From: Syntrophales bacterium
GTDB lineage: Bacteria > Desulfobacterota > Syntrophia > Syntrophales > CG2-30-49-12
Length of the DNA stretch: 36,023 nt
Direction: 5' to 3'
Assembly (NCBI GenBank): GCA_030018935.1
Contig: JASEGZ010000018.1
Location: 1 to 36,023, forward strand
Numbering within the stretch: position 1 is the stretch's first letter; the number at the start of each line of letters is the position of its first letter. This document shows, piece after piece, positions 1 to 36,023 of this stretch. The notes under the pieces were generated by a model that was not told the DNA's origin, made no database searches, and saw nothing but the letters and a program-made list of their open reading frames with translations. The translations under genes were made by a program, and so were the position numbers.

Positions 1-147
1 TGACGATTATGCATCATTTAGTTTCGCTGTTAGGGCAAAACTCAGGCTTCGCCTTTAAACAGTTGCCCTGACGGGCGCTTCGCTGCGATGGCAGAGCCCC
101 CCTCCCCGAAAAAATCTTTGTTTCGCCCTTCACAAAGCCAATTTTTA

Positions 148-166
148 GTTTTTCAAAGGTCTCATA
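148..166 (+). repeat. Short direct repeat, copy 1 (TTTTTCAAAGGTCTC core)
   Basis: A 15-base core TTTTTCAAAGGTCTC followed by (A/G)TA occurs here, just beyond the 3' end of the UMF1 transporter gene. It recurs at 1775-1792, just upstream of the HEPN/MNT pair. The two copies lie in the same orientation and bracket the transporter gene. I see no gene in 1-169. Confidence 0.6.
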
Positions 167-169
167 ATC

Positions 170-1591
170 TCAGTGGGTTGCTTTATTTTCCATCTCTGCT
201 ATCTGGGTGCCTCTCTCTTCGTCCACCAGGGAAAGGATGATCCCCCCAGCGATAAAGAGGAGCAAGAGCGATAAAATTCCATTCCGGCTGGAGCCGGTAA
301 CCATACCAACGGTTGCAAAGAGTGAGGGGCCGATGATACTGGCGAATTTAGAGCTTACGTCGTAGAAACCGAAGAACTCGGCCGTTCTGCTTCTGGGAGC
401 CATTCTGCCAAAAAGGGAACGACTCAGGGCCTGGCTGCCCCCCTGGACCGTTGCCACAAGGACAGCAAGAATCCAGAAGTGCAGGGCCGATTGCATGAAG
501 TACCCACCAATGGCGATGAGGGCATAAATGACCAGGGCCAGATAAATTGAACGTTTGGTTCCCAGACGGCGGGCCAGCCACCCAAAAGCGATGGTAAAGG
601 GCATGCCGATAAATTGGACCATGAGAATCGCTCCCAGGAGGTGTTCCTGACCGATACCGATCTCCCGTCCAAATATGGCCGCCATGATAATAATAGATGC
701 GATACCGTCATTATATAACCAGAAGGCAATGAGAAATTTAAGTAGCTCGCTGTAACGCCGAAGATCCCGCAAAGTATGCTTTAGTCTTTGAAAACCTGCC
801 CGCAGCGGATTGCGGCTTTCCCCCGTCCTCAGTACCGCCGGTGGTTCGCTCACGTACCGAAAGAGGGGAATGGAAAAGATAGCCCACCAGATTGCTACGG
901 ACAGGAAGGAGAAACGTAAACCCCACTCCGCATCCGAAATGCCGGGACATCTCGTAAGCCAGACGATTTCCGGCTTGATCATGATGATATTAATCCCGAG
1001 CAATAATCCTCCCCCCAAGTAACCCAGGGCATACCCTCTGCTGGAAACCTGATCTATACGGTCAGTTCCTGCAACGTGGGGGAGTAGGGAATCATAAAAG
1101 ATATTTGCGCAGGACCAGCCAAATAAAGCTAAGATATAAAGTAGTGATGCTATTTTCCAGTCACCGGCGCCGATGAAAACCATTGCCGCGGTGAAAAAAA
1201 TACCGAAACCGGCAAAGTACCGCAGAAACCGTTTCCGTGCACCGGAATGATCCGCCATGGCACCGAGGACTGGCGCCACGAGGGCGACTAAAAGCATGGC
1301 GGTTGTATTGGTATAACCCCAGTAACTCGTTGCCAGTGTTGGTGGAAGGTTATGGGCCGCTACGGTGCCATAGTAAACAGGGAAAATCGCCGCCATGATG
1401 GTGGTCGCAAAGGCCGAGTTGGCCCAATCATACAGGCACCAGGCATTAACAGCCTTACGATCCGTATAATCTCTCTTGACCCGTACCTTTAGGCTCATTA
1501 CAAGAAGGCTTATACAACATATAATGACTTCAGAAAACATATCTTTTCCGAACTGGCTCTGAAAGACGGTGTTTCCCTGGCTTCTTAGCAT
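170..1591 (-). CDS. UMF1-family MFS transporter (Atg22/BtlA-like)
   Basis: This is a polytopic inner-membrane protein of the major facilitator superfamily. The N-terminal signature WCLYDWANSAFATT, followed by a segment ending in a FPVYYG motif, is typical of the UMF1 branch, related to fungal vacuolar Atg22. About twelve hydrophobic segments are spread over the length, with a charged central loop and a C-terminal half containing the SRSLFGRMAP block seen in the family. The substrate of bacterial UMF1 proteins is not established. The start is uncertain. ATG at 1591 has an AAGGGA Shine-Dalgarno six bases upstream, but homologues begin nearer ATG 1498 (MSLKVRV), so the first 31 residues may be untranslated. 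It is monocistronic on the minus strand, and its terminator region carries a short direct repeat. Confidence 0.85.
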   Translation of the reverse strand: MLRSQGNTVFQSQFGKDMFSEVIICCISLLVMSLKVRVKRDYTDRKAVNAWCLYDWANSAFATTIMAAIFPVYYGTVAAHNLPPTLATSYWGYTNTTAMLLVALVAPVLGAMADHSGARKRFLRYFAGFGIFFTAAMVFIGAGDWKIASLLYILALFGWSCANIFYDSLLPHVAGTDRIDQVSSRGYALGYLGGGLLLGINIIMIKPEIVWLTRCPGISDAEWGLRFSFLSVAIWWAIFSIPLFRYVSEPPAVLRTGESRNPLRAGFQRLKHTLRDLRRYSELLKFLIAFWLYNDGIASIIIMAAIFGREIGIGQEHLLGAILMVQFIGMPFTIAFGWLARRLGTKRSIYLALVIYALIAIGGYFMQSALHFWILAVLVATVQGGSQALSRSLFGRMAPRSRTAEFFGFYDVSSKFASIIGPSLFATVGMVTGSSRNGILSLLLLFIAGGIILSLVDEERGTQIAEMENKATH

Positions 1592-1727
1592 CAATCATCC
1601 CTTGTCATGGCTTGTTGTCCCCTGGGATGCAGTTGATGTCTAACCAGATTGAGAATAAGATTTGACACTGGCCGGTATTTGTAATATTATTTTTGGGGTA
1701 TCCACGCGGATTCAATAACATTAAGGC

Positions 1728-1749
1728 GCAGACTAAAGCCTGCGGCTAC
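1728..1749 (+). repeat. Repeat with GACTAAAGCCTGCGGCTAC motif
   Basis: The stretch GCAGACTAAAGCCTGCGGCTAC closely resembles the GCAGGCTAAAGCCTGCGG element at 29677-29694. It is probably a dispersed extragenic repeat family of this genome. The rest of the 1592-1795 intergenic region shows no gene. Confidence 0.5.
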
Positions 1750-1774
1750 GAATTCCCGGGATGCTAAAAATCAA

Positions 1775-1792
1775 TTTTTCAAAGGTCTCGTA
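1775..1792 (+). repeat. Short direct repeat, copy 2 (TTTTTCAAAGGTCTC core)
   Basis: This is the second copy of the repeat at 148-166. It supplies the AAAGG that could act as the Shine-Dalgarno of the nucleotidyltransferase gene starting at 1796. Confidence 0.6.
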
Positions 1793-1795
1793 TTT

Positions 1796-2218
1796 ATGAT
1801 TAAATATAAAAAACTACCTGAAAATATTGAAGAACTCATTCCTGAGGCAATAGATTATCTCCAATCAAAGTCAGACATTCAATTCGCCTACCTTTTTGGA
1901 AGTTTTGGAAGAGGAAAACCTTTACCTCTGAGTGATGTAGATGTCGCGGTTTATTTTAAGGAACCTACAGATATCCAGGAAAGGAGAATGGAGGTTCTTG
2001 GGGCGTTGATGAATCTTCTTCAGACTGATGAAGTGGATCTTGTAATTTTGAATAGAGCGCCACTCACACTCAGGATGAAGGTATTAGAAAACAAAAAGAT
2101 TGTGGTAGATCAGGAGCCTTTCTTAAGACATCAATATGAGTCATTAACGATGAGAGAGTATTTTGATTTTTCGATCAGGGAGGGAGCCATTCTTGAGAGG
2201 AGATTTTTACATGGTTGA
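1796..2218 (+). CDS. mntA: MNT-domain nucleotidyltransferase antitoxin (MntA-like)
   Basis: This 140-residue protein has a minimal nucleotidyltransferase fold. The GSFGRG motif lies at residues 35-40, the metal-binding pair DVD at 47-49, and a third candidate acidic residue (Asp81) in VDLVIL. In HEPN/MNT modules of the MntA/HepT type the antitoxin neutralises its partner by transferring AMP to a tyrosine of the toxin. All the catalytic acidic residues are present, so an enzymatically active antitoxin is expected. The stop codon overlaps the start of the downstream HEPN gene by 8 bases, the usual arrangement for translational coupling. The family assignment is strong; the biological trigger cannot be seen from sequence. 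Confidence 0.9.
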   Translation: MIKYKKLPENIEELIPEAIDYLQSKSDIQFAYLFGSFGRGKPLPLSDVDVAVYFKEPTDIQERRMEVLGALMNLLQTDEVDLVILNRAPLTLRMKVLENKKIVVDQEPFLRHQYESLTMREYFDFSIREGAILERRFLHG

Positions 2219-2642
2219 TAAGACTCTTATACTCCGAAAGTTAGCTGAACTCGAAGAGTTATTAACACAGGTTAAGGAATATGAGAATGTCGCTGTGGAA
2301 CAATATCAAAGGGATTGGAGAATCCAGCGGATCGTTGAGAGAACCTTGCAGATGATGATTGAGACATGTGCAGATATTGCAGAGCACATTATTTCAGATA
2401 GAGGATATCGAATACCCACAAGCTATTCAGATACTTTTAGAGTACTTCATGAGAACCGGATTTTAAAGAGCGATCTTTTTGAAACGATGGAAAAGATGGC
2501 AAAATTCAGAAATATAATTGTACACCAATATGATAGAGTTGACGCAGAGATCGTTATCGGTATTCTGAGAAAAAATCTTAACGATTTTTTGAACTATAAG
2601 GATGCAATTATTAATATGCTGAAAACAGATGAGACTCCCTGA
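2211..2642 (+). CDS. hepT: HEPN-domain ribonuclease toxin (HepT-like)
   Basis: This 143-residue, all-helical HEPN-type protein is the partner of the nucleotidyltransferase upstream. The catalytic RX4HXY motif is visible near the C terminus: Arg100, His105 and Tyr107 in RNIIVHQY. In characterised HepT toxins Arg and His form the RNase site at a dimer interface, and the Tyr is the residue AMPylated by MntA, so the pair looks complete and functional. I chose ATG 2211, which overlaps the mntA stop, rather than the longer frame from 2163, which would run far into mntA. It could alternatively be described as a DUF86 protein, which is the same family. Confidence 0.9.
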   Translation: MVDKTLILRKLAELEELLTQVKEYENVAVEQYQRDWRIQRIVERTLQMMIETCADIAEHIISDRGYRIPTSYSDTFRVLHENRILKSDLFETMEKMAKFRNIIVHQYDRVDAEIVIGILRKNLNDFLNYKDAIINMLKTDETP

Positions 2643-2725
2643 CGCACTGGAGATAAAGCACTATCCACTACGCCAGCTTTCTACAAAGAGTATAGCCCTC
2701 AGGTGAGCCCAAAGCCTATAGTCTA

Positions 2726-3187
2726 ATGAACTTTATCTTTACGATCCTTTCTATCGCCTATATATCTGGAATCTTCTTTCTGGCCGATTCGCCCATAGTT
2801 TCCAGTTTCTCGGCCTTTAATCCTTACAGCCTCCTCCACATCCCCCTTTATGGCATCCTAACCATCCTTCTCGTCTTTTCTATCGTACCCATAACGATGC
2901 TTCGACGCATTAACGCTATTGACAATCCAAACAATCCTAACGTGCCTCGCAATTACGCATCAACTTATCTACGCATTCACTCTTTTACGCATTTTCTCAT
3001 ACCCGGTTTGATTGCCCTCGGGATAGCCATTGCCGACGAAATCCACCAGGTATATATTCCTAACCGCGATGGCAGCGTCAACGATGTCCTCCTTGATCTT
3101 CTCGGTATCATCTTAACCTTGTTTTTCATCTTCCGACTTTTGAAATCAAAAATTGTTAATCGTAAAGTGCAAGGAAGGCATAATTAA
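2726..3187 (+). CDS. VanZ-like family membrane protein
   Basis: This 153-residue membrane protein has about four hydrophobic segments (roughly residues 2-22, 35-55, 90-105 and 120-140). The conserved VanZ-like block DEIHQVYIPNRDGSVNDVLL lies at about 103-122, just before the last membrane helix. VanZ-like proteins are small integral membrane proteins; VanZ itself gives low-level teicoplanin resistance by an unclear route, and most chromosomal homologues have no known role. No strong Shine-Dalgarno precedes the ATG. The stop codon directly abuts the next ATG at 3188. Confidence 0.8.
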   Translation: MNFIFTILSIAYISGIFFLADSPIVSSFSAFNPYSLLHIPLYGILTILLVFSIVPITMLRRINAIDNPNNPNVPRNYASTYLRIHSFTHFLIPGLIALGIAIADEIHQVYIPNRDGSVNDVLLDLLGIILTLFFIFRLLKSKIVNRKVQGRHN

Positions 3188-3334
3188 ATGGATGTCCGGA
3201 ACCTGGGCTGTATCCACCGGAATTTCTGGGGCAGCATCCTCAAGACAATTGCCGAGAGAATCGCTGCTGAATTCGGCAGAGAGAGGGATGACCTCACTAT
3301 TGTGGTTGTTCGGCAGGATAAAATGGAGGGTTAA
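3188..3334 (+). pseudogene. Remnant: C-terminal tail resembling SpoIIE/PP2C-type phosphatase
   Basis: This 48-codon frame between the VanZ-like gene and the HD-GYP gene ends in RERDDLTIVVVRQD. That resembles the final conserved strand and Asp-Asp motif of PP2C/SpoIIE (RsbU-like) serine phosphatases, and the preceding ILKTIAERIAAEFG resembles their last helix. The catalytic body is absent, because VanZ ends one base before this frame opens. It is best read as a leftover 3' end of a larger phosphatase gene; a genuine small protein is possible but less likely. The following protein has an RsbU_N-like domain, so the two may come from one former partner-switching locus. Confidence 0.5.
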
Positions 3335-3340
3335 TCAGAG

Positions 3341-4723
3341 ATGGAGAAAACCAGGCTTTGCTACGACAAAATCCTCGCGGACTACCTGAAGACTGGCCAA
3401 GAAACATATCTCTATCAGATTACCCAATTCGCCAGGGAGATGATGATGAGACAGGGGATTGGTCCTGAATCCCTTGTGGAGATGCACCTCAAGGCCGTGA
3501 AGAAAATCAATAAGGATAAAAGGGTATATCCAAAGAAGGCTATTGATGAATCCTTTACCTTCCTTATGAGAGGAATCATGGCCTATGGAGTGGGATACAG
3601 GGAATATCTAAATTCAAAGACAGAGGGCTATCTGGCTGAGATCAAAGAGCTGAACAGGAGGTTGAGCGAAAGACTGGCTGAGATGACCACTCTCCACGAG
3701 ACCGTTAAGATAACCGGCTCTTCTCTTGAACTCGATGAGGTGCTTTCGTCTGTCTTCAGTAATGCTGCCAAGATCCTGAAAGCAGATGACGGTTCCCTGA
3801 TGCTTTTTGACCCTGAAGAAGGGGTTTTAACCATAAAAAAGGCACATGGTCTGGAGAAAGAGATTATCAGGAAGACAAGAATTAAGATAGGGGAGGGTAT
3901 TGCAGGATCAGTGGCTCAGAGTGGCGAGCCTCTGATAATCCATGGAAGGGTAGAGGGTATACAAATTAATAGAAGGAAGTATGTGGGGGTAAATTCCATC
4001 TGTGTCCCCTTGAAAACCAAGAAGGGTGTTATTGGTATTATCGCCCTCAACCGTAAAGGGGATTCCGAGTCTTTTACAGAGGATAATTTAAAGCTTCTTT
4101 CCACGATGGCCCACCAGGCGGCAGTTGCCATTGAAAATGCCAGCCTGTATCGAGACCTGCGTGAAAGTTATCTCAGTACTATCCGGGCCTTGGCATCCGC
4201 ACTGGAGGCAAAGGACCCTTATACGAAAGGCCATTCCGATGCTGTAGCAAGGTATGCAGTGGCTATAGCCGAGAGGCTGGATATGTCCCAGGAGGAGATA
4301 GAAGGCATTGAAGTGGCGGCCGTTCTACACGATATCGGGAAGATCGGCATCCAGGAAGATATTCTCAATAAGCCGGGGAAACTGGACGAGAAGGAGTGGA
4401 AAGAGATAGAAAAGCACCCTGAAGGCAGTTTGAAAATACTTAATGGCATTAGCTTCCCCTGGGATATCAAACCTATTATCTATGCTCATCATGAAGGATA
4501 TAACGGGAAAGGTTACCCTGCTGGACTGAAGGGGGAGGAAACCCCTTTGGGAGCAAGGATCATTGCTGTGGCAGACCACTATGATGCTATGACCTCTGAC
4601 CGCGCTTATAGAAAGGCTTTGAGTAAAGAAGTAGTTATCGAGGAGTTGAAAAGGGTGGCTGGAACCCAGCTTGACCCCAAAATCGTGAAGGTCTTTATTG
4701 AAATGTTGATGAGCCCTCAATAA
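3341..4723 (+). CDS. RsbU_N-like / GAF / HD-GYP regulator (probable c-di-GMP phosphodiesterase)
   Basis: This is a 460-residue cytoplasmic signalling protein. Residues 1-90 resemble the N-terminal domain of RsbU-type phosphatases (helices around YDKILADYL and GPESLVEMHL). Residues 93-118 look coiled-coil. Residues 120-268 form a GAF domain. Residues 280-455 form an HD-GYP domain with His298, the HD pair at 330-331 and the full HHExxxGxGYP signature at 383-393. HD-GYP enzymes hydrolyse cyclic di-GMP, and this site appears complete. A Shine-Dalgarno-like GGAGG lies upstream of ATG 3341. Coupling of an RsbU_N-like input, which in RsbU binds the switch kinase RsbT, to an HD-GYP output is unusual. 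The ligand of the GAF domain is unknown. Confidence 0.88.
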   Translation: MEKTRLCYDKILADYLKTGQETYLYQITQFAREMMMRQGIGPESLVEMHLKAVKKINKDKRVYPKKAIDESFTFLMRGIMAYGVGYREYLNSKTEGYLAEIKELNRRLSERLAEMTTLHETVKITGSSLELDEVLSSVFSNAAKILKADDGSLMLFDPEEGVLTIKKAHGLEKEIIRKTRIKIGEGIAGSVAQSGEPLIIHGRVEGIQINRRKYVGVNSICVPLKTKKGVIGIIALNRKGDSESFTEDNLKLLSTMAHQAAVAIENASLYRDLRESYLSTIRALASALEAKDPYTKGHSDAVARYAVAIAERLDMSQEEIEGIEVAAVLHDIGKIGIQEDILNKPGKLDEKEWKEIEKHPEGSLKILNGISFPWDIKPIIYAHHEGYNGKGYPAGLKGEETPLGARIIAVADHYDAMTSDRAYRKALSKEVVIEELKRVAGTQLDPKIVKVFIEMLMSPQ

Positions 4724-4743
4724 CCCTGGCTTCTCCTCGCAAT

Positions 4744-5358
4744 TCAAAGGTTCAGCAGTTCTTCCGGTGTGTCAACCAGGTAATCCGGCCTTGCCGCCTC
4801 AAGCTTTTCTCTGCTGTGCCATCCCCAGGTGACGGCAGCGGTCATTACACCGGCCATCTTTGCCTCTTTAATATCCCCCGCGGTATCTCCGATATAATAG
4901 GCGCTATCTCTTTCCATCTGAAACCTGTCCATGGCGTGAATAATCTTTCCCCTCTTGCTGAACATGAAGTCAGACCCGAGGATCTCCTTGAAGTAGCCAT
5001 TAAGACGATGACGGGCCAGAACCGTATAAATGGCCTGTGACTCATTGGAGGAGATGACAACGAGGGCGTTATCTTTCTTAAGTTTATCCAGGACAGGCGC
5101 TAAATCATAAAATGGCGTCATCTCATCATAGTTAATCCGGGCAACTATCTCCTTTGATGCCTCCATATATTCCCCAAGATCTATACCCTTTTTGACAATG
5201 GCCTCATAAAAATTTTCGTCAAAAAGCTCCAGAAAATCCGCACGATTCTTGACGATAGGTTTGCCGATCTTTTCCAGGCAGAGGGTCACCGCTTGTTCAT
5301 ATACCTCCAGGGAATCAATCAGAACACCGTCAAAATCAAAAAGAAACAGTTTTTTCAT
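4744..5358 (-). CDS. HAD-superfamily hydrolase, phosphoglycolate phosphatase-like
   Basis: This 204-residue haloacid-dehalogenase phosphatase has motif I DFDGV with nucleophile Asp8 and general acid Asp10, motif II around VVISSNES, and motif [20 protein letters not shown] helical cap lies between motifs I and II, as in class I, Gph/PgmB-like enzymes. The substrate cannot be told from sequence. It is the last gene of the gatC-gatA-gatB-mtnA operon. I chose ATG 5358 because it gives an ATGA overlap with the mtnA stop; ATG 5364 is two codons further upstream. The position next to mtnA could mean a role in methylthioribose salvage or in damage repair, but that is only a suggestion. Confidence 0.85.
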
Positions 5359-6398
5359 GGACATCCAGTAAGACGGGCGATCGTCTCCTCGTATGGCCTG
5401 ACGGCGACTCCCGCCTCGGTGATGATCGCCGTTATGTAACGGTTTGGTGTCACGTCGAAGGCCGGATTATAGACCATTACCCCCTCCGGGGCCGTACTGA
5501 CTCCGCGAAACGTCAGGACCTCTTCGCTGTTTCTCTCCTCGATGGGAATGCCATCCCCATCCTTAATTCCCATATCAATGGTGGACAGTGGCACCGCCAC
5601 ATAGAAGGGGACATGGTTTTCCTTCGCCAGGACGGCAAGGGAGTAAGTGCCGATCTTATTGGCCACATCGCCATTGGCGGCAATCCGGTCCGCCCCCACG
5701 ATGACCAGGGCGATCTTTCCCTGTTTCATGAGAAATCCGGCCATACTGTCGGTAATCAACGTAGCCGGGATGTTCTCCTTTACCAGCTCCCAGGCGGTAA
5801 GCCTTGCCCCTTGTAGTATCGGCCTCGTCTCATCCATATAGACGTGCAGCGTCTTTCCTTCCTCCCGGGCGGCCCTGATCACCCCGAGGGCTGTTCCGTA
5901 ACCGGCTGTCGCCAGGGCGCCGGCATTACAGTGGGTAAGGATATGATCACCGTCCTCGATCAAGGACCTCCCGTGGATACCCATCTGCCTGTTTATGGCG
6001 ATATCCTCTTCACAGATACGAATGGCTTCGGCAACAAGCGCCTTTTTTACCGTCTCCACACCGGAGGCAAAGGCCCCATCGAAACATCTCTTCATCCTCT
6101 CAATAGCCCAGAAGAGGTTTCTCGCGGTGGGACGCGCCTGGGAAAACTCATGGCAGATGCGGTCAAATACCGCCTTCATCTCACCCCCCCCTGATGACGG
6201 TGAAAGATGGAGCACACCGAGGGCGATTCCCATCGCCGTAGCCACCCCGATGGCCGGGGCTCCACGGATCGAGAGGTCTTTGATCGCCATGATCACCTCA
6301 TCATAGCGTACGCAAACAATGTGCCGCTCCTCGTGGGGGAGGGCCTTCTGGTCAATCATGACCACCGTATCATCTTCCCAGAAAATCGTCCTGATCAT
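5355..6398 (-). CDS. mtnA: S-methyl-5-thioribose-1-phosphate isomerase
   Basis: This 347-residue isomerase converts methylthioribose-1-phosphate to methylthioribulose-1-phosphate in methionine salvage. Family hallmarks are present: the RGAPAIGVA block near residue 45, [10 protein letters not shown] holding the catalytic cysteine, and [17 protein letters not shown] holding the catalytic aspartate. The length matches the family. The ATG overlaps the gatB stop by four bases, with an AGGAGG Shine-Dalgarno inside gatB. No other methionine-salvage gene is in the window. The main alternative is a related eIF2B-like sugar-phosphate isomerase, but the conserved motifs favour MtnA. Confidence 0.95.
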
Positions 6399-7819
6399 TC
6401 TGATAGCCTCCTCTTCAGAAGGTCATTGATGAGCCGGGGATTGGCCTTTCCCTGCGTGGCTTTCATCACCTGACCGACAAAAAATCCGAACACCTTCTCC
6501 TTCCCCTCTCGATACTGTGCCGCCTGTGTCGGATTGGCCTCTATGACACGGGTGATGATCTCTGTCAACTCCCCCTCATCGGTGATCTGCACCATCCCCT
6601 TTTCCTCGATGATTGCCTTGGGAGGCTTACCGGTTCTGTACATCTCCTCGATAACTTCCTTGGCCATCTTGCCGCTGATCGTCCCGGCCTCGATCAGGCG
6701 GATCATCTCCGCCAAAGAGGCGGGAAGGATAGAACATGTTTTAACGTCGCGCTTTTCCTCATTCAACAGCTTGAGGACATCGCCCATGACCCAGTTGCCG
6801 GCGATCTTTGGCTTCCCCGAAAGCCTGGCCACCTCCTCGTAGTAGTCGGCAAGGGCGCGGCTCGAAGTCAATACACCGGCATCGTAGGCCGGGATCTGAT
6901 AATCACGGATAAATCTCTCCCTCTTCTCCATGGGAAGTTCGGGAAACCCCTTTCTGACTTCCTCAATCCAGTCATCACTGATGACAACAGGCACAAGATC
7001 GGGATCGGGAAAATAGCGGTAATCGTGAGCATCTTCCTTGCCCCGCATGGAATGGGTCACCCCCTGGCCGTCGTCCCAGAGTCTCGTTTCCTGGAGCACC
7101 TCGCCGCCGCCCTCGAGAATGTACTGCTGCCGTTTAATCTCATACTCCAGGGCGCGCTGGACATTCCGGAAGGAGTTCATGTTTTTCAGCTCTGTCCTTG
7201 TCCCGAAGCCCTTATCCCCCTTCGGTCTGATGGATACGTTGGCATCGCAGCGGAAACTCCCCTCCTCCATATTACCATCGCAGATTTCAAGATAGACCAG
7301 GATTTCATGGAGTCCTTTCAGATAAGCTGCCGCCTCCTCGGCGCCCCTTATGTCCGGCTCACTGACGATCTCGATCAGGGGCACCCCCGTCCGGTTCAGA
7401 TCCACATAACTATTGTGCTCATCATGCAACAACTTCCCCGCATCCTCCTCCATGTGGATCCGTGTGATGCCTATCGTCTTTTTGCCGCCGTTGATGTCAA
7501 TTTCCACATACCCATGTTCCGCAAGGGGATCGGCATACTGGGATATCTGGTAACCCTTGGGGAGGTCGGGGTAGAAGTAGTTCTTCCTGGCAAAACTGCA
7601 TCCCCTGTTGATACGGCAATGGGTGGCGAGGCCCATTTTCATCGCGTATTCCACGACCTTTTTGTTCAAGACAGGCAAAACCCCGGGCATCCCGAGACAG
7701 ATGGGACAGGTATTGCTGTTTGGTGCTGCCCCGAACTTTGTGGAGCAGCCACAAAAGACCTTTGACTGGGTCAAGAGCTGGGCATGGACCTCCAGCCCGA
7801 TGACAGTTTCGTATTCCAT
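6395..7819 (-). CDS. gatB: Aspartyl/glutamyl-tRNA(Asn/Gln) amidotransferase subunit B
   Basis: GatB (474 residues) is the kinase and tRNA-binding subunit of the GatCAB complex. GatCAB converts Glu-tRNA(Gln) and/or Asp-tRNA(Asn) to the amidated forms, and its presence implies an indirect route for at least one of these tRNAs. The N-terminal [14 protein letters not shown] signature, the cysteine-containing zinc region (CGCST and CPICLG) and the HMEEDAGK block are all visible. The C-terminal YqeY-like tail ends with [13 protein letters not shown]. The start codon directly abuts the gatA stop. Confidence 0.98.
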
Positions 7820-9283
7820 TTAAAGATTCGGTCTCCTTCTTTCGATTTTAGCATTCTTTTCATAGGCGGCGGCAATCTGGATCAATTTCCCCTCTTCAAA
7901 TGGCCCGGAGAGAAATTGAACTCCTAGGGGAAGGCCGCTCCGGGTAAAGCCGCAGGGGACAGAGATCCCCGGTATGCCCGCCAGATTGGCGGAGATGGTG
8001 AAAATGTCGGAGAGGTACATCTGCAGGGGGTCATCGGTCTTCTCCCCGATCTTAAAGGCCGGGGTCGGGGAGGCAGGGGTGACAATCACATCACAGAGTT
8101 TAAACGCCTCATCGAAATCACGCTTGATTAGTGCCCGTACCTTGGATGCCTTCTTGTAGTAGGCATCGTAGTAACCGGAGGAAAGGACGTAGGTGCCGAG
8201 CATGATCCGTCTTTTCACTTCCGCCCCGAAACTTTCCGAGCGGGTCTTTTTGTACATCGTAAGGAGGTCCTGAACATTACCGGCACCGGACCGAAAACCG
8301 TATTTCACACCGTCATAGCGCGCCAGATTGGAGCTCGCCTCCGCGGGGGCCACAATGTAATAGACGGCCAGGCAGTACTCCGTATGGGGAAGTGATATCT
8401 CGATACACCTGCCGCCGCTCTCCTCGATCACCTTGATGGTATTCTGTACCGCCGTCAGCACCTCAGGGTCAATCCCCTCGATGAAGTACTCCTTGGGAAT
8501 TCCCACTGTCCAGCCCTCGATCCCCCTTGAGAGATACTCTCTGTAATCCGGGACTTCTATCGGTACCGATGTGGATTCCTTCGGGTCATAGCCGGCGATG
8601 ACGTTCATCATGATGGCGCAGTCCTCCACATCCCTGGTAAAGGGGCCGATCTGATCCAGAGACGAGGCAAAGGCAATCAAACCGAAACGGGAGACCCTCC
8701 CGTAGGTGGGCTTCATCCCCACCACGCCACAGAGGGCGGCGGGCTGCCTGATGGAGCCCCCGGTATCTGAACCGAGGGAGGCGATGCACTCATCGGCGGC
8801 TACGGCAGCGGCGGACCCACCGCTGGAGCCCCCTGGTATCCTTTCCAGATCCCAGGGGTTTCTCGTAATCCCGAAGAATGAGGTCTCCGTGGAAGAACCC
8901 ATGGCAAACTCGTCCATATTCGTCTTGCCTACGAAGACAGCCCCGGACTCCCTTAATTTTTCCACCACCGTGGCATCGTACGGCGGCACATAGTTATAAA
9001 GGATGCGGGAACCGCATGTCGTCCGGAACCCCCTGGTGCAAAAGATGTCTTTCAAGGCAACAGGAATGCCGGTTAAGGCCCTGATCTTTCCCTCTCTGAT
9101 ATTCAGATCAGCCCTTTTTGCCTCCTCAAGGGCGGAATCCCTCATCAGTGCAATGTAGGCATGAACAACGCCTTCTACCGCATCAATCCGGTTGAATACG
9201 GCTTGGACAATCTCGACAGAGGTGGTCTCGCCTGTCCTGATCTTTTCCTGCAGTTCATGAATCGTCGTCTGGTTTAATTCCAT
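7820..9283 (-). CDS. gatA: Aspartyl/glutamyl-tRNA(Asn/Gln) amidotransferase subunit A
   Basis: GatA is the amidase subunit of GatCAB, releasing ammonia from glutamine. The amidase-signature triad is intact: Lys78 in ALKDIF, the cis-Ser near 153 in GGSSGGS, and Ser177 in [10 protein letters not shown] start it at ATG 9283 (487 residues), which has AGGTGG just upstream. An in-frame GTG at 9292 would overlap that ribosome-binding site. A heptamer repeat tract fills the gap between this gene and gatC. Confidence 0.98.
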
Positions 9284-9305
9284 CCTGTCCACCTATAAAA
9301 CATCA

Positions 9306-9424
9306 GTCATACGTCATATGTCATATGTCATACGTCTTACGTCTTACGTCTTACGTCATACGTCATACGTCTTACGTCTTACGTCTTACGTCATACGTCT
9401 TATGACTTATGACTTATGACTTAC
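9306..9424 (+). repeat. Heptanucleotide tandem repeat (about 17 units)
   Basis: Seventeen consecutive 7-bp units lie between gatC and gatA. They are variants GTCATAC, GTCATAT, GTCTTAC and GTCTTAT, changing to GACTTAT and GACTTAC in the last three units. The tract touches the gatC stop codon. It is inside an otherwise tight operon and would be transcribed, so its copy number could change operon spacing. Units ending in AC followed by GT create ACGT palindromes. Confidence 0.95.
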
Positions 9425-9426
9425 GA

Positions 9427-9714
9427 CTATTCTATAACCTTTGGGACACTGAAACAGTCACCCCTTGCCTCCGGGGCATTGGCCAAGGAAAGGCCATGAG
9501 TTAATGATTCCCCGACCTTGTCATCCCTGAAGGCATTAACGAGAGTAATTGCATGACTCATTGGTTCAACACCGGAAGTGTCCACCTGATTCAACTTATC
9601 CATATACATCAGGATATTATCAAGCTGCGAGGTGAATCTTTCCTTCTCCTCTTCGCTGAAATCAAGCCTCGCCAGATGGGCCACATACTCCACCTCTCTC
9701 TTATCAATCTTCAA
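9427..9714 (-). CDS. gatC: Aspartyl/glutamyl-tRNA(Asn/Gln) amidotransferase subunit C
   Basis: GatC is the small scaffold subunit of the GatCAB amidotransferase. The family signature is seen in VEYVAHLARLDFSEEE at the N terminus, and in the later segments QLDNILMYMDKLNQVDT and PEARGDCFSVPKVIE. The best start is TTG at 9714: AGGAG lies nine bases upstream, and the 95-residue product matches the normal GatC length. No suitably placed ATG exists; the nearest upstream in-frame ATG would add an unrelated N-terminal extension that runs into mazF. The gene is separated from mazF by only 31 bases, so the toxin-antitoxin operon may now drive or influence gat transcription. Confidence 0.95.
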   Translation of the reverse strand: MKIDKREVEYVAHLARLDFSEEEKERFTSQLDNILMYMDKLNQVDTSGVEPMSHAITLVNAFRDDKVGESLTHGLSLANAPEARGDCFSVPKVIE

Positions 9715-9745
9715 TTCTGACCTCTCCTGGATGGTTGTTCGGCCT

Positions 9746-10081
9746 TCAATAAATGCAGGCATCAAGTATCGACAAGACTTCGTCAATGAGATCGTCCGAA
9801 GCCTTTCCAATGAGCTTGGCCTGACGCGCACGGTAATCAATGGACTTGACCTGCTCGACCATCACAAATCCTTTCACTTGCGGGTTCTCGGTAATCCCCA
9901 CATGAAAAGGGTAGCCTCGATCAGTGGTCGTGAGGGGACAGACAATGGCGAGACCGGTTTGCTCGTTGAACAGGGTGTTGCTTACGACAAGAGCAGGACG
10001 ACGTCCCTTTTGCTCGTGACCGGACTGGGGATCGAAGGTAACGGCAATGAAGTCTCCCTTTTTCGGAGCGTACGCTTTCAC
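9746..10081 (-). CDS. mazF: MazF/PemK-family endoribonuclease toxin
   Basis: This 111-residue MazF-like toxin is expected to cleave single-stranded mRNA at short sequence motifs. The typical GDFIAVTFDPQSGHEQKGRRPALVVS N-terminal block (given here as a pattern: Gly-Asp start, GHEQKGRRPALV core), the CPLTTT segment and the VEQVKSIDYRAR block are all present. It begins with GTG at 10081 directly after the mazE stop, with no gap, so the two are translationally coupled. The 3' end lies 31 bases upstream of gatC. Its last codons are followed by GGCCGAACAACC, which resembles a degenerate attC outer half-site. That is weak evidence that mazEF was itself a gene cassette. Confidence 0.93.
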   Translation of the reverse strand: MKAYAPKKGDFIAVTFDPQSGHEQKGRRPALVVSNTLFNEQTGLAIVCPLTTTDRGYPFHVGITENPQVKGFVMVEQVKSIDYRARQAKLIGKASDDLIDEVLSILDACIY

Positions 10082-10330
10082 TCACCAAACCTCTCTGCCT
10101 GCTGGCTTGCCCCAATCCATTTCTTCGCCTTTGTAGCCCTTGGGTATGCGTGACACGAGGTCTTCCAGACTCATCTTACCGCGAACGCGTCTCGTTGGCG
10201 CTATGACGATCACGCCGTCCCGCGTGGTGACGTCGACGTCATCACCCACGGCGATATGCGCGTCTTCAAGCACCTGCTTCGCAAGGCATAGCCCCTGGCT
10301 GTTTCCCCACTTTTGGATTCTTGTCATCAT
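10082..10330 (-). CDS. mazE: MazE/AbrB-type antitoxin
   Basis: This is the antitoxin partner of the adjacent MazF, about 82 residues long. The N-terminal swapped-hairpin AbrB/MazE domain is seen in TRIQKWGNSQGLCLAKQVL and VGDDVDVTTRDGVIVI. The C-terminal tail (LVSRIPKGYKGEEMDWGKP) is the segment that normally occupies the toxin cleft. ATG 10330 sits seven bases after AGGAGG. The upstream ATG at 10336 is too close to that site, and ATG 10327 is also possible. Antitoxins of this type usually repress their own promoter, but I cannot identify an operator here. Confidence 0.92.
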   Translation of the reverse strand: MMTRIQKWGNSQGLCLAKQVLEDAHIAVGDDVDVTTRDGVIVIAPTRRVRGKMSLEDLVSRIPKGYKGEEMDWGKPAGREVW

Positions 10331-10395
10331 ATTCATACCTCCTGGCGGATATTCGAAGTATAGCCAATAGGATAAGGAATGTCAAGTCCGTCTGG

Positions 10396-10453
10396 GGCCG
10401 ACGTTTCGGTTCAGCGGCGGCGGAACGCCGTCCGTTGCAACCGGTTGTTGGCT
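10396..10453 (-). other. Putative integron attC site after the methyltransferase gene
   Basis: Read on the minus strand, this 58-bp segment has attC architecture. The outer half-site AGCCAAC overlaps the methyltransferase stop codon. An inner arm CGGTTGCAACGGACGGCG pairs with CGCCGCCGCTGAACCG, leaving two extrahelical bases (G and A), and a closing half-site GTCGGCC follows. AGCCAAC is the exact reverse complement of GTTGGCT, where the restriction-modification cassette begins at 12982-12976, as cassette logic requires. The closing half-site has GTC where the crossover triplet is normally GTT, so the site may no longer be active. Confidence 0.7.
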
Positions 10454-11988
10454 CACTTTTCTTGAAATAGTGTCGCTTGTTTCGGTGAAGCGAGTCTGTC
10501 CAAGCCCTCTGACCGAACGAGTCTATCAGGCAAGGGTAGTCGTTCCAACGCACGAGGTTCGACTTTTATCGCGCCCCCGCCATAAGACTTTCCGACTTTT
10601 CTCAAATTGCCGATTGTCAGCGGGTGCGAAAGCACATTCCAAAGGCGCTCCACATAGTCGGGAGTCGCTCTTTTAGGATAGACACATAGAAGACATGTCA
10701 AAGGGACAACTCCCGCGTGGTTTCGGATAAACCGTGCGTTTCGTCTTCCAAGATATGCAAACATGATTGGCGGTACCTTCCGCGTCTCCATTCGATACCA
10801 AGGCTTCCGTGTCTTGATCAGAGTTTTCATGGGGAGTCCTCTTGACTCGCCGTCATTGAGATATCTCTGTACTTGTTCGGGGAGTTCTTCAAATGCCAAT
10901 CCGTTCAAATTGAGTAAGTACGTCGGTCTTCCGGAAGCTTCAAGGCGAGTCAAGTCTTCTTGGTCGAAAGATTCACCCTGAATATCACGCATTCTTCCGA
11001 CTGCTCTGACCAACAACTTATCGGGAATACCCAGTTCCTTGGCACGGGCAGATGTCAGAAAGAAAAACTCATTGTCTCCTGTTACAATTCCGCGCATCAC
11101 ACTGGCGAAATCTCCAAGGGTATATTTGCTTCTCGCCTCCTCTGCGGGCGGACGAGATAAGCCTGTCGTTAAAGCTTCAGAGAGTAATCGGCGGTGAACC
11201 TGAATTCCTTTGTTGTCTGTATGTGGTAGTCCCAAAACGAGGGAAATCAATTCCTTGGAATAGCGATCAAGGCATTTTACCCAATCGAACTTGGTTGCCG
11301 GTTTGGCATTCCGAATGAGGAAAACGAGCGCATTGGTATCAACATCGGGAAACGGGGTGGCTTCTGATGCGAACGCGATGACAGCATCTAATCTGTATCG
11401 GGAACAAACCCACTGCCACAAAGCATGAGCAAACACGCCCTCACAAATGTCGGCAGAGACAATGTACGCAAGTCGTCCATCGGGTGATAGTGTTTGGAGT
11501 GCCCTAATCAGGAAATACACATGCAATCCAGCCCGCCCGTCAATATGCTGCCCGGTCGCTCTTTGAGCGAATGCGCGCAAACGTTCCTTATGTGCTGGAG
11601 AAAGCCGATGATGACGGATGTAGGGAGGATTGACGATAATGGCCGGAAAGGTTTCTGAGGGTGGATCAAGGACGAAATCCTTGATCTCAACCTTGCACAG
11701 GTCGACATCATTCAATCCTGTCTTCTCCGCCTGTTCAATTACGCTCGGGTCCACGTCGCGTCCAAACAAAGCGAGATCAAAGCCGTGTGATTCTGTATAG
11801 CGCTTTGCGGCGCGGAAGAATACGCCTTCGCCCAAGGCAGGATCGAGCAGTCGTTCGGGCTTCTCCTTCAACACATAGGCCACCATTAAGTCGGCGATCC
11901 AATCGGGCGTCCAGAACTGCCCTTTCGTGCGCAGGGTTTCTCGTTCGATCCCGGAGCGAGGGAGTTTATATGTTTGTCTGCCAGGCAT
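10453..11988 (-). CDS. Type II N6-adenine DNA methyltransferase (gamma-type, Eco57I/TaqI-like)
   Basis: This 511-residue SAM-dependent DNA methyltransferase has motif X-like KGQFWTP at residues 22-28, motif I LDPALGEGVF at 48-57 and the catalytic NPPY motif at 120-123. An adenine-specific NPPY, with the order X-I-IV followed by a long C-terminal recognition region, indicates the gamma class used by many type II systems. The C-terminal half (LNLNGLAFEELPEQV onwards) is the likely target-recognition part. It follows the endonuclease gene by six bases, so both are co-expressed. It presumably protects the host from the adjacent endonuclease. Relatives of HincII/AccI methylases have this size and class, but the recognition site cannot be read from sequence. 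Confidence 0.9.
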   Translation of the reverse strand: MPGRQTYKLPRSGIERETLRTKGQFWTPDWIADLMVAYVLKEKPERLLDPALGEGVFFRAAKRYTESHGFDLALFGRDVDPSVIEQAEKTGLNDVDLCKVEIKDFVLDPPSETFPAIIVNPPYIRHHRLSPAHKERLRAFAQRATGQHIDGRAGLHVYFLIRALQTLSPDGRLAYIVSADICEGVFAHALWQWVCSRYRLDAVIAFASEATPFPDVDTNALVFLIRNAKPATKFDWVKCLDRYSKELISLVLGLPHTDNKGIQVHRRLLSEALTTGLSRPPAEEARSKYTLGDFASVMRGIVTGDNEFFFLTSARAKELGIPDKLLVRAVGRMRDIQGESFDQEDLTRLEASGRPTYLLNLNGLAFEELPEQVQRYLNDGESRGLPMKTLIKTRKPWYRMETRKVPPIMFAYLGRRNARFIRNHAGVVPLTCLLCVYPKRATPDYVERLWNVLSHPLTIGNLRKVGKSYGGGAIKVEPRALERLPLPDRLVRSEGLDRLASPKQATLFQEK

Positions 11989-11994
11989 GATGTT

Positions 11995-12960
11995 CTACCT
12001 CAACGAGTCCAAGACTGACAGCGCTTCTACTGATAATTTCGATTTTCCGCCGACGAAGCGCACGTAGGGAAGAATATGGCCGTTCTTATCCGTGATCGAG
12101 TCTGCAACAAGTTGTGGTTCCTCAATTGTGGTAGCCAGGGGATAAGCATGCCTGTAGTAAATCTTGTAGATTACCTTCTCGGTTGTTGCCCCACCGGGTG
12201 CTTGAAACACCTGTTTGGTCGGTTCAATATCGCCACGTAAAATCAATTTCTCCGCATCCGCGAGGGATATGCCGTAAGCCTCGTCAAAGAAGGCATGCCA
12301 GATGTGAATGGGGATTTTCCGATCCCGCTGCCATGTCCGCAGTGGACTTCTGTCTTCCTCTTTGATGATGATTGTAGGCAGAACAGCTCCTTTTTTCAAC
12401 CCGAGCCGGCCGTCCAACCGCTTCTGCGGCGTGAGAGGCGTGTTATAGTTTGGCATCTGCTTGGCTCGCCACAGACTATTCTCACATTCGACCGCGAGGA
12501 CGGCATGCTCCAGTAGGTCTTGCATCTTCGAATCATCTTCTGGAGTGAAAGGCAACTCGCTCAGTCCATTCAGTTCTTTGACAGCAGAATCAACCTTGGC
12601 TTTATCCTGAACGCGGTAGATCAGAAGGTCAGGGCGCTTGATATTACCGAGTCCGGCGTTTTCTAGGCGCTCGAAATATAATTCAAAAGCGCGGACATCG
12701 TTATCAGGGGCGGTACCGCTGGGTCCATATGGCAGGGCAAAGTACTTGCCGCTCGAGTTGACTGCCTGTGTCAAACGTTCTTCACTCCACACCCCTTGAG
12801 ACCACCTCATGAGAAAGTCGCTGCCTCGCAGCCGCCGCGGATTGAGCAGAAATTCAGCCCAAGGGGCCTTGCCCATGCCGCGGAGCACTATGCCGATGTC
12901 TTCCAGCGAGACGGCCAAAGCCCTCTCGAAGGGGTGTTCTGATTTTCTTCTCTTCTTCAT
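11995..12960 (-). CDS. Probable type II restriction endonuclease (AccI-like, tentative)
   Basis: This 321-residue protein is encoded directly before a gamma-type adenine methyltransferase, the classical position for the cognate endonuclease. A candidate PD-(D/E)XK nuclease core is PDLLIYRV around residues 110-117, followed by AVECENSLWRAKQMPNY around 156-172. The ECENSLW segment recalls the AccI family, but that is memory-based and not tested. I start it at ATG 12960 with AAGGA five bases upstream. An in-frame TTG at 12981 would lie inside the attC-like site. No transmembrane or helicase features are visible. Function is inferred mainly from context. Confidence 0.7.
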   Translation of the reverse strand: MKKRRKSEHPFERALAVSLEDIGIVLRGMGKAPWAEFLLNPRRLRGSDFLMRWSQGVWSEERLTQAVNSSGKYFALPYGPSGTAPDNDVRAFELYFERLENAGLGNIKRPDLLIYRVQDKAKVDSAVKELNGLSELPFTPEDDSKMQDLLEHAVLAVECENSLWRAKQMPNYNTPLTPQKRLDGRLGLKKGAVLPTIIIKEEDRSPLRTWQRDRKIPIHIWHAFFDEAYGISLADAEKLILRGDIEPTKQVFQAPGGATTEKVIYKIYYRHAYPLATTIEEPQLVADSITDKNGHILPYVRFVGGKSKLSVEALSVLDSLR

Positions 12961-12975
12961 GGTTTCCTTTCTATG

Positions 12976-13050
12976 AGCCAACGCTGCGCTTAACCGGCTG
13001 CAAATGGAGCGCAGCGGAATTGGCAGTCCGAGTTAAAGCGTTTGTTATGC
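12976..13050 (-). other. Putative integron attC site before the endonuclease gene
   Basis: On the minus strand this 75-bp segment starts with half-site GCATAAC and ends with GTTGGCT, fitting an RYYYAAC...GTTRRRY frame loosely. Inner arms pair: CGCTTTAACTCGG with CCGGTTAAGCG, leaving an extra base. The central part GGACTGCCAAT pairs imperfectly with ATTTGCAGCC, also with extrahelical bases. This palindromic, bulged layout is that of attC recombination sites of integron cassettes. GCATAAC is the exact reverse complement of GTTATGC at 13628-13622, which would be the start of the preceding cassette. Confidence 0.75.
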
Positions 13051-13070
13051 CCCGTTCGCCCCAGTAGCAT

Positions 13071-13304
13071 CTATTTGGAGATAGAAGTGAACTTCCTGTT
13101 TGCCTCTCTACGAATTTTTTCCAATTCCTTATGCAATCGCTCAATCTGTTCTTCCAATTCACTTAGGCTCACACAATCTGGAGTGATAAACATTGTGCCT
13201 CTTTTGTCTTTAGTATGGGTTTTCATATAGATATGTGCCACAGGCGAATGTGGAAACCCGACCCCAGACAGGTCGATAAAATCAAGTGCTAACGAGTAAG
13301 TCAT
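13071..13304 (-). CDS. Small hypothetical protein with C-terminal coiled coil
   Basis: I do not recognise this 77-residue protein. The first 45 residues are mixed (SLALDFIDLSGVGF and HIYMKTHTK segments). The last 32 (SLSELEEQIERLHKELEKIR) form a clear amphipathic, coiled-coil-like helix. A GGAGG Shine-Dalgarno lies seven bases upstream of ATG 13304, which supports translation. It sits in the same putative gene cassette as the YGYH-repeat membrane protein and is followed by an attC-like site, so it is probably cassette cargo. A DNA- or RNA-binding or antitoxin-like role is possible but not shown. Confidence 0.65.
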   Translation of the reverse strand: MTYSLALDFIDLSGVGFPHSPVAHIYMKTHTKDKRGTMFITPDCVSLSELEEQIERLHKELEKIRREANRKFTSISK

Positions 13305-13334
13305 AACTGCCTCCTACATCATATGGTATGGCTT

Positions 13335-13601
13335 TTATTCCTCGCTTTTTAGCACATACCAGCCTATGAATCCCACTGTAACAACAATAAGCCACTGTAT
13401 GAGCAAAAACTCTATATTAACATCTGCAAAGGAACATAGTAGAGGATTAAAAATAAAGTGATACCCATAGTGATACCCATAGTGATACCCATAGTGATAC
13501 CCATAATCTTTACTAACTGTATGGAAAGGAGGAAATAGAAGCATGGCGACCATAACGATCCCAACGCCAATCAAGAATTTTTTCTGTCTTTTATTCATCA
13601 T
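13335..13601 (-). CDS. Small two-helix membrane protein with YGYH tandem repeats
   Basis: This 88-residue protein has a membrane helix at about residues 9-25 (FLIGVGIVMVAMLLF) and another at about 64-83 (EFLLIQWLIVVTVGFIGWYV). Between them lies an aromatic linker with four YGYH-type repeats, at residues 33-48. The shape, with PPFHTV after helix one and a FIFNP motif before helix two, matches a widespread family of small uncharacterised bacterial membrane proteins. The histidine/tyrosine repeat is an embellishment that could bind metal. ATG 13601 has GAAAGG six bases upstream. It is the first ORF of a putative integron cassette. Confidence 0.7.
   Translation of the reverse strand: MMNKRQKKFLIGVGIVMVAMLLFPPFHTVSKDYGYHYGYHYGYHYGYHFIFNPLLCSFADVNIEFLLIQWLIVVTVGFIGWYVLKSEE
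13459..13506 (+). repeat. 12-bp tandem repeat TGATACCCATAG, four copies
   Basis: Four adjacent 12-bp units (the last ending in A rather than G) encode the repeated Tyr-Gly-Tyr-His units of the small membrane protein on the minus strand. The near-identical DNA copies suggest recent expansion and possible length variation between strains. Confidence 0.95.
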
Positions 13602-13621
13602 CTACAACCTTTCATAAAGTG

Positions 13622-13628
13622 GCATAAC
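13622..13628 (-). other. Putative cassette boundary half-site GTTATGC
   Basis: On the minus strand GTTATGC lies 21 bases upstream of the YGYH-repeat gene. It is exactly complementary to the GCATAAC half-site that opens the attC-like structure at 13050. In an integron array this pairing marks the first and last half-sites of one cassette, here about 13628 to 12982. No full attI or attC structure is obvious further upstream. Confidence 0.5.
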
Positions 13629-13740
13629 AGAGGTTAAATTTCTATCACAAAAACCAACAAAAAGCAAAAACAGTATGAACTCTACACTTGGATTCAGAGA
13701 CAAGACTTTAGATGTAACTTTACAGACCCCCTACAAAACA

Positions 13741-13768
13741 TTGACAATCACTTTGAATTATATATATT
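13741..13768 (+). promoter_or_regulatory. Sigma-70-type promoter for the tat/PBP operon
   Basis: A perfect -35 box TTGACA (13741-13746) is followed after 16 bases by TATATT (13763-13768), matching TATAAT at five of six positions. It lies about 55 bases upstream of the tatA/B start in an AT-rich stretch. The gene has AAGGAGC as ribosome-binding site at 13808-13814. Confidence 0.7.
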
Positions 13769-13822
13769 TAAAAAGTAGGTGTCTCGTCTGTCAGATAGGG
13801 CATCTTTAAGGAGCAAAAAATT

Positions 13823-14134
13823 ATGTTCGGCATCGGCATGCCAGAGTTGATACTGATCATCATCATCGCCCTCCTTGTGGTGGGACCCAGAAAGTTACCC
13901 GATATCGCCAGATCTCTGGGAAAAGGACTGCATGAATTTCGCAGGGCTGCTGACGATGTTAAAGACACTCTGAAAGAAGCACTTGAGGTGGATGAAGTCA
14001 AAAAAGATATGGACGAGATCAAGAACTCGCTACTTTATGCCGAAAAAGAAAACGGAAAAAATCATAATAAACCTCCTTCATCATCCGAGGGGAAAGAAAA
14101 TCCTTCCCGGTCTTTTACTCCTCCCACGCAATGA
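13823..14134 (+). CDS. tatB: Sec-independent translocase protein TatA/TatB
   Basis: This 103-residue single-span protein of the twin-arginine translocation system has a short N-terminal membrane helix (MPELILIIIIALLVVG), the hinge GPRKLP, then an amphipathic helix (DIARSLGKGLHEFRRAADDV) and a charged, disordered tail. The membrane Glu near position 8 and the GP(R/K)LP hinge favour TatB, but many deltaproteobacteria use bifunctional TatA-like proteins, so tatA is also possible. It is encoded 22 bases before tatC. Confidence 0.9.
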   Translation: MFGIGMPELILIIIIALLVVGPRKLPDIARSLGKGLHEFRRAADDVKDTLKEALEVDEVKKDMDEIKNSLLYAEKENGKNHNKPPSSSEGKENPSRSFTPPTQ

Positions 14135-14156
14135 GCCAAGATTCATCTCTTAACCT

Positions 14157-14930
14157 ATGGATAAACCTAAGGAAGAAAAATTACCCCTTACCGCCCATCT
14201 CGAAGAATTGAGAAAGAGGCTTATCTTTATTCTGATTGCGGTAGGCGTCGGGTTTTGTGCATGTTATGCCATCAAAGACTGGTTGTTTACAGTCATTACA
14301 AGACCACTGGCCATGGTTCTGCCGCAAAAAAGTTTCATGGTATTTACCGGCCTGCCCGAGGCGTTCTTCATCTATATGAAGATATCTTTCTTCGCCTCTC
14401 TCGTTCTGACAAGCCCATACACCTTATACCAGATATGGAAATTCATCTCCCCTGGCCTGCACCCTGGCGAGAAGAGATACGTGTTTCCCTTTGTAATCTC
14501 CTCTTCCCTGTTGTTTATCGGTGGTGTCCTCTTTGGCTATTTTATTGTTCTGCCCCCGGCCTTTAAATTTTTTGTGTCCTTTTCTTCCGATTTCCTCAAA
14601 CCCATGCTGTCCCTGAAGGAGTACCTGTCATTATCTCTAAAATTCCTCCTCGGATTTGGTCTTTCCTTTGAGCTTCCCGTTTTCATCTTTTTCATGACAA
14701 AGATCGGCCTTGTAAATGTCAGAATGCTCTCCAGAGGGCGGCGATACGCCATCCTGATTATCTTTATTATTGCCGCCATTCTGACACCATCTCCTGATGC
14801 AATCACCCAGACTTTGATGGCTGTACCCTTGATATTCCTTTACGAGTTCAGTATAATCGTGGCAAGATTTGCACAGAAGAAGCGCCCTGGAACGGAAGAG
14901 ACCAGGGAAGTCAAAGAAGATTTACCATGA
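14157..14930 (+). CDS. tatC: Sec-independent translocase protein TatC
   Basis: TatC is the six-span receptor of the twin-arginine export pathway; it binds signal peptides of folded, often cofactor-containing proteins. The conserved N terminus PLTAHLEELRKRLI is present, as are several hydrophobic segments and the PLIFLYEFSIIVARF region near the C terminus. The length of 257 residues is normal. Its stop overlaps the penicillin-binding protein start by four bases (ATGA), so export and cell-wall genes form one operon here. Confidence 0.97.
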   Translation: MDKPKEEKLPLTAHLEELRKRLIFILIAVGVGFCACYAIKDWLFTVITRPLAMVLPQKSFMVFTGLPEAFFIYMKISFFASLVLTSPYTLYQIWKFISPGLHPGEKRYVFPFVISSSLLFIGGVLFGYFIVLPPAFKFFVSFSSDFLKPMLSLKEYLSLSLKFLLGFGLSFELPVFIFFMTKIGLVNVRMLSRGRRYAILIIFIIAAILTPSPDAITQTLMAVPLIFLYEFSIIVARFAQKKRPGTEETREVKEDLP

Positions 14931-16957
14931 CAAAGCAATCCTCTCAAAACTACAAAAGAAAGAAACGAAGAAATTCTCACCTCGGAACAATAGTTCTGCT
15001 GACAGGTCTATTTACTGTCCTCCTGGCGCTGGTGGGGGGCGGTTTCCTGTACTATATCCTCCTCAAGGATCTGCCAGCCATCGCCACCCTTAAAGATTAC
15101 CGCCCCAGTATCGCCACCCGGGTGTATGCCGACAATAATGAACTTATTGATGAGTTCTACCTGGAAGACAGAAAGGTCATCAGGATTTCTGAACTTCCCA
15201 GGGTGGTTATTCAGGCCTTTGTAGCGGCGGAAGATGCGAGATTCTACCAACATCGAGGTGTTGATATCCTGAGCATCATGAGGGCCTTCTTCAAAAATAT
15301 TGAGGCGGGGCGCATTGTCCAGGGTGGCAGTACCATCACGCAACAGGTGGCCAAATCCCTCTATCTGTCCCCGGAAAGAAACTATCTGAGAAAAATCAAA
15401 GAGGCGATCTTAGCGTACAGGATTGACAAATACCTTTCCAAAGATGAGATCCTGAACCTCTATTTGAATCACATCTACCTCGGACACGGTACCTACGGCA
15501 TAGAGGCGGCATCACAGGGCTATTTTGGCAAAAGCGCCAGGTATCTGACCCTGCCTGAAGCGGCTCTCTTAGCCGGTCTCCCCAAGGCGCCCGGCAACTA
15601 TTCACCCTACGCAAATTTAGACATGGCCCGGCAGAGACAGCTCTATGTCCTCAAGAGGATGATGGAAGACGGCTACATTACTGCGCAGGAAAAGGAAGAA
15701 GCCATAGGCGCCCCTGTTAAGCTACGATCCATTAAACCAAAAGAGAAGGTCGCCCCCTATTTTATTGAAAATGTCCGCCGGTACATCCTTGAAAAGTATG
15801 GCAGCGATGTACTGTACAGGGAAGGACTCGAGGTCTACACAACCCTGGACATAGCCATGCAAAAGGCAGCTCGGGATGCCGTGGAAAGGGGACTCCGGGA
15901 AATAGAAGAACGGGAAAGATACAAAAGAGGGCTGGTTCAGGGGGCGCTCCTCTTTCTGGACGCAAGGACCGGCGCCATCAGGGCCATGGTCGGGGGGAGG
16001 GATTTTAAGAGAAGTGAATTCAACCGTGCCACCCAGGCGAGGAGGCAGCCCGGATCCGCCTTCAAACCGTTTATCTATACGGCGGCCTTTGACAAGGGAA
16101 TGACACCGGCAACGAAACTCATAGATTCTCCCGTCGTATTTGCAGACGCCACAGGAAAGATCTGGGAACCACAAAATTTTGATGGAGAATTCTGGGGGGC
16201 CACTACCTTGAGGACTGGCCTCGTCCACTCGAGAAACATTATCACCATAAAGCTACTCCAGGAGATTGGCGTGGACTACGCCGCCGGGTATGCCGCCAAT
16301 ATGGGGATTACCTCTCCTCTGGGAAGAAACCTCTCCCTCGCGCTGGGAACATCGGGCGTCACTCTTCAGGAGATGGTCAGGGGATACGGTGTCCTTGCCA
16401 ACAAGGGTAAAAAATGCACGCCATTTTTCATCAAAAAAATCGTTGACCGGACGGGTCATATCTTCGAAGAAAACCAGATAAAAACCAGCCAAATACAGGT
16501 CATTGACCCCCGCATCGCCTTCATGACGACCTACGTGATGCAGGATGTAGTGGAGAGCGGAACCGGTATGCGGGTAAAAAGCATCGGTAGACCTGTGGCC
16601 GGCAAGACCGGAACAACGGACGATACGAGAGATGCCTGGTTCATCGGCTTTACCCCGTCCCTGGTAACAGGGGTATGGGTAGGTTTTGATCAGGAAAGGC
16701 CTCTCGGTAAGCAGGAAGTGGGTGGCAGGGCGGCAGCGCCTATCTGGCTGTATTTCATGGAAAAGGTCCTCAAGGACACACCGGTGGAAGTCTTCCCCAT
16801 CCCAGAGGGGATCGTCTTCGTCAAGGTAGATTCGAAAACAGGCCTGCCGGCCAGATCCTCATCCCAGGGGACTATCTCTGAATGCTTCCTTGAGGGCACC
16901 ACCCCTGATGATGCTACACCTGCCAGCATCAACGAAGAGCAGGGTAGGGTTTTTTAA
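14927..16957 (+). CDS. mrcA: Class A penicillin-binding protein (PBP1a type)
   Basis: This 676-residue bifunctional peptidoglycan synthase has a membrane anchor at about residues 21-45. The GT51 glycosyltransferase domain follows, with EDARFYQHRG (catalytic Glu102), GGSTITQQ and the NLYLNHIYLGHG block. The transpeptidase domain has Ser377 in SAFK, SRN at 435-437 and KTGT at 560-563. All catalytic motifs are intact. It is shorter than Escherichia coli PBP1a, having no long insert between the domains. It shares an operon with tatC through a four-base overlap and ends seven bases from the convergent thrC stop. Confidence 0.95.
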   Translation: MTKQSSQNYKRKKRRNSHLGTIVLLTGLFTVLLALVGGGFLYYILLKDLPAIATLKDYRPSIATRVYADNNELIDEFYLEDRKVIRISELPRVVIQAFVAAEDARFYQHRGVDILSIMRAFFKNIEAGRIVQGGSTITQQVAKSLYLSPERNYLRKIKEAILAYRIDKYLSKDEILNLYLNHIYLGHGTYGIEAASQGYFGKSARYLTLPEAALLAGLPKAPGNYSPYANLDMARQRQLYVLKRMMEDGYITAQEKEEAIGAPVKLRSIKPKEKVAPYFIENVRRYILEKYGSDVLYREGLEVYTTLDIAMQKAARDAVERGLREIEERERYKRGLVQGALLFLDARTGAIRAMVGGRDFKRSEFNRATQARRQPGSAFKPFIYTAAFDKGMTPATKLIDSPVVFADATGKIWEPQNFDGEFWGATTLRTGLVHSRNIITIKLLQEIGVDYAAGYAANMGITSPLGRNLSLALGTSGVTLQEMVRGYGVLANKGKKCTPFFIKKIVDRTGHIFEENQIKTSQIQVIDPRIAFMTTYVMQDVVESGTGMRVKSIGRPVAGKTGTTDDTRDAWFIGFTPSLVTGVWVGFDQERPLGKQEVGGRAAAPIWLYFMEKVLKDTPVEVFPIPEGIVFVKVDSKTGLPARSSSQGTISECFLEGTTPDDATPASINEEQGRVF

Positions 16958-16963
16958 GTACTT

Positions 16964-18355
16964 CTAATCTCTGATCTTCAGGGTATCCTGGAGAAATGCC
17001 TTGAATAATTTATAGTTACGGGACAGCGCCAAGGGTTCCCCCGTTCTTTTATCAATATCTCTTATACTCTGTGGTAGTTCCGGGGTGATACCGAGGAGGG
17101 TCTCGACCTCTTCAGGAAACTTGGCCGGATGAGCCGTCTCGAGAGATACACAGAGGGGAAAATCACCGAACCGTTCAAGATATACCTCAAGTCCCCTCCA
17201 ACCTACCGCACCGTGCGGCTCCAGGACAACCCCATAGCGCTGATAAACCCTTCTTATCGTCTCCCTCGTTTCCTGATCGGAGATACTGACAGAAAAGATG
17301 TGCCTCTTCATGGCCTTCTGGTCGGGATAGCGGTGCACGGCGCCGTTCCGGTCAACCGTCCCCCCGTACAAATCGAAGAACCTGGCCAGGTTGCTCGGAT
17401 GACCCACATTCATGGCATTGGAGAGACACGCCCGGGAAGGAGAAATTTTTTCATAGATGCCTGTCTCGAGGAACCTGGGGAATTCATCGTTTTCATTGGT
17501 CGGCATGACGAGCTTTGCGACGGGAAGCCCCATCCTTCGGGCATATTCACACCCCAAGGCATTGCCAAAGTTGCCGGAGGGAACGGAAAATATTAGCCCC
17601 TCCCCCTGGCGTGCAAGCCGGGCATAGGCATAGACGTAGTAGATTATCTGGGGAAGTATCCTGCCGAAATTGATGGAATTTGCCGAGGTCAGGTTCAGAT
17701 TATCGAGAGATGGGTCGGAAAATGCTTGCTTGACGAGATTCTGGCAGTCATCGAACTGGCCCTCTATGGAAATCGCCCTGACATTACCGCCGATGGTATC
17801 TAACTGCTTCTTCTGTCTTCCGCTTATCTCCCCCTGGGGATAGAGTATATAGACATCCACCCCTTCGACATCACGAAATGCTTCTCCCACGGCGCTTCCC
17901 GTATCACCGGAGGTCGCCACGAGGACATTGAGCCGTTTCCCCCGCTCACGAAAATGGCTCATCAAACGGGCCATCATGCGGGCGGCAAAGTCCTTGAAGG
18001 AGGCTGTCGGCCCCTGATCGAGCCTCATGATATACTTCCCCTCTTCAACACATTCGAGGGGGACCTCAAAATTATATGCATCCTCCACGATCCTCTTCAG
18101 GATACCGTAAGGGACTTCATCCTGCAGAAAGGTCGCCGCCACGAGCATCGCCACTCCAGTATAGGGCGCCCCTTTCAGGGCATTTATCTCTTCCGGAGAT
18201 ACCGCGGGAATGGGATCAGGCATAAAAAGCCCCTCATCGGGGGCTTGACCCTGAAGGAGGGCATCCCGGAAGGAAACATATTCCTTAAAGGGAGCAAGTC
18301 CCGGGATCCCGTCCAGATTTCTGTTTGTACTGAAATAACCTATTTTTGCCGTCAT
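16964..18355 (-). CDS. thrC: Threonine synthase
   Basis: This 463-residue PLP enzyme converts O-phosphohomoserine to threonine. The PLP lysine is Lys121 in GPTASFKDFAARMM, and the cofactor phosphate loop region is in VATSGDTGSAVGEAF. The N-terminal segment and total length fit the longer proteobacterial/fungal-type threonine synthase. It is convergent with the penicillin-binding protein gene; only six bases separate the two stops and no terminator is obvious. No strong Shine-Dalgarno precedes ATG 18355. Confidence 0.97.
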   Translation of the reverse strand: MTAKIGYFSTNRNLDGIPGLAPFKEYVSFRDALLQGQAPDEGLFMPDPIPAVSPEEINALKGAPYTGVAMLVAATFLQDEVPYGILKRIVEDAYNFEVPLECVEEGKYIMRLDQGPTASFKDFAARMMARLMSHFRERGKRLNVLVATSGDTGSAVGEAFRDVEGVDVYILYPQGEISGRQKKQLDTIGGNVRAISIEGQFDDCQNLVKQAFSDPSLDNLNLTSANSINFGRILPQIIYYVYAYARLARQGEGLIFSVPSGNFGNALGCEYARRMGLPVAKLVMPTNENDEFPRFLETGIYEKISPSRACLSNAMNVGHPSNLARFFDLYGGTVDRNGAVHRYPDQKAMKRHIFSVSISDQETRETIRRVYQRYGVVLEPHGAVGWRGLEVYLERFGDFPLCVSLETAHPAKFPEEVETLLGITPELPQSIRDIDKRTGEPLALSRNYKLFKAFLQDTLKIRD

Positions 18356-18376
18356 AATGGAATATTTACCGAATTG

Positions 18377-18463
18377 TAAGCGTTCAGAGCTGTCAGCGAT
18401 CAGTAATCCCTGGTACCCTTTTTGTTTTTGCTGAAAACTGACGGCTGATAGCTGAACGCTTAT
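18377..18463 (+). repeat. Dispersed extragenic palindromic repeat, copy A
   Basis: An 87-bp element has inverted ends: AAGCGTTCAG at the left and CTGAACGCTT at the right. The interior contains GTCAGCGATCAGTAA and CCCTGGTA. A second copy in opposite orientation lies at 34404-34483. Copy A reaches into the stop codon of the LysR gene, so it may serve as the shared 3' end of thrC-side and LysR-side transcripts. Confidence 0.85.
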
Positions 18464-19380
18464 AATTTATAACCTCTCACAAAATTAAGAAACAAACAAT
18501 GATGGCGCATCAAACTGAATTGCCGGCGATGGATCAGATAGAAACACCTCTCAACCCGGCAACCCTCAATCGGTACTTCCACCACAACCCCCTGTCTCAA
18601 TTCCCGTCCCACGGCATGGATCGAAAGGGCGGAAACACCAAGCCCGGCGATAATGGCCTCTTTCACCGCTTCAGAACTTCCCATTCCACCAACAATATTA
18701 AACTGTGCGAGGCTCATACCTGTATTTTCTTTAAGGTATGTCTCGAGTACTTCCCGTGTTGCCGAGCCCTTCTCCCGGAGAACAAAGGGCTCTCTGGAAA
18801 GTTCATCTAGGGTCACGGGACCTTTACCGGCCCACCGATGACCTCCGGGCACGGCCAGAATAAGCCTGTCTTCCCATAGAGGTTCCACATGCAATTTCCG
18901 ATGCAACGGCTTTTTGCCGATGAAACCGATCTCTGCCTGATTATTCAGGATTATCTCTACGGTTTCTTCAGAGTCGGCAGCCTGGACATTAACCCTGATT
19001 GCCGGATAGATTTTTTTAAAATCACTCAAGACGTAAGGGAGGATATAAGTGGCCGGAATCGTACTGGCACCGATATAGATGCTGCCGGATTCGTTTTCGC
19101 GAATCTGCAAGATCTTCTCCTTCGCCTCCTCTCTCAGTTTTATGATCCTCCTGGCGTAATCGTAGAGAATCTTCCCCTCCGGTGTTAAGGATACTCCCCC
19201 ATTTCCACGGTTGACGAGCCTGATACCGAGGGAATCCTCCATATTTTTGATGTGCTTGGTGAGGGCAGGCTGGGTGAGAAACAACTTTTTAGCCGCACGG
19301 CTGAAGCTCCCTTCGGCAATCAGTTGCACGAGGGATTCCATCTGGTGGATCGTAATGTTCTTAAATACGTCGTAACTCAC
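18460..19380 (-). CDS. LysR-family regulator, selenium-metabolism type
   Basis: This 306-residue LysR-type transcription factor has an N-terminal winged helix-turn-helix (about residues 11-70, with GSFSRAAKKLFLTQPALTKH) and a periplasmic-binding-like effector domain containing GASTIPATYILP. Such CysB/CysL-like regulators are regularly found beside yedE/yedF selenium genes, and this one diverges from yedE. The start is GTG 19380 with GGAGG seven bases upstream. Its ligand is unknown; sulfur or selenium anions are plausible from the CysB relationship. The stop codon falls inside a dispersed repeat. Confidence 0.88.
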   Translation of the reverse strand: MSYDVFKNITIHQMESLVQLIAEGSFSRAAKKLFLTQPALTKHIKNMEDSLGIRLVNRGNGGVSLTPEGKILYDYARRIIKLREEAKEKILQIRENESGSIYIGASTIPATYILPYVLSDFKKIYPAIRVNVQAADSEETVEIILNNQAEIGFIGKKPLHRKLHVEPLWEDRLILAVPGGHRWAGKGPVTLDELSREPFVLREKGSATREVLETYLKENTGMSLAQFNIVGGMGSSEAVKEAIIAGLGVSALSIHAVGRELRQGVVVEVPIEGCRVERCFYLIHRRQFSLMRHHCLFLNFVRGYKL

Positions 19381-19519
19381 AGCATTCCTCCCATTTTCTG
19401 TCGGGCACTATAGGACAGGAACGATTGAATGTCAAGAAGAAGGGGGCCAATGGAGCGAAAAATAGCATGACAGATGGTTATAGCCGGTGACAAATTATAA
19501 CTTTTATGAATTTGACTTA

Positions 19520-19540
19520 TTCCTGAAATTTGAATAGGAA
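19520..19540 (+). promoter_or_regulatory. Candidate LysR-type operator upstream of yedE
   Basis: TTCCT, 11 bases, then AGGAA forms a perfect five-base inverted repeat with T-N11-A spacing, the classical LysR box. It lies in the divergent region between the regulator and yedE, 102 bases before the yedE start. Confidence 0.5.
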
Positions 19541-19642
19541 AATTTTGAGAAGATTCTCTTTATATTGCGACAGAGGATAACGGGGTCATTAAGAGAATCA
19601 AGGGGGTAATTTCGAGTAAAAACGAAAGGGGGTAAGGGTGAT

Positions 19643-20722
19643 ATGATGGACAGATTCTGGACACCGAAAACGTGGATAATTCTGGGAGGTTTCATCTTCG
19701 GAATACTCGCCACTCTGCTCACGAAGTGGGGAAATCCGGCAAACATGGGCATCTGCGTGGCCTGCTTCTACCGTGATATGGCAGGGGGAATTGGGCTGCA
19801 CCGGGCGGAGGTAGTGCAGTATATCCGGCCGGAGATCATCGGCTTTGTATTCGGCGCCTTTTTCTCCGCTTATGCCTTCAGGGAATTCAAACCGCGGGGA
19901 GGTTCCTCCCCACTGGTACGTTTCTTTCTCGGCGCCTTCTTCATGATCGGCGCCCTGGTCTTCCTGGGCTGCCCCGTGAGAGCCTTGATAAGGCTTGCCG
20001 GAGGCGACCTCAACGGCATTACCGCCCTTTTAGGGATAATTCTGGGGGCAGTTGTTGGCATTCAGTTCCTCAAGGGCGGCTTTAACCTGGGACGGTCAGG
20101 CAAGGCATCAATGCTGCCGGCTCTTATTATACCGCTGGTAATGGTGGTTCTCCTCCTCCTGCTCATCTTCAAACTTCCCTTCATCAATTTCAGTCTGAAG
20201 GGACCCGGGTCGCAACATGCCCCTCTTCTCATTTCACTCCTCGCCGGGATTGTTGTGGGCTTCATTGCCCAGAAGACCAGGATGTGCTTCGTGGGAGGGT
20301 GGAGAGACATTATGCTGGTCAGGGACTTCTATCTCGTGAGCGGCATTGCCGCCTTCTTTGTGGGCGTATTGCTGTCCAATTATCTCCTGGGTAATTTTTC
20401 CTCGGGCCTTTACCACTGGGGTTTTATAAATCAACCAATTGCCCACAACAATCACCTCTGGAATTTCTTAGGGATGACCTTAGCGGGACTGACGGCGACA
20501 CTGTTGGGAGGGTGCCCCCTGCGCCAGACAATCCTGGCGGGTGAAGGTGATACCGATGCGGGAATTACCGTACTTGGCCTCATCGCCGGCGCCGCCCTTT
20601 CCCATAATTTCCTGCTCGCCTCGAGCCCTAAAGGCCCGAGTGGATTCGGACCAGTAGCGGTAATTATCGGCCTGGTATTCTGTCTGTTTGTTGGCTTTTC
20701 CATGGTGGAAAGGGAAAGGTAG
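19643..20722 (+). CDS. yedE: YedE-family putative selenium transporter
   Basis: This 359-residue membrane protein of the YeeE/YedE family is expected to move selenium or sulfur species across the inner membrane. It is an internal duplication: the first half carries GICVACFYRD and FLGCPVRAL, the second RMCFVGGWRD and LLGGCPLRQT. This gives the four conserved membrane cysteines typical of thiosulfate/selenium transporters of this fold. About ten hydrophobic helices are visible. It is the first gene of the plus-strand selenium run and faces the LysR gene. The start could be ATG 19643 or 19646. Confidence 0.92.
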   Translation: MMDRFWTPKTWIILGGFIFGILATLLTKWGNPANMGICVACFYRDMAGGIGLHRAEVVQYIRPEIIGFVFGAFFSAYAFREFKPRGGSSPLVRFFLGAFFMIGALVFLGCPVRALIRLAGGDLNGITALLGIILGAVVGIQFLKGGFNLGRSGKASMLPALIIPLVMVVLLLLLIFKLPFINFSLKGPGSQHAPLLISLLAGIVVGFIAQKTRMCFVGGWRDIMLVRDFYLVSGIAAFFVGVLLSNYLLGNFSSGLYHWGFINQPIAHNNHLWNFLGMTLAGLTATLLGGCPLRQTILAGEGDTDAGITVLGLIAGAALSHNFLLASSPKGPSGFGPVAVIIGLVFCLFVGFSMVERER

Positions 20723-20723
20723 T

Positions 20724-21263
20724 ATGGAGGTCTTCGGTAAAAATAAAAAAGAAGGCTTCGAAGGCGGAGGTCTTATCCTCTTTCGGAGCGTGGAAGAGGC
20801 GATCAAAGCGGAAAAGGTCCTCAAAGCGGCTGACTACATGGTCAGGCTGGTTGCCCCTCCTCCTGAACTCAGGAAGGGGTGTGATCTCGCCCTGGAGATC
20901 GCCCTCATTGAACAGACAGGGATAGAGAGACTGTTCAGGGAAAAGGATGTCTATTATGTCGAGATTATTCCCAGGAAGGGGAGCGGAGATCTCCTCGAGA
21001 TCGTGAAGGTCAAAGATTTCGGAGAGGCCATCATGGTCAAAGCGGGAAACATGAAACTCACCTTTGACAAAAACTCAGGGGTCATTCTGAATATCTCCGG
21101 GGGTGGTTGCCCTGACATCCCCTATCTCCATGCCGGGCTGATAGATAAAAAGCTCGCCGAGGCAATAAGACCGAGGGAAAGAGGCTTCACCCTCTGCGCT
21201 CTGATGCTGGATAGGGCTTTTTGCGAGTCTCTCGAAATCTGGAATCGTATGGAGAAACACTGA
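20724..21263 (+). CDS. DUF3343-containing protein (putative Se/S carrier-like)
   Basis: This is a 179-residue soluble protein. Residues about 14-75 match the DUF3343 pattern (LILFRSVEEAIKAEKVLKAA and RLVAPPPELRKGCDLALEI), a small ferredoxin-like domain often encoded with yedE/yedF and proposed as a selenium/sulfur carrier. The remaining 100 residues, with a SGGGCPDIPYLHAGL stretch and further cysteines, are an extension I do not recognise. ATG 20724 begins two bases after the yedE stop, with AAAGG upstream; the longer frame from 20688 overlaps yedE and is less likely. The stop overlaps the next start by one base (TGATG). Confidence 0.82.
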   Translation: MEVFGKNKKEGFEGGGLILFRSVEEAIKAEKVLKAADYMVRLVAPPPELRKGCDLALEIALIEQTGIERLFREKDVYYVEIIPRKGSGDLLEIVKVKDFGEAIMVKAGNMKLTFDKNSGVILNISGGGCPDIPYLHAGLIDKKLAEAIRPRERGFTLCALMLDRAFCESLEIWNRMEKH

Positions 21264-22159
21264 TGCTTATCTGCGGAACGATTCCCTGGGAGGACTTTTC
21301 CCTGAGTATGGGTGCGGTAAAATTTTCCGGTAAATCTCTGATCTTTAATGACAGAGAGATTCCCTGCCTCCAGGGGACGGCTGCCCTCATCGGCGCTGCC
21401 TGTGTAACGGCTGAATATCTCGAAGAGAAACCCCCTCAAGCCCTCCTTGTCGGCGACAGGGGAACGGGAAAGGGAAGCCGGTTACTCTATGAATACCTGA
21501 GCAAAAATCTCCCCACCCTTGTACCCGATGTCCTGGTACTCCACTACATCCTTCCCGTCATGGGTTTGATGAGGAAGGTATGTGAATCTGCGGAGAGATG
21601 CCGTCAGAAGCCGGTCATGATTGCCGATGCCTCCTCCATGTATGCAGCCAAGGCGGCAGGTCTCGCCCAGAGATTTGACATTTTCACCCCGGATGCCTGC
21701 GAGATGGCTTTCCTGGCCGATCCAGATGCGACCCACCCCGCCTACATCAGCAGACACCTCTTTGACAGCGATATCACAAAGACCCCTGAACTGGTGGCAA
21801 AGGCATATCAGAACGGGAGCGCCACGAGGTTGTTACTCGTCAAAGGTTCAATTGATTACATAGTGAAAGAAGGAAAAATATTAGAAACCATCTCCGCACC
21901 GGACATCCCCTCCCTGGAAGCCATCGGAGGCACCGGTGATACGATTACCGGCATGGTGGCCGCCTTCGCCTCTGCCGGGCTGGAATTACACGAGGCGGCA
22001 ATTCTGGCGGCAAGGGCAAATCGTACGGCCGGGGAGTATGCCCAGGCAACGCCGGCAACGAGGATCTGGGAAATTATCGCTCAATTTCCCGCTGTCTTCA
22101 GGGAATACCTGTGCGCCCGGAGCGGGGTTTGTTATGCAGTGAGAGATGGCGGTCTTTAG
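21263..22159 (+). CDS. Ribokinase-fold protein, NAD(P)HX dehydratase-like
   Basis: This 298-residue protein resembles the ADP/ATP-dependent NAD(P)HX dehydratase (YjeF C-terminal, ribokinase-like) family. The GGTGDTITGM motif near residue 225 is the typical anion-hole/phosphate loop, and VLHYILPVMGLMRKV plus PDACEMAFLADPDA correspond to the substrate side. The N terminus (MLICGTIPWEDFSL) is unlike standard enzymes. It is translationally coupled to the DUF3343 gene and lies 38 bases before the tRNA gene. A selenium-related small-molecule kinase is possible; no substrate can be assigned. Confidence 0.7.
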   Translation: MLICGTIPWEDFSLSMGAVKFSGKSLIFNDREIPCLQGTAALIGAACVTAEYLEEKPPQALLVGDRGTGKGSRLLYEYLSKNLPTLVPDVLVLHYILPVMGLMRKVCESAERCRQKPVMIADASSMYAAKAAGLAQRFDIFTPDACEMAFLADPDATHPAYISRHLFDSDITKTPELVAKAYQNGSATRLLLVKGSIDYIVKEGKILETISAPDIPSLEAIGGTGDTITGMVAAFASAGLELHEAAILAARANRTAGEYAQATPATRIWEIIAQFPAVFREYLCARSGVCYAVRDGGL

Positions 22160-22197
22160 ATGAGAAGAATTGGCCAATTTAAACATTGATAAAGAAG

Positions 22198-22290
22198 GGC
22201 CGGTTGAGGGAGCCGGTGCTTCCCGCGGGCTGCAAACCCGTTGAGGATACTGAGCAAGGATCCTGGTCGGTTCGACTCCGAATCCGGCCT
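22198..22290 (+). tRNA. tRNA-Cys(GCA) with tRNA-Sec-like structure (8/4 type)
   Basis: I fold this by hand. The acceptor 22198-22205 pairs with 22282-22289, eight positions with one U-U mismatch. The linker is GA. The D arm is 22208-22224 with a 6-bp stem (GGGAGC against GC-U-UCCC, one bulged U) and a CGGT loop. The anticodon arm is 22225-22241 with loop CTGCAAA, giving anticodon GCA (22232-22234). A long variable arm has AGGAT (22244-22248) pairing with ATCCT (22260-22264). The T arm is 22267-22281 with a 4-bp TCGG/CCGA stem and TTCGACT loop. Base 73 is T (22290), the cysteine discriminator; CCA is not encoded. The D stem, variable arm and 8-nt acceptor are those of tRNA-Sec, yet the anticodon and U73 are those of cysteine. 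The flanking GAAG and TTC could extend the helix. Confidence 0.85.
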
Positions 22291-22422
22291 TCCGACAAAA
22301 ATAGAGATATGTTGCTACGTCATCCGACAGCACATAAGAGGACAGTTATCCCCCTCCTGTGGGAAGCAGAAAGGGGTCGAGGAGTGATTTTTAAGAGGAG
22401 ATAAAAGCAAAGGAGGTACAAG

Positions 22423-23166
22423 GTGAGTACAGGGAAACCGTGGTATGCCACGGTAAAGCTTCCACCGGGGAAAGTTCATCAACTCGACACCGATCTTAAT
22501 AAGCTTTTCGCCGGCCTGGAGAATGTGGGTATCGGGCCCCGGTATGTGGGTGAGATACGGAAGGGGCAATGGTATGCAGAGCTGGGCGGCCCCAAGCATG
22601 AGTACAAAAGTTACATTTTTGTGGAAGTAGTGGGAGATCCTGAAGAAGTAATGGACGGTAGGGTCGAAGTCATTGGTCCGGAGCTGGACGAACTGGCCCC
22701 AGAGACCTCCCTTCCCTTTGCCGCTCATATTAAGGCATGGGGTCCCCAACTATCGGATGACCTGTTGGAGTTTGTGGAACGAGGGGCGGTGATGGGCTTT
22801 CTCTTCACCGAGGGGTGGGGTCTGGTCGGCGCCCGCACTAACATGTGGTTGCGGGTGAGTAAGGAAGTTAAACCGAGGATGAGCTGGCTGAAGATGGCCC
22901 AGATCATGCGGGCCAATATGATTTCCCTCTGTCCGCTGGTGGAAAAGGTGGAGATAAAATTGGAGGTCGCCGACGTTATTCCTGAAGAGGTATACGACAA
23001 AATCGCCACAGAGGAAGATGTCGTTGACCCCGCTGATCTGGAGGTTTGGCTCAGGGAGAAGAAGCATCCTGTTGTAGAGAAATACTGGAAAGATAGCAAG
23101 CCGGTCCCGCTGAAGATACCAATGCCCAACCATCCTTGGGAAGACGAGATGTGGGAAGAAAAGTGA
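22423..23166 (+). CDS. Orphan acetyl-CoA synthase central-domain-like protein
   Basis: This 247-residue protein matches, by eye, only the middle domain of acetyl-CoA synthase/CdhC-type beta subunits. The order of blocks is the same as in AcsB: IGPRYVGEIRKGQWYAELGG, then DGRVEVIGPELDEL, then LEFVERGAVMGFLFTEG, then MWLRVSKEV and the VEKVEIKLEV strand. The N-terminal CO-tunnel domain and the C-terminal A-cluster domain with its cysteines are absent, and only one cysteine (SLCPLVEK) is visible, so it cannot hold an A cluster. The start is GTG 22423 with AAGGAGG upstream. It lies 132 bases after the unusual tRNA, on the same strand. It may be a docking or redox-partner protein; the function is unknown. 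Confidence 0.72.
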   Translation: MSTGKPWYATVKLPPGKVHQLDTDLNKLFAGLENVGIGPRYVGEIRKGQWYAELGGPKHEYKSYIFVEVVGDPEEVMDGRVEVIGPELDELAPETSLPFAAHIKAWGPQLSDDLLEFVERGAVMGFLFTEGWGLVGARTNMWLRVSKEVKPRMSWLKMAQIMRANMISLCPLVEKVEIKLEVADVIPEEVYDKIATEEDVVDPADLEVWLREKKHPVVEKYWKDSKPVPLKIPMPNHPWEDEMWEEK

Positions 23167-23180
23167 TAGAATAATGAACT

Positions 23181-23210
23181 CTCCCCCTTTAAAAAAGGGG
23201 CATGGGGGAT
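23181..23210 (+). repeat. G/C-run hairpin element between ACS-like and TOBE genes
   Basis: A run CCCCCTTT is followed by AAAAAAGGGG and, shortly after, GGGGGAT. CCCCTTT and AAAGGGG can form a short hairpin. It resembles a common dispersed intergenic element of deltaproteobacterial genomes and may process or attenuate the transcript. No other copy is obvious in this window. Confidence 0.45.
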
Positions 23211-23238
23211 TTTCAGGTAAAGTTAAGGGGGTATTGCA

Positions 23239-23454
23239 ATGAAATACGGCGCCAGAAATCAACTTGCGGGAGAAGTAGTTGAAATTAAGGAAGGAACTGT
23301 AATGTGCCAGGTGAAGGTAAATCTCCCCGCCGAGAGCACGGCATCCTCGGTGATGACCATGGATTCCCTGCGTGAGCTCGGTATAAAAAGGGGTGATAAA
23401 GTAAAGGTGATCATCAAGGCGGTAAATGTTCTCCTGGTGAAGGAGGAAATCTAA
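23239..23454 (+). CDS. TOBE-domain (molbindin/Mop-like) protein
   Basis: This 71-residue protein consists of a single TOBE/Mop domain: SARNQ-like start ARNQLAGEVVEIKEG, then the SVMTMDSLRELGIKRGDKV turn and the final VKVIIKAVNVLLVKE strand. Free-standing molbindins bind molybdate or tungstate and act in storage or homeostasis. Its place in a selenium cluster suggests supply of Mo/W to a selenium- or tungsten-dependent enzyme. The gene lies between the ACS-like and TusA-like genes. Confidence 0.9.
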   Translation: MKYGARNQLAGEVVEIKEGTVMCQVKVNLPAESTASSVMTMDSLRELGIKRGDKVKVIIKAVNVLLVKEEI

Positions 23455-23473
23455 CAGGAAAGGGGGAACGGCA

Positions 23474-23692
23474 ATGGTTGAGGTGGATGCGAGGGGTCTC
23501 GGTTGTCCCATCCCGGTGGTGAAAACAAAAAAAGCGATGGAGGCAGACCCTGACGAACAGATAGCGGTCCTTGTAGAGACTGCTGTGGCAAAGGAAAATG
23601 TATCCCGACTTGCCGAAAGCAGAAACTATTCTATTGAGGTAGAAGAGGCAGCCGGCGACGAGTATCGTCTGTTGCTTACACCCCGGAAATAG
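23474..23692 (+). CDS. TusA-like sulfurtransferase domain protein
   Basis: This 72-residue SirA/TusA-fold protein has the motif DARGLGCPIPVVKTKKAM at the N terminus, with the reactive cysteine in the GCP motif. TusA-like proteins carry persulfide, or possibly perselenide, sulfur between enzymes. It starts 19 bases after the TOBE gene and ends 10 bases before yedF, so it is co-transcribed with both. Next to YedE and YedF, a selenium-carrier role is a reasonable inference, but TusA-type sulfur relay is equally consistent. Confidence 0.9.
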   Translation: MVEVDARGLGCPIPVVKTKKAMEADPDEQIAVLVETAVAKENVSRLAESRNYSIEVEEAAGDEYRLLLTPRK

Positions 23693-23702
23693 GGGAAAGG
23701 AG

Positions 23703-24296
23703 ATGGGCAGAGAGGTTGATGCGAGGGGCCTTGCTTGTCCCTTACCGGTGATCAGAACCAGAGAGGCACTGGCTGAGGTAACAGAGGGCACAGTTACCGT
23801 TCTCGTGGACAATCCTGAGAGCAGGGAAAATGTACGGAGATTTGCCGTAAGCCAGGGGTGTGAGGTAGTCGTTTCGGAGGGAGAGGGCATTTTCTGCATA
23901 GAAATTACCAAGCCCCCCGGGGAGGGAGGTGAAAGGGCAAGGGTTGAAGCCATAAGGGCAGGTGGGGATGTTGTCTGCATCACCACCGATCGGTTTGGGA
24001 CGGGAAGCGAAGAACTGGGGAGGATACTGATGAATGCCTTTCTCAACACCATCTGGGATTACCACCCCAGACCGACGAAGTTACTTTTTATAAACGCTGG
24101 TGTCATGTTGACCACCGAGGGCTCTGAGGTCTTGGAGGCACTGGAACTCCTTGAGAGAGAAGGGGTGGATATCTTCTCCTGTGGCACCTGTCTGGGATAC
24201 TACGGGATAAAGGATAAACTGAGAGTTGGTAAGGTCACCAATATGTATGAGATAGTTGATGCCCTTCTTAGCGGGGGCAGAGTAATAAACATTTAG
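23703..24296 (+). CDS. yedF: YedF-like selenium-metabolism sulfurtransferase protein
   Basis: This 197-residue two-domain protein has a TusA-like domain (residues 1-75, motif DARGLACPLPVIRTREAL). A DsrE-like domain follows (about 85-197) with FINAGVMLTTEGSEV and IFSCGTCLGYYG. The C-terminal CGTC pair is characteristic of the YedF type that co-occurs with YedE and selenium-utilising genes. It is probably the sulfur/selenium relay partner of the YedE transporter. The next gene, a porin, is separated by a region with two hairpins. Confidence 0.93.
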   Translation: MGREVDARGLACPLPVIRTREALAEVTEGTVTVLVDNPESRENVRRFAVSQGCEVVVSEGEGIFCIEITKPPGEGGERARVEAIRAGGDVVCITTDRFGTGSEELGRILMNAFLNTIWDYHPRPTKLLFINAGVMLTTEGSEVLEALELLEREGVDIFSCGTCLGYYGIKDKLRVGKVTNMYEIVDALLSGGRVINI

Positions 24297-24332
24297 GGGA
24301 GAACCTTCAGGAAAAGAAGAGGATTTAAGGTA

Positions 24333-24379
24333 GGAGGGCTATCAGCCTCGCTGGCAAGCTCCTGGGCTGATAGCCTCCC
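24333..24379 (+). promoter_or_regulatory. Strong inverted repeat downstream of yedF
   Basis: GGCTATCAGCC (24337-24347) and GGCTGATAGCC (24365-24375) form a perfect 11-bp stem, extended by partly matching AGG/CCT flanks, around a 17-base loop. No U-run follows, so it is not a classical terminator. It could be an RNA-processing, stabilising or attenuation hairpin between yedF and the porin gene. Confidence 0.7.
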
Positions 24380-24382
24380 CTG

Positions 24383-24408
24383 GCAAAGGGTTTTGTGTGC
24401 CCCTTTGC
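24383..24408 (+). promoter_or_regulatory. Second hairpin upstream of the porin gene
   Basis: GCAAAGGG (24383-24390) pairs perfectly with CCCTTTGC (24401-24408) around a 10-base loop. It directly follows the larger hairpin and precedes the porin ribosome-binding site by about 55 bases. The two hairpins together look like a segmental-expression or attenuation element. Confidence 0.6.
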
Positions 24409-24470
24409 ATCTCAAATTTTACTTAAATCCCTCCCCAAAATCAAACCAAATAATTAGAGGAGGAAGAGCA

Positions 24471-25727
24471 ATGGGAAGAGCAATGGGATTAATTATCCTG
24501 ATAGGGGCGATCCTTATCTGGGCAGCTCCGGTAAACGCCTTAGACACAGAAGAGAAGATCATGGCGCTGGAGAAAAAAGTAAGTGATCTGGAGGGTAAGC
24601 TTCCGGGACAAACCTCATCCCTTGAGCAGGTAACCAGGTTTATGGAAGAGCACAAACTAAAGGCCGGCCTGTGGTTACAGGCATGGTATCAGTTTGTGGA
24701 AGATGGAAAAAACAATGGCAATGATGATCTGCATGATTTTATGTTCCGGAGGTTTTACTTTTATCTCAAGGGAGAGGCTACTCCCCAGTTGGGATTCTTT
24801 GCCCATATCGCCGGCGATCGCATCGGTCAGGAGGGCTTAAATGACTCCGGCCAGGGTCTCGGAAGTGGTATCGCCGTCCGGGATGGATGGATCTATTACA
24901 ACTTCCATGAGTCCTTTAAGGTCCAGATGGGGAGGATGTATCCCCCTTTCACCAGGAATTACGGCACAACCTCAACCAAGGCCCTGCTGACCGTTGACCT
25001 CCCCTTTACACAGGGGGGGGTGAGGGGTGGAATCTTCTATGCCAGCAAGGTAGGACGGGATGATGGGGTAGTCCTCTGGGGCAACCCTTTTGCCGGTCTG
25101 CTTCAGTACCGCCTCGGTATATCGGAAGGGGTGGAAGGTGCTGAAAACCCTGATGATAGTTTAAGATTCACCGGCAGGCTCTCCCTCAACCTGTTAGAGC
25201 CTGAGACCTCCTGGTTCAACCAGGGGACATATCTGGGGAAGAAAAAGGTACTTGCCATAGGAGCTGGCTTCGACCGCCAGAATGACATCAAATTCGGAAC
25301 CAATCAGCGGGACAATACCGCCTGGACGGTGGATCTCTTCTTCGATCATCCCGTAGGAGAAGGGGCGCTGACCATGGAGGCCGCCTATATAGATGTGAAA
25401 AACGTAACCCAAAGTTTATCATTTAGCCGACTTGTCAGTGGAGATGATGCCCAGATCTACTATATCCAGGGTGGCTATCTCATCCCGGGTAAGATCGGTC
25501 CAGGGAGGTTTCAGCCCTATTTCCGTTATGAGAGGCTCGCAGTGGATAAAAAACCTGACACGGTCTTCCCCTCTGTGGGGGTCAATTACTACCTCAAAGG
25601 CCACGATGCCAAATTAACCCTCGACTGGACATTGGTTGACCAGCGGGAAGAGGTGAAAAATTTCCGGGGTAATTGGAGCGGGGAGGACCAAAACCTGGTT
25701 ACCTTACAGTTTCAGGTAGGAATTTAA
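24471..25727 (+). CDS. Outer-membrane porin with coiled-coil N terminus
   Basis: This 418-residue protein has a signal peptide (MGRAMGLIILIGAILIWAAPVNA, cleavage expected after Ala). A short coiled coil follows (EEKIMALEKKVSDLEGKL), then alternating amphipathic strands with many aromatic girdle residues up to a C-terminal FQVGI. This fits an OprP/OprO-like, 16-18 strand porin. Porins of this kind sit in selenite/tellurite-linked ext operons of Geobacter, and the location in a selenium cluster makes an anion channel for selenium oxyanions a sensible guess. ATG 24471 has GAGGAGG upstream; the longer frame from 24393 is unlikely. Confidence 0.82.
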   Translation: MGRAMGLIILIGAILIWAAPVNALDTEEKIMALEKKVSDLEGKLPGQTSSLEQVTRFMEEHKLKAGLWLQAWYQFVEDGKNNGNDDLHDFMFRRFYFYLKGEATPQLGFFAHIAGDRIGQEGLNDSGQGLGSGIAVRDGWIYYNFHESFKVQMGRMYPPFTRNYGTTSTKALLTVDLPFTQGGVRGGIFYASKVGRDDGVVLWGNPFAGLLQYRLGISEGVEGAENPDDSLRFTGRLSLNLLEPETSWFNQGTYLGKKKVLAIGAGFDRQNDIKFGTNQRDNTAWTVDLFFDHPVGEGALTMEAAYIDVKNVTQSLSFSRLVSGDDAQIYYIQGGYLIPGKIGPGRFQPYFRYERLAVDKKPDTVFPSVGVNYYLKGHDAKLTLDWTLVDQREEVKNFRGNWSGEDQNLVTLQFQVGI

Positions 25728-25855
25728 ATCCTCTCAAGGAATTACAGCGGAAGATCGGAGAGAGAATGTCTGCCGATGGGCACAGGATAGGAGAGCAGAA
25801 AAATCATCTTTACTGTTAGCCTCGCAGTTAAATAACTGTCTTGGCGGGAGGACGT

Positions 25856-27130
25856 ATGGGCGATTATACCGAGATGTGGAAAGGATTGGGGCTGAACCTT
25901 GCGAGACATGAACAACCGTTAAATGCCTTGGGGGCGATCTATACAGATGTCTATATAAGCCAGAAGGACCGTCCCCAGGGGATGGGGTATTTCGATTTTG
26001 TCATGTCCGAGGTCCACGGATTGAGGGTCAAGGAGCTTTTAGACCACAAGGAAAAAGGGGGCAAGGTCGTGGGGACCTTCTGTCTCTATGTCCCCGATGA
26101 GGTCATCCTCGCCGCGGGGGGAGTGAGCGTGGGTCTCTGCGGGGGGGCGCAGTTTTCCGTCCCCGACGCCGAGACCGTATTACCGAGAAACCTCTGTCCC
26201 CTGATCAAGTCTTTCTTTGGTTTCAAGCTCTCCCTGGTCTGCCCCTACTTCGAGGCGGCCGATTTCGTGGTAGGGGAGACCACCTGTGACGGTAAGAAGA
26301 AGGCATGGGAACTTCTCGATAATTATATCCCCACCTATGTGATGGAGATTCCCCAGATGAAACGGGAGATTGACAGGAACCTCTGGCTTCACGAAATCAA
26401 GGCCTTTGCGGAAAAGATGGAGAAGGAGGCAGGTGTTAAAATAACCCCGGAGACCCTGGAGGAGAAGATCAAACTCGTTAACGAAAAACGGAAGTCAATA
26501 GGGAGGGTCTTTGAGGCACGTAAGGCAACTCCTTCTCCCATCAGTGGGAAGGATGCCTTACTGATATGCCAGATTGCCTTCTATGACGACCCGGAGAGGT
26601 TTACCGCTAAAGTCAATGAACTCTGTGATGAATTGGAGAAAAGGATCGGAGAGGAAAAGGGAGTATTTGACAGAGGCACACCGAGGATACTTATTGCCGG
26701 TTGTCCGATGGCCATACCAAACTGGAAACTCCATCATCTCATAGAAAACAGTGGAGGGGTGGCCGTCTGTGAGGAAAGCTGTGTAGGCACCAGGTACTTC
26801 ACCAATATGGTGGAGGAAGGACGTCCCACCACAGAGGAAAAACTGAGGGCCATTGCCGAACGTTATCTTAAGATAAACTGCAGTTGTTTTACTCCGAATG
26901 ACGAAAGGATTGAACAGATTCTCCAATATTGCAGAGACTATAACGCTGCCGGTGTAATCCACTACACCCTCCAGTTCTGCCATACGTATAAGGTGGAGTT
27001 TGTTAGGGTGAGGGAAGCACTCCATAAGGCAGATATCCCTCTACTGGAGATCGAAACGGACTACAGCGAAGGTGATGCGGGACAATTGAAGACGAGGGTG
27101 GAGGCGTTTATCGAACAGATCTCAATGTGA
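25856..27130 (+). CDS. 2-hydroxyacyl-CoA dehydratase-family / double-cubane-cluster reductase
   Basis: This 424-residue protein is of the HgdB/BcrC superfamily. Cysteines fall in the pattern of double-cubane-cluster proteins (YjiM-like): Cys76 in GTFCLYVP, Cys144 in ETTCDGKKK, Cys305 and Cys309 in CEESCVGTRY, Cys342/344 in NCSCFTPN, and Cys375 in LQFCHTYK. Members reduce difficult substrates using low-potential electrons from an ATP-driven activase (HgdC/YjiL type). No activase gene is in the window. ATG 25856 has GGGAGG five bases upstream; the TTG at 25841 is less good. It is the last gene of the selenium run, 128 bases after the porin. The substrate is unknown; it need not be a CoA ester. 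Confidence 0.85.
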   Translation: MGDYTEMWKGLGLNLARHEQPLNALGAIYTDVYISQKDRPQGMGYFDFVMSEVHGLRVKELLDHKEKGGKVVGTFCLYVPDEVILAAGGVSVGLCGGAQFSVPDAETVLPRNLCPLIKSFFGFKLSLVCPYFEAADFVVGETTCDGKKKAWELLDNYIPTYVMEIPQMKREIDRNLWLHEIKAFAEKMEKEAGVKITPETLEEKIKLVNEKRKSIGRVFEARKATPSPISGKDALLICQIAFYDDPERFTAKVNELCDELEKRIGEEKGVFDRGTPRILIAGCPMAIPNWKLHHLIENSGGVAVCEESCVGTRYFTNMVEEGRPTTEEKLRAIAERYLKINCSCFTPNDERIEQILQYCRDYNAAGVIHYTLQFCHTYKVEFVRVREALHKADIPLLEIETDYSEGDAGQLKTRVEAFIEQISM

Positions 27131-27217
27131 GGTAATTTCGAGGTAACTCGTAGAAAACGACCTGCCTTGGCCCGGGTTCACAAACTATCTTTTCGGTAAA
27201 GCCTCTCAGAGTCAAAG

Positions 27218-28348
27218 TTAAAGTCTCATCTCAAGGGCTACCTTTTCCCGCCAGAAATCGGGGGAGCCGAAAAGGGACAGTACCTGCCTGGCGCGGCGAT
27301 AATAAAGCCCCATATCATGCTCTCTGGTAGTGCCAATACCACCGAAGATCTGAACCCCCATACGAGTGCAGTGCCTGTATACCTCGCTCATTCGTGCCTT
27401 TGCCATTGCTACCTCCCTCGCACAGGGGAATCCCTGATCTAACAACCAACCTGCATAATAGACAAGTCCTCTGGCATGGCCGAGTTCAGTCCACATCTCG
27501 GCGAGGTAATGCTGAATAATGCCAAAGCTGCCAATAGGTTTGCCAAACTGGACCCTTTCCTTCGCATAGGCAACGCAGTTCTCCACCGTCCAATCGGTGC
27601 CACCGATCATCTCCGCGCATTTCGCCACAGATGCCCGTTCGAGAAGCCTCCTTACCACTGGCCAGCCTCCATTCAACCTTCCCAGCATATTTTCTCCTGG
27701 TACAACGACATCATCAAATAAAACCTCACTCTGCTTGTCATCGGCAATGGTTGGTAAGGGAGTGATTCTTATCCCATGGCTTTTGGCATCCACTAAGAAG
27801 AGGGTAATGCCCTCCTCCGGCGGTGACCAGAAATTGGTCCTGGCAATACAGAGAAAATGCTGAGCCGTCTGGGCATCGTGAACGAATAGTTTGGTACCAT
27901 TGATAAGACAACCTTTTTTGTCTTCCCTGGCCTTTGTGGTAATGCCAGCAGCAGCATATGTGGCAGCGGGCTCAGTCAACGCCAGAGCTAATATCTCCTC
28001 GCCGGCGGCTATTCTGGGCAGGAATCCCCTCTTCTGCTCCTCGCTGCCTGAATCAAGGATAGGGAAAGTACAGATGGCAGTAGAAAAAAACGGGGAAACC
28101 AGGCAAGCCCGTCCCATCTCTTCGAGAAGAACGAGCAAATCCATGAAACTGCCCATGCTGCCGTCATACTCTTCGGGAATGATCAATCCCATCCATCCTA
28201 ATTCCGCCATCTTCTTCCAGATATCAGCGCGAAAACCAATGGGATCCTCCTCCATTTCCCTGACCAGCGTCTTGGGGAACTCTTTTGCTAAAAAGTCACG
28301 AGCTGTCCTTCTTAACATTTCCTGCTCTTCAGTAAGATCAAGGTTCAT
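27218..28348 (-). CDS. Acyl-CoA dehydrogenase-family protein (possible non-catalytic partner subunit)
   Basis: This 376-residue flavoprotein has an acyl-CoA dehydrogenase fold: an N-terminal helical domain (LDLTEEQEMLRRTARDFL), the middle beta domain with ALTEPAATYAAAGI, and a C-terminal helical domain with RVQFGKPIGSFGIIQHYLAEM and QIFGGIGTTREHDMGLYYRRA. The C terminus ends in LFGSPDFWREK instead of the usual (Y)EGTxEIxR, so the normal catalytic glutamate is missing. This is the pattern of the second subunit in heteromeric enzymes of the PimC/FadE28-29 type. It probably pairs with the enzyme encoded 56 bases upstream. AGGGGG precedes the start. Confidence 0.9.
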   Translation of the reverse strand: MNLDLTEEQEMLRRTARDFLAKEFPKTLVREMEEDPIGFRADIWKKMAELGWMGLIIPEEYDGSMGSFMDLLVLLEEMGRACLVSPFFSTAICTFPILDSGSEEQKRGFLPRIAAGEEILALALTEPAATYAAAGITTKAREDKKGCLINGTKLFVHDAQTAQHFLCIARTNFWSPPEEGITLFLVDAKSHGIRITPLPTIADDKQSEVLFDDVVVPGENMLGRLNGGWPVVRRLLERASVAKCAEMIGGTDWTVENCVAYAKERVQFGKPIGSFGIIQHYLAEMWTELGHARGLVYYAGWLLDQGFPCAREVAMAKARMSEVYRHCTRMGVQIFGGIGTTREHDMGLYYRRARQVLSLFGSPDFWREKVALEMRL

Positions 28349-28404
28349 ATTTCCCCCTTTTCAAGTTATAGATTGCGGAAAAAATAGAGTTGCCGGGTTG
28401 GCTG

Positions 28405-29586
28405 TCAGTCCCGTGGCAGCCCGAGCCCCGTCCAGGCGATCACATTTTTCCTTATCTCTGTGGTACCCCCGGCGATGGTAAAACCAGAACTCCACTGACT
28501 GAGATCCTGAAACTTTCCATAAAGGGGAGCCCATTTAGATCCTCCCTTCAGAGTTCCATAGAGCCCCATGATCTCCATTGCCGTGTTGGCAAGACGCAGG
28601 TTGAGTTCGTTGGCATAATAACCACAGGCCGCGGCCTCGGCTGCCACGTCCTTCCCCTTACTCTGAAGCCAACATACATAATAGGCAAACTTCAAGGCCG
28701 CTTCATAGTCAATGGCAAAGTCGGCAAGCCTCTGACGGATCAGAGGTTTTTTCGCCAGGAATTCTCCCCCTTCCTGTGTCTGTTTACAGTATTTTATCAG
28801 GTCTTCCAGATCCCGTTTTCCCCCAGCGGCAACCGAAACGTTGGCACGGGCAAAGTTTCTTCCCGCCATCATAACATACCACCCCTGATTTAGCTTTCCT
28901 ATTATATTTCGCCTGGAGACGCGAAAATCGTCTATGAATGTCTCGTTATATAGATGAGAGCGATTCATAAAGATTAAGGGACGAAACTCAATCCCGGGAC
29001 CGATACGATTGATAAAAAAGGTAAGACCCCTGTGCCTTGGAAGGTTGGGGTCTGTCCTGGCGAGGATGAAAATATGGTCGGCACGATGGGCGCCACTGGT
29101 CCATACCTTCTGTCCATTGATAACATAATCATCACCGTCAGCCACGGCGGTAGTGGTAAGGGCAGCAAGGTCCGAACCAGCATTAGGTTCGCTCAGCCCT
29201 TCGGCCCAATTTATTTCAGCCCTGGCCATCTTTGGCAACCACTCCTTCTTCTGCCCCTCGGTTCCATACATCAGGATGCCGGCAGCCACAGTCATAAAGT
29301 GCATGGGGATCGCCGGTACCCTATAGTAGGCCGTTACCTCGTTGAAGATGAGTTGCTCAATAGGCCCATGCCCCTGACCTCCGTACTCTTCCGGCCAGGG
29401 CAGACATAACCAGCCCTTTGCGGCCACCTTTTCTACTACCGAACGGTGGTAAGCCCATCCTTCGTCCGTTTCTTCGGCTGCCAGGCCGCCTATCCAGCCC
29501 TCGGGAGCCCTCTTTGCCTCCTCACCGCAGAACTCTGTAGACTCCTCCCTCAAGGCTTCCTGTTCAGGTGTAAACTTGAAATCCAT
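28405..29586 (-). CDS. Acyl-CoA dehydrogenase
   Basis: This 393-residue FAD-dependent enzyme is expected to dehydrogenate an acyl-CoA thioester. The N-terminal helical domain, the WAEGLSEPNAGSDLAAL flavin-side block and the C-terminal AGGTTEIRKNVIAW are all present. At the site where medium-chain enzymes have the catalytic Glu in YEGT it has AGGT, as in PimD/FadE-type enzymes that use a differently placed base (Glu in IDYEAALKF is a candidate). A strong AGGAGGAG precedes ATG 29586. With the following gene it likely forms a two-subunit dehydrogenase for a branched, dicarboxylic or cyclic acyl-CoA. The substrate is not readable. Confidence 0.92.
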   Translation of the reverse strand: MDFKFTPEQEALREESTEFCGEEAKRAPEGWIGGLAAEETDEGWAYHRSVVEKVAAKGWLCLPWPEEYGGQGHGPIEQLIFNEVTAYYRVPAIPMHFMTVAAGILMYGTEGQKKEWLPKMARAEINWAEGLSEPNAGSDLAALTTTAVADGDDYVINGQKVWTSGAHRADHIFILARTDPNLPRHRGLTFFINRIGPGIEFRPLIFMNRSHLYNETFIDDFRVSRRNIIGKLNQGWYVMMAGRNFARANVSVAAGGKRDLEDLIKYCKQTQEGGEFLAKKPLIRQRLADFAIDYEAALKFAYYVCWLQSKGKDVAAEAAACGYYANELNLRLANTAMEIMGLYGTLKGGSKWAPLYGKFQDLSQWSSGFTIAGGTTEIRKNVIAWTGLGLPRD

Positions 29587-29676
29587 CTCTCCTCCTAAGG
29601 TACCTGTTAAAACGAGAGTTGTAATCGCAATCTCGTAGGTTGCGCTATTTTCGCACCTTGCTTGGCAGGTTATCTC

Positions 29677-29692
29677 GCAGGCTAAAGCCTGC
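29677..29692 (+). repeat. Palindromic extragenic repeat (GCAGGCTAAAGCCTGC)
   Basis: Seven-base arms GCAGGCT and AGCCTGC surround AA, and the motif is followed by a related GGCCTGCGGCTACAGGC segment. A similar element is at 1728-1749. It lies between the first acyl-CoA dehydrogenase gene and the truncated korC; the korC reading frame ends about where this repeat region (29610-29716) begins. Confidence 0.6.
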
Positions 29693-29719
29693 GGTTGTGG
29701 CCTGCGGCTACAGGCGCAT

Positions 29720-30073
29720 CTATCTGGCTATGAAATAATCGTCTCTTTCCACCTCTTCGCTCTTCCCGCTGGTTTCTAAAATAATCATCCCTCCAGGCAG
29801 CACCCTGCCTTCAAATGCCTTTAAACGGGACGATTCTGTCATAATCACGGTCTTAGCGCTTAAAAGCAGAGGGGAAGCGATTTCAGTATCGGAAAGAATA
29901 ACTGTGCAATCGGCAGGCGCCCCTCTCCTTGCCGTGGTCATGCTGGGGTTCCAGAGTACGTTATTGTATCGGGAGACAGCGGCAGAAGCCAATATCTGCC
30001 CTATTATCATTGATCCTGTCCCACCAATTCCAGCAATTATCACATCGTGTCTTCTGGGTGGTACTCCTTTCAT
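29720..30073 (-). pseudogene. korC: 2-oxoacid:ferredoxin oxidoreductase gamma subunit, truncated
   Basis: Only 117 residues remain of a gamma subunit that is normally about 180. The N-terminal part is good: DVIIAGIGGTGSMIIGQILA and the TARRGAPADCTVILSD block are conserved. The frame stops right after SEEVERDDYFIAR, where homologues continue with the remaining third of the domain. The stop lies at the edge of a repeat-bearing intergenic region, so the 3' end looks replaced or deleted. The start has AGGAGG. It sits nine bases after korB. The product may be unable to fold or bind its partners. Confidence 0.8.
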
Positions 30074-30081
30074 AGAGCCTC

Positions 30082-30816
30082 CTATTCAATTTTATCAATA
30101 TTCTTGAATTCACCGAGAGGAAATTGGGGTATCACCTCTTCCTCTATCCTTTTCAGAGAATCCTTGGGGGACATATGCCAGTTAGCCGGACAGGTGGACA
30201 ATATCTCGACAAAACTATACCCCACACCGTCCCTCTGTTTTTCCAGCGCCTTTTTCATGTATTTTTTTGTTTTTTGATAATTGGCAGGATTGGTAAATGC
30301 TCCCCGGGCGGCGTAAGCCACACCTTTCAAGCTCCCGATGAACTCTGCTGCCTGTATGGGGTATCCCTGGTCTTGAGTCCTTCCGAAGGGTGTCGTGGTA
30401 GTAACCTGCCCCATAGGTGTGGTAGGGGCCAGTTGTCCCCCGGTGGTCCCGTAGTTGCCGTTATTGATCATAAAGGTAGTGATCTTTTCGCTCCGGGCAG
30501 CGGCATGAATCGTCGGCTCGCAACCGATGGCCAGGGCGTCTCCGTCTCCCTGCCAGGTAATGACCATCGTATCTTTGCCGAGGATGCGTTTCATGGCGGA
30601 GGCCACGTCACATGCACGGCCATGGGCAATCATTGCTGAATCCACATCCACCAGGATAGAGGCCATAGTATAGCAGCCGATGCCGACAACCAGCACCGAA
30701 TTCCTCTCCATATCCAATTCATCAATTACTTCACATAATGCCTTTACCGCAGTCCCATGCTGACAGCCGGGACAGAAGGGTATAATTACCGGAATATCCC
30801 TCCATAACACGGGCAC
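30082..30816 (-). CDS. korB: 2-oxoacid:ferredoxin oxidoreductase beta subunit
   Basis: This 244-residue TPP-binding beta subunit belongs to the 2-oxoglutarate/2-oxoisovalerate type. PFCPGCQHGTAVKAL and the TPP motif WQGDGDALAIG...NNGNYGTTGGQLAPTT (split pattern) are intact. The start is uncertain: the frame opens with GTG 30816, but its first codons lie in DNA that is also the end of the korA fragment, at an apparent deletion junction. The true N terminus may therefore be lost or a few residues longer. Such enzymes couple oxidative decarboxylation of 2-oxoacids to ferredoxin reduction. Confidence 0.88.
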   Translation of the reverse strand: MPVLWRDIPVIIPFCPGCQHGTAVKALCEVIDELDMERNSVLVVGIGCYTMASILVDVDSAMIAHGRACDVASAMKRILGKDTMVITWQGDGDALAIGCEPTIHAAARSEKITTFMINNGNYGTTGGQLAPTTPMGQVTTTTPFGRTQDQGYPIQAAEFIGSLKGVAYAARGAFTNPANYQKTKKYMKKALEKQRDGVGYSFVEILSTCPANWHMSPKDSLKRIEEEVIPQFPLGEFKNIDKIE

Positions 30817-31027
30817 CCGCCACCGCCCCCCCGTGAACCATGTTTATTGAACCTGTTTCCGAGGCGGACTGAAGAAAAGCCCTTCCCCTTTTGGGAAACT
30901 CTCTGGCAAACCACTCGATGATCTCATTCTGTGGTGTTATAGGATAGCCAAAAAATCCTCTACAATCTGCGGCAAGGGCACCCCACCCCACCGCTTCGTT
31001 CCCCTGTATCAGGAGCCTGTCCGTCAT
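30731..31027 (-). pseudogene. korA: 2-oxoacid:ferredoxin oxidoreductase alpha subunit, internally deleted
   Basis: The first 75 or so residues are a normal alpha-subunit N terminus: GNEAVGWGALAADC, GFFGYPITPQNEI and SINMVHGGAVAGARV. After GARV homology ceases. The frame runs 22 unrelated residues out of phase through the start of korB and stops. Intact alpha subunits are about 350-380 residues, so about 280 codons are missing. AGGGGGG precedes the ATG. A seven-base G run sits nearby, but the frame stays correct across it, so a homopolymer error does not explain the break. Confidence 0.85.
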
Positions 31028-31103
31028 TTTGATCCCCCCTTCTTAGTGTTGAATTCAAAATTCTGTTACTTTTATCTTTTGTTGTGACCGCAGGTCATGA
31101 GGG

Positions 31104-31343
31104 TTAGTTTGAAGTGGCAGGAGATGTCTCCAGATATTCATAGACCTCAATAGCAAGATGGGGACACATCCATGCACAGATACCACAGGCACTGCAATTC
31201 TCAGGGTTGTTGAAGTCGGGTAAAGGTAACCCGAGAGGTGAGACCCGATCTGACATCTCGATACACCCCTTTTTACAAAACATCTCGCAAAAACCGCAAC
31301 CCCGGCAATGATTCTCCTTGATTTCAATAATTCCTTTAGCCAT
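31104..31343 (-). CDS. korD: 2-oxoacid:ferredoxin oxidoreductase delta subunit (2x[4Fe-4S] ferredoxin)
   Basis: This 79-residue ferredoxin-like subunit has two cluster-binding motifs, CRGCGFCEMFC and CSACGICAWMCP. It carries electrons from the TPP-bearing subunits to the external ferredoxin. GGAGGAGG precedes ATG 31343. As first gene of the korDABC order it appears intact, in contrast to korA and korC. Confidence 0.93.
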   Translation of the reverse strand: MAKGIIEIKENHCRGCGFCEMFCKKGCIEMSDRVSPLGLPLPDFNNPENCSACGICAWMCPHLAIEVYEYLETSPATSN

Positions 31344-31469
31344 TTTACCTCCTCCCGCTCTATTTATCTTCTCTCGATAACGGAGTAGAATTTCAAGCTA
31401 TCCGATAAGAAATACCGTGTCAAGTAACAATGGCAGTCAAATTTTTTTCAGATACCTGCCATAATTGTA

Positions 31470-31497
31470 TTGACAAATAATATTGAGTTCCGATAAT
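31470..31497 (+). promoter_or_regulatory. Promoter for the rplU operon
   Basis: TTGACA (31470-31475) is followed after 16 bases by GATAAT (31492-31497), 36 bases before the rplU start. An overlapping TATAAT at 31497-31502 is less well spaced. This is a good sigma-70-type promoter for a ribosomal protein operon. Confidence 0.7.
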
Positions 31498-31532
31498 ATA
31501 ATGCTGAAAATTTTTAGACAGGACATTAAAAT

Positions 31533-31856
31533 ATGTATGCAATTATAAAAACAGGCGGTAAACAGCACAGGGTCTCCGCAGGAGATGTGCTGGCAATTGA
31601 GAAAATAAACGGTAACGAAGGAGACTCTGTGGTTTTCGACGAGGTACTGATGGTCGCCGGAAACGGTAATATCAGAGTGGGAACCCCTCTTGTTGAGGGC
31701 GCGAGAGTTGTCGGTGAAGTTATTGCGCAGACAAAGGCAGCCAAGATATACGTCTTCAAGATGAAGAGGAGAAAGGGGTATCATAAGAAAACCGGACACC
31801 GCCAGAAATTAACGAATATAAAGATAAAGGAAATCTCCTTATTAAGCGGAGGATAG
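31533..31856 (+). CDS. rplU: 50S ribosomal protein L21
   Basis: This 107-residue large-subunit protein begins with the family hallmark [18 protein letters not shown] and contains the [14 protein letters not shown]-terminal motif. It binds 23S rRNA. It is first in an rplU-rpmA-obgE-proB run and is followed one base later by rpmA. Confidence 0.99.
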
Positions 31857-31857
31857 C

Positions 31858-32112
31858 ATGGCACATAAAAAAGGACAGGGAAGTTCCCGCAATGGCAGGG
31901 ACAGTAATGCGCAGAGAAGGGGCGTTAAGGTGTTTGGTGGCCAGACAATCAACGCCGGTTCTATTATTATCCGCCAAACAGGAACAAAGATACATCCCGG
32001 CAATAATGTCGGCATGGGAAAAGACTACACCATTTTTGCGAAAATTAATGGCATGGTAAAGTTTGAAAGGCTGGACAGGAAAAGAAAAAAGGTAAGTGTC
32101 TACGCCTTGTAA
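31858..32112 (+). CDS. rpmA: 50S ribosomal protein L27
   Basis: This 84-residue protein has the conserved start [16 protein letters not shown] and the [14 protein letters not shown] block. The N terminus reaches toward the peptidyl-transferase centre in the ribosome. No N-terminal extension of the Firmicutes type is seen. Confidence 0.99.
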
Positions 32113-32246
32113 ATATTCTTAAAAGGCTGATGGCTGACCATTCTGTTTCAATGCCGACCACCTGACCGATAAAACAAAGCTCATCAATATTCTTTTAACA
32201 CATAAAGGCACATGCAAGGTGCCTTTTATTTTTTAATTCCCGTGAT

Positions 32247-33257
32247 ATGAAATTTATTGATGAGGCAAAAATATATGTGAAGGCAGGCGATGGCGGGAAA
32301 GGTTGCATCAGTTTCCGGAGGGAAAAGTTCGTGCCCCATGGGGGGCCAGACGGTGGCAATGGGGGGAAAGGGGGCGACGTAATTATCAAAGCCTCCGATA
32401 GCCGTAGAACCCTCCTTGATCTAAAATATAAAACACATTATGTGGTAAGGCACGGCGGACATGGAGAGGGAAGCAACCGGACAGGCAGAAATTCTCCGGA
32501 TATGGAAATTATCGTCCCTGTGGGTACCGTGGTCAAAGACGCCGAAACAGGCGAGGTCTTAGCTGACCTTACCATCAATGGCGAGCGGTGTATCGTCGCA
32601 AAGGGGGGCATGGGCGGCAGGGGAAATGCCATGTTTGCCACACCGACCAATCAGGCGCCCCGTTACGCCCAGGAAGGTATAAAGGGGGAAGAGCGCTGGC
32701 TTAAACTTGAACTCAAACTCCTCGCCGATGCAGGTATTATCGGTCTACCCAATGTGGGGAAGTCAACCTTCATTGCAAAGGTCTCAGCAGCGAAACCCAA
32801 AATCGCCGATTACCCCTTCACCACGTTGGTACCCAATCTCGGTGTTGTCAGGTATGGAAATTTTGAAAGCTTTGTCATTGCTGACATCCCCGGACTGATC
32901 GAAGGCGCCCATGAGGGAATGGGGATGGGAACAGGGTTTCTCCGTCACATCGAAAGAACAGCGGTACTGCTCCACATCATTGATATCTCAAGAGAATCAT
33001 ATAGTGGTGCCTGGCAGGACTTTGCCGTTATCAACCGGGAACTTGCCCTGTTCAGTCCGACCATGATGGAAAAACCCCAGATCGTGGCTATCAATAAAAT
33101 TGATCTGCCTGTTACCAGGGAGAGGATAAAAAAAGAGAGCGCCACCTTTGCAGAAAAAGGCATAAAAGTGCTGCCTTTTTCGGCCATTACCGGTGAGGGA
33201 ATCAGTGAGGTAATCAGCGAAATCACAAAAAAATTACAGATAACAAAGGTATGTTAA
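32247..33257 (+). CDS. obgE: GTPase ObgE/CgtA
   Basis: This 336-residue Obg GTPase, involved in late 50S assembly and stress responses, has the glycine-rich OBG fold at the N terminus (FRREKFVPHGGPDGGNGGKG). The G domain follows, with GLPNVGKSTF (G1), DIPGLIEGA (G3) and NKID (G4). It lacks a long C-terminal extension. Its stop overlaps the proB start by seven bases. Confidence 0.98.
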   Translation: MKFIDEAKIYVKAGDGGKGCISFRREKFVPHGGPDGGNGGKGGDVIIKASDSRRTLLDLKYKTHYVVRHGGHGEGSNRTGRNSPDMEIIVPVGTVVKDAETGEVLADLTINGERCIVAKGGMGGRGNAMFATPTNQAPRYAQEGIKGEERWLKLELKLLADAGIIGLPNVGKSTFIAKVSAAKPKIADYPFTTLVPNLGVVRYGNFESFVIADIPGLIEGAHEGMGMGTGFLRHIERTAVLLHIIDISRESYSGAWQDFAVINRELALFSPTMMEKPQIVAINKIDLPVTRERIKKESATFAEKGIKVLPFSAITGEGISEVISEITKKLQITKVC

Positions 33258-34399
33258 CCAATCAGATAAGAAAAGACATCCTGGCAAACGTCAAAAAGGT
33301 CCTCATAAAAATCGGCAGTGCCGTGCTGACGGGAAAGAACGGACTCGATCTTAACATCATCGAACAACTGGTTGATGAGATCGCAGAGCTGAAAAAAAAA
33401 GGTTATCAGGTTGTAATCGTCACCTCCGGCGCCATCGCCTCCGGGAAGCACAGGATGGGTATAAGAGGCGAACTGAAAAGCATACCCCAGAAGCAAGCGG
33501 CGGCAGCCGTCGGACAGGGGAGGCTGATGAGGGTCTATTCCAATGCTTTTGGAAAACACGGACTGTTCGTTGCCCAGATCCTCCTGACCATGAGCGACTT
33601 AACGGACAGGAAACGATTTCTGAATATCCGCAATACCCTCTCCACCATTATGGAATGGGGAGTAATTGCCATTATTAATGAGAACGATACGGTAGCCGTT
33701 GACGAAATCAAATTCGGGGATAACGACCATCTTGCCGCCATGATTACAAACATCATCGGGGCCCACCTCCTGATTAACCTGACCAGTACAGAAGGTCTTT
33801 ACGACAGAAATCCGGCAAAATCAGAGAATGCCAAACTCATTTCCCTCGTGGAAGAGATCACGGAAGAGATTGAAGCGGCGGCAACGGATGAAGCAACCTC
33901 TATGGGAATCGGCGGCATGAGAAGCAAGGTCCTTGCCGCTAAAAAAGTGACGGTCTCTGGCATTCCCTGCATCATTGCACCTGGTAAAAGAAAAGGTGTC
34001 CTCCAGGATATCTTTGCCGGCAAAGAGATCGGTACCCTCTTCCTGCCCATGGGCAAGCATCTAACCAGCAGAAAATACTGGATCGCCTTTACTCTGAGGT
34101 CCAGGGGCAGGTTGTTCCTCGATGAGGGGGCGAAAAAGGCTCTGCTGGAACAGGGGAAAAGTCTCCTCCCCTCAGGTATAGTCAATGTGGAGGGAAACTT
34201 CGGCATCGGAGACCCTGTTACCTGTGTTGATATGGAGGGAACACCCCTCGCCAAAGGGCTGGTCAACTACAGCGCCCCGGAAATCTGTAAGATCATGGGA
34301 TTAAAGACATCCGAGGTAGAACAGGTCCTCGGCTACAAGGATTATGATGAGATCATCCATCGGGACAACCTGGTACTGATAAAACAGAGCCGAAAATAG
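33251..34399 (+). CDS. proB: Glutamate 5-kinase
   Basis: This 382-residue enzyme phosphorylates glutamate at the first step of proline synthesis. The amino-acid-kinase domain (VLIKIGSAVLTG, VTSGAIASG, NENDTVAVDEIKFGDND) is followed by a PUA domain (about residues 280-370, SGIVNVEGNFGIGDPV). The start overlaps the obgE stop, so the two are coupled; rplU-rpmA-obgE-proB is a common order in deltaproteobacteria. No proA follows. Confidence 0.98.
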   Translation: MLTNQIRKDILANVKKVLIKIGSAVLTGKNGLDLNIIEQLVDEIAELKKKGYQVVIVTSGAIASGKHRMGIRGELKSIPQKQAAAAVGQGRLMRVYSNAFGKHGLFVAQILLTMSDLTDRKRFLNIRNTLSTIMEWGVIAIINENDTVAVDEIKFGDNDHLAAMITNIIGAHLLINLTSTEGLYDRNPAKSENAKLISLVEEITEEIEAAATDEATSMGIGGMRSKVLAAKKVTVSGIPCIIAPGKRKGVLQDIFAGKEIGTLFLPMGKHLTSRKYWIAFTLRSRGRLFLDEGAKKALLEQGKSLLPSGIVNVEGNFGIGDPVTCVDMEGTPLAKGLVNYSAPEICKIMGLKTSEVEQVLGYKDYDEIIHRDNLVLIKQSRK

Positions 34400-34403
34400 G
34401 TTT

Positions 34404-34483
34404 AGCTGTCAGTCTTCAGCTTTCAGCGAAAAAAGAAAGATACCAGGGGTTACTGATCGCTGATCGCTGACGGCTGAACGCTT
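34404..34483 (-). repeat. Dispersed extragenic palindromic repeat, copy B
   Basis: This element is the reverse-orientation counterpart of 18377-18463. It shares AAGCGTTCAG, GTCAGCGATCAG (here with GATCAG repeated), TAACCCCTGGTA versus TAATCCCTGGTA, and a terminal GCTGAAAGCTGA versus GCTGAAAACTGA. It lies between proB and ogt, which are convergent. Confidence 0.85.
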
Positions 34484-34528
34484 GCGAAACTAAAATGGGC
34501 AGGTTTCGAGAAAGCAATACCGTCTCGT

Positions 34529-35077
34529 CTACCAGAAATACTCCGGCCTAACTTTTCCCCTCGCATCAAATGCCACACCTTCCATCTCAAGGAGGGCAAC
34601 CTTCATCCTCAAGCCACCTCCGTAACCACCTGGTGTACCGTTTACTCTGACGACGCGGTGACAGGGGATGATCAGGGGAAAAGGGTTTCCGGCCAGGGCC
34701 CAACCCACCGCCCTGGCACCTTTCGGGATGGATAGTTTAGCTGCCAGGCGACCGTAGGTACTGACAAAGCCCCGTGGGACCTGCCTGTTCTGAAGGAGGA
34801 CCCTCCGCTGAAATTCGCTGCAGCCACTCATGTCGAGGTTTTCCAAAGAAAAAACAACCGGCGCCCCGGACAGGTATTCCTGAATCTGCAGGCAAACCTG
34901 ATCTACGATCTCATGCGATTGTCTGAGGGCACCGGGGAAGTATAGATGAACAATGGCCTTCGTCGCCAGACCCTCCCCGGGAAGAAAGATGCGCACGATG
35001 GAGGGGGCGTTTTCTCCTGACACCCAGACGAGACCAACCTCTCCGAAGGATGTGAGAATCAATACATAAGATACCAT
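34529..35077 (-). CDS. ogt: Methylated-DNA--protein-cysteine methyltransferase
   Basis: This suicide alkyl-transfer enzyme of about 182 residues removes O6-alkyl groups from guanine. The active-site PCHRVVR motif is intact in NPFPLIIPCHRVVR, and the preceding helix-turn-helix (GFVSTYGRLAAKL) and arginine-containing GARAVGWAL are typical. The N-terminal 90 residues are less conserved. The start may be ATG 35077 or GTG 35083; neither has a strong Shine-Dalgarno. Confidence 0.92.
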   Translation of the reverse strand: MVSYVLILTSFGEVGLVWVSGENAPSIVRIFLPGEGLATKAIVHLYFPGALRQSHEIVDQVCLQIQEYLSGAPVVFSLENLDMSGCSEFQRRVLLQNRQVPRGFVSTYGRLAAKLSIPKGARAVGWALAGNPFPLIIPCHRVVRVNGTPGGYGGGLRMKVALLEMEGVAFDARGKVRPEYFW

Positions 35078-35293
35078 CTTCACCGTGTATAATCACGTAT
35101 ATGGTCTAACACTATTTTCACCCCTATACCGATCAAGAAATGACTCTCGACCCTTATCTTTTCCATGGTCTGGAATTGGTTACTGGCAATCTTCGTCATT
35201 TTTCCAGAATCCCGGCTCTAAGAATCAACAGTATTCTTGCTAATTCGCGGTCATTTCAGTACTTCCAGCGAAGATCACCCCCAATCGGGGGGA

Positions 35294-35313
35294 TTTGTCA
35301 AGAGGAAAGGTTT
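35294..35313 (+). repeat. 20-bp direct repeat, copy 1
   Basis: TTTGTCAAGAGGAAAGGTTT matches TTTGTCAAGAGGAAAGATTT at 35947-35966 at 19 of 20 positions, in the same orientation. The pair encloses the DUF4258/YgiT module. Apart from this repeat and the antitoxin's 3' flank I see no gene in 35084-35375. Confidence 0.75.
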
Positions 35314-35375
35314 GAACCCAATTCTGCAGGAGGTTTTCTATATGACCAGGGGGCATTTACGGAGCTAATATCAGT

Positions 35376-35552
35376 TCAATGGGTTTGGGATTTAGGGCAT
35401 ACCATCGCAGGGATACCAGACATAATAGCCCGAATCCCTTTTCTTTCAAAATTGATAGAGATTTCTTGTAATTCTGTTTTTGTTCCACATTCAGAACAGA
35501 TAGTTATTAAACCTTTCCTTTCTTTCTTCTCCTTTGAGTTGGTGTTTCCCAT
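35376..35552 (-). CDS. YgiT-type zinc-finger antitoxin, short and lacking one cysteine
   Basis: This 58-residue frame begins at ATG 35552 inside the 3' end of the DUF4258 gene. It contains CSECG, the ISINFERKGIRAIMSGIPA segment and VCPKSQTH. In YgiT-type antitoxins two CxxC pairs bind zinc and the second reads VCPKCG. Here the second cysteine is serine and the protein ends three residues later, where homologues carry a further helix. It is probably a degenerate antitoxin. The 46-base overlap with the upstream gene supports it as the historical partner. Confidence 0.6.
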   Translation of the reverse strand: MGNTNSKEKKERKGLITICSECGTKTELQEISINFERKGIRAIMSGIPAMVCPKSQTH

Positions 35553-35833
35553 TCCTCTTCGGATGGGATATAGGCAGTTACAAAATCTACTGGACTTTTT
35601 GGATGGAGGTGTTCACAAATCACATGAAGAGGCATCGTTAGTCCTTCAATAATAACGTCAGCGCAAAAGAGACACCTTTTACGTCCAGGGTATCTTTCTA
35701 TAACAGAACCATTTAAGATTGCATAGATCATGTCTTCTTTTGTAAAGCCTTCTTTTACTGCATGTTGAATAGCGTGGGATCCAATGGCAAAATTGCCATT
35801 GGATATCTGGAAATGGAGAGCCCCAATATCCAT
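35507..35833 (-). CDS. DUF4258-domain protein (putative toxin of a YgiT-linked pair)
   Basis: This 108-residue protein has the DUF4258 layout: SHAIQHAVKEGFTKEDMIYAI, then IERYPGRKRCLFC, then PLHVICEHLHPKSPVDFVTAYIP and the EEEW end. The fold resembles RelE-like small RNases, and genes of this type are often followed by a YgiT-type zinc-finger protein, as here. The toxin role is inferred from that pairing; no catalytic residues are established. The charged tail (RRRKKGKV) overlaps the antitoxin start. There is no clear Shine-Dalgarno. Confidence 0.8.
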   Translation of the reverse strand: MDIGALHFQISNGNFAIGSHAIQHAVKEGFTKEDMIYAILNGSVIERYPGRKRCLFCADVIIEGLTMPLHVICEHLHPKSPVDFVTAYIPSEEEWETPTQRRRKKGKV

Positions 35834-35946
35834 TACAAATATCGTATCTATTCCCCACTGATACTAAATTCAAGCTTTTTAATGGTCTATAGAAAAAGGG
35901 GCGTTTGTCAAGTAGTGGATGGATTATTGTTAGCAAAATCAGGATG

Positions 35947-35966
35947 TTTGTCAAGAGGAAAGATTT
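35947..35966 (+). repeat. 20-bp direct repeat, copy 2
   Basis: This is the second copy of the 35294-35313 repeat, at the upstream side of the DUF4258/YgiT pair. A partial third match, TTTGTCAAG, lies near 35904. Confidence 0.75.
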
Positions 35967-35988
35967 AACCTGTTAGTAACACGTGATA

Positions 35989-36023
35989 TGTCCGGTTTGT
36001 AGCACACAATCTGTCCGGTTTGT
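35989..36023 (+). repeat. Repeated TGTCCGGTTTGT at window edge, possible IS terminus
   Basis: TGTCCGGTTTGT occurs at 35989-36000 and again at 36012-36023, ending at the last base given. Repeated 12-bp motifs spaced about 23 bp apart in a non-coding edge resemble the multiple terminal repeats of IS21-like elements. No transposase is visible within the window. Confidence 0.45.

Follow-up and report, generated by a model that had tools for sequence, protein, structure and literature searches.

A cysteine-type tRNA with a tRNA-Sec-like body lies in a selenium-supply operon and belongs to a class that recurs beside selenium genes

The stretch of DNA analysed here (the window; 36,023 nucleotides from a Syntrophales bacterium) carries, within an operon for selenium supply, a tRNA gene that joins cysteine identity elements to a tRNA-Sec-like body. 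The gene belongs to a class, here called class B, which recurs beside selenium-homeostasis genes in several lineages and is distinct from the published selC* tRNAs. Cysteine tRNAs of the selC*-like kind have been known since 2017, and the recurrent location in selenium uptake and trafficking operons is the first concrete physiological context that we found for them. We found no earlier report of this operon association, its novelty being judged against the description of the published class in PMC7609411. The following features of the window were named:

18460 to 19380, minus strand: LysR_Sec, a LysR regulator associated with selenium metabolism, divergent from the operon (NCBIfam NF040786, 286 bits, cut-off 250)
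19643 to 20722, plus strand: YedE, putative selenium transporter (NCBIfam TIGR04112, 483 bits, cut-off 200)
20688 to 21263, plus strand: DUF3343 / Se_S_carrier, putative Se/S carrier (Pfam PF11823, 58.6 bits)
21221 to 22159, plus strand: Carb_kinase (NAD(P)H-hydrate dehydratase-like) protein (Pfam PF01256, 42.7 bits)
22198 to 22290, plus strand: class B tRNA-Cys* (GCA, U73) with tRNA-Sec-like D arm and long variable arm (ARAGORN, Rfam RF01852, class B model R1)
22423 to 23166, plus strand: CdhC-like (acetyl-CoA synthase beta) protein, internally deleted (Pfam PF03598, 71.7 bits)
23239 to 23454, plus strand: small MOP-like protein (blastp to neighbours of other class B loci; family named from sequence)
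23474 to 23692, plus strand: TusA-like sulfurtransferase (about 42-44% identity to the TusA domain of the adjoining YedF)
23703 to 24296, plus strand: YedF, selenium metabolism protein, TusA + DsrE (NCBIfam TIGR03527, 216 bits, cut-off 110)
24393 to 25727, plus strand: ExtI porin of selenite/tellurite reduction operons (NCBIfam NF040900, 168.5 bits, cut-off 150)
25841 to 27130, plus strand: double-cubane-cluster anaerobic reductase, HgdC-like (NCBIfam NF040772, 520 bits, cut-off 350)

The NCBIfam and Pfam assignments confirmed the selenium gene cluster that had been noticed in the original prediction, which was made from the letters of the window. The true start of the DUF3343 gene is probably just 3′ of the YedE stop. 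The Carb_kinase gene stops 38 nt ahead of the tRNA and is held by the same operon in other families. An in-frame deletion at an 8-bp direct repeat (GAGATAAA) has taken ~208 codons from the CdhC-like gene, and with them all A-cluster cysteines; in a sister species, an intact 481-aa CdhC homologue follows the same tRNA. Homologues of the small MOP-like protein were found close to other class B loci, and those of the HgdC-like reductase flank other class B tRNAs. The window also contains a REP-like inverted element with the core AAGCGTTCAGC (18378-18461 and 34473-34483); elements with this core were found at several intergenic sites of the genome, often as hairpins beside genes.

Two programs called a tRNA where the original prediction had placed one. 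ARAGORN reported a tRNA-Cys (GCA) at 22196-22293, the sole tRNA of the window, and the Rfam tRNA-Sec model RF01852 matched 22198-22289 over its full length with 63.7 bits (cut-off 47, E 7e-11), bearing out the proposed tRNA-Sec-like body. The class B model R1 scored the gene with 93.2 bits. The general tRNA model RF00005, which found 42 tRNAs across the genome, missed it. The tRNA is 93 nt long and has the 6-bp D stem, the CGGU loop and the long variable arm that had been described, together with the cysteine identity elements: the anticodon is GCA, in the loop CUGCAAA, and base 73 is U, not the UCA and G73 of tRNA-Sec. Folding of the single sequence was uninformative (z -0.84), as for many tRNAs.

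Comparison with the sister species showed that the 93 nt of the tRNA are 100% identical, whereas third codon positions of YedE are 77% and the 3′ flank 85% identical. Thus, conservation of the tRNA is above chance. The sister species has a second class B copy 6.2 kb downstream of the first, in which one acceptor pair is compensated (C3-G70 to U3-A70) and the variable arm is lengthened but still paired. Judged by these sequence comparisons, the window tRNA is a conserved gene under selection. The second copy itself (L048:13635-17004) has a gene for a CooC-like ATPase on one side and the second CdhC gene on the other.

The window tRNA resembles several tRNA types in part. With bacterial tRNA-Sec (selC, RF01852) it shares the 6-bp D stem, the 4-nt D loop, the long variable arm and a score over the Rfam cut-off; it differs in anticodon and discriminator and, as a member of the class B family, in having a 12-bp branch (7/5) instead of a 13-bp branch (8/5). 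The anticodon loop with GCA, the discriminator U73 and the first three acceptor pairs are identical to those of the genome's own canonical tRNA-Cys, from which the window tRNA is set apart by its length, its long variable arm, its 6-bp D stem and its escape from the general tRNA model. Allo-tRNAs have a type II body that also turned up in tRNA-Sec searches, but theirs is a serine identity on an 8/4 or 9/3 branch (PMC7609411), in contrast to U73 and the 7/5 branch of class B.

The original prediction had described an 8/4 acceptor/T branch. For the window tRNA alone, the 8/4 reading leaves one mismatch (U7.U66) and the 7/5 reading leaves two (U7.U66 and G49.A65). Relatives came from two sources, hits of the tRNA-Sec model and a pattern search through 84,980 species genomes; the latter gave 19 hits, and L113, L119, L126 and probably L122 were dropped as chance or too divergent. 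In the resulting alignment (n = 18), 96.0% of the cells of a 7/5 branch pair and 19 pairs are changed on both sides, values reached in 0/500 shuffles. Pair 49-65 is U-A in 8, C-G in 4, G-C in 4 and other in 2 homologues (paired in 16/18), whereas for the alternative eighth acceptor pair 9/18 have U-A, 9/18 are unpaired and none is compensated. Since pair 49-65 covaries and the eighth acceptor pair is never compensated, the class B family is 7/5, and this covariation ruled out 8/4 as the family structure. The two homologues with 49-65 unpaired are the window tRNA and the copy in its sister species, so that folding the window sequence by hand yields 8/4. The earlier fold is fair for a single sequence but does not describe the family. 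Two members, L132 and L139, have an extra base, with which an 8/5 branch is possible.

The published selC* tRNA-Cys (Mukai et al. 2017, via the review PMC7609411) has cysteine identity on a tRNA-Sec-like body and is found in anaerobes including delta-proteobacteria; its 8/4 branch is modified by an A that bulges from the T stem (A51a). Downstream of selC* there is a selB* in Syntrophobacterales and Desulfobacterales, and in Desulfobacterales also a cysS* (PMC7609411). Loci with a bulged A in the T stem and SelB directly downstream (L114 and L121, also L096; L094 has the same tRNA) matched this description and form our class A. Class B sequences carry the motif GGCCGG or GACCGG, no bulge, anticodon GCA or UCA, and U73 in every sequence. 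The UCA sequences, which also all have U73, were found with the tRNA-Sec model and were therefore not preselected for this base. We set the two classes apart because the window's class has no bulge and covaries as 7/5. Compared with selC* as the review describes it, the window's class shares U73, a GCA or UCA anticodon, the tRNA-Sec-like body and the long variable arm, but has 7/5 instead of 8/4 and no T-stem bulge, and the window tRNA is located in a selenium-supply operon, with no adjoining selB* or cysS*. On these grounds (no A51a bulge, 7/5, no selB* or cysS* neighbour) we rejected assignment of the window tRNA to the published selC*/selB* type. The statement in the original prediction that such tRNAs had been reported holds for the general class, which is in PMC7609411; membership of the window tRNA in the published type was not supported.

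Classes A and B are distinct genes, as both are present within one locus of genome G361 (L168:2419-7091). There, a class A tRNA (UCA), a second SelB, CysRS, SelD and a class B tRNA (GCA) follow in succession on one strand. This CysRS lacks the C-terminal anticodon-binding region, its 436 aa covering positions 2-401 of the 466-position profile; the SelD gene has an in-frame UGA. When 31 genomes were searched for a class B-specific CysRS, a CysRS without the anticodon domain was found only in G361, which also has class A. None was found in genomes with UCA class B, which makes charging of the UCA form uncertain. A fusion of cysteine synthase to CysRS (CysK-CysRS) was rejected as the class B-specific enzyme, since control genomes lacking class B have it just as often. 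The window genome and G014 were searched for a SelB* dedicated to class B and gave none. Further type II tRNAs with U73 fit the two classes poorly: one with GCA in Elusimicrobia (L125:5410-5501), near YedF and a double-cubane reductase, and two with UCA (L086 and L088, in two genomes of family f14).

The window genome has 2.07 Mb and is 96% complete. The original prediction had pointed to a canonical tRNA-Cys, a canonical selC (UCA), selA and selB as genes to look for, and all four were found: selC is on a different contig from the window, as is the one SelB over the cut-off, and SelA is encoded as well. The CysRS copies are full length. Because canonical tRNA-Cys and selC are also in the genome, the window tRNA is an extra tRNA of a Sec-decoding bacterium. 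Besides the standard CysRS, the genome encodes a 776-aa fusion of cysteine synthase to full-length CysRS (L109:1988-4318, on contig G000:C44), a fusion common throughout the phylum and also found in relatives without class B tRNA.

The link between the tRNA and the selenium genes had been left open in the original prediction. We scored a locus as linked if a selenium-homeostasis gene (YedE, DUF3343 carrier, YedF/TusA, LysR_Sec or double-cubane reductase) was within 1.5 kb. This was the case for 20/31 class B loci (21/31 counting one distant LysR hit), compared with 0/30 canonical tRNA-Sec loci and 0/30 ordinary tRNAs of the window genome (Fisher p 2e-8, a statistic that ignores relatedness), confirming a link that recurs across lineages. 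Counted by genus, 12/22 class B lineages are linked and about ten have no selenium gene nearby; the unlinked ones include Planctomycetota, Gemmataceae, one Spirochaetes genome and Thermosulfurimonas dismutans S95. Bacteria with these tRNAs nearly always decode Sec: SelA was found in 21/23 genomes with class B or class-B-like tRNA, from several phyla.

The arrangement of the linked loci varies. In family f14 (same order as the window's), the order is LysR_Sec, divergent YedE, tRNA* (UCA), DUF3343, Carb_kinase and TusA. In another member of the phylum (L160), the tRNA is ahead of DUF3343-Carb_kinase-YedE-TusA, with ~4 nt between the tRNA end and the DUF3343 start region, and in L162 and L127 it is ahead of YedE-YedF. 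The tRNA flanks a double-cubane reductase and its activator in L158, L110, L118, L165 and L167; such a reductase also adjoins the class B tRNA in L120 (Spirochaetota). The gap between YedE and the tRNA is 4 nt in L085 (YedE end 3448, tRNA start 3453). In L092 and L095 the tRNA is between divergent LysR_Sec and YedE; the space between a divergent regulator and its operon is the usual place of a LysR target. These positions and their recurrence in distant bacteria suggest that class B tRNA may be made as part of the cellular response to selenium supply. That the tRNA acts as the leader of a specific gene was rejected, since the downstream genes vary (CdhC, DUF3343, HgdC, YedE and unrelated genes). 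In one complete single-contig genome (G184, 99%), which encodes selC and SelB and has its class B tRNA within a selenium operon, no SelA was found with TIGR00474 and PF03841; two relatives of the same family have SelA. In L120, the double-cubane reductase gene (L120:3711-4346) is missing ~200 internal residues with the frame kept, resembling the CdhC deletion of the window.

Our leading but tentative interpretation is that class B is a second, specialised cysteine tRNA of the selenium-homeostasis regulon, usable where cysteine replaces selenocysteine. The tRNA would be transcribed with the selenium genes under LysR_Sec, mostly when selenium is short. This timing would follow by analogy with Methanococcus, in which LysR_Se/HrsM represses Cys isogenes when selenium is adequate (PMC5322559) and yedE transcripts increase on selenium starvation (PMC11097638). 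CysRS would then charge the tRNA with cysteine, the likely charge because a change of G73 prevents serylation of tRNA-Sec (PMC5330540) and the main cysteine identity lies in the combination of U73 and GCA (PMC7609411). The Sec-like body may admit the tRNA to part of the Sec machinery, so that cysteine replaces selenocysteine. In UCA lineages, Sec UGA codons would receive Cys; the window's GCA form would serve Cys codons, e.g., in the selenoprotein Cys isoforms that the cell produces in that state. GCA has no standard pairing with UGA, and direct Cys-for-Sec exchange in the window thus needs a further assumption. If the Cys-for-Sec reading is true, it would represent a regulated natural change of coding. 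The bolder formulation, that class B as a whole is a regulated selenium-status switch of the code on a Sec tRNA body, with UCA acting at UGA and GCA at the Cys codons of replacement isoforms, seems to us rather doubtful. The missing class B-specific CysRS and dedicated SelB and the fact that about half of the lineages are unlinked count against the simple story.

Other roles were weighed against the same data. The charged tRNA could serve outside translation, with a selenium-cluster enzyme using its cysteine or the charged tRNA itself and the Sec-like body avoiding EF-Tu. Such a use would agree with the lack of a dedicated SelB and with a link to selenium trafficking genes that is kept with both GCA and UCA, suggesting that location outweighs codon. 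We nevertheless consider it unlikely: the tRNA has kept an intact, conserved anticodon arm, a 7/5 branch is what EF-Tu normally accepts, and NCBIfam and Pfam revealed in the window cluster no known enzyme that uses aminoacyl-tRNA, such as a peptide ligase or a Fem-type or GNAT transferase. A more ordinary role, as an extra cysteine isoacceptor for Cys-rich iron-sulfur and nickel enzymes whose Sec-like body is a relic of a tRNA-Sec origin, would explain why the anticodon loop, the discriminator and the first three acceptor pairs match canonical tRNA-Cys, and Cys-rich HgdC and CdhC proteins are among the neighbours. It leaves unexplained the UCA forms at the same operon position, the recurrence beside selenium genes and the co-occurrence with SelA, and we regard it as distinctly unlikely.

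The tight packing with selenium genes and the presence of classes A and B side by side with SelB*, CysRS* and SelD in L168 might instead indicate a regulatory decoy or a sensor of selenium or cysteine status, which, charged or not, would act by binding SelA, SelB or CysRS and would not serve as an adaptor. The tRNA-Sec-like D arm would suit this role, the D arm of tRNA-Sec being the part contacted by SelA. A fully conserved anticodon loop and discriminator would be needless in a decoy, however, which makes this explanation improbable. Least probable of all is selenocysteine salvage, i.e., charging of class B tRNA by CysRS with free selenocysteine, which would be passed on to SelB or removed. 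The cluster does encode selenium uptake and trafficking, selC-independent selenocysteine insertion is reported for E. coli under excess selenium (PMC3636253), and the window genome has the CysK-CysRS fusion. Against this, relatives without class B tRNA have that fusion too, and a GCA anticodon would put Sec at Cys codons.

A role of the window tRNA in making Cys isoforms, as in our leading interpretation, can be compared with the CdhC genes. In the sister species, both class B copies directly precede CdhC genes with Cys codons, and the UGA-containing CdhC paralogue of the window genome has no class B tRNA beside it. This pairing is consistent with a Cys-isoform role in a single genus, that of the window, in which the window's own copy is internally deleted; as a general rule the CdhC link was rejected for this restriction to one genus. 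The paralogue is on another contig (L106:3468-4862, G000:C35) and is CdhC-like; two in-frame TGA codons (TGA-GGG-TGA) encode its residues 314 and 316, and these fall on the Cys-Gly-Cys motif of acetyl-CoA synthase at the distal nickel site. Its product is a putative seleno-acetyl-CoA-synthase-like protein; the selenoproteome reviews that we searched gave no CdhC entry. The TGA-GGG-TGA region folds as a hairpin (z -2.7).
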